The notes under the pieces: model-generated
The model's database searches: none
What the model was told of the DNA's origin: nothing
What the model saw: the letters and a program-made list of their open reading frames with translations, nothing else
In this document: positions 1 through 64,000 of the stretch, piece by piece
How the letters are laid out: each line of letters starts with the position of its first letter
Position numbering within the stretch: position 1 is the first letter of the stretch
Assembly (NCBI RefSeq): GCF_029784155.1
Contig: NC_073693.1
Coordinates: 143,280,853-143,344,852, forward strand
Length of the DNA: 64,000 nucleotides
From: Uranotaenia lowii
Lineage: Eukaryota; Arthropoda; Insecta; Diptera; Culicidae
Reading direction: 5' to 3'
Program-made: the position numbers and the translations under genes

Positions 1-440
1 AGGCTTCGCTGTCCAACTGGCAGCACCAGTGGGACAGCTCGGAACGTGGCCGGTGGACCCATCGCTTGATCCCTAACATCGGATCCTGGATGGACCGGAG
101 ACACGGAGAGGTGGATTTCTGCATGACACAGTTCTTGACTGGTCACGGATATTTCATGCAGTACCACCATCGGTTTGGACATGTGGCCTCGCCATCCTGT
201 CCAACCTGCGATGACACAATAGAGACACCAGAGCACGTAGTGTTCAACTGTCCGAGGTTCGAAGGGGTACGTGCTAACATGCTTGCCGCCTGCGGACCAG
301 ACACGACAGCCGATAACATCGTGTGGAGGATGTGTGAGGATGCCAATACTTGGCGCGTGGTCAGCGATGGGTTGACCCGGATCATGACTGCCCTGCAGAG
401 AAGTTGGAACCAGCACCAGTCCGCGACCGGTTTAGGGTGA
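1..440 (+). pseudogene. R1-like non-LTR retrotransposon, C-terminal end of ORF2 (fragment)
   Basis: An open frame enters from the window edge at position 3 and stops at 438-440. It reads through a W-x2-HQW-x8-GRWTHRLIP stretch, then HGEVDF, TQFLTGHGYF, and a CCHC-like cluster (CPTC...EHVVFNC) before PRFEGVRANML. This is the C-terminal domain downstream of the reverse transcriptase in R1-clade elements, where the cysteine/histidine cluster is a putative nucleic-acid-binding knuckle. The visible part has no stop, but the upstream element is outside the window, so integrity is unknown. A second, more decayed copy of the same domain lies at 4850-5190. Family recognition is strong; clade (R1 versus LOA-like) is inferred from motif style. 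Confidence 0.8.
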
Positions 441-880
441 CTCCTTCGTCGGGGAGCACCTGAGTAGTGTGCGTCCGACCCTGGCAGTAAAGCATACAAA
501 GATAAGACTATACCTTGAACAGAGGCGTCTCGAGGCTAGTCTTGAGTTGCGAGTAAAGGGCGGATCTCGAGTCGTTAGAGGAGAGGTCCTTAGTCTTGAA
601 TCGTAGCAAGAGGCAGGGTATATATGCTGGAGTTTGACTCGAACTGGAGTCGCCGATGATTGCTTAAGCGCGGACTTGGTCTCTCATCTCGGGTATAGCC
701 TTCGTTGCAGGTCCGGATGGGAATTATGGCCAGATGCCTCAGGTGGACTTTATGGCGTAGGAGTACTTAGTATCATGAGTCGTCCAATTGCACCCATGGA
801 CCCAGAGTAGCATACTGGGGGGACTCGGTCACTCGCCGTGCCTTGGAATGCAATCCGTAAAAAAGATTTACCACCTGGGT
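441..880 (+). mobile_element. 3' UTR of the R1-like element, copy 1
   Basis: This stretch follows the ORF2 stop and contains no open frame. Its distal part (about 715-850) aligns by eye with 5300-5356 plus 6020-6095 of the second copy. Shared landmarks are a CTCAGGTGGA/CCCAGGTGAA block, ACCCAGA, a G-run (GGGGGGAC) and CTCGC-GTGCCTTGG. The homology ends near 850-870, and an A-run occurs at 890-900, close to where the next R1-like fragment begins, so the two copies sit almost head to tail. Confidence 0.6.
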
Positions 881-917
881 GATCAACTAATAAAAAAAAA
901 ACATTGCATGTGCCTTC

Positions 918-1596
918 TTCAAAAATACGAGAAGAAGCTTTTGCAAGGCAATTAAAGAAAGTAAAAATGCATGTTTGAGGAAAATTTGTGATTGATGGCA
1001 TCACCTCATGGGGATGGCTATAGAATTGTCATGGTAAAAAAACAAAAGTGTTGGCACGCCACCTGAAATGTACCCCAACAAACTGTAGGAAATAACAAGG
1101 GACCTGTTACCTCAGCATAATGTCACCAGCTGGCCTCTTGTGCCGTACGACTGGGATACGAGTGAGGAGGACTTAATATCGGTAGAAGAACTGCACGACA
1201 TCGCACAATCCCATAAGCTGGAAAAAGCTCCGTGTCCAGTTGGTATCCCGAACATTGCAGTTATGGAATTTCCCGAAAAGTTCCGATCGTCACTGTAAAT
1301 TTGTATTGAGGAAAGGATGTTCCCAGAACTGTGGAAACGGCTGTAGCGGTAGGAAAAGTTCTGGAAAGGTTCTATAAAAGTTGATCTTGAATCGTATCCA
1401 GCAGTACAACGAGGGTGAAGGCGGACCGTCCAACAATAAGTTCGGCTTCAGAAAAGGGCGATGGGGGAGAGAAGAAGGGATTGTTTTTGTGCGATTGTAA
1501 CACTGTCCGTGCGCAAAGCCTTCAATACTACCAGCTGGCAGCGTAAAAACTGGTGAAAAGCTATTTCCAGAACCGTAGGCTTCAATACATGACGAT
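918..1596 (+). pseudogene. R1-like retrotransposon copy 2, reverse transcriptase 5' half (broken)
   Basis: Reading across several frames gives the region before the RT (KNTRRSFCKAIKESKNAC; PPEMYPN; LLPQHNVTSWPLVPYDWDTS). The RT start follows, with SVEELHDIAQSHKLEKAPCP (the usual GKAPGPDGIPN box, altered), then MFPELWKR and NNKFGFRKGR (usual QFGFRKGRST). The last part is VRKAFNT and SYFQNRRLQY. Multiple stops and frameshifts make it non-functional. The element is cut at 1597 by another insertion, and the RT resumes at 4045 with the residues expected next. Confidence 0.75.
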
Positions 1597-4044
1597 CCCA
1601 AGTAACACAGATCAAGCCAATTGGCTTTTTTGAGTTTTAATATTGTTTTGTGAAGACTTTTCGATGGCATCCCATTTTTAAAACGGTTTTATTGTAACAT
1701 AGGAAATGCTTCATTTATCGTGTGTTTTAAAAGAGCCCTGAAAGTTTTGCTAAAACTTGAATAAAACACTATCTTAAGAGTGTTGTAAAAAAGTTGCAAA
1801 AGTATTGCTAAAGATTCAATAAAACTCATACTTTCCTGTTTTTATTAGAGCTTTGTTAAGGGTTTTAATAATGCGCTCAATGCGCTTTTAAAACTAGCGT
1901 TCAAGCCTAGTTGAAAAACTGATTTATTGGAACATTGGATGTAGGCATGATAAAACTAAGTGACAGATGATTTGACAATCGAGAAGAACGTATACACGCT
2001 TAAACTTTTTTAACCTCTTTTTGAGATAGCATAACCTGTTTTGAAAGGATTATCACTCAAAATTGAGAAAAACGTGCTATCAAAATGATATAGATTAACA
2101 CAGCTAAATTCATCTTAAAAATAAAAACAACTTTGTTGTATCCGCATTCAAATTTCAAAACAACCGCAAATCAGTCCACATCATTATTCGCTCAATTCTC
2201 AGGGTTCGAATGAAAGCCCACTGTGAATAAACGGTTTTTGTGATTCGATAAGAATAAATGTATTATAAAATTCATTTACAAGTACGCCTATTAAACTACT
2301 TGTTTTATTTATCCATCTTTGTCTCTCAATGCGAAGTTGATCTTTATTTACGTCATCCAATCCAGAACTAACAAAATTATTTTCAGATAAACCGTCCTTG
2401 AAAATTTCTGGAAGACTGCAGAAACCGGCTTCAACTCAGCAAAGACGGAGAAATTGAGTTTCATCACAAGCGGAAATGCTCATTCTAAATCAGCCTCAAC
2501 AAGTTTCAGATGATGTATTCAGAATGAAGACCACTAGCATTGGCCGATCATTGAAAATAACGAATTATTTAGAGCGTAAGGCAGTTCTGGTAATAGTAAG
2601 CAAAACATCCGAAGGACGTTTTAAAGAATCGTTTTATCGCTTCCAATTGTTTTCCCATACAACTGTTTTAACAGTTTTAACTGTTTTACATAACCTAACT
2701 ACAAATTCAAAATTCAATCATTTCGGAATTCACGATTCAGGCAATGTTTTTACAATTTCAATAATCGTTTGATAAACGTTTTATTACGCTTCAAAAATCA
2801 CTTGGTTTTAATCCTCATTTATGCGGGTTATTATTTAGCTTTGAGGCCAGGGTTTTGATGACAGAAAATGTTCTGTTCCAGAATAGTTTGAGATTATTTG
2901 ATAGCAATACCTATTTGTTATTTAAAGATTATTCACCATCCTCATAGTCAAAAGGAAACAAAACAAAAAGTTGCATGAATGCCTTTTGCCAAGCAACAAA
3001 TCGAAATGTTTTCATTTATTGCGAAAAACTTCTCTTTCTCAAAAATGGATAAATCCATCATGAGCGTGTATTCCATTTAGAGAAACGTCAAACGAAGCTG
3101 TGATTCAAGGTCTTTTAAAACCATTTAAAAACTGTTTATTGAAATTGTTTTATTACCACATTTTTCTAACCGTCATAAAACCATCTTAACACTGTTTTAC
3201 AACTGCCTTCAGATTTTCAATATTAATTTACTGAGCGCCATGTTGATTGTGAAATTGAATCGAAATTACTGACGCCATGTTGCTGTAAATTATACTTTAA
3301 TACTAAAAACTAGACATTTTCATCAATTTGACAATGTTGACGGTACTATTTGTTGTATAGGTGATGAATTTCAATGTAAAACAAAAATTGCATCATTTAA
3401 GCCAATTTATATTTTCCTTTAATTAGAATTTTTTTATTTAAAAAATGCTTAAAATATGGTCAACCTTGATTTTCTTTGAGGCGCGCTTAAGTTTTGATGC
3501 TATTTCGTATATACTTCACCAGAAATCTGAGGTTGCAGGAAGTTTCTTGCTTAGATATATTGTAAATGAGAATGAGAATATTTTTAAAATATTTTAAATG
3601 GAATCTTTACCTATCATCAAATGCTTGGGAGATTAAGTGATAAAACGAGAAAAAACGGAACAGAAAGCTCCCACAATAAAATTTCTATTAGATTCCACAG
3701 CTGCCACAGTAAAATTCCTATCAGATTTCACAGATCCCACAGTAAAATTCCTATCAGATTCCACGACGTAGTTTTAAAAGAGCTGTGGATAGTCTGAAGA
3801 GGGCTCTGAAAGGTTTCTTAAAGCTATGTCTATAAGGCCGAATAAAACTATTCTGTTGGATGTTTTATTATAGCGTATAGAATTAGCTTTAAAAACGTTA
3901 ACAAAATGGTCCCTTTTGGCCATATGTTAACTTTAAAGTAGTTGTGCTAGTAGCGTAGAATGCGCTTTGGCTTATAAAGTAGCTTTAGGAAATAGTCTTT
4001 AGCGAACTGTTAAGGTTGGAATAAAACTTAAATTGTTACTTGGG
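1597..4044. mobile_element. 2.45-kb DNA element with CCCAAGTAACA terminal inverted repeats
   Basis: The left end reads CCCAAGTAACA (1597-1607) and the right end is its exact complement, TGTTACTTGGG (4034-4044). The insertion splits an R1-like RT at a point where both sides rejoin with the expected motif spacing (SYFQNRRLQY before, EVPEGSILG after), so both borders are well supported. The flanks (GAT left, GAG right) could be a decayed 3-bp duplication or none. Inside, the sequence is AT-rich with recurring subterminal words such as GCT-TTAAAA, AATAAAACT and GTTTTATTA, and no recognisable transposase. The longest frame (98 aa at 2476) has no recognised domain. A 98-bp element with the same ends lies at 26423-26520. 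Confidence 0.75.
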
Positions 4045-5190
4045 GAGCGAAGGATTCCAGGAAATGGATTTTACAGCTGAAGTACCTGAAGGGTCGATAC
4101 TGGGCGCAGTTCTGTGCAATATTACGTACGATGAGATGCTGACATTGAACCTGCCAGAGAGAGTGAAGTTGGTTTGTTTAGCGGGCAACGTAGTGCTACC
4201 AGCGACGGGTTACTCGGCAGAAATCGTCCAGCTAAGAGCTTCAGAGGCTGTATAAGAGGTGGAGAGGTGGATGCACTCCAAGAGTTTTCAGTTGGCCCAC
4301 CACAAAACCGAGATGGTCCTGATATCAAACCTGATTTCACTGCAAACAGGCAGAATTACAGTTGGATCATGCGCTATCAAATCAAAGCGCGAACTTAAAT
4401 ATTAGGGTGTGATGATTGAAGACCGGCTCAGCTTTAAAAAACACGTTAAGTAGGTGTGCAAGAAGGGGGCAACAGCAACGGTCGCACTTACGAGGATAAT
4501 GGCGAACAACTCAGGGATCCGAAGCAGTCGGCGTAGGGTAGTTTCGAGTGTGGTTTCGTCAATCCTTTGATATGGTGGAGCGAAATTTGTCCTCAACATC
4601 CAGGGTAACCAGCAGAAGCTTAACAGTGTACAGAGGGAATTTTCGGGTGATCAGTGCATACCGCATCGTTTCGTCGGAGGCTGCATACGTTGTAGCGGAA
4701 GTCACGCCCATCTCGATTCTGTTGGTGGAGGACTCCTATTGCTACGAGAATAGAAGTACGCAAAACGTGAGAACACGCGCCAAGGATATCTATCCTTGTC
4801 TATCTCCTGACCAATAGTTTGGTCCCAAACATCAAGGAGTGGATGGAGAGAAAATATGGTGGAGTGGGTTTCTAAATGACGCAATTCCTGACTGGTCAAG
4901 GAATCTTCAGGAAGTATCACCACAGGTTCGAACATGATGTGACGCGGGCGAAATATCAGAACGTAGTTTTCTATTGTCCAAGATATGAAGAAGAACGGGC
5001 CAACATATTCGCCGCCTGCGGAACAGACACGACTGCCGACGACATGGTGCAGAAGATGTGTGATGACATCAACACTTGGCATGCAGTCTGCGCTGGGCTC
5101 ATCCGGATAATGAGTGCCCTACAAAGGAGTTGGAGACGAGAGAATGACGCGAATAGCGGTCGACATAACTTTCTTATTTTACTTAGCTGA
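4045..5190 (+). pseudogene. R1-like retrotransposon copy 2, RT 3' half and C-terminal domain (broken)
   Basis: This continues the copy cut at 1596. The first frame reads EVPEGSILGAVLCNITYDEML, the usual GVPQGSILGPVLWN motif. It continues with VCLAGNVV, where the catalytic FADD box has become LAGN. Further frames give HHKTEMVLIS, ELKYLGVMIEDRLSF, RVISAYRIVSSEAA and TPISILL. The C-terminal zinc-knuckle region follows (TQFLTGQGIFRKYHHRFEH, VVFYCPRYEEERANIF). Part of the knuckle is deleted: the CPTCDDT-type segment seen in copy 1 is missing near residue AKYQN. The catalytic substitution, stops and frame changes show a dead element. Confidence 0.8.
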
Positions 5191-6100
5191 ATGAGTCCGA
5201 GCCTATCAACTGAACATCGGCGTAGTTGATCGGACCACGACTAGAAGGTGTGCTTGACCTCCCTTCCAAAGTATTGCCTCAGGGTTGTTACCGGATTGGG
5301 TTATGGGCTGAGACCCCAGGTGAAGTTTAGGACGTATGTTTATTTATAAGGGTGAGTATCTATGTATGGCTAGCGAACGGTAGACAATGTGCATCTCGAG
5401 ACCCCATACACTCAACCTCAGGGTAGTGGTCATATCACCTCTTGTCTGCAACTCCGATTCTCTACCTTCCCGTGGTGCTAGCTGGGGTGCAAGCAACCTT
5501 TGGGAGATCGGGTACCCAACCCCGGTGGATGCTTTGGTCGCATGCAGACTGAGTCAGGGGGCTTCGTACGCGTCTGTTCTCCATGTCAGGGGCGGCGTGC
5601 GGAGTGCAACAACGTCCTGGTGGTGTTCGGGACCCAAAACAGCAACATCACGACGGTCCTCCTGCGAGATAGTGGGGTTAGCTGCGGGCATGGCGAGCCC
5701 GTGATTACAGAAAACATAAGCAACGAACAACGAACAACAAATTTCGGATGGAAATCGGCAAGGACCTACGCGACGAAAAGGGACTAGCGATTGGAAACTT
5801 GGAACATGGAACTGCCGATCTCTAAATTTTGTGGGCAGTACCCACGTGCTCTCCAACGAATTGAAAAGCCGCAAATTCGACATCGTAGCGCTGCAGGAGG
5901 TATGCTGAAAAGGCTCCACAGTACGAACGTACCCAGATGGTCGTGCCACCTACCAGTTGTTATGTTCGTCAAGTTATGTCATGAGACGGAAAACTATGTA
6001 AATAAATAATATCTATGTACGAGTTTACCCATATTGGTTCCACGAACCCAGATTTGCTCTGGGGGGACACGGGAACTCGCGTGCCTTGGTCCCTTTGTGT
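5191..6100 (+). mobile_element. 3' UTR of R1-like copy 2, split by a later insertion
   Basis: 5300-5366 and 6020-6095 together match the single block 715-850 of copy 1. The missing middle, 5367-6009, is a separate insertion flanked by a 10-bp direct repeat. This dates the deleted EN/RT element after the R1-like copy. Confidence 0.6.
5367..6009 (+). mobile_element. Internally deleted EN/RT non-LTR retrotransposon with target-site duplication
   Basis: The 10-bp direct repeat TATCTATGTA occurs at 5357-5366 and 6010-6019, immediately outside the element. From about 5575 the sequence matches the 5' part of the long minus-strand element (about 52330 downward). It reaches the start of the endonuclease (GTWNCRSLNFVGSTHVL, ELKSRKFDIVALQEV). 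At about 5957 it jumps directly to that family's 3' terminus (ATGTTCGTCAAGTTATG, GAGACGGAA, TATGTAAATAA). Everything between, most of the endonuclease and all of the RT, is missing. It retains about 200 bp of 5' UTR that the long copy lacks. It looks like a non-autonomous derivative that could have been mobilised in trans. Confidence 0.8.
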
Positions 6101-6399
6101 GTATGAAAACATTTTGTAGATACATGAACAGATATCTTTTTTCTATACATTGTAGTAATTTGACCTGTTGAAGTTCTTTGCAGTAGTTCAGAACTCGATT
6201 TGTGCCTATTGGTGTTTAACAGTATAGATTTCTCTTACTACAAAGCATCAGGTTGTCTGAAACGGAATTTGACAGTCAAAATTTTGAAACCTATTGAGCT
6301 CAATGTCATATATTGCTCGTCGCTCCAAATTAGCCGAAGCACTTATAGATTGGCTGTAGACCGAACCGAGGTTTTCCGTGGAATACTTCAACAAAGGAG

Positions 6400-7115
6400 C
6401 AACCGAACGACCTTGACCTAGCTGACGATATTGTTTTGCGCGCCCAAAGACAACAGGACATGCAGAGCAAACTTGACGACCTTAGCGAAAGCTACGAGGC
6501 AGCAGGTCTCAAAGTCAATGTCGGAAAGACCGATTCGATAGAAATCAACACAGAACATCCTTCCAACTTCGTGGTAGCTGGGCAACAGATTGAGAAAATT
6601 TAGTGCTTCCAGTATCTTGGCAGCCAGATAACGCCTGATGGTGATAGAATCCGGATCAGAAAAGCCCGATTTGCGTTTGCGAGTCTCCGAAACGTCTGAC
6701 GGTCACGCCAGATCTCTCTACGAACGAAAATCCGAATCTTCGACTCGAACGTCAAAACCGTATTGTTGTGCAAGTGCGAAACTTGGTGCACATAAGCGGT
6801 GACGACGCGGAAACTGCATTTTTTGTGAATCGCTACTTGCGGAATCTGATCGGCGCTTGGTGGCCTGGCAAGTGGATCTCAAACGTGGAACTTCATCGCC
6901 GGTGTCATTAAAAGGCGCCAGAAATCGAGATTCGGGAGCGTAAGTGAAGCTGGATTGAACACACGCTGCGAAAAGATCAAAACGACATTTGTAGAGAGGC
7001 GCTTCACTGAAACCTTGGCTTGGTCCGGATCACCAGCAACGGATATCTTTGATCTTGGCCCTATGCGTCGAAGAATCGGCGCCGGACCCTTAGAGAGAGA
7101 GATTATGATGGAGGT
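6400..7115 (+). pseudogene. Non-LTR reverse transcriptase C-terminal fragment, second family
   Basis: Frames give LADDIVLRAQRQQDMQSKLD (the FADD box altered to LADD), YEAAGLKVNVGKTDSIEINT, CFQYLGSQITPDGD, ARFAFASLRNV, RTKIRIFDSNVKTVLL and, downstream, WISNVELHRRCH, EIEIRERKWSWIEHTLRKD and NDICREALHW. These are the post-catalytic RT palm/thumb and C-terminal region of an APE-type non-LTR element distinct from the R1-like and 49-52 kb families. Several stops and shifts mark it as a pseudogene. The 5' portion is absent. Clade is not assigned. Confidence 0.7.
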
Positions 7116-7415
7116 ATCTTATCAATATTTATAGAATGAACAGTTCACCGATTAAGTCCTAATAAAATGACAGATTTGCAGATTGTAATTCTCGTTATTA
7201 ATTTCTTGTAGCTTGTAATTGCTATTGTTGGTCTGTGGTCGCTCATTGTGCTATCAGCATCATTCGCGTTTGAGACAAATTAAAGTCAAGTTCTTTGAGC
7301 TTCGAACCTTCACTATTAAATAGGTCGAGCACCCTATTTTAAATAGCTTTCACACAAAACGTATGTAGTTATCTTATTTATGTTTCAAAACTTATTCTAC
7401 AAAATGGATACTCAC

Positions 7416-7654
7416 TGTGCACACATATTGACCAGATCCTTGTCGGTCGTGCCCTGCTGCAGGCCCCGGATGTACAGATTCGTCTTCGAGAGCTGTTCGG
7501 TTTGCTGCGGGGTGCTGCTCGGGCCCATCGTGTTGTTTGTGTTGGTGGTGTTGCTCAGACTCGTACTCAGCGTGCCACTCTGGGATCCGGTGTTGGAGGA
7601 GCTGCTGGAGTTTGTGTTGCTGGGTGATGCCGCCGTCGGGACTCGCTGGCCGTA
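7416..7654 (-). CDS. shep: Internal exon of shep/RBMS-type RNA-binding protein
   Basis: Read on the minus strand, a pyrimidine-rich acceptor (TCTCCTCTTCCAG) precedes 7654, and a consensus donor GTGAGT follows 7416. Between them are 79 codons plus CA with no stop. They start [17 protein letters not shown], pass through a low-complexity Ser/Thr/Asn/Gly linker, and end in [19 protein letters not shown] then LVNMCA. LYIRGL is the RNP2 strand of the first RNA recognition motif, and the sequence matches what is known of Drosophila Alan shepard and vertebrate RBMS1/3. The protein binds RNA and, in flies, has roles in neuronal remodelling, behaviour and insulator modulation. The terminal CA continues into a glutamine codon in the next exon, which must lie below position 1. 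Flanking exons are not visible, so much of the window is probably shep intron. Confidence 0.93.
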
Positions 7655-9131
7655 CTGGAAGAGGAGATATTGGGGGAAAAGATGGGTATTAGTGTGCCGA
7701 GGCTGTATCCGGAGTTGGTATTTGTTCTACCAAAATCTACAAAACAAACTGTCTACTTAACAAAATAAAACAAAAGCATGCATTTATGTAAAAGTTTTCG
7801 AACATTTTATGTTCATTAACTATAATATTGGTATAGTAGATCGTAGATTAAATTCCAAGGTTTTGATATACTTTATACACCCACAAATCAAACATCACGC
7901 AAAAAATGTCATCCTAGCTAGGTGGTTCAATATTCTTAGATGGGATCAAAAACAGTTTGTTGTCTCATTTTCGGCCATCTCCTGATGCTTATTTCACACC
8001 AAACAAACGGCTATAGATTTGATCTGAAAAGTTTAGCAGTTTGTAAAACGTTATTGAAAATTTTTTGAATGAATTTCCCTAAATCTCTTTACCCTCTACA
8101 CTTGACTCTGATTCAGTTTGCTTTTGTCCTCCCTATTGGTTATCCAAAACTCCTATAGGGAAATTTACTACCAGTCAATGTACTTTAAACATGCTTTTGA
8201 CAGGCTGCTGAAACATCCCATTTAAAGCTCACCTGTGCTTCTTCTTTCTAATTCCTCAAACAGCAGGAAAAACCCGGAGAAAAAATGGTAAGAAGACCAA
8301 AAGAAGGACTCTACCTTCGCCCGAACCACTCTCGGAACAAAGCCGCCCCGAAAGCCGAAAACCGATTCCGCACAACTTATTTTCCCGCATTGTTGTTACT
8401 CAAACTTCACATCACGTCTCCCATACAACAGAGGCAGGCAGCAGCAACTGAAAGGATTTTCGTATTCTCATTTTTCTTCTTTCTCGACTTTTTTTTCGGT
8501 TGCTACTGTTCCTCGGCAAACATTCGGTCCTGCACATACCTTTCCTACTTGGAAATTTGCTTACGGCGACGAGTGAAAAGCATACCGGGCTAGGATGACA
8601 AAGCATCGGGCCACGAGCCCGACACGAGGACGAGGCGAGTGCGGCGCTTAGTCAAAGAGAGGACGGCGGTATAGAATTCATCCCGGAGCTTTCGGGTTTC
8701 TACATACATGAATGAATGCGCGCATATCCTTAGGGTTCGGAAGGCGAACCGGGCGGGTTTTCAGTTCAGTTTTCCAATGTCAAAAAGGAAAGCGCTTTTC
8801 AAATTCATGTTTCACTAGAAACCACTTTTCAGCCCCTGTTTTTGTATGCAATGTTTGGTGATTTTCCCACCGGGGGGTTTTCCCGCGCTCACTACTGGTA
8901 GCTATTGTGTGGCCGAATAAATGCCACAAGTGTGCGCTAAAAGACTGATAACGTTAAGAATTACTTCAGTCGGATGATTGCTACAAGAAACAGGTTTTGT
9001 CAAATCCAAAGAATGGCTTGTTTACTTTAAGTTAAGTTGCTGAATTCGTTTAAAAATTTACTAATGTACCTACAATCAATAAGGTGAATCAGGTGAATGT
9101 AACATTTTAAAAGAACAACAATCTTTATTTA
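7655..9131. other. shep intron with a GC-richer block at 8200-8780
   Basis: No coding exon is recognised. About 8200-8780 is less AT-rich and contains a pyrimidine-rich tract and GC-rich words (GGGCCACGAGCCCGACACGAGG). It lacks the decay of the neighbouring repeats and could be a conserved regulatory block. Frames of 64 and 102 aa here have no recognisable domain. Confidence 0.35.
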
Positions 9132-9299
9132 TTAACCCTTCGTTTCATAAAGTTACAAATTTGTGTGTGTTACAATTAATGTATGGAAACATGGAAAAAT
9201 CGTATTTTATTTTAATTTTTTTTCTTGATGTACTCATCATTTTCAACTGTTTAAACTGATTTTTAAGGAAAAATAAAAAATCATGAAACGAAGGGTTAA
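9132..9299. mobile_element. 160-bp piggyBac-type MITE (TTAA ends)
   Basis: TTAA at 9132-9135 and 9296-9299 flank perfect inverted ends CCCTTCGTTTCAT and ATGAAACGAAGGG. TTAA target duplication plus CCC-starting ends are the hallmark of piggyBac-superfamily elements. At 160 bp with no frame it is a non-autonomous MITE. Confidence 0.85.
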
Positions 9300-9789
9300 A
9301 TATTGATGTAGTTCTAATCACAAATCTTGTAAAAACTTGCCTACATCCAAAATCTAATTTTGCGAGAATTTGATGTCCAGAATTCGTGTGTGGTGTTAGA
9401 ATTAATTATGAGCTCTAGTTTTGGTGATACAGCTGTTCAAAGATAGAAAAATCGCAAATCTGTTGTACTAATTAAGGACTGTATTCGAAAAAAAGAAACA
9501 CTTTCATTTGTGAATAACTTTTGAATGGATAGATGAAAATCGATGAAATTTTCAGTGGAACAACCTAGTAAAGGGCGAACACGAAATTATTGTGACTCAT
9601 TCACAGGGCATAACTTTTCACCAATATGTAAAAACCAACCAAATTTTGAACAATTTCTCATTGATGTGTATTGGCATAAATATAACAAATGTCAAACTCG
9701 TAGTCGTGTTTTTCGATTAAAAAAATGACGGTGAATTCTTTCCAAACACCTGGAATTTCCTGACCTGTCGCACCGGCAGTGGGGAAAAA

Positions 9790-10150
9790 TGTTGAACATT
9801 CATTCAACCGCATCCAGAATGTTGAAGCAGTTCCAGGAGCTGTTGACGTTTGACCACGGCAAAGAAGCTGGAAGAAAACCGGGACCGGAGAACAAAAAGA
9901 CGGAGTGAAAGGTGAAGCGGATGATTGAAGAAAATCTCAACGTCTCAAGCCGTGATTTGGCTAAAAATATCGGCATGTCACAGAGCTACGTCCAGAATGC
10001 AAAGAAGAGAGCTGGACTACATACATACATCATACAAGGTAGGCAGAACTTCACATCGCGATGAGTGGCAACAATCGACTGCTAAAACTCGGGCATGAAA
10101 ACTCTACGAGAAGATACTGACAAAATATGGCTGCTGTGCGATGGACGACG
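9790..10150 (+). pseudogene. DD37E mariner transposase, N-terminal half (broken)
   Basis: Frames give KQFQELLTFDHG, EAGRKPGPENKK, then after a stop KVKRMIEENLNVSSRDLAKN and IGMSQSYVQNAKKRAGLHTY. This is the helix-turn-helix DNA-binding domain that recognises the element ends. After a short frameshift come AKTRA, KLYEKILTKYGC and CAMDDETY, which contains the first catalytic aspartate (MDDET). The reading frame is cut at about 10158, exactly where the family continues with KADFKQ, and those residues resume at 11620. Confidence 0.8.
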
Positions 10151-10157
10151 AAACGTA

Positions 10158-11616
10158 TATTGTTTGTGTAAATTCTTACCGCTCATAAGTGTTAGTATAG
10201 AAATAGAAAAACATCGCAGAATGTCAAAGTTAGATCCATCCGAAAGTGATCTAAAAAGGCTTTCGGATGGATATAAGCTCTGTTCACTGCTCGAACAGGA
10301 GCTTTTCGTTTTCTGATCACAACACTTATACAAAATGAAACAAACACTTATACAAAATGAAACTGTATGTACCAATAGGTTTTTCAGTTTACTTTGTGCT
10401 TAGATTCGCCACTTTTGGTACAACACAAGTGTAGTCAAACAACAGTTCAAACTAATCACCCGCCGTGTTAAGATCGCGACAATAAAACCTCGACCGCTAA
10501 TCGAATCGAAATAAAAGTTGTTGTGTTTTAAGTACAAATTCGCGAGTTTATAAATCGTGTCCGAATAGTGTTCCGGTGCCTAAACATTTGGTCCTTCGAG
10601 CCGGATGACCGTCCGGAAAATTGGTTCCGGAACATAATTGGACTTTAAGTTAAGTGAAGACCGCCGATCGCTCAAGAAGCCAAAGTGTGAACCATTTTGT
10701 GCTCACCAAATCGCCATCGCACTGCTGGACTAAAAGTGATTGTTATTGAGAACAATTAAAGTATTTTTTTGGGACGCTAACTACGCTTGGCTTGGATGCA
10801 ATTAAGTGCATCAGTGGACAGTGTCAGCCATTGCAATTCAGAACAATAAGTGATACTCAAATATCTGAAGCAATCTGTTGAAGTGAAGCCGATACCTGGA
10901 GCAACCAAGCATAGGACAGCTGATCTAACAGCATCGAAACAGAAGACAGCTGATTCTACATCCAGCGAACGACACGCAACGACTGAAGGAGTAGTTTTTC
11001 GAAAATTGTATCAGGAAGTATTGCTGGCTTGGTGCATGCGGCCAAAAAAGTGCTTTTAATAAAGAATTGATTGGGAATTGAATCTTTTAGTTGCATGAAG
11101 TGTGTGCCCTGTCCGTAACTATAAATTGGTCTTGGTTCATTATTGGCATTTTTTACTTTGCAATTTTCACTGGTTGTGCCCACTCGCTGCTGTCAATATC
11201 GGGTTGATAGTCTCGGTAATTTGCGTCAGGATCGGTTGGAACGTTGAGTTGATCAAACTAAGTGCATATACCCTGAGTCAGAAGCACATAAGGTGCATGT
11301 CAGAGCACATAAAGGTGCAAGTCAGTAGCACAGAAGGTGCAAGTCGGTTTTTTGGTCAGAATTATTCAGTACTGGACGGATTGGGTCCAAGGTGTTTGAG
11401 TTTGTCAGAAAATTCAAGTTTGCTAAAGAATTTAAGTTTGAGTTGGAATCCTTGTCAGAATCAAGTTTGATTTGTATGAAGTTAAGTTTGAGTTCGAAAC
11501 TTGTCAGAATTAAGTCTGAATTAGTTTGTGTTGGAAACATTGTCAGAATCAAGTCTGAATTTGTCAGAAAATTCAAGTTTGTTTAAGTTTGAGTTGGAAA
11601 ATTTGTCAGAATTAAG
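10158..11616 (+). mobile_element. LTR-retrotransposon fragment inserted in the mariner transposase
   Basis: The insert separates CAMDDETY from KADFKQIP. Its key feature is an 18-nt primer binding site at 10589-10606 (TGGTCCTTCGAGCCGGAT), complementary to the 3' end of tRNA-Tyr including CCA. It lies two bases after a CA-ending sequence (CTAAACA, to 10586), as at the right end of a 5' LTR. The LTR start is uncertain: TG at 10364 (about 223 bp) or near 10160. A duplicated ACACTTATACAAAATGAAAC lies just upstream. No gag/pol frame and no second LTR are present, so this is a truncated element, possibly of BEL/Pao type by primer choice and LTR size, which is inference only. Confidence 0.65.
10589..10606 (+). 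promoter_or_regulatory. Primer binding site for tRNA-Tyr
   Basis: TGG plus 15 further bases complement the metazoan tRNA-Tyr 3' end (…AATCCGGCTCGAAGGACCA). The spacing to the LTR terminal CA is two bases. This is the minus-strand priming site of an LTR retrotransposon. Confidence 0.75.
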
Positions 11617-11622
11617 TCTGAA
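11270..11622 (+). repeat. Two short tandem-repeat blocks at the 3' side of the LTR fragment
   Basis: About three copies of a 22-27 bp unit (AGCACA-AAGGTGCA-GTCAG) at 11278-11347 are followed by a degenerate series of units containing TTTGTCAGAAT and AAGTTTGAGTTGGAA (11398-11622). The array ends abruptly at the resumed transposase. Frames here encode repeated ESLSESSL-like peptides that are by-products of the repeat. Confidence 0.7.
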
Positions 11623-12055
11623 AGCCGATTTTAAGCAAATTCCGAGGTTGGAGTTTTTCACCGCCAAGAGCAAGTTCGATGTGGACGACAAATTTAAGAT
11701 GAAGAAAATGTCTACAAATCTGTGTGCTTCGAGAAGCGCAAGTTCTTACAGCAGCACGACAAAGTTCCGCTATTTTTGCCAGATTTGGCATCATGCCACT
11801 ATCCAAAAAGTGTCCTGGAGTGATATGAGGCCAATTCTGTCCACTTTGTTCCAAAGGATATGAACCCGCCAAACTGTCCGGAGCTGCGTCCGGTGGAGCA
11901 GCACTGGACAAGAATGAAGCGGGAACTGCGGAAGAGCAAGAAGACAGTCAAAGACAAGAAGGACATGTTAAGAAAATGGAAAAAGACTGAGAAACTGGTA
12001 CCGGATGACACTGTAAAGACTTTGATTCTAAACATTATCAGAAAATTGGCATGAT
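11620..12055 (+). pseudogene. DD37E mariner transposase, C-terminal half (broken)
   Basis: KADFKQIPRLEFFTAKSKFD is followed, after a gap of about 45 expected residues and a frameshift, by FLQQHDKVPLFLPDLASCHY and FVPKDMNPPNCPELRPVEQH. The second catalytic Asp (PDLASCHY) and the Glu (RPVEQ) are separated by 37 positions counted across one in-frame stop, giving the DD37E signature. The tail ends IIRKLA just before the right inverted repeat. Internal deletion, a stop and the insertion make it inactive. Confidence 0.85.
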
Positions 12056-12092
12056 ACTTTTGGTGTCGCAATAATTTCGTGTTCGCTCATTA

Positions 12093-13530
12093 ATGTAATG
12101 TTTTTAAAATAGCGTATTATGAATATATTTATAGGCCAATTTTTTTAGGCAGGGTCGTGAAAAATATGGAAGAGTCCCATTGAAAGACTCCAAGACAGCT
12201 GGGAATCAACTATGTGACCAAAGTGCATGTGGTAAATTGTTTAAAAGTCCTCTAGAGGATCTAACAGGGAGCAAAAATTGAAATAAAAGTAAGAATGAAT
12301 AATTCCTTGAAGGTATGGGAAGTCAATCGTTTATTTCAGCGCAATCCGCAATCCAATTGGAAATGTGGTAAAGAAAGTAATTTTTTATTATTGATTCGTC
12401 CAGCAGACGGAAAAAACAGGCCAGGAATCGCGCCTTAATGATAAAAAAGCTATACACCGATAAAATAAACAAAATACGGTGGTCAAATCGTGCGCAAAAA
12501 GGTGGACCGGTTAGGGGGATGAAATTTTGAAAAATTTCTTTACGGAAACTCCGTTGGCAAGTCTCGCCTGAAGAAGGACCAGGTAAAAAAATTAAAGAAA
12601 ATATGTCTTTTATTCAAATTTGCTGACGATCTGTGGAAGATGTAATTCAGTATGTGGTAGGGTAAATGATCTTGAGCGGAACTAAATGGCTTAATTCGAC
12701 GCAACTCGGAACAGTTTATCATGCGGTATGGATATGGGTTGTACCCACTTGTTTTTTTAGTTCAGCGAGTAGATCTTGGTTTCTGCTTTCTAACGATGAT
12801 TTTTACAATATTTTAGAGTAAATCTTAATAACGCTAGAGCTATTTTGTTGAAGATAGAATTCTGATCTTGAGTGGAACTAAAATATGATCTTGAGCCATT
12901 TTGTACTGTCAACACCTTTAAAAGTTCATAATGTAGTTGTATAACTGTGAAAATTTCAATCAAATACCATCTTTAGAGATATTCAAGTTCAAAAGCTAAT
13001 TTTACAAAATGTCCGTTGAAATTAAAATCAAATCAAAAATCAAAAATGTTGTTTTATCGCAGAAGGTTTGACATATGCTAAACTTGTAATACCTTCGAAA
13101 AAATAGGGAATTTCGGTGGGATATAAGTTACTAAATTTTTCTCTTTTTCCTTATACGGTTAGTTACTTTTGTCCTTTTAAGTTTTAATGATTAAAATTAA
13201 AATGGGCCTAACACGTTTGTTTATGCCATGAGGAACTCATATAGTATCAGGCAGAATAGTTGATTTCATAAACCAACTGTTTTATAAGTTTTATAATTTT
13301 TATAATAATTTAAATTTAAATTTGTTTGTTTATTACTTTATATTATAACCTAAACAACATTATATATCAACCCTTTGAAATGAAAGTGGCAACTTGAGTA
13401 TCGAATGGCAATACAATAAAGATTAATTCTAACTCTTTGAAATATTCTTTTCTGTTCGCAATACCTGACCTAAAATTTGTTCTGCTATCATTATTTTGTA
13501 TCTAAGATTAAGGCTTCAGTATTTATTTAT
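12093..13530. other. AT-rich intron, no gene seen
   Basis: No exon or complete element is recognised. A GATCTTGAGTGGAACTA-type phrase recurs at about 12670, 12857 and (shorter) 12888. GTAGGGTAAATGATC at about 12657 resembles the ends of TAGGG-type elements elsewhere in the window, but no partner end was found. Confidence 0.4.
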
Positions 13531-13539
13531 TTTTTTATT

Positions 13540-15025
13540 CATAAGTTCCCAAATCTGACAATACAATTTTTTTTGTATAAAACTCCTCTTTCATGCCTAA
13601 TTTGGTTCCATTTGCTTGATCAGTAATCAAATCATTGAAAAAAAAAATGAGAGTTCTTCTCCCAGCAAACATTTTTGTAGTTATATTTTTATGTTGTTTA
13701 TACGTTATAGAATGAACGAATGTAAGTTGAGAAAACAGCATTTACCAACCAATGTGAACCTTTTCTCGCTCCCCGCTGAAAAGAAAGGAGGAGTCTAAAA
13801 TTCCTTTCTCCATATACTTTCCTATGACAAATTTGGCCCCATTTGTCTAAAATGTTATCGAGTTGTTCATGGAGGTTTTTCAGAATAAGCATAGAAAGAT
13901 TTCTCCATCCCAAATAATCTCCCCTACAAAGTTCGTTTATATTGTATAGATGTATATGTATAGATATTTTATTAACTGGTTAAACGTCAAGATGAATTGT
14001 TTGTTGAATTCATCGACTTTTAACGGCGACAAATAAATTCTATAGACATGCAAGGAAAATGCATGATTATCTCGTCTCCTCATTCCATCTCACTCAATGG
14101 AAGAAGGGAAGGGTCCCAAATAATTATAGAAACATTACATGTATCAAAATACCAAATTAGCTTCCTTTCGACTGATTAATTTTTGCCATCTTGAAAAAAA
14201 CAGTGGTGGCCCTCTCCTCTTTTTCTTTTTGTGAACTGGGATCAAGCAGGGGTTTCAAACAATCTTTGTGTCTTTTTCCGTATTCAAATATCATCCCATA
14301 CCAAGTTTAGTTCCATTTGCTTGATTATTTCTCCAGTTATGCAAAAAAAATGAGAGCCCCCTCCTCCTTTCCGTTTTTTTTCCAATCGAAGGTGGGAAGG
14401 GCATCAAATCATCCTGGGAACATTTCGTTTACCCAAATACCCTCGCATTCCAAATTTGATTCCCCTCGCTCGATTCGTCATAGAATATTGCAAAAATTGT
14501 ATGGGCCCCTCTCTTCTTCCTATCCCTCCAAAGCAAGTCGAGAGGAAAACGTAGAATATTTTCCCATATCAAAATTTTCTCTCATATCAATTTGACTCCA
14601 TTTGCTCGAATAGTTATCAAGTTATGCAATAAAATTTGTATAGAAGCCCCCTTCCCTTCCTTTCAACCCACTGCAAGAAGGAAGGGGTCTCAAATAGCCC
14701 TCTCCCTTTTCCTATGTCTCCACTGAAAAAAGGGAGAGGTACTAAATATTCTTAGGAATATTTCTCGATGCAAAACACCCTCCCATGCCAAATTTGGCAC
14801 CATTTGCTTGAATAGTTTTCAAGTAATGCAAACATTTCTCTTTTGCCTGGGAGACCCCCTCGCCCAATCCAGTAATAGGGAGGGGTCTCAAACTATAATA
14901 GGAACCTACCCCGGCCTCAGAAGCACCCATCTACCAAGTTTCAAGGTCCTGTAGTTTCGACTAGTTTCGATTCTATAGGGAACAGACAGACAGACACAAA
15001 TCCATTTTTACATATATGTGGATAG
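13540..15025 (-). mobile_element. Helitron-like non-autonomous element with internal tandem modules
   Basis: On the minus strand the 5' end near 15025 reads a CTATCCACATATATG lead, a CTGTCTGTCTG microsatellite, TTCCCTATAG, then GGCCGGGGTAGGTTCCTAT. The same order occurs at the start of the complete Helitron at 22944. The body repeats a module of about 140-230 bp containing CCAAATTTGG-CCATTTGCTTGA, TATGCAA and a GGGAGGGG block (around 13600, 13830, 14300, 14450, 14590 and 14790). The CTAG 3' end is not found on the left, so it is truncated or diverged there. Confidence 0.7.
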
Positions 15026-15597
15026 AAAATATTCTTGGTTACCCTAATCCAGGGTAAGGTTAATCACTTTTTTCAATATTTTTGATAATTTTTTCTGTTA
15101 AGCGGAATATGGGGAAAGGGGAAGAACCAGTACTGGACTCCTATAAAGGTTGCAGAAATTCATTTGATTATTTTAAATTTTATTTATAAATCAATTTCGT
15201 CTCTGTTTAGAATTTGATGCTTTGGGGTAGCATTGATCAGTCTCTATTTTAACGGTTTTAACGAGTTTTCTTGATCATAAAAGATACAAAACACCTTCTG
15301 AATTTCTGTGTTTCTTGGTTTAGATTTTTTCGCGGTCCAAAAAGAAAACAACATTGCGATCCTTAATGTGTTAATGCCAAACAACAATTATAATTTTGCC
15401 TTCCTTTCGTCCCCTTTTTTTTCCTTCTAAATTTACCATTCGATCGGGTTTCTAGCCTTTTGTCCTAGACTGGCTTACTCTTGGAAAATGTCTCTGTTTT
15501 TAAAATATCAAAAATTTACCTCAAACTACAACATAAACTACACCAAAACCAAATATAATTGAAACCAATATTCACTACTCTTATTTTCTTCATATAA

Positions 15598-16580
15598 TGA
15601 GAAGGCGACACCATCAGCATCCCCTAGCGGACAAAATGGAAGCACTTATTCGAGAAATTCGTCTAACTTGTGAATAGCGTGTATTTCGGACTTGACTTGG
15701 TCAGGGATGCCAGTTATAATGAATTAAATTGTTTATTTCTATTCTTGCACCATAAAAATGTTAGTGAATCAATAAACAAACCAAATATTTCTTAACAAAA
15801 TAGGGAGCGAACTTTCAATTACCTTCCTTATTTGATTATTTCAAAAGATAGATTTATATTGGCATAAAGTGTTTTTCAAGAAAAAGATTTTAAATTCAAT
15901 CGGTCAGAATAGAAAAAAACTGCTTAACTTTTTATTAAATTTTTGCTAACTAATAGAAGGAAAAATTCTGTTCCCGCCATGGAATGTGAGATATGAACGA
16001 TCAAAATTTGCATGTTTTTTAGCGGGTGATCCCAAACTTTTGGCCGGCAGTGTATATATAAGTTTTGAAATGAAACATACGGAATTTGAATTTGAAGAAA
16101 AAATAAGCGCAAATGTTTGTTTACTCGTAAATAGCTGGCGGAAATTCGCAATGCAAAAGTCTAAAATCTGTGCTGGCAGATTTTATTGCGAATGTCGTAA
16201 TTCAATGTATTTTTCATTTCAATGTCATCATAGATTAGTCATTCATAACGAATGCTTGATCTTAACGTTTTTAAGTCTAATTACATTCATACTTTCTTTT
16301 TTAAACTTTGCGTTTAATCGATATATTACAATCACGATGTTTAAGGGTTTGGATAACGTTTTAAGAATTGTAAGAATTTGCGCTGTCAATAATTTATATT
16401 TATTCAAAAAGTACTCATTTTATTTCCACCTTTTCGATATGTTACGCCACACTTTTTGCGATTGTCAATTAGAAAATTAGCACACCTGGCATCTCTGATC
16501 AAAGCTCCGAAAAAATTCACAGTGTAATACTTCCATTTCTGTCGCCAGATAGCGCTATTCGTGTCTCCCGTTTTCTTATT
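15598..16580. mobile_element. About 1-kb element with imperfect inverted ends, nested in repeat family X
   Basis: The left block (15598-15715: AATGAGAAGGCGACA, CCCCTAGCGGACA-AAATGGAAG, TCAGGGATGCCAG) is the inverted counterpart of the right block (16484-16580: CTGGCATCTCTGATC, CTTCCATTTCTGTCGCCAG, TTCTTATT). Its removal restores the alignment of repeat family X. The 164-aa frame inside has no recognised domain. A Tc1-like terminus lies within it near 16052. Confidence 0.55.
16010..16052. mobile_element. Isolated Tc1/mariner-type terminus
   Basis: GGTGATCCCAAACTTTTGGC followed by CGGCAGTG and TA resembles the right inverted terminus of a Tc1/mariner element (inward complement CACTGCCGGCCAAAAG). 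No left terminus or transposase was found, so it is a remnant. Confidence 0.5.
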
Positions 16581-16945
16581 AAGTGGTGTATATCGTTTGA
16601 AGTATATCTGCCAAAACTGTACATTTACTAAAGAAAACGTTGAACTCTCACATAAATCAACCTGTTCGCTTCTAAACGCTTAGATTTCATCAGGAAGTCG
16701 GTTTGTTAGCGAGCTTTCGAAAAATAGATATTTCAAGATTTTAAAATTACGTTTTTACTTACATTTCAAATTTTCAAAAACGTACCAAGTTTTTCTCATT
16801 TTCAAACTTCACTTATTGGGTTTTAATCGTAGAAAAAAGTTTTGAGATATTTTCACTTTAGACTTAGTTATTGATGATTATATGGGAAAATTTCATGATG
16901 ATCATAGCTACCCCGTAGATCAATGTTACTCCGTTTTACGGTATT

Positions 16946-18045
16946 TACTTTTCTCTTTGACTGTAGGAATCGAAAAGGAATCGAAGAATTTGAAATATTA
17001 AAAAAAATGGAATTCGGCCTATAAAACTCAAAATTGCTAGGTCAATTCCTGCTAAGCTATGTATATGATGATATTTTAACAGATTCCAATTAAAAAACTG
17101 TATTCCCAATCATCTAAAAAATCAAAAATTTGTTGCGAGTTTAATAGTTAACTAAATTTGTTGATAACAATTTCTGACATCACTGGAGAATTTAAAATTA
17201 AAGATTTTAACTTTTTTATAACTCAGTCGAAATATCTCTAAATTTCCTTAAAGTTTAATAAAAAAATTTAAATTTCGTCTGGAGAAATAAACAAGAAGAA
17301 AAAACTGATCACTTTTTTTCTTCTCAGAAATCAAAATTACTCGTGGTCGTCGAGAAAGGGAATAATTGGTCCTCATACCTTTATTTTCACTTTCTTTGTA
17401 ATATCCTGAAGTTCTGTAAAAAAAGGTACAAGTTTCTTAAAAAATCTTTACGTCGAACGTATCTCCAGAAATTATTCTTCATATATTTACACCTCATCGA
17501 CTTTTCGATCCATCTGTAAAGCCGAAGTCGAAGTAAGAACGAGAAAACCGGGATCCTACCGGGAAAAATTATTCTCAATTTTCCAAATCTCATTAGGATG
17601 CCATTTTATCTTCTCCACCTTCTTCCTTCCTACTTCTCACAGCAAAAAAGCCTTCGATAAATTATCACACACCTTCGCACCAACAAAGTGAATGTAAAAC
17701 GAATCCGTGAAATAAAAAAATCCACCCCCTTCGGGTAGGTACACATTCGAAGGGAGTTGAAGTACCTGAACACCCCACATTTTTTCTCGCTTCAATGAAT
17801 TCGTTGAAACTTGACTGGTTGAATGGTTTGTTGTTGTTGTTGTAAGTCAAGCAGGAAGTGTCGATTGCACTCGCTCTGATTTCGAGTCGAATTTGAATCG
17901 AAGGAATCTTTCTATTAGAAAAGTTTTTCTGCAGTTGGAAAACTCTCAACGTAGGGTGAAAGTTGAGATATTTTTCTTCAGAAAAGGAAAAAAAAGTATT
18001 CCTCCGGAATCAAACGTGAAAGCTTGGAATTGTTGATGGAGTAGG
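16946..18045. other. AT-rich intron, no gene seen
   Basis: Nothing beyond AT-rich sequence is recognised. A GTTGTTGTTGTTG microsatellite lies at 17829-17842, and 17590-18000 is slightly less AT-rich. Confidence 0.4.
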
Positions 18046-18985
18046 TAGGGTAACTGGGTATAAAGTGCGCAGTCGGGACAAGATGCGCCATCGTCAGTAT
18101 TTCACTAAACAAACATTGTTCAACATGTCTGAAAATGCCAGTTTGTTCTATTTACACTTTTGTGGGTTTATAAATATTTGTGGACCTTCTAAGTTTTCTA
18201 TATTGCGTAAATTTGACGAAAAATGAAAACCAAATTTTTTAGGAGCTTTTCAACCTTATTTTTCAACCTTTCTCGTAAGGAATTACGGCATCTATCAGCA
18301 AAACATTTACCTGGCATCTATTCCAATGATTGACATTGGTCTTGACAATCATCACACTACGAAAAATTTCCTTATTCAATTATTTTTTCTGTAATTTTAA
18401 ACGATTTTTAATAAACATGTCTAGGCAGGGCAAAACGCGCCATGTCCGTTTATCTTTTAGCATGTTTCATGTTCGTTTAAATTTATATGCAGTTTTCATC
18501 ACAGCAATTTTAAGGTTATTTTTATGTTGAATTGGAAAACATAACTTGAATATAAACGAATATATTTAAAATTCCTAAATTCAATATAGATTTAATTCAC
18601 AATCCACTAGAACTTCAGTATATCTGGCAGCACTGCGTGTAGCAATACAATTTTCCATCTGTAAAGTAGAAAAGAAGTGTTTTTACCTGGTAAACACTTT
18701 TGGAGGCCCTTTAATTAATAAACACTTACTAATCGTTAAACGGCGCGTTTTGGTACACACATATGCGCACTTTACCCCAAACGAAATGGAAATCATACTT
18801 TAGAAAGCCTTTTAAAATTTCACGATTAAGACGTAAATAATTAGTATAGGTGTTCCTCTTTGTTTATTTCTGGTGAAGAAAATTCCCCTTTTCAAAACTA
18901 TTGTCAAATTTACTGGATTGCATTCTTCATTTACGAGTAATGAAAGATTCTTCTTATCGTGGGCGTCTTACCCCCAGTTCCCCTA
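18046..18985. mobile_element. 940-bp MITE-like element with TAGGG ends (A)
   Basis: The left end TAGGGTAACTGGGTATAAAG (18046) and the complement of the right end, TAGGGGAACTGGGGGTAAGA (to 18985), form imperfect inverted repeats. Inner subterminal words also mirror each other (AAGTGCGC, ATGCGCC near the left; GGCGCGTTTTGG, ATGCGCACTT near 18742). There is no frame of interest. Confidence 0.7.
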
Positions 18986-19735
18986 CTTTGAAGGGCTCGG
19001 TCAGTGAGATTATGAGTTGAATGGGAAAAAATCCTAATCGTTATGTGTTTTTTTACATTCACATGAGATTACGTAGGTTTGGCAAAACTATGGTTTGGAG
19101 TAGTATATTCGTGATTCCTTTTTAATTGAATGAAAAAATTCGTCACTCTCGAAAGGCTTCAACATAATCCGAAAACTAGAGCTCTTCCTCAGGCCGTGGG
19201 AGATTAATTCATGGATCGAATCCCATTTGGCATCTCCGACATTCCGAGCACTTACACTAAAACGGGTCCATAAAAAGGCGACCACTTCACGGAGTCAGCC
19301 GTACGTGAGCCGTATTATACTTTTCGGGACATATCCTACCTATATGTAGTAAGAATAAGACCGAGTCTTCTAGCAGCTGTTCTGGCATCGTAAGTTTTCA
19401 CGTATTACTGCTTTGCTGCTAGCTAGCACATTCCTAGAAAACGAGGTGAGGAGCTAAATATTTCAGCCATTTTCTGCCTCGGCTTTTCGGCTTTTCCATT
19501 TGTGGGCTCCCCTTCTGGAGTGGAAGAGTAAGCAAGCATACAAATGTATGATTGTAGTTGTATCACATCCATATACACTACTTACTGGCAGCTTCTATGG
19601 ATCACACGGCCTTAAAGGGCTGTAGGGTTAAAGCCTTTGAGGGCTCCCGCGTGGCATCCTGGTCGCATGTGGTTGATAGGATTTTGTGAATTTGCATCAT
19701 ATGATTTGTAACTATTCAAGTGATAAGTTTAAAAT
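18986..19735. other. Intron, no gene seen
   Basis: Moderately complex sequence without recognised exon, terminal repeats or coding similarity. Confidence 0.35.
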
Positions 19736-22390
19736 ATTTTAAACATGAGAAAAAGTCTGACTTGACCCCCTCCCCCATGGGGGTCCAAGAAAACCAAACG
19801 AGGTATTCTACTCTACACTCAAAATTTTAAAATCGTAGTCAAATTTCGATGATTGAGTAAGGTTATTGAAGAGTAACAATCTAGATTCAAAACTTATACC
19901 AAAACCTCGAAACCCCATCCCAAGTTCAAAGTTCTGCTACAGTTTTTCAAAATTTCCTCTCTTATTTATAGAAATTTCAGTTCTGAATATTAAATGACAT
20001 TAAACTCATTTCAAAGGTTCTGGTTCCATATTCCCAAACCAAAAATTGTACTTTTGTTTTCATATTTCAGATTCTGTATCCAGTTTAAGATTCTTGATTT
20101 TCAGTTCGAATATGAAATAAGAAATGAAAATCTGCTTAGAATAGAATGATGAATGAATGATTTACGAAATTTATGTTCCATATTCAAATTCAAAATCCTC
20201 AAACTGAATTCTTTTGAAAAATTGTTAAACAACAAAGCTTCAAAATGGCGATCTAAAATTGAAAATTTAGAATCAGATTCATCATTCAAAATGCATATTT
20301 TAATTCAGATTCATGATTCAGATTTAAAATAAATAATTAAAATAATAAATTTAGATTAAATCTCACAATTTACCACAGAATTTAAATAAAAGTTTCATAA
20401 ATAAGGGCTCCGAAACTATTTTTTTTAAATTCTGACCTGGAATTAAGATTCTGAAATCAAATTGAAGTATTGAAATTCGAATCCAGATTGAAAATACTTA
20501 TATTTAATTCACATTCAGAATCCAGATTCAGAATGCAGGTCCTTTTGAAGAGATTAATCATCGTAATTTATACTTGTTACTTGATTTATCGGCCTTTTCG
20601 GTGAAAAGTGATGTCCTTTTCAGTTAGAACATCTCAAGATCATGAAATTTTATATAAGATAAAAAAGTTAGAAGAAATGAAATATAGTGAAAATGACCCG
20701 CTCATTAAGATGTTCTTACTAAAAAAGACAAAGGCAGATAAAATAAGTAAGAATGCAGGTTCAAAATTCAAGATAAAAATATCAAATTGACTCTTTCATT
20801 AAGTACCTAATTGATATTGATATTTTTAAGTAAAGTTCTGACAAAAAATATTCTAGGGATTAAAAGAATTATTTCAAGGTATTTTTATTAAGATTTTATA
20901 ATGTATATGAGAGAATCGAACAAAATATGCAAAAAAATCAAAAATCAAATTTATTTATTTTTTTTAAAAATAATTTCTTAAAAATCCCTGTTATTTCTTA
21001 AGATTAACAAAATTCTGGCAATTTTTTTCATCTTAATCAATCACAAACACCTTTCTGCATCCAATTCACAAGGCTTGGAAAATTTTTTCAAAATTGTATT
21101 GAAATGAATTAAAAATTTCTTAAATTATTTTTCAATTGATCATGAATGCTAAATGATAAAAAAATTGCCTCGACCAGGAATCGAACTCGAGTTTTCTGAT
21201 TATCTTTCCAACACCTTACCAATAGGTTAATCGTCAGATGTAAACAAGTCTAGCGGTAGCTCTATAATTCAGTTGACTTCATCAAATTAAATTCGCTGTT
21301 AGATTTTACGGCAGAAAACGCTCATCGTGTCCCGATTGATGGTGCTCATACTGCCCCTACAGTGACTGATTTTCAGATTTCGGCACAAAAATTTAAAATG
21401 CATTTTTAAACGTTTATATCTACTTTTTTTCAAGCTTCATTCAGTTAGAAAATTGACTTTTTTAGTGTCTGACCACGAAACAATGATGTAACTCACATAT
21501 CTATATATAGCTGTTTTCTACGGTTAAATAAGCGTCCTCCTTGAGGTGGCCCTTATTCACCCTAATTGAGAAAAAAAGATCGAATCGAAAATAAACCTAT
21601 CTAATCAATTTTTTCCTGACCGAAGAATCGATCAAAAAAAATCGTATATGGGAGTTGAAAAGATTGATCTTCCTAGGATCAATCCAAGATCGATCAATTC
21701 TACCTAATTCAAGAGATCACAAGCTTATGAATTTGTGTATCAATTGAATTTCAAAATTTAAAATTTTTAATTGAAGTTAGTTGTTTCACAAAATTCAGCT
21801 GAAAATCACAAACATAAAGTAGAATATGAGTTTTTTTTTTAAATTTTATGATTGTTTTATGAAAAAAAATCTTTTTTTTCTTAAAATAAACGTCTTGCAC
21901 TGAATTATCACTATGAAAATGATTTTTGTTGAATTTTTTTTTGCTGAGAAAGAAACATGTAGATAGTCTTCATCTTAAACATCTGCACAAAATTCTATAT
22001 TTTTATAGTGAAGTTTTTTTAAAACCAAGTTTTAAACTGAAATCATAAATTTGGCTAGAGTCAGTTTTGAACCGAAAAATTTCAATCTCTTAAATTAATT
22101 TTTGAAAATTTTATTTATCTTCATCAATATGTTTAAAATCTTTGAATTTGCTCAAGAGTTTGTAAAATTAAGTTTATTTTATTTGATCATAGTTTTTTTT
22201 GAAGAAATTGAAAGCGTTCCTGGAAAACTTATTTTAGACTCCAATAAAAAAAGCCAAATCTAACAGACTCTTGAATAAATTAAAAGATTTTAACCATCGA
22301 TGAAAGTGAATTCCATATTTTGTTACTTAATGTTTCATTATGCAAATTTAGCTCACCGTTTTGAAGGTAATAGAACGTATTTTCTAAAGT
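19736..22390. repeat. Long AT-rich dispersed repeat family Y, copy 1
   Basis: Extended eye alignment to 36840-38290. Shared phrases in the same order include TCTACACTCAAAATTTTAAA, GGTTATT-GAGTAACAAT, TTCTGCTACA-TTTTTCAAAAT and AGGTTCTGGTTCCATATT. Further matches are CATATTTC-GATTCTGT-CCAGT and, much further in, AACTGAAATC-TAAA and AAAGATTTTA. Shorter copies are at 41740-41990 and 44290-45000. No coding sequence; ORFs of 60-66 aa are incidental. Confidence 0.6.
21167..21240 (-). repeat. tRNA-derived sequence (SINE head or tRNA pseudogene)
   Basis: On the minus strand, TATTGGTAAGGTG resembles an A box and GAGTTCGATTCCTGG a B box, spaced as in a tRNA, ending GTCGAGGCA. The acceptor stem does not pair, so it is not a functional tRNA gene. 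Confidence 0.55.
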
Positions 22391-22943
22391 TACCATTTAA
22401 CCCTCTAGAACCCAACTTTTTTCGCTAAAAACTTCACAGATGCTTAGTTTAATTATTGAAAACACCTTTTGTTCTACGAAATACTTTGTAGATGAGAACA
22501 ATTTATAGACATTTTTTTTTAAATTGCCATAAGGACAGAGGCTAAGGGACTTCACTTTCAGTTCTTTTTCGTTATAGTCTTTACACACATCAACCATTTT
22601 TTCCTAAATGTTGAAACATTTTAGCACTAATCCATAGCTTTATTTTTATGTAGATTTTGATAAAATTGACCCACAAATAACAGAGATATTTTAACTTATA
22701 TGAAGAGTAAATATTGTGCTCATTTTTCGAATTGTTGTCGTCCATTCTCAACCCTGCCTTTAGACGGGGTTTATGTTTCATCTCTCTTCTAAATTAATCA
22801 TTTGTGGAAAAATATTTAGGTAATGGTTTTCTCATGTGTTTAAGCTTCTCTTAGCTGTTTCTTTTGACAATTACTAGTCAAATATTTTTCAGTAACAATG
22901 ATTGATAGATTTACATATTTTAATAATAAAGCGTAAAAATCTA
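22391..22943. other. Intron with a single piggyBac-like end
   Basis: TTAACCCTCTAGAACCC at 22397 resembles a piggyBac-type terminus, but no inverted partner was found before 22943. Otherwise AT-rich, no gene. Confidence 0.35.
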
Positions 22944-22965
22944 TCTATATATATATAAATGAATT

Positions 22966-23002
<37 letters not shown>

Positions 23003-23337
23003 TCCCTATAGACTCGAAAACTACTGAACCGATTTGCGTGAAACTTAGTAGATTGGGGTATTGGAGGCCGGGGAAGGTTCCTATAATGGTTTGGGACCCC
23101 TCCCTATCCCTGGAAAGGGGGCGGGGGTCTCTCATGTAAAAGTAATAAGTCTTCAAATCTCGAGAACTGATTAAGCAAATCAAACCAAACTTGGCATGGG
23201 TGGGTACTTGGGTACGAGGAATATTTCTAAGAATATTTGGTACCCCTCCCTCCTTCCAGTGGGGAGATAGGAAGGGGGAGGGGGCCCTCCATACAATCGG
23301 GAGACTAAGGTGTAGCAAAGCACACCGGGTCAGCTAG
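22944..23337 (+). mobile_element. Complete 394-bp non-autonomous Helitron
   Basis: It starts TCTATATATATATAAATG after an A (22943) and ends with CTAG before a T (23338), the A|T insertion and TC...CTAG ends of Helitrons. A short hairpin (GGTGT-AGCAAAGC-ACACC) lies just before GGGTCAGCTAG. A (CTGT)n microsatellite sits near the 5' end, followed by a C/G-run module like those repeated at 13.5-15 kb. It encodes nothing; mobilisation would need a Rep/helicase in trans. Confidence 0.88.
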
Positions 23338-23382
23338 TAATTTATAAAACACACTTTTAAAGGCAATAGTTTAATGTTAAAG

Positions 23383-24403
23383 TAGGGAAGGATGGGGATA
23401 CTTGATCCCCTTTTCTTATTTTGATCATATCTTTTTGGGTAAATTTAGCAATTCGCCGTCTTTTACATTTTCTGACAGCATTTAATTTCAAGTTTATATG
23501 CTGCAAAACTCAGAACGATATATGAACTCATAGATGAGCTAGAAGCATTTTCGTGAGACTAAAAAAAAGTGATGTTTTTTTAGTTACCGGAGACTTGATC
23601 CTTTAATAAAGGAGACTTGATCCCTTATTCAGGGTGCCCTGACTAAAGGCAGAAATCCAATAAAATCCGAAGACAAAAGGTTCGTTGACTATTTCTTGCC
23701 ATATTATTTCTCAATTCACATTTTGTAAGAATAAAACAAAGAGAATTATAAAAGTTTGTCTTCTACCCTAGAATCATTGCATACTTTAAGGCGCAATTTT
23801 CTAGTTTTTTGATAAATACAGTATTTTTAGACCTTTTTAACAGATAATTACTCGATAAACATCAGTTATTGTTCATATATTAGTAATTTCATGATAACCA
23901 ATGTTCACGATCCATTCAGATGAGGAGATTCGAACCTCGACTTTTAGGTTGAAAGGCGCGCACGCTACCACAAAACCATACCTGATGTATTCGAATGACA
24001 GCTTCAAAATTCTGAATAAGATATAAAATACAGCTTTTTGGACTCTAGAGATCAATTATACCCATAACATACATTTTGGAAAACTCAAATTCGCAATTAT
24101 GAAATTCATATAATGCTATAACGATTGACATATTGGAAAAAATTATAATTTTATTATAATTTTTCACGTAAGAAACATTTTAAACTGATAAAAAAAGATC
24201 TTCAAATCACATTTTGTAAAAATTTTCAAACAAAGTTCAATAACTCGAGAATTTTTTTTTAACTTTCTTAAGATAACACCATTGTTTTTGTGTTCTGTTT
24301 GGCACATTTTTCAGAACATTTGAAATTTGTAACACATTCTGGTTTCGAGGTATAGCGAAGAAATCAAGTATTCCCAGGGATCAAGTATCCTCACTCTCCC
24401 CTA
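23383..24403. mobile_element. 1.02-kb MITE-like element with TAGGG ends (B)
   Basis: The left end TAGGGAAGGATGGGGATACT followed by TGATCCCC is mirrored at the right by GGGATCAAGTATCC-TCACTCTCCCCTA. Extra copies of ACTTGATCC occur at about 23587 and 23608. The ends share TAGGG with the element at 18046. A tRNA-like sequence lies inside. Confidence 0.72.
23915..23995 (-). repeat. tRNA-derived sequence, copy 1
   Basis: The minus strand reads TTTGTGGTAGCGTGCGCGCC (A-box region) and GTCGAGGTTCGAATCTCC (B-box region) at tRNA spacing. A second copy at 24812-24885 shares the tRNA part and about 70 bp on the 5' side but lacks 13 bases around the anticodon. Confidence 0.6.
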
Positions 24404-24811
24404 CACAAAAATGAATAATCATAAAATAACAAAAGTAATATGTTTAAGTTTTTGTCTTTCATGCATTGTTCAAGCAAAAAAAAAAAATTAGACAAAAATC
24501 AATCACTAAATCCCCTCCCATGAATTGGTTCTTCATACGATCCTCGATTCAGTCATTTTTCAATAGGGTGATCCGTCAAAATAATTTATAAACCAAAAAA
24601 TTGAATAACAACATTCTGATCAGAAGAGAAAAACAAAAGTATATCAAGATTAGATATATCACCTTTAGATAGCTGCTTTATATCAACATGATAACTCATT
24701 CAGACAGGATGTGCACCACCCGATGAGAAAAATATTCATTGCTTTTATGCAATGTTGAACTGCTTCCTGTTTTGTTTCACCAATTTCACAATTCTTGAAA
24801 CGTTTGGGTAC
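24404..24811. other. AT-rich intron, no gene seen
   Basis: No exon or element recognised. A 9-11 bp A-run lies at about 24477. Confidence 0.35.
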
Positions 24812-24940
24812 CAGCCAGGAGATTCGAACCTCGACTTTTAGGCACGCTACCACAAAACCATGCCTGATGTATTCAAATGAGGGCTTCAAATTTTCAATAA
24901 AAGCTTTCGAAGCAGGTATATTAAAAAAAAACAACTTTTT
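24812..24940 (-). repeat. tRNA-derived sequence, copy 2
   Basis: Shares GATTCGAACCTCGACTTTTA and GCTACCACAAAACCAT-CCTG (plus strand) with 23925-23985, then TGATGTATTC-AATGA-GGCTTCAAA. The anticodon-arm segment is deleted, so it cannot be a tRNA. Confidence 0.55.
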
Positions 24941-25429
24941 GTATCAATGGATATGTAATCATTGTTTCCAAAATGACAAAAACGAAGATTTTTATATCAA
25001 AGCTAGATCTGAATAAGATATAAATATCTCGTTATGATAGGCTTGAGTAATAATTTTGATCCTCCGCATCTTCTGATCGTTGATCGAATTGCTACCAAAC
25101 GAAAAAAAAACTACAAATATGGCACAAATATCCTCAGGACAAAAATGACAAGGATTACAAAAATTACACAAAATGTTAAAAGTGACAAAAATATAAAAAT
25201 GACCAAAACGACGAAAATTCTTTTTCTTCATTTTTGTGATTTTGTCATTCTGGATATTTTATCGTTTTGCTTACAACTCACTGTTATTTCGCTTTAACAT
25301 TGAACTTTTATAATATTTTTGGTTTTGGAATTAATTTACAGGACCACAGTATTGAAAAATTTGTCTACTTTAGTGTTAAATTGTGATCTTGATGCATTAT
25401 GAACCTTCAAATGGCTAGCATGTCGTTTG
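24941..25429. other. Intron with a degenerate ACAAAAATG microsatellite
   Basis: 25115-25220 contains recurring ACAAAAATGAC/ACAAAAATT-like units. Otherwise AT-rich with no gene. Confidence 0.4.
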
Positions 25430-25690
25430 AAGCGATTTGTGATTTATTTTCCAAAAAATACATCACAAATCCTTTGGTCCTCCTTAGGTAATTTTTTAGG
25501 GTAAAAAATCGAAAATTTGAGAGCTTTAGGGCAGTTTGATTGAGCTGAAGTTTTGCACAGGTCAGTTGTTTTGACCAATTTACTAAATGTATTTGGTCCG
25601 TTTTCGAAATTCGACATGACCCCTTTCGCTGTCACCCCAATGTTCATGTTTGGAGATTTGAAAAAACCAAGGCTGTAATGTTCATCCAAT
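25430..25690. repeat. Dispersed repeat family Z, copy 1
   Basis: Aligns with 46150-46345. Shared strings include CCTTTGGTCC, GGTAATTTTT, GATTGAGCTGAA-TTT-GCACAGGTCAGTT and AATTCGACATGACCC. Frames are not conserved between copies, so it is not treated as coding. Confidence 0.6.
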
Positions 25691-25759
25691 CAATGAATAT
25701 GAATGTTAAATTAAAAAGTTCTGAAATTTTTGGGCGAGTATTTAAAGATTAGAATTAAA

Positions 25760-26400
25760 AAATGATAGGTATTCATGGCAGAAAAGTGAACCAGCGATTA
25801 AATCTGAAAGTTTCAACAAATATAATTCAAAATTATATTTCGGAAATCCATTCATACAACACTAGAGGCAATGTAAACTCGAATTTTTACATAAATAGAA
25901 GAAGAACAACAATGGTTTCTAATAGTTTTCTGAACAAAGGCTTAAATCTTTTTAATACATTACCTTCTAACATAAAAAATATTAGAAGTCTGACGCTTTT
26001 CAAGTCCACCCTTAAAAGATATCTTTTTAATGAAACTCAGCCTAGTAGCCCCACCCACCTTGACGAAACCATACTGTACATAGCTGGTATGACTAGTCGG
26101 GGGGTGGAGCGTTACTAGGCTTCGCCAAAAACCAATGCAAACTTATAACGCCTAGCCCTCCCAAGAAATTCGTCATCCACCGAAGCAACGCGAATGCAAG
26201 CGCGGTAAATCTTGCGATAATAGGGACTCTTGGGAGATTTGGAAACAGGAAATGGTTTCCTTGCTACGCACAACCTGGTGTGGGAATTATCTGAAATCCC
26301 TTCCCCTCCTCTCCCTATCCCATATTCCCATTTCCTCATTTCCTATCCTTTATGTCCTTTCCCTCATATCCTTTAAATGAGTAGTAGTAGTAGTCACTAA
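25760..26400 (+). pseudogene. CR1/Jockey-type retrotransposon 3' end
   Basis: The frame from 25762 to 26118 ends in IHSYNTRGNVNSNFYINRRR, NSFLNKGLNLFNTLPSNIKN and FKSTLKRYLF, the typical last residues of CR1/Jockey-like ORF2 proteins (H-x-Y-NTR, G-x3-WN-LP, FK-x-LK-x-L). Only about 100 residues remain, so it is strongly 5'-truncated. The putative 3' UTR runs on to a GTAGTAGTAGTAG run at 26381-26394, which may be the terminal simple repeat. Confidence 0.7.
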
Positions 26401-26422
26401 GCTTAGTTTTAAGATATACCTA

Positions 26423-26520
26423 CCCAAGTAACATTTCAGGTTTTATAACTGGCTATAAGACCAACTTTAGGTTTCATAAGAGGCCTGGAGAATTTTATAA
26501 AACAATCAGTGTTACTTGGG
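26423..26520. mobile_element. 98-bp MITE with CCCAAGTAACA ends
   Basis: The left CCCAAGTAACA and right TGTTACTTGGG are exact complements, and both sides carry TA (26421-26422, 26521-26522). The perfect inverted match extends outward through CCTA/TAGG. The interior repeats GGTTTTATAA/CTATAAGACC-like words. It has the same ends as the 2.45-kb element at 1597-4044. Confidence 0.8.
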
Positions 26521-29500
26521 TAGGACCTAAGCACTCTTGCACACACACTTCCTACTGAATACACAACTTAAAGACCGACAACAGTTTTCGAACTTATACG
26601 GTTTATGTTCACTTAATAAAGAAAAAAAATACGAAAAATTGATTGGGATTGTTTATATAAAGGTGATAAATTTCTCACTTAAATCCATCGGGCACATGAA
26701 ATCAACCATAATGAGTAAGAAACAAGGTATGGAATGTTGAAAATAAGAGAATTGTACACTGAAATTTGCTAAAGTATTGCAAAAATGTAGTTTTCAAAAC
26801 CGAGGGAGTTCATCGCGCTATAAATAAACGATACAAAAAAGAATGAAAAGAGAAATCTAAGAAAAGTTTTAGTATTTTTTTGAGGATCTCAACTTGTAAT
26901 GTAGGTATATTCAACATTCAGAAAACTTTGATGGTAAACATTAAAACTAGGATTGTACATGTATACTCCGGATGGGCTCATTGTATAGGTTAAGATAGTA
27001 CCACCTCTATCCCGGTTCTACTTCTCCTAAATTAAAAGATATTTCGGGGTTAAGTACGGTGTACTTTTATAAGTTTTCCTTGCGAAATGCTTTTTCGCTT
27101 TTTTCAACATCTGTAAAATATTCGCCTAACTTTCCTTTCCATTTTTATCAACTTCCAATTCTGATATAGTTTCTTCAATAATATACATTGCACCGAAATG
27201 CCAAACTGAAATTTACAGAATTAGAATTAAGAATCTAAACTCAGTTTAAGATTTCGGAATGAGAATTCAAGACACGAAACCACCTTCAGATTTTAAAACA
27301 AAAAAAAAAACCTAAATCAAACATAGTTTCCCATTTGCAAAATGATGCCTGAAATCTGCCAGGTGAATCACACCAGTCTCTGACCGGAGCTATTTATGGC
27401 TCCAATTATCATTAACGGTAATCATATTCCACTCTCCTGCTGTTATCACTTTTCATCGGTTAATTTGCCGGGAGCGACGTTTATTAACCGCGCCAATTCA
27501 TTCTGTTAATTTATCTCGCACGGTTAGACATTGCTCAATTTCCCGCAACCTTCGGCGAAGTGTAGATCCGCGCCGCCTAATTTGCCTAATTTCATTAGTG
27601 CGATTGTTCTTATCTTGTAAACATGGAAATCTCTCTTCCCTCCGACCCTTCGTCATTTGGAAGATTCCTTGGTTTGGCACCACAAACTCGTTATTCACAG
27701 TTGAAAGCTGGAAAACAACAATATTAACAGCTGAATCTGCGAGCGCATAAAGTTTTCGTTTTTCCGAGCCATTTTCTCGTATCAAAAAATGAAGGCGCGC
27801 TAGAGCTTTCAAACACAGGAGATAGATAGGGGTCGAGCGAGACCGAGGAACGGAACTCCTAAAACGCTCAGCTCAACGCGGCCCTGCCACGGTCTAAAGT
27901 TGAAAAGTCCACTCGTAAAAATACGATACTCTCGTAAATTCATTTAAAACTTATTTTGCCCCTGCAGGCAGGCAATCCTAATAGCGTGTTGTAAATGGCA
28001 AAAGCTGCTTTATCAAGCCCACCATGCGATCCTAGCAGAGATGAATCTTCTACTTGCCGAGCCCAGCCACCCAGAGGAAGGAAATGCACCCAATTTCGAA
28101 TCCCCTCGAAACCTTCTCCAAATGGCAAAGGGAGTTCGAGTCAAACCGAGAAAAATCTATCCGACAGGGATCGAGCGTGGCAAGAAACAGGAGACGACTG
28201 GAACGAAACAAGATTTCCACGATTTTAGAATTAAGATAAAGTTTTAAATTATATTTTCTCCAGCTCGCTAATCTTGTTTCACTTTTTGCACCGACCCGTG
28301 AACGTCCGACCATCTCTACATCACCCCCTCTTGGAGGCACTCGAAAGCTTCTGGGGTGCGATGCAGAACTCCTTACCTCCTAACCTCAAAAGATACTAGG
28401 CATCCGATCCGTTCGTGGCAAAAACGGAGCATCAGCAGCAGCAGCACCATCAGCCATCTAACAAAACAGTGGCAGAATACAAAATCGGTCGCGCCAGTTT
28501 GCAACTTTTCATCAGCAGCGGCAAAAATTCGCGCCCCCGTTCGTTTTTTAAAATATGAACGAACAAGAAGAAGAAAAAAATCCGAAATCCCAGCTATGGC
28601 TCATATTTTGCTTTTTCTGCTGCGGTGAGCTTTCATCTCGGCAGAGCGCTGCAGCGAATTTCAAGTTCCAAAGGAAGAGGGGGGAGATGTGGAGCATGGT
28701 AAATTTTCGTTTTGGCATTTCAATGTGCGCGCTCGCTATCTCTAGAGCACTTGCAGTAGTAGGAAACATCTCTCAACGCCCAGGGCGGGCGGGATTCTTA
28801 TTATTTCGCTTTTTGCTGGCTCTTTGATTAAAGATAAGGTCCTCCGATGAGCTACCAGATTTGTGTTTGAGTGTGTGGGTTAGCTTTTTTTATTTTCTCA
28901 GACGGGATTGCGACGCTGCTGTGATGGTGACGTTACTTCTGATAAACCTGAACATGACGCTTAAAATGCATGAAATATTTAAATTTTCTTAAGCCCGCAG
29001 ATAACAGCATCGTTTCACATTCGGTTTACATCTTTATTTCTCTGATTTTTACACATCTAGAGCTCGAAATGCAGTTTAAGTTTGTCTTACTTGAAAGTTT
29101 TTGAGATAACATTTTTCTGTGGTCTGCTTAAACCATCCAAGATTCCCTTGTGGTGTGGATTTGTTTCAATTTATCCTGTTTGTGAAGTCGAAATTTTCAG
29201 TGCTAATACACCTTTCTAAAGCATGTTGTGGGCTAATAAAGCTAAATTTGACAGGAATATTCATGTGGTACAAAAACTGTCCAAATTAATCTATTTTGCG
29301 ATTAATATTGCTAATCTCAAATACAACAAAATACATCCTACCACTCATTGCTAAACCTTCGTTTGATACCCAATTTTTGTTCAAATTTCACTGTTTTTAT
29401 ATCTCAATCACCAAAAAAAATAATATTAAAAAAAACACCTGGCATCACTGGACTTCCTTTTTCGTAAAAACTTCAGCTGTCAAAATTTTTCGTAAATATG

Positions 29501-29540
29501 GTTTAACTAGCGATTGGTGACCACCAGATACTCATCATGA
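26521..29540. other. shep intron (presumed), no exon recognised
   Basis: 27340-28830 is less AT-rich and not obviously repetitive. It includes a short CAGCAG run at 28430-28448 and pyrimidine tracts. Frames of 60-104 aa overlap on both strands without recognisable domains. It may be a conserved non-coding or promoter region; nothing more can be supported. Confidence 0.4.
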
Positions 29541-29639
29541 GTCCTACGTGTTCTGTTTAGAGTGAGCGATGAGAATAAGATAAAATGATATAATCTTAAG
29601 AGATGAGGGATGAGAGATGCAAAATGAGGGTTTAGAGAT

Positions 29640-31543
29640 GAGATATGAGAGTTGGGAGATGAGAGATGAGAGATGGGAGATGAGAGATGAAAGATGAGAG
29701 ATGAGAGATGAGAGATGAGAGATGAGATATGAGGGATGAGAGTTGAGAGATGAGAGATGAGAGATGAGAGATGAGAGATGAGAGATGAGAGATGAGAGAT
29801 GAGAGATGAGAGATGAGAGATGAGAGATGAGAGATGAGAGATGAGAGATGAGAGATGAGAGATGAGAGATGAGAGATGAGAGATGAGAGATGAGAGATGA
29901 GAGATGAGAGATGAGAGATGAGAGATGAGAGATGAGAGATGAGAGATGAGATATGAGAGATGAGAGATGAGAGATGAGAGATGAGAGATGAGAGATGAGA
30001 GACGAGAGATGAGAGATGAGAGATGAGAGATGAGAGATGAGAGATGAGAGATGAGAGATGAGAGATGAGAGATGAGAGATGAGAGATGAGAGATGAGAGA
30101 TGAGAGATGAGAGATGAGAGATGAGAGATGAGAGATGAGAGATGAGAGATGAGAGATGAGAGATGAGCGATGAGAGATGAGAGATGAGAGATGAGAGATG
30201 AGAGATGAGAGATGAGAGATGAGAGATGAGAGATGAGAGATGAGAGATGAGAGATGAGAGATGAGAGATGAGAGATGAGAGATGAGAGATGAGAGATGAG
30301 AGATGAGAGATGAGAGATGAGAGATGAGAGATGAGAGATGAGAGATGAGAGATAAGAGATGAGAGATGAGAGATGAGAGATGAAAGATGAGAGATGAGAG
30401 ATGAGAGATGAGAGATGAGAGATGAGAGATGAGAGATGAGAGATGAGGGATGAGAGATGAGAGATGAGAGATGAGAGATGAGAGATGAGAGATGAGAGAT
30501 GAGAGATGAGAGATGAGAGATGAGAGATGAGAGATGAGAGATGAGAGATGAGAGATGAGAGATGAGAGATGAGAGATGAGAGATGAGAGATGAGAGATGA
30601 GAGATGAGAGATGAGAGATGAGAGATGAGAGATGAGAGATGAGAGATGAGAGATGAGAGATAAGAGATGAGAGATAAGAGATGAGAGATGAGAGATGAAA
30701 GATGAGAGATGGGAGATGAGAGATGAGAAAAGAGAGATGAGAGATGAGAGATGAGAGATGGGAGATGAGAGATGAAAAATGAGAGATGAGAGATGAGAGA
30801 TGAGAGATGAGAGATGAGAGATAAGAGATGAGAGATGAGAGATGAAAGATGAAAGATGAGAGATGAGAGATGAGAGATGAGAGATGAGAGATGAGAGATG
30901 AGAGATGAGAGATGAAAAATGAGAGATGAGAGATGAGAAATGAGAGATGAGAGATGAGAGATGAGAGATGAGAGATGAGAGATGAGAGATGAGAGATAAG
31001 AGATAAGAGATAAGAGATAAGAGATAAGAGATGAGAGATGAGAGATGAAAGATGAGAGATGGGAGATGAGAGATGAGAAAAGAGAGATGAGAGATGAGAG
31101 ATGCAAGATGAGAGATGAGAGATGAGAGATGAGAGATGAGAGATGAGAGATGAGATATGAGAGATGAGAGATGAGAGATGAGAGATGAGAGATGAGAGAT
31201 GAGAGATGAGAGATGAGAGATGAGAGATGAGAGATGAGAGATGAGAGATGAGAGATGAGAGATGAGAGATGAGAGATGAGAGATGAGAGATGAGAGATGA
31301 GAGATGAGAGATGAGAGATGAGAGATGAGAGATGAGAGATGAGAGATGAGAGATGAGAGATGAGAGATGAGAGATGAGAGATGAGAGATGAGAGATGAGA
31401 GATGAGAGATGAGAGATGAGAGATGAGAGATGAGAGATGAGAGATGAGAGATGAGAGATGAGAGTTGAGAGATGAGAGATGAGAGATGAGAGATGAGAGA
31501 TGAGAGATGAGAGATGAGAGATGAGAGATGAGAGATGAGAGAT
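29640..31543. repeat. Heptanucleotide satellite (GAGAGAT)n, about 270 units
   Basis: About 1.9 kb of near-perfect period-7 repeat. Because 21 bases give exactly seven codons, two frames on the minus strand stay open for over 650 codons and encode a SSLISHL peptide repeat. These are translation artefacts of the period. Variant units (GAGATAA, GAAAGAT, GGGAGAT, GAGAAAA) cluster at 30655-31100. The variant-bearing stretch 30671-30752 recurs identically at 31021-31102, exactly 350 bp (50 units) away. Confidence 0.97.
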
Positions 31544-31720
31544 TTCGAGAAAACACGCTCTACAGTTGTTGTGTTAGCATTTTCCATATATTTTTCGAAA
31601 ATTGGCATTTTTCATTCGAGCGTAAAAGTATGTAGTAAGATTTTCAAAATCTGAAAAAATCATCAAATCTTGTTTGTACCCTCTTTGGATTTAGAGGCTC
31701 ATTTATAGTAAAACATCAAG
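31544..31720. repeat. Foldback family F remnant flanking the satellite
   Basis: CGCTCTACAGTTGTTGTGTT, CATTTTCCATATAT-TTCGAAAATT and the later TACCCTCTTTGG-GAGGCTCAT align in order with 48120-48335, including the outer end of that element. The satellite therefore abuts, and may have grown inside, a member of this family. Confidence 0.6.
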
Positions 31721-33100
31721 GAAAATATATGAAAAAACAATTAATTGATAGAACCTGAAAGAAAGAGTTATCTATTGAAACTTTAACATTAAAATTTTTA
31801 GATTCTCTTCCCTTTTATCGCATTTCACTGTTTGTTTTCCTGTTTTAATATGTCAAAAGTTTTTCTCAATTTTCACTGGCCTAAACGCTTCAAAACATAC
31901 CCTCAATTAATATGGTTTCCGCAAAACGCTTCTCAATTCAAAAGTAATTTCTGTTAACTTCATCAAAAGCCGATGCAACGAACAAGTGACTAATTAAATC
32001 AAAAGTTCCACACCAGCACCATTGTGGCACCACAAACTTCTATAGCATCTACGAAAACACTCCACCTTCCGGTGAAAGTCCGGCAGTTGATTTTCCCCGG
32101 CTTGAATTGCGGCAATTCGGTGCCGGTACTTTTCCTTCCTGTCGATGTCAGGTGAAATTTCTCTCGAAAAAGCAAATTTTCCACAGCAATTTGCAGACAG
32201 GTGTTTGGTTGGGCGCTACCCGAAGTACAAATTTCTCGGGAGCAAATAATAATTATTTATGGCATTGATTTCTCGTTTAACCTTTGCGTCAGCCAAATCA
32301 ATCTTAAGAGTTGCTGCAGCAGTGTTTTGACGCCTCCTTTCATCATTCACCGGAAAAATTGTGAACGAGCGGGCTTCTTTCTGTGTCCTATTTTTAAAAC
32401 GGCAGCACTTTGCAAATCACGTGGGTGCCAAACACCCAAACCATCTGCTGGACCATATACCCTCATCAATGTCAGTGACAGAGTTCTGATGAAAGCAGAC
32501 ATTTGCATCAATGGGTTCGAATTTATCGCTACCAGAATTTAAGTTTCCTGTTCCTGGATGATGATTTTAGCAATTGAAAAATTCTAATGATTTTATGGAA
32601 AAACATTGAATTTTTTTGACTTACTCAATAAAGTTAGAATTGCAAAGTTCATGTTATAAATAGCAACGATGAAAAACACTAACGCAGGGTTGAAAAATTT
32701 GCACTGATTTTATCCGAGAGTGGGTGTTTTGTTTTCTGCATCTCGGGGCTGAACTGAGTCCCAAACTGCAAGTAAGTGCCTCAAAACAGAAGCCAAAAAA
32801 TGAAAAAAAACCGGAAGCTCGACTCGAGCACGGGCGCTAATAGCAGTGAATAAATTTCGTATGAACAACAATGTTGTGCCAAACAATTCCGGTTATTTTA
32901 GCCATCATCCGGTGTGCTTCGAAAAATATCCAGACCACGTTTTTCGTTTACGTTACACATTACACCGAAGAGGGCAACATTCTTGCCAGGGAGAAGATTT
33001 TAGTTGTGTTTTTATTCATTCATCCCCTGCTCGTACCAACGACGACGTCATGATGCTGCAGGATCTCTGAGAAATCCGTTGTTTCCACCCAGATTGACTT
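31721..33100. other. Low-repeat island, left part; no exon proven
   Basis: Sequence from about 31980 to 33990 lacks the decayed repeats seen elsewhere and is richer in GC. Frames of 60-113 aa have no recognised domain. A plus-strand AAGTAAGTG lies at about 32770, but the gene recognised here is on the minus strand. Confidence 0.35.
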
Positions 33101-33102
33101 AC

Positions 33103-33125
33103 TGCTGCTGCTGCTGCTGGTGCAT
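33103..33125 (-). CDS. Candidate alternative first coding exon (MHQQQQQ), speculative
   Basis: On the minus strand an ATG at 33125 starts ATG CAC followed by five CAG codons and CA. It then runs directly into a strong donor GTAAGTCAAT (33102 downward). The end phase (CA plus one base) would keep a glutamine across the junction. An upstream in-frame TGA lies just before the ATG. A glutamine-rich N-terminus is common in neuronal RNA-binding proteins, and shep has several alternative starts. No splice partner can be shown here, and a short CAG run next to GTAAGT could be chance. Confidence 0.2.
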
Positions 33126-33934
33126 TCAGAAGGAAGCAGCAAACATTCCATTTCCGACTTTTCCTGCTACCAGCTTCGGAGAAATTTCGTTATTTCCTGG
33201 CACTTCACTGTGGTTGGACTTTTAACCTTCGGAAAATGCAACAACACCGGGTTTGTTTATCGTAAAAATTGAGAGACATTCCATCCCAACCGGGATGGAT
33301 CGTAAACAGTAGCTAGTAGCAGCAGCTATACAAACTGTAAACTTGAAAATTTCCCTCTTGTCATCTTCATCGCCATCCATCGTCAAGAGCGTTTATGGGC
33401 ACCAGACGCCAGGACCAGCATCCAAAAACAGCAACACCCATAAACGCTCGAACCTGTCAGGAATGTCAGAATTTAGTTTAGCAATATGCACTACAAACAG
33501 AACAAATTGACTGCCAGCCAGCAGTAGTCAACTCAACTCAACTCAACTCGACACAACAACAAAACAGTTCGGTGCACTGATAACGAGTAGAGGAGTGCTT
33601 TCTGTGAAGTACACAACCAGGAGGAACACAAACTGCATCATAATCGGCAAACATCCTATACCCCTAGTTAGTTAGTTAGTAGGACCATCAACATCGTCCA
33701 TAGTCGTCAAACTTCCATAGCAGATGTGCACACTCGAGATAGACAAACATATTTGCCTATGTACTTAGCATAATTTATGCAGCGGCGATTTGTAGGGAGA
33801 GCGGGCGAGTTCAGATTGACCAGTTCGAAATCGGATGAAGGAGGAAGAGATAGGGAAGATGTTGTCAGTTTGCTCGCTAAAATAGCCAAAAGTATTGCAG
33901 CAGGATGAAATTCCGAGAGAAAACATTGACTTAC
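33126..33934. other. Low-repeat island between the candidate first exons
   Basis: Includes a (CAACT)n run at 33529-33548, a GTTAGTTAGTTAG run at 33667-33680 and several AGCAG words. No coding frame is recognised. It may hold 5' UTR or promoter sequence for the candidate exons. Confidence 0.35.
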
Positions 33935-33965
33935 ATTTGAACCAATTTCGGGGGCGCTCAGCCAT
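33935..33965 (-). CDS. Candidate alternative first coding exon (MAERPRNWFK), tentative
   Basis: The minus-strand ATG at 33965 opens MAERPRNWFK plus one base, then meets a consensus donor GTAAGTCAAT at 33934. The start context (TTCAACATGG) is favourable for an insect start, and the upstream 50 bases are GC-richer (TAGCGCGAGCG). It lies on the same strand as the shep exon about 26 kb downstream, so it could be one of that gene's alternative 5' exons. It shares the ten-base donor context with the candidate at 33103. No promoter motif, acceptor partner or homologous protein start was confirmed. Confidence 0.35.
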
Positions 33966-34845
33966 GTTGAATGAACGCTCGCGCTAGAGTATCAGTTTGT
34001 TTTCGGAGTATGTGGCAGCACTTTGGTAGTAGATTTATAAATGAGCTAAAGTCGAATTGCTATGAATAGGCAGGCACCCAATTCGAGTTCAAAATTAACT
34101 TTACCTATTGGTCATACACTTTTAGTGTTTGGATGCGTAACAGAGGGCATATAATCTGAGATACTGGCCCTCATCTATTTTCATGTCATCCGAAGGAGAC
34201 ATGATACCAGAAAGAAGAAGATGGATGCGTAACAGAACTGATTGTGGGTTATCTTTAAGCATTAATGATACCACGAGTCTGGCTCGTATGCTTTTGTGAC
34301 GATGCATACCGTCATGAATAAGAAAATAAATTTAAAATGCAAATTAAAATCATTTCATAATTATTCAAGTTGTGTTTAAATTTTTATACGATTTTAGTCA
34401 TTTTACCATCTTTATGGCATTCACGACTCTATATCAATTTAGTCGGTGGATGGTCATTGAATAACTTATCCGGTCCAAGTGCCCCAGAGCAAAGTGCTCG
34501 AACTCGTGGACATCGCCCCAGGAGGTAACTGATTTGCAAATTGATCTATATCACAGGCCCAAGTTGTGTTGAATATAACATTAGATTTGTTTGAGAGCCT
34601 CCCCTAACTCATCCTCCTTAGAAGAGAGAAGAGTACTTTCAATACAACAAACCATCACTCCTCATCAGTTTCACGGTATGTAAAAAATTTTAACTTTCAT
34701 ATATATAAATATATTTATATATAATAACAATTGGATAAGTAACTATATATGGGTCATTCTTTGTCAATTGTTCAAAATACTTTTCCCTATTTGATAACTT
34801 CCCCCACTTGCATAGCATAGGTAAAGTGGGGGTAGGGGATGGCTT
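33966..34845. other. Intron, no gene seen
   Basis: Contains TGGATGCGTAACAGA twice (34131 and 34222) and an AT microsatellite at 34700-34725. No element boundaries or exon recognised. Confidence 0.35.
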
Positions 34846-34849
34846 TCTA

Positions 34850-35790
34850 ATTTTTATTTTAAAAAATCGAGGCGTCTTCTCTGTGACACCATAAACAAGA
34901 GATCAGAACGACGTGAAATCTGGTATCTGAGGGTCCAATAATGTTTCGTATTACAGTTTGAAAACACTCATACTTTAGGGGCTCCCATACAAAATTAATA
35001 TTAAAAAATTGACACATTTCGAACAATTGTCAGTTGAACTTCATTAAAATTGGTGCAAAACAATGATTTGATACAAGAAGGTGAAGGCTTTCACACAAAA
35101 TTCATGAAAATTGTACAGAACTTATATAGTTTTTATATATTAAAAAGTATGAATTGACAAGAAACGATGATTTATTTTACTGAATGATTCCTATTACTTT
35201 CGATACGGGGGGCGTCTTATACAAAGTCAATGTAAAATACGACATTAAACAAATAAATTTTAAGTGATTATCATATTTAGTAATTGAAACACAAGCAATT
35301 TTTCAGCGAAACTGGATTATTGAGTATCTTCTTCCTTTTTTAAACTTTTCCTACAAAACCAATATAAAACTCGACACGTCTCAAGCAATTTTTAATTCAT
35401 GTTCTTCAAAATTTAAAAAGGAAGTTTTAACAAAATCAAATGAAATATAAACTAAATGCCCCTCTTTCTTTCGAAACGAGGGGCATACATAAAAAATAAA
35501 TGCGAAATTCAAAACATATTGAACAATTTTCAAAATACTTTCATCAAATATGGTGCTTCAGAAAGTGAAATTCATAATTCAAAGGTTTATTGTATTGTAT
35601 GGCTCTTCCTTTTTTTTCAAACGGTTCAAGAGTTTTTTTTTCTATCTAATTCAAACAAAACAAGTTTTTACATATAAGTTCACTGTACAGTTTTTCATAT
35701 TAGATTCACTGTAATAAATTTGGAAACATGGGTCCCTTACAAAATCAATGAAAATTACGACACAACACGAAATTTTTAAGGGTTAGGGAC
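34850..35790. mobile_element. Helitron-like element without a clear 3' end
   Basis: The start (AAAATCGAGGCGTCTTCTCT, GTGACACCAT, GAAATCTGGTATCTGAGGGT) matches the first 130 bp of the Helitron at 43966. Downstream, modules with a GGGG(C/T)-CATACAAAAT-AAT core recur at about 34980, 35210, 35340, 35470 and 35730, similar to the modular Helitrons at 13.5-15 kb. No CTAG terminus was located. Confidence 0.5.
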
Positions 35791-36839
35791 AACCAAGTTT
35801 TGACTTTACCAAATAAGACCGGAACAAATTTTAAATCCTTATTTTTTCACTTGGTGCTGAAACATCACGAGCTGGGTAATAAAATATAATATAATTTTCA
35901 ATAAATTGGAACAAATTGGAGAAAAGCTTCTATGTAACAAACTTGCATACAATATACATTGCACGAAATAAAAATAAAAGAGTTATTTTAGATCTAAAAT
36001 TAGTAAAATATCGAATACGAAACATGACAGAATTCGCATCTTCTATTGTTTCACTTTAACTCTATCAAATATCTGAATTTAAATCTTAAACTTTATTTAG
36101 TCCTCTCTTCAGGATTTTCGGAAAAAATCGAAATGTTCTGGTCTAATTGAAAAAAAAAATTCCTATCTCTACTTGTGTAAAAGGTAGGTTTCATATTTTT
36201 CATATTTGGCACACTGACAAGTTTGGTACACAAGTAAGTCTCGACAAATGTAGATGTTCTTGACCGATCTTGAAGTTCAACATTGAAAAAAGCGCACTTT
36301 GTTTAATTAATTTTTCTTAAGATCTGCAACACGAAATAACGAACATTTTAAAATATTTGACAAAACTATCCATAAATAGGAATAAAATCTATGTTACGAA
36401 TATCAGGTATGTCATTTCTCTATGACTTCTAAATATCCAGATACGAGTTTTTTGAACGGATTTACGAAAAAAAATTATTTTTTAAGCAGTGTTTTAAATG
36501 ATAGCACCCTACAGGAAAGTCGAAAATTATTTCTTTTTAATTTATCAAAATTACCTTGGAAATAAGAGCGAGAATGGTTGAAATAAGCATTAAAATCAAG
36601 TTTTGAGAAATCCATCAAGACATGTGTGAAATTTTTTTTAAAAAATGTATGAAAAAACTAATATAAAATTTTCCATTTTGTTTCAAAATCTGTGTATTGT
36701 GCAACATTTGTTGTTGTCATATGGTTGTTATATTCATTTAATTGGGAAGGTATTTGAAGGTAAAATTCCATGTTCAATTGGTATGTTTTAAGCAAAACAA
36801 AACCAATTTTTATTTGAAAAACGATTGATATTTGCTTAA
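35791..36839. other. AT-rich intron, no gene seen
   Basis: No exon, terminal repeats or coding similarity recognised. Confidence 0.35.
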
Positions 36840-38290
36840 CCCTCTCACATGAGGAATCTTAAAAGCATGCAAAGTATTCTAATCTACACTCAAAATTTTA
36901 AATTCTCAATTAAAAAAAAGTGATTTTCGAGAAAGGTTATTCATGAGTAACAATTTTAACTCAGAGGTTAAAAGCCTCAAAAACAGAATTCTGCTACAAT
37001 TTTTCAAAATGTTCGTGCTTGTTGATAGAAATTCGTTTCTGAGCATTAAATTTTAAATGAGATTATACTTATTCCAGAGGTTCTGGTTCCATATTATTAA
37101 AATTTTAATTGCATTTCTTTTTTCATATTTCGGATTCTGTGCCCAGTTGGGGATTTTTGATTTTCGGTTCGAATAATTATTAAATTTTTTAAAAATTATT
37201 ATTCGATTAATAATTAAAACAATTTAATGTTTTGTAATCGCTCAAATTTGGTTTTGCATTTCATTAAAAGTTGGAAACATGATTTGCGAAACTCATATGC
37301 GTTTTCAATATTCAGATAATAATTTTCTAAATATAAAAAAAAATTGAAACCATCCTGGGTTTAGTGTGACTTTCATTCGAGGTTCTTATAGTCAATTCTT
37401 TACAATCCCATTCAAAAATAGTTAAAAATGATTTCTTTTGCAAAATCCAAACATTATAAAGCTTCAAAATGGTGATCCAGAGTTGAAAATTTAGAATCAG
37501 ATTTATCATTATTTTTATTTTATCCTCATTTTATATCAAATTTGCAAGTCGTATAAAAAAAAGACAAAAATAATGAATTAAGATTGAACATCAGAACTTA
37601 AATTATAGGTTCATGGTTGAGAGTCTTAACCAAATTTTAATTCTTGGCTTGTAATGATAAAGTTGATTTGGAAAAAAATCAGGAATAGTTTTTTTAAATT
37701 TCAATAATCGCATTGAAATTCGAAAACAATCTTTAATCTTTCAATTCTGAGTTCAGGTGCAGAACTAGGAATTAGAAAAAATATTCAAAATTTAGATTTT
37801 AGAATTTAGATTCAGCTTTTAAATGAGTTTCAATATCAAGATAAAATCATCCAGATGACTTTTTTGTTGAGGAATTCATATTACAAGAGATAGCAACTTA
37901 GATTTTTAAGTGTGCAATTGATTTTCGATGAAAAATGTTTTCTGTAATCTTCCTATAAAATTATTTGCAGTGAATTTCATAGTTTTTCTGGTATTGTTTA
38001 AACATTTGCATTTTAAAAGCCAAATTGCAAACTGAAATCGTAAAATTGGAATGAGTTTGCGAGAATCTAATTTGAATCACAAATTTTAAATATTTAAATT
38101 TTACATTTAAAAATTTTATTTGTTCCGAAGGGTTTCTTAAAAAAAACTTATTCTATGTACAAATCAAATAAGCGGAGTTCACCAGTTTTTTCCAGCACAT
38201 TCAAAGATTTTATTTTGTTAGGTACTAAAGGATCTCTTCTATAAATTCAAAGATTTAAGGATGTATTTTCCAAAGTTTCTATCTATACGA
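36840..38290. repeat. AT-rich dispersed repeat family Y, copy 2
   Basis: Same order of shared phrases as 19736-22390 (TCTACACTCAAAATTTTAAA; GAGGTTCTGGTTCCATATT; ATTTCGGATTCTGTGCCCAG). Heavily decayed, no coding content. Confidence 0.6.
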
Positions 38291-38323
38291 AAAACTGTAA
38301 CAGAAGTTGAATTATCAAATATT

Positions 38324-38734
38324 CAGTACCGTTCATAATTGTATAGAAATTGGAAGCAAGCGCACTGTCACTTCGACTTTGAACTTCCATAATTTTTTAC
38401 TCTGATCATATTTTTTGATCCAATTTTTGCGTTAGATAGAATAACTGTCACACTATTATATCACAAAATTTGAGCTTGATGGAGTTTGTGTGGTCTGAGA
38501 AACGATAATTCTACGAAAATCGGACTTTTTGGACTTTTCTCATTCAAACTGCAATATCTCTGATTGTTGAAATATGAAGCTAGCATGTCTGAAGTTTTCG
38601 AAAAGTTCTATCGATGAGATCAAAAGTTACGCGAGTTGCAATATTTCAAGCATGGATCTAGAAATGCGATTTCTATAGAATTTGCACGAGAAGTGCGCGT
38701 GCTTACAATTTCCATACAATTATGAACGGTACTG
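38324..38734. mobile_element. 411-bp Tc1/mariner-type MITE with long inverted ends
   Basis: The left end CAGTACCGTTCATAATTGTA, continuing through GAAATTGGAAGCAAGCGCACT, is mirrored by AGTGCGCGTGCTTACAATTT to GGTACTG at the right, about 43 bp with few mismatches. CAGT-starting ends and a TA on the right flank suggest the Tc1/mariner superfamily. No frame. Confidence 0.8.
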
Positions 38735-40035
38735 TAAATTCATGCATTGTTGAGTATAAATATAATTGTAAAAAAATAGTCACAATTCGGTTCTTCTTAC
38801 AGTCCAACGTAAGTATAACAATAAGTTTATCAACTGGCCTAAAACCTATTCAATTAGGGTGCGTGTTCCCACTGTGGACCTAGAGCCTACTTTAATCCTA
38901 AAATGCCAAAAATTGTGAATAATTCATTTTTCTAGCAAAAGATATAGATACTCCTATGCACACAATGAACTCTTATTCTTCCTGAATCCTACCATACCGC
39001 TTTTGAGAAATTATAGTGAATCAGAAAAAATCACGTTTTTTCACTGTCCAAGCTAAAGTTTGAAGAAAATTTATGAATGAAATTTGAATGATTTTGCTTT
39101 ATTTAAAAAAAATCATACTTTTTAAAGAATTTTTGAGTTCTAGGTCCAATGAAAGGTACAGATTCAGTACCAAAATAGGAAAAGAAGGTTCAAAGTTGGA
39201 AATTTTGATCATCCATATCTTTTCGTATCATTCAATAACGGCGAAGCCTATGTTGAATATTCTCGTTGATACTTGCAGATAAGAACATGAACTACAAATA
39301 AATTTCCTGAAAGATATAAACCTGTCGTAAAATCCAACGCTTAAAGGGTCCAAAGTAGGGCAACTAACCCTATATTTATAAATATTGCAAACGATAGATT
39401 TTAAGTCGAACCATCATTATAACAAATACTTTGGTAAAAATATATTTTTTTCTGTGACCGTGATCAATTTGGAATTATATTTCCAAGATGTCTATGAAAA
39501 AAATTCTATCAACTTTGAATTAAAAATTGGTTTCGTTTTGCTCAAAACATACCAATTGAACATGAACATAGAGTATGAAATAGAAGCTTTCCAATGAAAT
39601 AAATATAACAACTGGTTTACAACAATAGATGTTGCATCATTCCAATAATTAAAAAAAAAAATTATACGAGTTTTTTCAAACTACGTTGTATGTTTTATTG
39701 AATTTTTCCAAACCTTATTTTTTTGCTAATTTTAACCATTGTCGTACTCATTTCAAAGATGATATAGAAAAAATAATTTTAGGCTTTTCTATTGAGATTT
39801 GGTTTTGCACTGCTATTATAAAATGCATAAAATGCAATGATAAAAAAATATTTTTTCTGAAAAACCGTTCATAAATGCACAACCATACGAAAACAAAACC
39901 CATGATATTCAACTTTTTGTTCAACTCACCCATGTATATTTTTTTTGGGAATTAATTAAATTTACGTGTGTTAAAATCATTTTACGTAGAACTTAGTGGC
40001 ACTGCTGTTTTTTTTGCACACCACTGAACATTACC
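38735..40035. other. AT-rich intron with a small repeat block
   Basis: 38878-38928 (CTAGAGCCTACTTTAATCCT, AAAATGCCAAAAATTGTGAA) is the reverse complement of 62268-62312. Otherwise nothing is recognised. Confidence 0.4.
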
Positions 40036-40245
40036 TTCATATGATGCTCTCAGAGCCAAAGAGGTCTAAGTTCAAAAATGATCAATTTTTAGTTATCCAT
40101 ATTTTTAAATATAATTGGTTATTTTTTCAATTTTTTCGTATTTTTTTCATAGATTTTCGATGGAAAATATAGCAACATGAAAAGTGTGTTTCTCAGAGTA
40201 GCTTTCATGCACTAACCTCCTTTGGATCCAAGGACCTCATATGTG
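40036..40245. mobile_element. Foldback family F, short copy
   Basis: The left part CAGAGCCAAAGAGGTCTAAG with ATGATCAATTTTTAGTTA is the complement of the right terminus at 48270-48340. The right part CTAACCTCCTTTGGATCCAA with GGACCTCATATG is the matching opposite end. About 200 bp, no frame. Confidence 0.6.
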
Positions 40246-41740
40246 TTTTTCTGTATTGAATGTTTTTGACTGGTTTCATTTAAATAAAAAAAACAAAGTT
40301 TTGATTTCTAGTCTAATTTTCTGAAAATTTGTCATTGTTGATACTTTAGATATCCAACATAAATAAAAGTTTTGTTTGCTAAAAAGCCTTCTGCTTACCC
40401 CAAAAACTCCGGTGTTGAAAAACAACTTTAATTTAACTGCGCCCTTCCGGTGAATCTTCAAACGAAAAATCTTCAATAGTTCTTCAACTGCATAGAAGCC
40501 CTCTTCGTAGATTCCACACTTTCCTCCATTTATCCCCCCCCAACCAACCATAAAGCATCTCCCCAAAGTCTGCATCACGTCCGTGGGATCTGCTAGGAAT
40601 GTACCTTTCATTCTTCCTGTCGCTTTGTGTGTGACATCTGTACCAGGATTATCCCCAAGTGAACGCGCATAATGGAGCAGAATTTCTTTGCGTTCGCACT
40701 CGTCTTCCACGTCGTCTTCGTCCTTGCCTCAACATTACACCATCAATGGCTTCCGTTCTCGTTGAAGGGAACCATCATTGAATGAATGGCCTCTGTACCG
40801 TTTACCCACAAACGCTCTAGGATTACGACGAGTACCGACATTTTTTTTTCGACGCTCGCTATTTCAGCTTCCAAGGAAGGAGTAGCACTCTTGGTGCGAT
40901 AATAATAAAAAGTGAAGACCCATAATCAAATGCTTCCATTGTACACGCTTTGATGCTTCTCATACTTTCGTTCATTTATTCATTCATTCATTATTATGAA
41001 GAGAGCGAGAAAATTCTGGCACGTTCCCTACATAGTATATGGCCGAGAAGCGGCGGACGGATGTTGCTGATGCTGCTAGCGGCGAAATCCGGTGATTCTG
41101 GCTTTGTCCAAAGACAAATTTTTATATCCTACTTCTGCACCGGCAGCTTCCAGCATCATCCATCCAGCATGGAAGGGCGCGGCTACAGGATTGCTCATTT
41201 CGGAGCAATTCCCTGTTTATCATAAAGCGTAAGTCTATTCCCAACCCACTCGGGAAGGTGACGTCATTTGAAAAATAAAAACAAAACGAAGAATTACGCC
41301 ACGGTTTCAAACATCAAGGGAATAGTTTGGGAAATAAAAATCAACTAGGACTGGCTGTCACGCTCTTCGAGAGTTATGATATTTTACTTGGTTCAGCAAC
41401 GAACGCTTGATTTGGCCCAACTCGAACATTCGATGGTTCATGTTTGGATTTGAAAATTTTATCAGTGGTTTAATCAATTGCAAGAACAATTCTTGTTATA
41501 GTGCCGGTAACTGTATTAAATATATTTTAGTATGAAACTAAATTTTTTCAAATAAGTTCTATAAAACTATTTACGAAATAAAAAACAGCTACAACGGAAC
41601 ATTGATAAAAACAACTACTGTATGAAAAGATATTTCAAGTACCTGATGCTTCGTGTTATAAAAGGTGGACTCCGACGGTGCTAGTAAGCTTACCTGTAAA
41701 AAAGACGAAAGAAAATAATCATTAGCTTTGTTGTTTTTAT
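40246..41740. other. Intron with less repetitive block at 40430-41330
   Basis: Less AT-rich, with a minus-strand frame of 144 aa (40276-40710) and a plus-strand frame of 91 aa (40950-41225). Neither shows a recognisable domain or convincing splice structure. Could be conserved non-coding DNA. Confidence 0.35.
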
Positions 41741-41990
41741 ATATGCATGGGTTTTTGGAGGTTAAAACCCCCCATGACGGTCCTGAAATGTCAAATAAAA
41801 TTACAAATTCCTAATCAAATTTTGATGAACGACTGAAATGATTCAAGTATAACAATCTTGACTCAGAACTAAAGCCCCTAGAAACCTTTTACAAGTTGAA
41901 TAATTCTACCACAGTTTTTCAAAAAAAAAAAAATCTAACTTGTTGATAGAAATTTAGTCCAAAATGTCGAATTCCAATAAAATTAGACAA
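41741..41990. repeat. AT-rich repeat family Y, partial copy 3
   Basis: Contains TTCTACCACAGTTTTTCAAA, AACTTGTTGATAGAAATTTA and the GAACGACTGA-GTATAACAAT-TTGACTCAGA order also seen at 36900-37030. Confidence 0.55.
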
Positions 41991-42239
41991 AGCTTGCCAA
42001 ATTGCCCGGAATGTGCCCGAGCTTTTGCACTATATTTACAAAATTAAACAAAATTTCAAATTGAGTCATAAACAATACCTATGTATTTGCGTCTAAATAT
42101 TTTGAGTGAATTTTATCAAAATCAATGTGAATTATTTTTTGAAAGATTAAAATATAATTTATTTGGATAAACAAAAGTCAAGCGTTTTTTTCATGATCTT
42201 ACAGAATTCTTACAGAAAAATATAGAATACCGTTACCAT

Positions 42240-42470
42240 TTTTTTTAAACGAGCACACACATATAGGATCTCAGTGAAACTTTATGTTTCTTTGAAGAGA
42301 TCTGATTTACTTAACTCTAAGGTGTACATCTTTCAAAGATATTATGGCTAGCATCTTACAAATGCTAAAACCAGAAAGAGCACTATATGTGCCGTGATCG
42401 GGATTCGATCTCATGGACTCTGGCTTAGAAGACTGGAATGCTATCCTCTAGGCCACGACCGGCGGCAAAC
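42240..42470 (-). repeat. tRNA-Arg(UCU)-derived SINE
   Basis: On the minus strand, 42466 down to 42391 reads like tRNA-Arg: GTGGCCTAGAGGATAGCA (D arm/A box), a CTTCTAA anticodon loop (anticodon TCT), and GAGATCGAATCCCGATC (T arm/B box). A non-tRNA body of about 145 bp follows to an A-run at 42241-42247. The acceptor stem is only partly paired. The tRNA head, unrelated body and A-rich tail fit a SINE. Confidence 0.65.
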
Positions 42471-42539
42471 CATTGAATTTTTCAACGTTTTTTTCGAAAA
42501 CATATATACTCAAAAGATGGACAATGTTGCTGCATACAT

Positions 42540-43075
42540 TTAGGGGCAAAAATTATAAACATTTCTCAATATTTTTTGGCCTCAAAAACAAATAAAATTT
42601 TACGTTCATGCAAGTCATCGTGCTGTTCCCATGTTCTTTTTTTTCTTCAAACTTAACCATTTGATAGGGTTTTTAGTCATTTTTTTCTATGCGGGCTTTT
42701 TGATGGAAAATGACCGTTTTTTTTAATATCCAAAAATTATCATAGAATGACCATAAAAATAACACTTAAAATTAATCTAAACCAAGAAAAAAAATTGAAC
42801 TTTCACATTAAATAACCTATTTGCTCCTAAATACTTAAATTTGATCAGGAGAGATGATTGTTTGTGAGCCTTCAAAAAACCAGATATTTTAAGATTTTAA
42901 AATTATATTCTAAGTAATATAAAAAATCTCCTCTCCTCAATTAACAGGCTTTCAAACGTAGTAAACAGTTTTCAAATATTTTAACGTCATACTTAGTTGA
43001 TAATGATTATCTGTAAAAAATTCATGTTGATCAAAGTTACCCCGCTGATCAAAGTTCCCCCAGTTTACGGTAATT
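42540..43075. repeat. Dispersed repeat family X, copy 2
   Basis: Uninterrupted relative of the split copy at 15215-16945. It ends in a double phrase on GATCAAAGTTACCCC and GATCAAAGTTCCCCC, then TTTACGGTAA. Confidence 0.6.
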
Positions 43076-43100
43076 CCAGAGTTTGTGGTTCCAAATCTTA

Positions 43101-43965
43101 CACCGAAAAAATTCTTCACATGAACGCTACGTGAAAATGTACATGGATTTTTGCCACCATGAAAATCACGTGGAACCTACGTGAATTTCAGGTAGCAAAC
43201 AGAGCTCGCGCAGCAAGCAAAATTCACGTAATTTTCACATGAGTTGTATGTAAAATCAACGTTGATTCAATGTGCATAGGGATGCGTTCTGCTACATGTA
43301 ATTCACGTAGATTTCATTATAATATTAACGTAGGGAGGTTTTTTCGAATATTTTAACATAATTTTTTTTGATTTTCAAAGTAAACTTTATTATTAGACAA
43401 AACCACATAACGCATATGCACTTTCCACTTTTAACCTGGCACTTTTAAGAATTCACTTCACCTAATTAATGAAACATAATTTCGTCGAAAAATGGCTGTT
43501 TTGTCCCTTTAGCGGTTGCTTGGCCGTCTAAGCTGCCTCAATTTCAAATCCTGTTAGAAAAAAACAAAAATGTAAATAGCAAACAACACAATACTTACGA
43601 AATAAATATCAGCTTCTACATCAATCAGTTTTTTCTTGTCTTTATATGTATGCACCAACTGTCGAATCCGCGCCATATTGAGAACTGATATTCTTTCACA
43701 CAGATTATACGTGAATTAGCCATTCAAGTTTACGTGAACATCACATATAATGCACCAAATCCCCCTGTACTTGGCGGATCACTGGATTCTCACGTAAATC
43801 GAATGTGTCTTTGTTTTGACAGCATTCAACTATGTGAATTTCACGTAAGGATGATGTGATTTTTTATTAACTGCTAAGTGCTTCACGTAAACCAAGCAAA
43901 AATTCAAGTTACGAGTGGCTCAGTGAAAATCCAGGTAAATTCAACGTTTTTTTTTCGGCTGAGTG
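43101..43965. mobile_element. 865-bp MITE-like element rich in ACGT motifs
   Basis: The left TACACCGAAAAAATTC and right TTTTTTTTCGGCTGAGTGTA are imperfect inverted ends bounded by TA (43099-43100; 43966-43967). About thirteen ACGT cores, mostly in TTCACGTA/TACGTGAA contexts and in both orientations, are concentrated in its left 260 and right 270 bases. Confidence 0.7.
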
Positions 43966-44276
43966 TATATATAAAAATGGAGGCGTTTTCTTTGTAACAC
44001 CATCACGTATGATGAATGGTCGGTCGGAATTAAGTGAAATTTTCTATCCGAGGGTTTTTCGGGTCAGAGATGGTTTGTATAATAGTTTCAAGAATCTCAC
44101 TTTTTTTGGAAGGGGGGCTCCGATACAAAATCAACTAGAAACGGGACAAAACTTTAACAGCTTGAAGACGATTTTCATGAAAACTGACTCACGAGCATGA
44201 AGAAGTTAAAGAACTGTAAACATTTTCCAACGATTTATTCAGTAACGGGTAAAACGAAGTTTACCGGGTCAGCTAG
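43966..44276 (+). mobile_element. 311-bp non-autonomous Helitron
   Basis: Begins TATATATAAAAATGGAGGCG directly at the end of the MITE. Ends ACCGGGTCAGCTAG before T (44277), after a short hairpin-forming stretch. The right terminus is shared with the Helitron at 22944-23337. Confidence 0.75.
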
Positions 44277-44289
44277 TAAGCTTATAAAC

Positions 44290-45000
44290 ATTTAAATTCG
44301 ATGTATATGATAAGAATTTGGATTCTGACTCCAGTTTACTGTTATTGAACTTCAGTTTGGATCATCATTAGGAAAAAAAAATCCTGATTCGAATCTCGGT
44401 TTAGATTTAAAACTTCCATATTCAAATCTCATGATTTTGGAATATGAAAAGAAAATATTTGAAATTATAAACCATTTTTAAGATTTAAAGTTTTTACTAT
44501 TAATTCTAATGTAGAATTGGAACTAAAGAAAGTTTCATAATTGTGATACAGAATTATAAAATCTGAAACAGTTTCATCATTTGCAATATTCATTCCGATT
44601 TCCAAGTTGAACTTCGAATAAATAACTGAAGATAGATTTCAAAATTTAAATATGAGATTTCGAGTTGAAATTTCACTTTTTGGGTCATAATTAGTAAGAA
44701 TTTTTATCTGGAACTTAGATTCAAAAATCGTTTTCAAATTTGGTATTCAGATTTCAAGCTCAGGTAAATTTTGGTGGCTTTGGTTTTTGTTTAACATTAT
44801 TTATATGCAGATTCTTCCAAAAATTCATTAATTTTAATTGAGTTTACAAGAGTATAAAATAAATCGGATTTAAACCGCAAATTCAACCTGTTACTATTAT
44901 TTCTAAATATTTGGTTAATTTTTACCAATGCATCAAATGATCATTGTTGTGATCAAAAAGAATTAGCTCCCTGCTTTCTACTTTTAAGTAAATATCGTAA
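44290..45000. repeat. AT-rich repeat family Y-like sequence
   Basis: Dominated by degenerate GATTCAAATTT/TTTAGATT words as in family Y. Boundaries are vague, no gene. Confidence 0.4.
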
Positions 45001-46149
45001 ATACCGTCGCTTTGCGTAAGCATATTTTTCTATATGTTTTTGACTTAAATACGTATCATATGCTTCTTTTCTTAATCGAGCTAAAAAACTTAATAATTGT
45101 ACTTACATAATTAAACAAGCACCCAATAATTACATCGATGAGGAACCTATAGTTCACAATAAAAATATGCTCATACGCTTACGATCATAGTTTTGTCATG
45201 TTCTTTCACGTTGAAAAGGAATTTTCGATGAAACATCAATAATGGACACAAACGCAACCAATTTGAAAATCATAGCGCGTGACGAATCGTGGTCTACACT
45301 TTGTGGGGTATCTTGGGCCACCTTTCTTTTTATATTTTAATACACATTCAGAACTTAAAATACGTTTTTCTTATCTGTAAAGTTTTCTCATGCTAAATGA
45401 AGAGTTATGAAACGTTCGCGAGCCAAGTTTTCGAAACTATTCGAACATACACAACTCTCTTTTTAATTTCATCGTCAGAAATTACTTTAAAATAACGAAA
45501 TGAATTATGAAATTACAGTTTTTGGTCAATTTAATAACTTTGCATGTTATTTGGACAATTTGGATTTGGCAGCCAACAATTTCCTACAGTTTTTCAAAAT
45601 CCAAAAAATTTATAAATGTTATAGGAATTTTATAAAAATGTAATTAAGAAAAAAATAAAAAAGTAATAGGAAAAATTCTGTCACCAAACCCCCCGAGCCG
45701 ATTCTTCCTACCATCCTACAGTCGGTTTTATGAACCGCAAAAATCACCAAAAGAAATCCGGCAAATCTTAATTTTAATTTGGATTGCAAAAGACTAATAA
45801 ATGCACGAAACGTCCAGATCATATGTAATCTCGAAAAAAAAAATCAAATAAATATTTACTTTGGGGAACCTGCTGTTTTTCAAATAATCGGCTCCCAAAG
45901 TTCTCAGAAATTTGATTTTTTCCACAATTTTGTTTTTCGAGATTACCCTACATCTCAACGTTTAATTCACTCCAAAGTCTTTTGGAATGAAATTCACATA
46001 TCGATTTTTTTTTTAATTTTCTTTGGACCCCTGCTTACGCATTTTTTAGAATCTTGAAGTCAACGAAAAAAATGACAATTTTGTTTTATAGAAATAACGC
46101 CAGTTTTCAATGTTGTATGCATTTCAAATCATTTGACTTTAATGTTTAA
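45001..46149. other. AT-rich intron, no gene seen
   Basis: No exon recognised. GGGGTATCTTGGGCCACC near 45305 resembles the GATAC/CTTG ends of TAGGG-type elements but has no partner. Confidence 0.35.
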
Positions 46150-46345
46150 ATTTCGATTTTTCAGAATTACCTTTGGTCCCCTCTTTGGTAATTTTTGGAG
46201 GTAAACAAAAAACTGAAACTTTGTCCGCTTTGAGGCATCTCTAAATTAAGCCCGATTGAGCTGAAATTTAGCACAGGTCAGTTTCTTGGGCCAATATACA
46301 AAATTCGACATGACCCATTTGGCTGCCATCCTATATGTAAGTAAC
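46150..46345. repeat. Dispersed repeat family Z, copy 2
   Basis: Same shared strings as 25430-25690, notably GATTGAGCTGAAATTTAGCA then CAGGTCAGTTTC and AATTCGACATGACCC. Confidence 0.6.
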
Positions 46346-47535
46346 AATTTCATTTTTAATTTTATATCTATTATGAAATTTATTCTACCGTCACATCGTT
46401 GCGTCAACAATCTCTCAACGAAACTTTAAACCAAATCGATAACTTGACGCCTTCCAACTGAATCCATATATAGCAGATATACGTTTCCAATCACTATACA
46501 GTTTTCCCAGACATTAATACAAGCCATCATCTCGGCACCGAAGCAAATATAGACTTCTACATGTACGTATTCATATGTAGAAAGCAAATCATTCCCGTTT
46601 CCCAACATGTCCCAATGCGGTAGTTTCAATCGATATTACACATTGCTGATTGGCCCCTCCTGGGATGTTTTGCCCCTCCTGTGACAAGACCCAGGACGAT
46701 TGGTTCTTCTTATCCGTCTTCCCGAGCTTCCCACCTTTTTTCCGAGCTCCGATACATGCTGATATAAGCAGACCTGGCACCCGTCTCTACGCCCACACAT
46801 CTGTCGCCAGGAGAACAATCAATGAACTTGATAACATACATAAATGTATGGAAGAATTTGCTCGAAGTTATTGGGAAAAGTTTTGATTAAAGAATATAAA
46901 CTGATTGATTGGATTTGTTGAAATATTTTTGAAGCGCATTTTCACAGAAAACAATAATAAATTTAAATTTTGTTTATAATCAGCTCGAAATGGAATTATA
47001 GCATATTTTAATTTATATTGATGGTAGAATAGTTATAAAACGAAATATTGTAAACAGTTTTTCAGCTTTAAAAATAAAGTTTAACAGGCAGACCCATTGC
47101 AAGTGGGCTTGACGAAATTTCCAGGGTCTTTTTTTTAGGTAAACCGTAGAAAACAGAAAATGAGAGTCAAAGATTCAGAATTTAAAGCGAAATATTAAGC
47201 TACTATAACCTCAAAACGAGTACGGTATGTGATCTCAGTGATGAACAAAAATATTTAGGAAGAGCGAAAAAATTCAAATTTTTAAATGTTTATGTTGACT
47301 TGATCTCTCATATAGAGGACCATAGTCATTGTCAACATTGAAGGTGAAACCAATAAATAAATAAACACATAGAATTTTTTTTTCTGCCCCAAAATTTTCC
47401 ATGTAAGAGTTCATAAGTCTCTGAAAAAGAGGATCATAAAAGCTAGCTTCCTACTATTTTATGGATTATCATAAAAGTCAAAGTTTTTTTTTCCTGTAGA
47501 TTAAGTTTTTAAGACTTTGTTGTCATGTTATTGAA
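46346..47535. other. Intron; possible coding remnant at 46590-46886
   Basis: A 78-aa plus-strand frame ends RRTINELDNIHKCMEEFARS and lies in the only GC-richer patch. It could be the tail of a retrotransposon protein, but no family is recognised. The rest is AT-rich. Confidence 0.3.
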
Positions 47536-47539
47536 TGGA

Positions 47540-47912
47540 AATTATAAATGTGAAGCGACGAGTGTTAAGAACCATCTTTGGCGGCGTACAGGAGAACGGA
47601 GTGTGGAGGCGAAGGATGAACCACGAGCTCGCGCGACTCTACGGCGAACCCAGTATCCAGAAGGTGGTTAAGGCTGGGCGGGACATGTTGCGAGAATGCC
47701 GGACGACTGTCCTGCAAAACAGGTGTTCGCTACGAATCCGGTAGGAACAAGACGAGCGGGGGCGCAACGAGCGAGGTTGTTAGACCAAGTGGAGCGTGAT
47801 CTGGCGAACGTGGGGTGCCCGAGAAATTAGAGAACGGTTGCCATGGATCGAGTGAATTCTAGGAATTATGTTCGTCAAGTTATGTCGTGAGACGGAATAC
47901 TATGTAAATAAT
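47540..47912 (+). pseudogene. 5'-truncated 3' end of the EN/RT element (same family as 49-52 kb)
   Basis: The frame from 47535 encodes KRRVLRTIFGGVQENGVWRR and ELARLYGEPSIQKVVKAG, then shifts. The nucleotides continue to match the family's 3' end (GGAGCGTGATCTGGCGAACG; ATGTTCGTCAAGTTATGTCG; GAGACGGAATACTATGTAAA). It is oriented opposite to the long copy 1.1 kb to the right. Confidence 0.85.
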
Positions 47913-48049
47913 AATGTGGTGCTAAGCAATTACTTTGGTCAATTTAAAAAAAAAATAAATTATTTATTTATAACTCTAAGAAGCAACTGTTCTTCAATCA
48001 AATAGCAATTTGGCCATTGCTCTTAAAAAATAGCCTTACGAAGTTCATA

Positions 48050-48345
48050 TAATTCTCCAACAATTGCCCCTTGATGCCAGAGGAGTATAAGTGCATAAAA
48101 CCTAATTATGAGAAAGGGCGCTCTTAAGTTGTTGTGTTTTGTCATTTTCTATATATTATTCGAAAATTCTAATTTTCTTTCGAACGTCAGAGTATACATA
48201 GTAAATTCTATAAATACGAAAAAAAAAATCAACAAATGTACATTTGAAAATTGAAAAATCTTTTGGCTTATTAACTAAAAATTGACCATTTTTGCACTTA
48301 TACTCCTTTGGCTCCTAAGGCCTCATATTGGGATAGGTAAATGTG
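48050..48345. mobile_element. Foldback family F, fullest copy
   Basis: The left GAGGAGTATAAGTGCATAAA and right TTTTTGCACTTATACTCCTT are inverted complements. The right end continues TGGCTCCTAAGGCCTCATAT. The interior contains the block also found beside the heptamer satellite (31544-31680). No frame. Confidence 0.65.
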
Positions 48346-48875
48346 ATTGTTATAGTTTCAACGTGTTGAAAATATTTAATAATGATACATAATTTTTTTT
48401 TTCATTTTTTCTATATTTTTAGGATTTTTGTAAGACATTCCGTTTACGAGCTTTTGCGGAGGAATAAAGCCCCTATAGGGATCAAATGACCTTATTCCTG
48501 GTTTTTAAAACTGGTTATATCACATTCAGCTTGAAGTTAAAAGAATTCTATTATTGACTGTACTGCCGGGAATTTAACATGATGACAAAAATGTACCGGT
48601 ACTTTTTGGAAATACTCACAACTTTTTTAAATTGTATCAAAACGAATCAACCGAACAACTAACACCTTCTTTAGAATCGTGGCTACCAAGTTCAATCGAA
48701 AAACCATCAAGAATAGCTCAAAATACGCTCCTTAAACTCCTTAAGCCTCCATACATTTTTTTTGTAAGTGGAACATTTATTCGATGATGCTCGCTACTAA
48801 AACTATTGGCAGGGGTTTCTATACCAACGCCTTAATTTTGACAACTGAGCTACTTCACGAGGCTCGGACATACGG
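48346..48875. other. Intron, no gene seen
   Basis: AT-rich, no recognised feature. Confidence 0.35.
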
Positions 48876-48877
48876 CT

Positions 48878-48992
48878 AAAGTACGATAGGCCGAAAGATG
48901 TCAGGCCAAAAGTCGCTAGGCCGAGTGGATCAAAAGGCCGACGGATGTTCGGCCGAATAGGACAATATGCCGAATGGGACATTAGGCCGAAG
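48878..48992. repeat. GGCCGAA minisatellite, degenerate 16-19 bp unit
   Basis: Successive units centred on AGGCCGAA (ATAGGCCGAAAGATGTC, AGGCCAAAAGTCGCT, AGGCCGAGTGG..., TTAGGCCGAAGG) run for about 115 bp. They end exactly where the minus-strand retrotransposon's 3' end begins. Confidence 0.75.
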
Positions 48993-49021
48993 GTTTATTT
49001 TTATTTACTTAGTATTCCGTC

Positions 49022-50887
49022 TCACGGCATAACTTGACGAACATTATTCCTAAAATTCACTAGGTCCATGGCAACCGTTCTCCAATTCCTCGGGCACCCC
49101 ACGTTCGCCAGATCACGCTCCACTTGGTCTAACCACCTCGCTCGTTGCGCCCCCGCTCGTCTTGTTCCTACCGGATTCGTAGCGAACACCTGTTCAGGCA
49201 TTCTCGCAACATATCCCGCCCAGCGTATCGGGCCAGCTTTCACCACCTTCTGGATACTGGGTTCGCCGTAGAGTCACGCGAGCTCGTGGTTCATCCTTCG
49301 CCTCCACACTCCGTTCTCCTGTACGCCGCCAAAGATGGTTCTTAACACTCGTCGCTCGAATACTCCGAGTGTACGCAGGTCCTCCTCGAGCAATATCCAT
49401 GTCTCGTGCCCGTAGAGAACGAGCGGTCTAATGAGCGTCATATATAGGTTACACTTCGTGTGAGGGCTAAGTCTTCTCGACCGCAGTTGCTTGTGGAGTC
49501 CATAGTAGGCACGACTTCCGCTGATAATTCGCCTCCGAATCTCACGGCTGGTGTCATTGTATGCGGTCACCAGTGAGCCGAGATAGACAAAGTCTTCGAC
49601 TATTTCCAGCTCGTCGCCGTCGATCGTGGCCTTGTTATTATTGGACGAGCGGGTTCGGTCGGTCTCGGATCCGCTGGCCAGCATCCTCTAGGACGTATTA
49701 ATCATCATCCCAATCCTTCCTGCTTCGCGTTTCAGTTTGTGGTAGATGTCTTCCACCGCCGCAGATGATCTGCCGACTATGTCACCGGCAATGTCATCGG
49801 CAAAGCAGATAAGTCGAATAACACTCGTCGAATAACACCTTCTAGCGCCACGTTGAACATCATGCAGGATAGACTATCACCTTGTCAAAGCCCCCTGTGC
49901 GATTCGAATGAACTCGACAATTCACCCGAAATCCGCACACAGCACTGCGTTCCATCCATCGTCGCCTTAATAATACTTTAATCTTAATATACATTTCCTC
50001 GCATTAAATATATTTGTGTTCTCAACATGCTTAAATTTTTTGCTCGCGTTCATTTGTAAATTTTTGCTGCCAGACATGTTGAGAACTGAAGTGTCCATTA
50101 CCAGGGGACTCAGTTGAGTTTTTTGGTGTGGGGGAGTGTGGCGGGCCATTAAAAAAGTTATTAAAAAAATATTTAAAAAAAAAATCAGTCTGATCAGCTT
50201 CCCGGAAAAGCCGTTCTCGTCCATGATTTTCCATAGCTCGTTACGGTCGATCGTGTCGTTGCGGCTTTGAAGTCGATGAATAGATGGTGCGTAGGGACTT
50301 GGTGTTCCCGGCATTTTTGGAGGATTTGCCGTAATGTGAATATCTGGTCCGTCGTTGACCGTCTCTCCACGAAACCGGCCTGATGACTTTCCACGAATCT
50401 GTTTGCTTGTGGCGTTAGGCGGCGGAGTAGTATTCGGGACAGCACTTTGTAGGCGGCATTGAGGACAGTGATTGCTCGGTACTTCTCACAGTCCAATTTG
50501 TCGCCCTTCTTGTATATGGGGCATATTACCCCCTCCTTCCACTCCTCCGGTAGCTGTTCTATGTCCCACATCCGGACTATCAACCGGTGTAGGCAATCGG
50601 CCAACTTGTCCGGGCCCATTTTGATGAGTTCAGCTGCGATGCCATCCTTCCCAGCCGACTTGTTTCTATTCAGCTGGCGAATGGCTTCCTTAACTTCACT
50701 CATCGTTGGGAGTGGCTTCTCTACGTCGTTGGCTACGCCGGCGATGAACCTCCCCCCCCCCGTCTTGATCTCCTGCATGTGCGTCGTTTAGGTGTTCATC
50801 GAAGTGCTGCTTCCACCTTTTGATCACATCACGATTGTCCGTCAGGATGCCTCCGTCCTTATCCCGGCACATTTCGGCTTGCGGCAC
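49022..50887 (-). pseudogene. Reverse transcriptase and C-terminal region of the RTE-like element
   Basis: The linker DGGILTDNRDVIKRWKQHFD precedes the frame from 50778: AIRQLNRNKSAGKDGIAAEL, EEWKEGVICPIYKKGDKLDC, AYKVLSRILLRRL, QAGFVERRSTTDQIF and HHLFIDFKAA (catalytic Asp motif, damaged just after). The RT is interrupted at ENGFSGKLIRL by about 220 bp of foreign sequence. It resumes near 49965 with a frameshifted FADDIAGDIVG. The tail has DGDELEIVEDFVYLGSLVTA, LVLYGHETW, FGGVQENGVWRRRMNHEL and WAGYVARMPEQ. It cannot make a full protein. Confidence 0.85.
49965..50188. mobile_element. About 220-bp insertion inside the RTE-like RT
   Basis: It separates the codons for GKLIRL from the codons that normally follow (ATMDGTQ). 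It contains an internal inverted pair (TTCTCAACATG at 50018; CATGTTGAGAAC at 50076) and an A/T-run at its right side. No known ends identified. Confidence 0.6.
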
Positions 50888-50959
50888 GAAGCCTTTGCGG
50901 GATGCGTTGAGTTTCTGATAGAACTTTCGTGTTTCTTGGGAACGATGCAGCTGCTCCAG

Positions 50960-52110
50960 CTACTCGAGCTCCTCCTCCTCCAGGCGGCGCTTTTTCTCCT
51001 GGAAAATTCGGACTCGCTGCCTCTTCCACTGTCGGTGATTTTCCACATTTCGACGAGTGCCTCTTTGCACTACTGCCGCCCGCGCGGAATTCTCTTCGTC
51101 CATCACCCTCCTACACTCCTCGTCGAACCAGTCGTTCCGTTGAGATCGCTTCACATAACCGATGACGTTCTCCGCAGCACTGTTGATGGTTGTCTTGATG
51201 GTATCCCAACAGTCCTCGAGAGGGGCTTTATCAAGCTCGCCCTCTGCCGGCAGCGCTGCTTCGACCGATTGCGCGTAGTCTGCCGCGACCTCAGGTTGCT
51301 TCAGTCGCGCGATATTTAACCGAGGCAGGCGCCGGTTTCGTGTTTTGTTCACTACGGAGAGTTTTGGGCGCATCTTCACCATCACCAGATAGTGGTCTGA
51401 CTCGATGTTGGCGCCTCGACAGGATCTGACGTCGATGATGTCCGAGAAGTGCCGGCTGTCAATTAAAACGTGGTCGATCTGTGATTGCGTTTGGTACGAT
51501 GATCTCCAGGTGTACTTGTGTGGGAGGCGGTGCTGAAAAAAGGTACTACGTACGGCCATTCGTTTGGAGGCGGCGAAATCGATAAGTCTGAGGCCGTTTT
51601 CGTTGGTCAGCTGGTGCGCGCTGAACCTTCCAATTGTCGGTTTGAATTCCTCCTCCTGGCCGACCTGAGCATTGAAATCCCCGATGACGATCTTGATATC
51701 ATGTTTTGGGCAACGGTCGTATTCACGCTCCAGCTGCGCGTAAAAATCGTTTTTGTTGTCACCGGTACTTCCGAGGTGAGGGCTGTGCACGTTGATGATG
51801 CTAATGTTGAAGAACCGGCCCTTGATTCTCAACCGGCACATTCGTGAGTTGATCGATCATCACCCGTTCACGCGCTTTTGCATCTTTCCCATCACTATAT
51901 AAAAGCTGTTCCAAGCTGGTGTGTGTTGCCGCAGCTCTGGTAGATGGCACGACCATCTGGGTACGTTCGTACCGTGGAGCCCTTCCAGCATACCTCCTGC
52001 AGCGCTACGATGTTGAATTTGCGGCTCTTCAATTCGTTGGAGAGCACGTGGGTACTGCCCACAAAATTTAGAGATCGGCAGTTCCATGTTCCAAGTTTCC
52101 AATCGCTAGT
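50960..52110 (-). pseudogene. APE-type endonuclease domain of the RTE-like element
   Basis: The start reads LGTWNCRSLNFVGSTHVLSN and SRKFNIVALQEVCW (catalytic Glu in LQEV), then a frameshift and two stops near 51870-51900. An intact 293-codon frame follows from 51841. It carries NISIINVHSPHLGSTGDN, KIVIGDFNAQVG (GDFN), YTWRSSYQTQSQIDHVLIDS (SQIDHV) and GANIESDHYLVMV (SDH). These are the residues that bind metal and cleave target DNA. The frame then continues into a coiled, basic linker (KRQRVRIFQEKKRRLEEEEL) before shifting. Confidence 0.85.
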
Positions 52111-52344
52111 CCCTTTTCGTCGCGTGGGTCTTTGCCGATTTCCATCCGAAATTTGTTGTTCGTTGTTCGTTGCTTATGTTTTTTTATAGTCACGGGCTCG
52201 CAAGGCCCGTAGCTAACCCCACTATCTCGCAGGAGGACCGTCGTGTTGTTGCTGTTTTGGGTCCCGAACACCACCAGGACGTTGTTGCACTCCGCACGCC
52301 GCCCCTGACATGGAGAACAGACGCGAACGCGTACAAATGTAGAA

Positions 52345-52435
52345 AACAGTTTTCACAAATTCAAACTATAGACTTAGTTATTGATGATAATGTGCAAAAA
52401 TTTATGGTCAAAGTTACCCCGTTTTACGGTTCATC
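52345..52435. repeat. Dispersed repeat family X, partial copy 3
   Basis: AAACAGTTTTCACAAATTCA, GACTTAGTTATTGATGATAA and GGTCAAAGTTACCCCGTTTT then ACGG match the right ends of the copies at 16860-16945 and 42960-43075. It adjoins the retrotransposon's truncated 5' end, so the element may have inserted in it. Confidence 0.65.
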
Positions 52436-52639
52436 TTAAAAAACATTTAAAATTTTATCAGAATGACTTTTAATGGCAAATAACGGCATGATAGGACGAA
52501 GGCAGAATAAGAATCCATTGTTTGCACAGGGGGACATAGGGATGACAGCGAATGAATTTGTTTCGTCAGAGCATTTTCTAACTTCCGGTCTGGGAAATAA
52601 GAACTACTTTTCTTGAGGAAAACTAAAACCAAAGCATTG

Positions 52640-53069
52640 CATTTTCATTTGTGATGACTATTTTATAGCTAACTTGATGAAAAACACTGGCAGCTCTGCT
52701 AGTGAAATGTGCTTCTTGATCTAAGCTTAGTGGAAATTCGTGATTTTGATAAATTTAACGTGTTGAACTGTTGTTTCGTGACTAGTGGCTGTAGCATGGG
52801 TGTCCTGAAATCGATAATGATTGGAGTTTTTGTGTTTTACGCTGTCCAAGTGTTGAAAAATAGTGATAATTGGGCCTGAAGAAAAAATCTCGTGTTTCAC
52901 TTTCTATCTCGTTCCTCATACTTCATCGCATTGGGTTGCCAAGTTGATTTTTCTCAAGCTTGGAATTCAATAAATGGAAAGCGTTACGAAATTAGTGAAA
53001 AGTGGAACGTAACGCTTTCAAGCGGAAAACGTCAAGTTCTTGCGGCACATTGAAAAAAAAAAAAAAAAG
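52640..53069 (+). repeat. Retroposon-like sequence ending in A16
   Basis: Starts near CTATTTTATAGCTAACTTGA (also at 62143) and ends in a 16-base A-run at 53054-53069. No coding frame recognised, so only the poly(A) supports a retroposed origin. Confidence 0.35.
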
Positions 53070-53842
53070 AACAGAAGAAGAAAATTAAGGTGATGAATGA
53101 GCTGCTGAAAGTGGGATGCAAATGGATGGCGTGTGTCACCTCGGAGTATCCCGATGTTTGCGGATTACCGAAGCTAAGTACATTTTTACTATAAAGAGGC
53201 CTCAAGCCGGCGCAATATCAGAATATTCAATTGATATCATTTACAAGGTTTATTTCCCGGGCTGATTTTTGAGGAATAGGGGTGTACATGTGGTATATGT
53301 TTTTCACATTTTGAAGTTGACCAGATTATGGTACAAAAGATATTTGTGATACTGGTACGATATTTGTTTGAAAGAAAACTATCAACTATTTTTTTCATCA
53401 AAGTTTATTGGGTGACTATTGAGGGATTTTGGGGGTGGTTGCTATTTGGATGGTGAAAAGTAAGGTGGGAGGTGACCGTATACTTTTTTTTTCTCGGGTG
53501 GTTAGCTTTTAGGAAAATTTAGGGATACTCTGATATTTTATTGGTGTGGTTCACTGTTTGTGTATCTATCTTGTTATAGTTACTAAAACCTATCGTAGTT
53601 CCAATTTTTAATTCAGCTTTAATTTAATGAAGCCATATTACAAGATTTTTCTACCACTGAAATGGGATCCAACTAAACTGTAAAACAATTATAAACATTT
53701 ATTTCAGAAAGGATGGAGAAGCTTTACAGCAATGGATTGCATTTGTTAAAGATTTTTAATCATTTTTAAGTTTTCAGGATTTTTGACGGTACACCGGAAT
53801 AATATTACGCTTCCTTTTCATAATTATTAAGTTTATATTTTA
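53070..53842. other. Intron, no gene seen
   Basis: No exon or terminal repeats recognised. Confidence 0.35.
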
Positions 53843-54330
53843 CTAGCTGACCCGGTGTGCTTTGCTACACCTTCCAAAAATAACTGAAATATGTGGTACC
53901 CAGATATTTAACTTTTCATTTATTTGCACAAAATTATAAATTCAATTAAAAAATCATTAAAATGTTTCACTGTCTCTTTGTGTTTCAATCACTTTTTATA
54001 GTTCCACTGAAGGAAGGGATGTTAAATCACCGGAAACATTTCTTGTGCTCGATTATCCTCTCATACTGAATTTGGTTGCATTATTTTTTGTTAGTTGTCG
54101 AGTTATGCTTTAAAACTTGAATCAATGTTCCTCTTCCTACCTATCCCTTACCTGGAAGGAGGGGGATCAAGATCAAACATTCCGTGTATTCAAATACACT
54201 TCCATGCCAAATTCTGTTCCATTTGATCGATTGTATTATTGCAAGATTTTGTTAGATAAGTTCTTGATTTTCGCAAAACAATCGTATGTGAGCTCCCGTC
54301 AGGTGTATGCTATAGTATTGTCATAGAAAT
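53843..54330 (-). mobile_element. Helitron-like element, 3' terminus on the left
   Basis: CTAGCTGACCCGGTGTGCTT at 53843 is the reverse complement of the Helitron end at 23318-23337, with the same small hairpin (GGTGTGCTTTGCTACACC). The body contains the CCATGCCAAATTCTGTTCCA module and a GGAGGGGGA block. The 5' end was not located. Confidence 0.75.
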
Positions 54331-54764
54331 TGTGGCCTGGAGGAGCAGTTGATCCGAAGGGTTCGCACTAGCTAGGATGTAGATGATTTTGAGAAAATAT
54401 CCGATTTTTTTTCTATTACAGCACGAGGAGGTCAGCACTGGGGAGCGGTTGGGATTTGATTGGAGGATGGGGTTGAGGGATCAATGATTTTTGAGAGCTG
54501 GGTTCGGTGGGGTTGCAGTGGCGGGATATTGATGTTAGTGATGAGTAACAGTTTCAGTGAGGGGGTGGGGAGAGATTGAGGAAGTTTGGCTAATGTTGTT
54601 GGTCACTTTTGCTAGAAGTTTCAACTTCCTCGATATAGGCTTCCATGGAGATGAACGTCAGTGCGACTTCTTTGTATGTTTCCATTCAGAGGTTTGCGTT
54701 TGTGTATATGTGAGCGTGGGTTTTTTTTTTTTTTTTGGTGAATTTCACAGCATTCAGCAGGGGG

Positions 54765-55049
54765 ATGGGAGAGCGGGCGGAGGCAAGAGTGGGAGGGAAT
54801 GATATGTGGTATAGAGCCGACAGAAAGCGATTGTGGAAGCGCAGGCGCGAGATTGAATTGTCTGAAACAGACGGCACGGGTGACGAAAAGCGCGCGCATG
54901 AGATGTTAGGGTTACTGGCGCCATGGCAACAGTTTTGGCGGAAAATGAGCAAATCACCGCCTGATCCGTTGGGCTTCTCGAATAGGTCGCCAATACTTTG
55001 GCGGCATTCGTTGGAGTTGGATATCTTGGCGATTTTCTTGAGTTACTAA
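54765..55049 (+). CDS. Possible small basic ORF upstream of the OTU-EN-RT frame
   Basis: An ATG at 54765 opens 94 codons to TAA at 55047-55049. The peptide has a strongly basic first half (YRADRKRLWKRRREIEL) and a hydrophobic end (LELDILAIFLSY). It is in the same frame as the long ORF, separated by about 245 bp with several stops. It could be a short ORF1, a degraded N-terminal extension, or chance in a G-rich leader. No zinc knuckle or RRM of a standard ORF1 protein is visible. Confidence 0.3.
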   Translation: MGERAEARVGGNDMWYRADRKRLWKRRREIELSETDGTGDEKRAHEMLGLLAPWQQFWRKMSKSPPDPLGFSNRSPILWRHSLELDILAIFLSY

Positions 55050-55295
55050 GAAGGAGAAGGTGAAAAAGAAAGAAAGCGGCTGTTTGAGGTTGGAGAAAGT
55101 AAAGTGGAAGTGGAAATATTTTCGGCTGGCAGAAAGGAAAAGCGGAGAGATTTCATTTAAAGTAGTTATTATAAAAATATGTAGTGTTAAGGAGTGATTA
55201 AGCGAAGTCACAGAAGGTGAGACGAAATTTTGGGTAGAAGGAAAGGAGGAAATAACTTCCTGGTAAGTCGCTACTTTGTATTTCACAAATTTTTC

Positions 55296-58200
55296 ATGAC
55301 TGATAATTCCTCTTTAAAACTACAAATCCCTACTAAAATGTATTTTTTTATTAAAACTCGTAAGTTTCAAGATTATTATATGAACCTCGTTCAATTTACT
55401 GAACATACTTTTGTTTTCTCGCTAATTCATCAATTAGCAATATTGGATAATAATATTAACGGAAATATAAACTTGGATGAGAACGGTTTTAGATCAATGC
55501 TATCAGGATTCATCGAGATTAATAAGGAGTACTTTACAGGAAAATGGGGTGGAAGAATAAGGCAGGTTGAAAAGGCGCTGGAACTAGGCTGTAAAGATAT
55601 AGAGTGGGAAATATTAGAAGCAACAGCCGATATCTATGAAGTTAAAATATGCCTAGTCAATAGTATGCAGGAGGTACAAGTGGCCCATCCACGAGTTTAC
55701 AAGGAAGGTAGGGACATTATCATTTACGGAGAAAATATTGAAGGGAATTGGTGCTTTTCAAGCGTACTGGACGTAGCTAAGGACGCAGGACTGTTGATAG
55801 AGCAAAAGGGGGAGCATTTTAAGGAAATATGGAGCTGGGATAGAGTTCTCTTGGTGAGGTATAATGAAACAAAATTAGTAGATGCATTAGAACATCAGCT
55901 TTTTTGGATAGGTATGGAAAGAAGAGAGGTAGATGAGAAGTTAAAGAAAGCGGGACTGGATAGAAAGGGCAAGGCACAGAAAGCAATAAGAATGGACGAT
56001 ATTAAAGAAATTGCGAAGAGGTTAAACGTAGAAATAGTCATTTATAGAGAGGAGGAATTCATAAAGGCGGGTCAGAATCCCAATAACGGAAAAGGGAGAA
56101 TAAAAATTTGGTGGGCAAGGGCTCAAGGGAAGGAGGTGTTTGGAAGTGTGATTGAAGAAGGACGCAGAATAACACCGCTTAGGATAAATGAGGGAAATGA
56201 TAACGGATCGGCCACAAGCAAAGGTACAGTTAAAAAAGGGGAAATATATCTAATTAGGGATCAGAACGCACATAAATTGAAAATAAAAAGGATGGGAATG
56301 GAAGGAAATTGTTTATTAGAAGCGATTTTGGATCAGCTGAACAAAGAAACTGTAAACTATGTCAGCACAATAGAGGAAATACAAAGGCTTAGAAGTGATA
56401 TAGCAGATCATATAGTTGAGAATCAACGGCAGTTTGAACCTTTCCTTATAGAGGCATTGGAGGACAGAGGATTTGAGCGTTTCATTGAATACATTAGAAG
56501 AATGGGGGAATGGTTGGGGCATGAAGCATTGGTCGCAGTATCGGCAATGTTCAACAGGAGGGTAATTGTTCACCAAGAAGATGAACCAGAAATCATTATA
56601 GGGGGAGAGCTAGAGGATCCTATAAGAATACTATATACAGGAGCAGGGCAAAAAAACCACTATGATAGCGTGAGAGAAGTTATCAACGAAAGGAGAAATG
56701 GCTATGAATTAGAGATGATGGTACAAAAGTTCAGAAAAAAGCAGAAGGGCAGAAATCTTAATAAGGAAGGCAGGGAAAGATCAAAACAGGACAACATAGA
56801 AAGAATTCCAGGGGATACAAGCTGTGAAAAAGTTAAGAATAGAAAAGGAAACACAAGTAGGACAGAAGTAACGACATCAGAATCTGGAGAGGATCAAAGC
56901 AGCATGACCAAAGATAATAGGAATAGGGAAAATGCGGTAGAGGTAGAAAAAAGATTAACACAGGAGAAAGTAAACGAAAACGCGGATGGCAAAATAATTC
57001 TAAAAATAGGCTCACTGAATGTAAGAGGATGCACATTGAAGGAAAAGATGGAAACCATAAATGACACGCTTAAATATTATGAGGTGGATATTGCGTTATT
57101 GCAAGAAGTCAATGCGTTAGGAGAACAGATAAAGACAAAAGACTACCAATGGTATATATCAAAGGAAAGCCAAAATAAGATAAGAGGACTTGCTATCTTG
57201 CTGAGAAACAACGGAGGGGTAGAAATAAAAGAGCTTGAGGAACTGAACAAATACGCGTATGCGGCAAAAGTATTTATAAAGGGACACTTCAGGCTAGTTC
57301 TAGTAAATGTACACGCACCCAATAAAAAGGCATACCACTTCTTCGCAAAACTAGGGACAGACATAGCTAAACCAAATTGGAAAGGAAAACTACTAATAAA
57401 GGGGGACTTCAATTCGCAGATAGGTTTGAATCATATACAGGAGGAGGACAAAGAAATAGTGGGAGCCCAGATGATATTTGAAGAAAATAACGAAAATGGA
57501 GAAGATTTTAAAAGCTTCTTACACATAAATAATCTACAGCTAATATCATCAAAGATAGGGAAAAATATACAAGTAACATGGAAGAACGGAAATAGACAAA
57601 GTCAGATTGATCATGTTCTTAAAGAAAGGAAAGGATTAAATTGTAGGATCATCAAAGGATATTGGACACCCATTAAAACAGACCACAAATTAATAATTAC
57701 TGAGATATCACTTAGAAATGAACGCTTAGGAGGAATAGACAAGAAAAAACAAAAAGAAATGGATGCGTCAGCGCTGAAATATGAAGTAATCACAAAAAAA
57801 TACCAAGACAATTTGAAAAACATGAAAAAGAACAGCAAAACTTCTGAAAATGAGAACATTGGAATGAAATATGAAAGAATTAGTGAATATATGAGAAAAG
57901 CCGCAGCAAAAGCTCTTAAAACTAATAAACAACCTTTGACACCGAAAAGAAAGAGAGCGTTGATGAGAGTTAAAGATGCCATAAAAAAGAGTAATAAAAG
58001 ACCAAATGTGGAATCATTCAAACGGTTGATAAAAAACAGGAAGGAAGAATTGCAAATAGCAAATAAGGAACACGAAGAAAAAATAATAAAAGATTTTTAC
58101 AAGAATTTGAACGACTTTAATACAGCAGTAAGAATACAAAAATCATATAAATTTCTGAAAAAATTTTGTGCTAATAGGAAGAGCTCTCCATATATTCCGA

Positions 58201-59843
58201 AGGCGGAATGGAGTAAACTTATTAATTTGGAACTGGCAGAGGAAGTCAAGTTTTGTGAAAGTCATGATACGTGTCCTCTACTAGAACCACCAAGAGAAGA
58301 GGAGATGCGAAGTATTGTTCAGAAATCCTGTAATGGAAAATCAGCTGGACCAGACGGAATAAGAGTAGAATATATAAAATATGCAGACGAAGAAACATGG
58401 AACGAGGTAGTAAGGCTATGGCAGCAAATATGGATAGAAAATATATTCCCAGAAGAATTTGAAAAATCGATACAGATTCCGATTCCGAAGGTAACAAGAC
58501 CTGTAAAAGTGGACGACTATAGACTTATAAGCTTATGTAACGTAATTTACAAACCATATGCTAGATGGATAAGGGACAAATTGATTACATTTGCGGGCAA
58601 GCCAGGATTATATCAGGCAGGTTTCACTGAAGACAGATCCACAGATGATAATATTTTCATAGCAAGGAGAATCCTAGAAGAAAGTTGGAATGCGGGAAGA
58701 CCTATGTATGTAGCTAGTATCGACATTCAAAAAGCCTTCGATCATATAAGACTAAACAAACTAAAGGAAATTTTTGAAGATTTACACGTACCAAGCCTTC
58801 TAATAGATAGAGTACTGCTTTGCATTAAAACAGATAGGATCAGGATAAAATGGCAGGGACAGACTACAGAGGAGGGGGTTCGAGCTTCAGGAGTAAAACA
58901 AGGTTGTCCACTATCACCCTACATTTTTAATTTAGTGATGGACCATGTAATGAAAAGGCTAGCAAGAAACGTTACTGGACTTAAATTGTTGAAGATCGGA
59001 CAAATAGGAATACCTATGATTTTAGCATATGCAGATGATTTGCTAGTAATCACAGATAACAGAAAAGACTTAGAAAAAATTATTAAAGAACTAGAAAAAC
59101 AATTAGAAGTAGTAGGCCTAACCATAAACAATAGAAAAAGTCAAGTGATGATAAGAACTCCTATTAGGAAAGAAACACGAAAGAACAACATAATATTGAA
59201 TGGAAAAGAGTTTGAAGTGAGTGAAAATATCAAATACTTAGGTATAACACTAACGGATACACTAGATAGGCCAGCAACTACAAAAAAAAGATGCACAAAT
59301 ACACTTAAAGCAGCAAAGTCCGTGGTACAATTTTGTAAAAAATTCAATCCATCTTGGGAAATAGGTTTGCTAATATACAAAACAGTTCTACAACCAAGTC
59401 TTCTTTATGGTACCAAAGTAGCTACATTGACCAAGAGAAGTAGGAATCAGATTTCGCGATATGAGAAGATGATAGTCAAAGAAATTTGGGAAACTTGTAG
59501 GGACACAAAGAACAAGGTACTTAACATTAGAAAGGTACTCGGAGGAAAAACGGTGAATAGGAGAGTGAGGATAAATAGAATTAATTATTTTGGTCACATA
59601 AAAAGGAGAGAGCCAAACCATCCACTTAAGCTATCGTTCAAATACAAACTTCCTAGCAAAAAAAGAGGGCGGCCAAGTTACACATGGAGAAGCTCACTAG
59701 AACAGGATTTAACAAAATACCCAGATATGACAGAAGTTGACTGGTCAAATCTAGTAAAGGATAGAGCAAAACTTAAGAAAAAAGTGGAGGAGATCTTCAG
59801 TAGAAGCGGAAGTGAAATATCAGATGGAGAAGAAGAACTTTAA
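55296..59843 (+). CDS. OTU-like protease / APE endonuclease / reverse transcriptase polyprotein
   Basis: About 1515 codons from the first ATG (55296; the frame is open 22 codons further up but without ATG). Residues 30-320 contain two divergent OTU-like modules. Residues 325-465 form a recognisable OTU cysteine-protease domain: MGMEGNCLLEAILDQL (Cys339), WLGHEALVAVSAMFNRRVIV, KNHYDSV (His455). A charged linker follows. The APE endonuclease spans about 570-805: GSLNVRG, ALLQEVN (Glu604), KGDFNSQIG (Asp704/Asn706), SQIDHVL, TDHKL. The RT spans about 1015-1310: KSAGPDGI, VASIDIQKAFD, GVKQGCPLSP, AYADD (Asp1247-1248), GLTINNRKSQ. The C-terminus carries YFGHIKRRE and KKRGRPSYTW, reminiscent of RTE-like elements. 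It would copy its RNA at a nicked target; the OTU role (deubiquitination or self-processing) is unknown. All EN and RT catalytic residues seem present. Confidence 0.92.
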   Translation: MTDNSSLKLQIPTKMYFFIKTRKFQDYYMNLVQFTEHTFVFSLIHQLAILDNNINGNINLDENGFRSMLSGFIEINKEYFTGKWGGRIRQVEKALELGCKDIEWEILEATADIYEVKICLVNSMQEVQVAHPRVYKEGRDIIIYGENIEGNWCFSSVLDVAKDAGLLIEQKGEHFKEIWSWDRVLLVRYNETKLVDALEHQLFWIGMERREVDEKLKKAGLDRKGKAQKAIRMDDIKEIAKRLNVEIVIYREEEFIKAGQNPNNGKGRIKIWWARAQGKEVFGSVIEEGRRITPLRINEGNDNGSATSKGTVKKGEIYLIRDQNAHKLKIKRMGMEGNCLLEAILDQLNKETVNYVSTIEEIQRLRSDIADHIVENQRQFEPFLIEALEDRGFERFIEYIRRMGEWLGHEALVAVSAMFNRRVIVHQEDEPEIIIGGELEDPIRILYTGAGQKNHYDSVREVINERRNGYELEMMVQKFRKKQKGRNLNKEGRERSKQDNIERIPGDTSCEKVKNRKGNTSRTEVTTSESGEDQSSMTKDNRNRENAVEVEKRLTQEKVNENADGKIILKIGSLNVRGCTLKEKMETINDTLKYYEVDIALLQEVNALGEQIKTKDYQWYISKESQNKIRGLAILLRNNGGVEIKELEELNKYAYAAKVFIKGHFRLVLVNVHAPNKKAYHFFAKLGTDIAKPNWKGKLLIKGDFNSQIGLNHIQEEDKEIVGAQMIFEENNENGEDFKSFLHINNLQLISSKIGKNIQVTWKNGNRQSQIDHVLKERKGLNCRIIKGYWTPIKTDHKLIITEISLRNERLGGIDKKKQKEMDASALKYEVITKKYQDNLKNMKKNSKTSENENIGMKYERISEYMRKAAAKALKTNKQPLTPKRKRALMRVKDAIKKSNKRPNVESFKRLIKNRKEELQIANKEHEEKIIKDFYKNLNDFNTAVRIQKSYKFLKKFCANRKSSPYIPKAEWSKLINLELAEEVKFCESHDTCPLLEPPREEEMRSIVQKSCNGKSAGPDGIRVEYIKYADEETWNEVVRLWQQIWIENIFPEEFEKSIQIPIPKVTRPVKVDDYRLISLCNVIYKPYARWIRDKLITFAGKPGLYQAGFTEDRSTDDNIFIARRILEESWNAGRPMYVASIDIQKAFDHIRLNKLKEIFEDLHVPSLLIDRVLLCIKTDRIRIKWQGQTTEEGVRASGVKQGCPLSPYIFNLVMDHVMKRLARNVTGLKLLKIGQIGIPMILAYADDLLVITDNRKDLEKIIKELEKQLEVVGLTINNRKSQVMIRTPIRKETRKNNIILNGKEFEVSENIKYLGITLTDTLDRPATTKKRCTNTLKAAKSVVQFCKKFNPSWEIGLLIYKTVLQPSLLYGTKVATLTKRSRNQISRYEKMIVKEIWETCRDTKNKVLNIRKVLGGKTVNRRVRINRINYFGHIKRREPNHPLKLSFKYKLPSKKRGRPSYTWRSSLEQDLTKYPDMTEVDWSNLVKDRAKLKKKVEEIFSRSGSEISDGEEEL

Positions 59844-59886
59844 TATATGAAAGTACTCAATCGTTAACTCGATGAAGCCTGTATAG

Positions 59887-59943
59887 AATAAAATAAAAAG
59901 TATTTAGAAATGAAACTCAAAATAGAGAAATTAAAAAAAAAAA
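59887..59943 (+). terminator. Polyadenylation signal and A-run of the OTU-EN-RT element
   Basis: GAATAAAATAAA begins 43 bases after the stop codon, and an 11-base A-run ends the element about 40 bases later, consistent with 3' end formation and A-tail integration. Confidence 0.65.
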
Positions 59944-61150
59944 GATGTTTTATTTTTATTCGTTTAATAATATAGTTAATGCGTGAACCTTGATAAAACT
60001 CACAAGGAAAATATTAGTCATGGAAGGTTGGGAAATGGAAAGGGGAAAATCCAAGCGACTGAAGATGAGGTGGGCGAAAAGACAGCAGACCTAGGTGACT
60101 GAATTTTAGAATAAGTCTGTTCTTGCATATCATAGTTACTAACCTTTCTTATTTTTACAGTTTATTTTTATTTTTTATTTTTACAGTTTCAAATCATAAC
60201 CTAAACACACAAACATCTAATAATCAACACTAAAAACAACTGTCACTTTCTAGCAGTGATTGAAATCCTCACCAATTTTCTCATCAGAGGCATTCAAAAT
60301 ACACACTTTGAGGCCTCGCATAGCTATACAGGAGACGATACATATACATTCATTCAAACCTCCCCCCATGAGGAGGATCTGCTCTGAGAGACACTATTCG
60401 TTTGCTGCCCCGAACGAACTCTCTCAACGTTCGGTTGCTACATGATGCATGAAGAAGACGAGGCACACATACTCATTTACGTTGTTGAATTTGAATAACT
60501 CGAATAACTCCAGCCGATAGCTGTCGTTGAGGAGAACATCTTCAACTTCGCCGCAAAGGTTGAGGCAACAACAAAAACAACCGAACTTATTGCATTGCAC
60601 GGCCCGCAACGTATAGTGCAAAGAGGGGGGAGGAAAAAGAAACGAAAAAACTAGCTGTCTGCGTGCGGTTGCTGTGCAATAATAGCAATAGCAGAAAAAC
60701 CTCACGCATTCGATCCAGGCACAAACGAGGAGACTCGGGTTTGCTCTGCCTTTTGAATTCGGTTCCCTCAAGGTTGTAACAGGAGATGAGTGAGAGCCAT
60801 TCGTTTGGTTTTTTGGATTCGCTGCCTCGAATGTATACTGCTCCTTGAAGGCGGGCCATATTGAGAGCGTATGCATCATCGGTTTTGTCATTTTCGCTGC
60901 CTCAAAGCAACCTTTGCTTCCGAGTAAAGCAGTGAGCGAGAGAAGGTTGATCAATTCATGCTCAGCAAAATTCAATCACTGCTTTCTAGGCTAATCTTTC
61001 GCAGTACCATTCACTCCCAACTTACTAGATAGAACGTATTCCTTTACCACATCTTAATTACTTTAGAATTAGTTTTTTTCTTAAATGTATCTTCTCATAA
61101 AAATCCTCTAACTCAATCATAAAAATTCTACTTACATACACAAATGATAT

Positions 61151-61154
<4 letters not shown>
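59944..61154. other. Intron with a GC-richer block at 60270-61000
   Basis: The block carries a 183-aa minus-strand frame (60424-60975) with overlapping frames on the same strand, but no domain, and low-complexity runs (Cys/Phe-rich). It may be promoter or 5' UTR sequence. No exon can be supported. Confidence 0.35.
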
Positions 61155-61215
<61 letters not shown>

Positions 61216-61220
61216 ACACA

Positions 61221-61291
<71 letters not shown>
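61155..61291. repeat. (CA)n microsatellite, about 68 units
   Basis: Nearly pure CA dinucleotide with two CATACA interruptions. ORFs on either strand are repeat artefacts. Confidence 0.98.
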
Positions 61292-61299
61292 CATACAAC

Positions 61300-61302
<3 letters not shown>

Positions 61303-61363
<61 letters not shown>
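61303..61363. repeat. 61-base poly(A) tract
   Basis: Uninterrupted A-run 11 bases after the CA array. It could be a retroposon tail or slippage-expanded homopolymer; its exact length is likely unreliable in an assembly. Confidence 0.95.
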
Positions 61364-61365
<2 letters not shown>

Positions 61366-62660
61366 CTGAAACTATCCCCGAGGCAAGTGAGAGAGAAAGT
61401 TGGCTCAGGTAGGTGAAACAAGGTAAGAGAAAAAAAAAAAAGGAAGATGAAAGAATGAGGACCATCACTGTTGGTGCCGTTATTGATTTCATTTCATACA
61501 TTACTAGGAGCGCAAACTTGAAAACTTGAAAACAATCTATCGATTTCTTACCAAGTATAAAACACACACATACAGAAACACGCATTAAAATTAAAAGCCA
61601 GTAATTTATTACCATTTTATGGTTTTATTGAATAGAGGGATAATGATTTGTAGTAATATAAAAATTGTTTGTTTGTTTTAGATCGGACGGAAAGTGAACA
61701 GGTTATGAAATTAAACAAGGTGGGTCCCAGCTACAGGTAAGCTGAGAGTGTCTAGAGGTAAGACAGGTAAAAAGGTAAGATTATTTTACCATACAAATAT
61801 GTCATTGATTGAATATATTATATAAGAACGTGCAAAAAGTTGCCAGCTGGGCAGGTATCTACACGGATGCGGAATACCTGTCGTAGATTCTTAACTCTAA
61901 ATATGTTATGAATTTTATACGGCTGCGAAACAGTTTGCGCGTTCTACAAGTAAGACATACACATACACGAAACATTTTCATTTCATGTCAGTTCACACGA
62001 AGCCATGGTGTCGGGTATGTGATAATTTGCATTGAAGATTGGCCGAACTAAAAATCTAAAGGATGCAAATTAACGCATACGTTGGCGAAACTGCGGTGAA
62101 TCCGTGCACCCATGGTGGATTATCTACATACATACATACATACTATTTTATAGCTAACTTGATATATTGGCAACACTTCATATATCACTTGGACCAATGC
62201 TTCGCCAGATTGTAAACAATCCTGTGTGGCATTCGCTGGTTAGAGTGACCAATTTTGTTGAGATTCAAGCGAATTATTTACAATTTTTGGCGTTAAAGTA
62301 GGCTCTAGGTCCAGTCGAGGGTCGCTCACTCTATACAGATGAGTTTTGTAAATTGATCTGGACAAAATAAATTTTGCTATGATACTTTTTAGAATAAAGG
62401 AGGGTTGCAATCTTGGTTTTTAGACAGGTAGTTTGAAGAGCATTAGTTGAATATTTTACCTTCAACCATATATGAGTTTGAAAATATTTTTCAATAAATT
62501 CAATGTTTTACTTATTGAAGAAGACAGAAATGTCAAAGCCTTGATTTTGTTAATATCTTTATTGAAGATACTTTCAGCCTTTGGCTGGTTCACTTTTTCA
62601 TAAAATATTTTATTCTGCAAATTTTCTTGGAAATATGCTACATAATTTTAATTTTTTTTT
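61364..62660. other. Intron with small repeat pieces
   Basis: TATTTTATAGCTAACTTGAT at 62143 recurs at 52657. 62268-62312 is the reverse complement of 38878-38928. Repeated AGGTAAG words occur at 61735-61780. No exon recognised. Confidence 0.4.
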
Positions 62661-62755
62661 TCACAAAATTACCATGAACTGTCACAACATCTGCAGATTG
62701 ACATTTAATGTTAATCTGCGGATGTTTTGACAGTGAATGGTGATTTTGTGACAGC
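62661..62755. repeat. 95-bp near-perfect palindrome (foldback)
   Basis: The arm TCACAAAATTACCATGAACT, continuing GTCACAACATCTGCAGATT, is mirrored by AATCTGCGGATGTTTTGACA then GTGAATGGTGATTTTGTGA. The loop is very short. Either a tiny foldback MITE or a hairpin RNA precursor shape. Confidence 0.75.
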
Positions 62756-64000
62756 TAAAAATAATCTTTTGTGATGTTTTCATAGAAAAATAAAATTTAC
62801 TGTTGTTGTATTATTCAACATCATAACATGAAAGTTGATTGTTATCACTTGACTCCTCAGTGTTGAAATTGAAACAATCAGTTTTCCAAGGACCAAGTAT
62901 ACATATTTCTATCAATGCGTAGACTTGACTTTTCGACTCGCTAATGGGGGCAAGTTGGCGCGTTTATGACATAATAATGATTCGTAACTTTAAACCACTT
63001 CCCCGTTTTCCCCTCGCCCGGTGGACTCGTCACGAGTTGCTTTGCTAATGTCGTGTTCGCACGTGCCCTAAGTGGGTGCCTAATTCAGTTAATGGCTAAT
63101 GGATTTTTGTAACGATCGGAAGGCGCGCATAGCCTTATGGCTAAACATTTTGGCACAACATTCCGAAAATTCAACAACTTGATGCTTGGTAGCCATCGAC
63201 GCCCGTGATAATAGAGCTAGAGATGATGAATAAATATTCAAAGCCGAAAAAGCGTTCCACCGGAAGTCAAGTAAATAAGTCCGCGTTTGGAAGGTACAAG
63301 TAAACGGAAATTTCTCAGATCTCTCGGTTGCTGCCGTGTATTTCCTGCCGGAACTGAACCATAAAAGAAATCTATGGCTCCAACAGCAGCAGCTCGTGGG
63401 AGGTTTTAAGCACTGTTAGCTGTATATGGAAAGATCAAGAGTAGAAGCTGGTAAGGGGGGATGACGGTGCTAATGCCAGTGTCGGTCGGTTAAAAATATT
63501 GATTTTCAATTTATTTTCATTACAAAAAAGGATGCCTTCGGCAAGAGGGCGGGAGGTCTTCCACCATCATATTCAGTCGGTCGGTTCGGAAAATTCTGGC
63601 AAAGCATTCCCATAAGTAATCCGGGCACACGTATATGCATGAAAGCGGAGATTTATGCTTGGGACCTACAATGGAAAGTGTGTATTGGTGTGGATGTGTA
63701 TTTATAAAAGGATATACGAGTAGGTATACGTGAAACGGGTTTCGAAAAGTTGAGCTGGTTGAATTAATCGTTCCAATGATTTCGGACAATTTTGGCCAGC
63801 AGCCGGGGCGGCGTACTTTTGAATGGTATTATTGATTCCGGTGCAAATGTCAACCGAGCGATCATTTGGTGCTAATTTTCCAAATTTAGCCTTTCGAAAT
63901 TGATGGCGTGAATGGCATTGTGGTTGACTAGGGTTAATGTTGGCCTGATTGGGCGAAGATTGTGTCGTTGCCAAATGCGTGCTTTCAACTTACGTGTGAT
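62756..64000. other. Intron, no exon recognised
   Basis: Less AT-rich and mostly unique-looking. Minus-strand frames of 89-90 aa at 63520-63974 have no domain. Nothing further can be supported. Confidence 0.35.

Follow-up and report, generated by a model that had tools for sequence, protein, structure and literature searches.

The window, a 64 000-nucleotide stretch of Uranotaenia lowii DNA, contains a full-length non-LTR retrotransposon at 52680..62143 on the plus strand, as do all of the element's features described below unless stated otherwise. Boundaries were determined by BLAST of the window against copies fetched from the searched genome (G000; 1.08 Gb, 2009 contigs), with similarity spanning 52680 to about 62143. 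The aligned copies (L009/L016, L010, L011, L012 and L013) had a shared 3′ end and variable 5′ ends, located at 52680 (window and L011), 52688 (L009), approximately 54300 (L012), 54992 (L013) and 55696 (L010). The window copy is flanked by a target site duplication of 22 bp, ACTATTTTATAGCTAACTTGAT, the 5′ copy at 52657..52678 and the 3′ copy at 62142..62163, the first two bases of the latter being common with the tail of the element. Target duplications of 22–24 bp were found in five of six copies read at both ends; in L012 a duplication was looked for at both ends and not found. The true 3′ end is a (TACA)n microsatellite tail (62125..62143), present in 9/10 near-identical copies (window, L009–L013, L026, L028 and L029), the sequence of L031 stopping short of it. 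The original prediction had given limits of 54430–59943, with the 3′ end at a poly(A) run near 59934; both were replaced, as the copies align far beyond these limits and the target duplication and tail give 52680 and 62143. The poly(A) run is internal to the 3′ UTR and was rejected as the 3′ end, the copies running on to the (TACA)n tail. Comparison of positions 52000–54700 with 59844–63000 yielded the 22 bp target duplication as the sole significant direct repeat, and the window copy thus has no LTRs.

The 5′ UTR is long (52680..55337); its longest ATG-started frame encodes 94 aa, with no ATG-started ORF of at least 100 aa and hence no separate ORF1. The 3′ UTR (59844..62124) is approximately 1.5 kb once a 728 bp insertion at 60254..60981 (no strand assigned) is set aside. 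This insertion has inverted ends (CAGTGATTGAA) and an 8 bp duplication (CTTTCTAG), was missing from the copies spanning the site, and is presumably a hAT-like non-autonomous element; with it and its duplication subtracted, the retrotransposon is approximately 8.73 kb long. The element had been described as intact, which holds for the ORF, while the copy as a whole is disturbed by the insertion. The 3′ UTR also contains, at 61155–61364, a 136-base (CA)n repeat and a stretch of approximately 60 A. Its start (59850–59881) forms a 32 nt inverted match, 78% complementary and possibly due to chance, with 55504–55535 in the coding sequence of domain A (see below).

The coding capacity resides in a single open frame at 55230–59843 (1537 codons; 1540 aa stop to stop, from 55221), the longest in the window. 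The next longest, of 670 and 658 aa, lie inside a heptanucleotide satellite at 29599–31543 (AGAGATG, approximately 278 copies, 95% match), the minus strand of which is open in three frames with a repeating SSLISHL pattern. ATG 55338 was taken as the likely start, giving an ORF at 55338..59843 of 1501 aa, because similarity to the relative L008 starts there; the previously estimated length of about 1515 codons corresponds to the frame counted from ATG 55296. The OTU domain (56262..56699) was matched by Pfam at aa 358–477 (E 8.2e-13; 49.4 bits versus a curated cut-off of 23.3), and sequence comparison with the PDB matched aa 347–486 to OTUD3 (E 2.8e-12), the nearest solved relative in both sequence and fold; the OTU fold was supported, and the catalytic residues Cys361 (codon 56310) and His477 (codon 56658) are both present. 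The APE-type endonuclease (EN) domain (57006..57704) was weak in Pfam (Exo_endo_phos_2, aa 692–822, E 2.7e-4, under its cut-off). The reverse transcriptase (RT) domain, with YADD (58275..59252), was matched by RVT_1 at aa 1086–1341 (E 1.8e-38), and LINE-1 ORF2p matched aa 593–1441 in the PDB comparison (E 1.8e-29). The proposed fusion of OTU, APE-type endonuclease and RT in one frame was therefore borne out by these Pfam and PDB matches, the Pfam profile also recovering the OTU that had been placed at residues 325–465. In protein searches only the EN-RT part retrieved relatives, of which eight were close, one from Topomyia yanbarensis; a search with residues 1–590 scored 7989 candidates, none of which reached E ≤ 0.001, and a scan of viral contigs found no relative. 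We consider the anatomy of the element, domain B (see below) excepted, to be very nearly certain.

Upstream of the OTU lie two further units, A and B. Domain A (55383..55778), with Thr at the Cys position and the His lost, is predicted to be an OTU-fold unit devoid of catalytic residues, as judged from a profile match and from the presence of OTU structures among its structure matches. Its AlphaFold model had a pLDDT of 77 and a pTM of 0.75, two of the five models being poor (pLDDT 39 and 38), and the best Foldseek match had an E of 1.0e-3, with none below. In the three same-genome relatives the OTU profile detected A weakly (C4155, E 0.21; C3430, 0.69; L008, 5e-4), whereas a profile of A itself gave 5e-12, 8e-12 and 2e-12, respectively. 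The OTU profile missed the A of P0001 (E 0.16). Domain B (55842..56159) is common to the window, L008, P0003 and C4155 and is probably a shortened OTU-like unit, with moderate support and no catalytic residues. The B profile matched L008 (4e-14) and C4155 (9e-10). On B the OTU profile gave 4e-6 for P0003, 0.003 for the window (best shuffle 0.029) and a weak 0.03 for L008, with no detection in C4155 or P0005 (P0005 E 9.3). For B, hhalign gave 75% with one set and 41% with another, and a 445-residue model (mean pLDDT 60, pTM 0.39) had low confidence in the B region. Pfam searches with A alone and B alone found OTU in neither. P0006 and P0008 seemed, by eye, to contain additional OTU-like units behind their N-terminal OTU; these were not claimed after a shuffle test, in which just one of all the matches narrowly beat the best of 500 shuffles (P0008, B profile, 7.4 versus 6.7 bits).

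A 731-base 3′ piece of the element matched at least 10 places in the genome, window included, at ≥98% identity, and at least 30 further, more diverged places at 65–77%. The whole ORF was read in seven copies and was open in three (window, L011 and L012); L009 is disrupted by an insertion and by a stop, L010 is 5′-truncated and frameshifted, L013 is frameshifted and L014 is wrecked. The 3′ part was read in four more near-identical copies, without a stop in L026 and L028, with one stop in L029, and broken in L031. The insertion in L009/L016 (G000 C3:117678421-117698420) is approximately 3.4 kb long, with a 24 bp overlap at window 57417–57440. Window and L011 differ by two synonymous and two non-synonymous changes across 1537 codons, which, with the near-identical places, agrees with the young age originally proposed. 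Over the ORF, dN/dS was 0.15 for window versus L012 and 0.25 for window versus L013; in the comparison with L008, synonymous sites approach saturation. Selection on individual domains was evaluated for window versus L013 with one-sided binomial p values against neutrality (individual tests, rounded counts; some L013 changes should be neutral, since L013 is a decayed copy), giving dN/dS values of 0.21 for the OTU (p 0.008), 0.33 for domain A (p 0.0026), 0.51 for domain B (p 0.15, not significant alone), 1.58 for the charged OTU-EN linker (p 0.82), 0.13 for EN (p 1e-5) and 0.08 for RT (p 9e-10).

For phylogeny, an RT tree was built with 58 rows picked from 138 matching the RT profile, and rooted at the midpoint. 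The 11 family rows formed one clade (support 100/100), 10 of them with an OTU; in P0004 (T. yanbarensis), inside the clade, no OTU was seen, and its gene model may be incomplete. Joined to this clade at 95/88 were seven OTU-less rows (the window fragment at 50194, P0009, P0010, P0043 and three DUF6451 proteins), which we take to be RTE-like in a tree without a named RTE reference. The simplest reading of the tree suggests a single OTU gain at the base of the clade. The window fragment (50194–51856, minus strand), likewise presumed to be RTE-like, is a broken element, its EN and RT fragments being out of frame with each other; the RT groups with P0009/P0010. The neighbours of the element had been said to be riddled with stops; this was checked for that fragment alone, where the frames of the EN and RT pieces do differ. 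As in LINEs, RT and endonuclease are encoded in one ORF, LTRs are absent, target duplications are present, and copies are variably 5′-truncated while sharing their 3′ end; the element is a non-LTR retrotransposon, young and autonomous, and belongs to an OTU-bearing clade adjoining RTE-like elements. It shares with RTE a single EN-RT ORF without ORF1 and lacks the very short simple-repeat 3′ UTR and the 6–12 bp duplications; it was not filed as RTE because UTR length and duplication length differ and the clade is its own.

OTU arrays were read in three same-genome relatives. In L008 (53.7% identity to the window over aa 111–944) all of A, B and OTU are present, A being interrupted by a frameshift. 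L053+L040, whose frame spans 1494 codons from stop to stop, has A and OTU without B. L055+L054+L036 (G000 C2 from approximately 415498900; frame from approximately C2:415500623) is a single 2000-codon frame, stop to stop, in which EN and RT come after A, B and three OTU units; downstream of this ORF there is a long simple repeat of AAT/AAC type. Its OTU units, at aa 333–482, 575–719 and 855–998 (profile E 6e-42, 5e-51 and 2e-44), carry the motifs GDC, GNC and GDC, respectively, and NHYDS in 3/3, so that Cys and His are present. As read from these sequences, at least one relative carries tandem duplicates of the OTU unit itself. OTU2 and OTU3 are 67% identical, and OTU1 is 39 and 38% identical to OTU2 and OTU3, so that one duplication looks more recent than the other; identities alone were used, a tree of the OTU units being poorly resolved (1/10 inner branches starred). 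The original prediction of one OTU was thus correct for the domain and understated the array, given the OTU-fold pseudo-domain that precedes it and the relative with three OTU units plus A and B. We slightly favour the view that the clade repeatedly duplicates OTU within its polymerase ORF, copies being kept with Cys and His or as selected Ser/Thr pseudo-enzymes, up to five units in 2000 codons, and forming a multivalent ubiquitin-editing machine. If so, it would be the first known case of a retroelement amplifying a deubiquitinase domain.

In the proposed mechanism, one mRNA would yield one protein comprising pseudo-OTU A, the probable pseudo-OTU B, OTU, endonuclease and RT. The endonuclease would nick the target and the RT would prime at the nick, i.e. 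by target-primed reverse transcription (TPRT), as argued from the 22–24 bp duplications, 5′ truncation, the (TACA)n tail and the RT-endonuclease ORF together with established knowledge of LINEs. The OTU, a putative deubiquitinase, would act in cis, its substrate being the protein or RNP of the element itself, where it would trim ubiquitin added by the host and so protect the complex against degradation. Domain A, and possibly B, would have lost the chemistry and been retained as a ubiquitin- or substrate-binding module, conferring more grip or a chain preference. A common fold alone is no proof of deubiquitination by the OTU, and we give the cis role a probability of a little under one half (roughly 0.45).

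Alternatively, the OTU may act at the integration site, deubiquitinating histones or repair/replication factors and thereby opening the target or quieting the damage response during TPRT. Its fusion to an endonuclease-RT positioned at the nick fits this, as do the repair-signalling role proposed for OTU/Ulp1 in Ginger1 transposases (PMC2836005) and the transposition role proposed for Helentron OTUs (PMC4067079); no pointer to histone or PCNA binding was noticed in a general reading of the sequence, and we regard this role as rather unlikely. Polyprotein processing, in which the OTU would free the N-terminal part from the endonuclease-RT to give ORF1-like and ORF2-like proteins, is improbable: the element has no separate ORF1, the fast-evolving linker (dN/dS 1.58) separates OTU from EN, and the OTU-like PRO/DUB of turnip yellow mosaic virus performs both jobs (PMC5695851), but no conserved cleavage site was evident in the linker alignment by eye, and RTE elements, also with a single EN-RT ORF, are described without an OTU in the available part of PMC2887409. 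No less doubtful is a function against ubiquitin-dependent host defence, with the tandem copies as the trace of an arms race. Within the genome OTU number and state do vary, from A+OTU (L053/L040) through A+B+OTU (window and L008) to A+B+3 OTU (L055/L054/L036), but OTU and A bear no sign of positive selection and fast evolution is limited to the linker. That the OTU is a functionless host-gene capture retained by inertia, for which its kinship to the cellular OTUD3 might speak, is scarcely credible given purifying selection and the Cys and His kept across the clade. The cis-deubiquitinase role is the preferred reading. Natural variants for testing the OTU role are at hand in a recent family of near-identical copies, whose OTU has both Cys and His and is accompanied by a maintained dead twin, and in a three-OTU relative.

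Among known systems, OTU domains are reported from only a minority of non-LTR lineages. LINE-1 ORF2p has the same EN-RT order as the window element and the sequence match given above, and LINE-1 has a separate ORF1 and is not known to carry an OTU. Compared with OTU family deubiquitinases such as OTUD3 and yeast Otu2, the window OTU is fused to an endonuclease-RT and domain A is without catalytic residues. As in RTE, a single-ORF EN-RT class with an extremely short simple-repeat 3′ UTR and target duplications of 6–12 bp (PMC2887409), one ORF carries an APE-type endonuclease and RT, and the 3′ end is a short tandem repeat rather than poly(A). Unlike RTE, the window element has N-terminal OTU units, long UTRs, a clade of its own, target duplications of 22–24 bp against 6–12 bp (PMC2887409) and a length of 8.7 kb against mollusc means of 3.6 kb for RTE-BovB and 4.9 kb for RTE-X (PMC10294476). 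In open-licence PMC literature, partially covered, no report was found of OTU in non-LTR elements or of arrays with pseudo-OTU units; the available portions of PMC11203168, PMC10294476 and PMC1947958 do not mention OTU, ‘OTU’ in that of PMC2774666 is a taxonomic unit, and those of PMC11943222 and PMC11520807 name OTU for host genes. OTU or Ulp1 domains are found in mobile elements of several kinds, with roles only guessed at in the accessible text of PMC2836005 and PMC4067079. Ginger1 DNA transposons and Helentrons thus resemble the window element in carrying an OTU, but they are DNA transposons with other enzymes, and tandem arrays with dead copies go unmentioned in the portions of those two sources that were available. 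OTU in other mobile elements is already known; judging from this literature, OTU arrays with dead copies may be new, and the comparison suggests a retrotransposon clade that acquired OTU once and then multiplied it.
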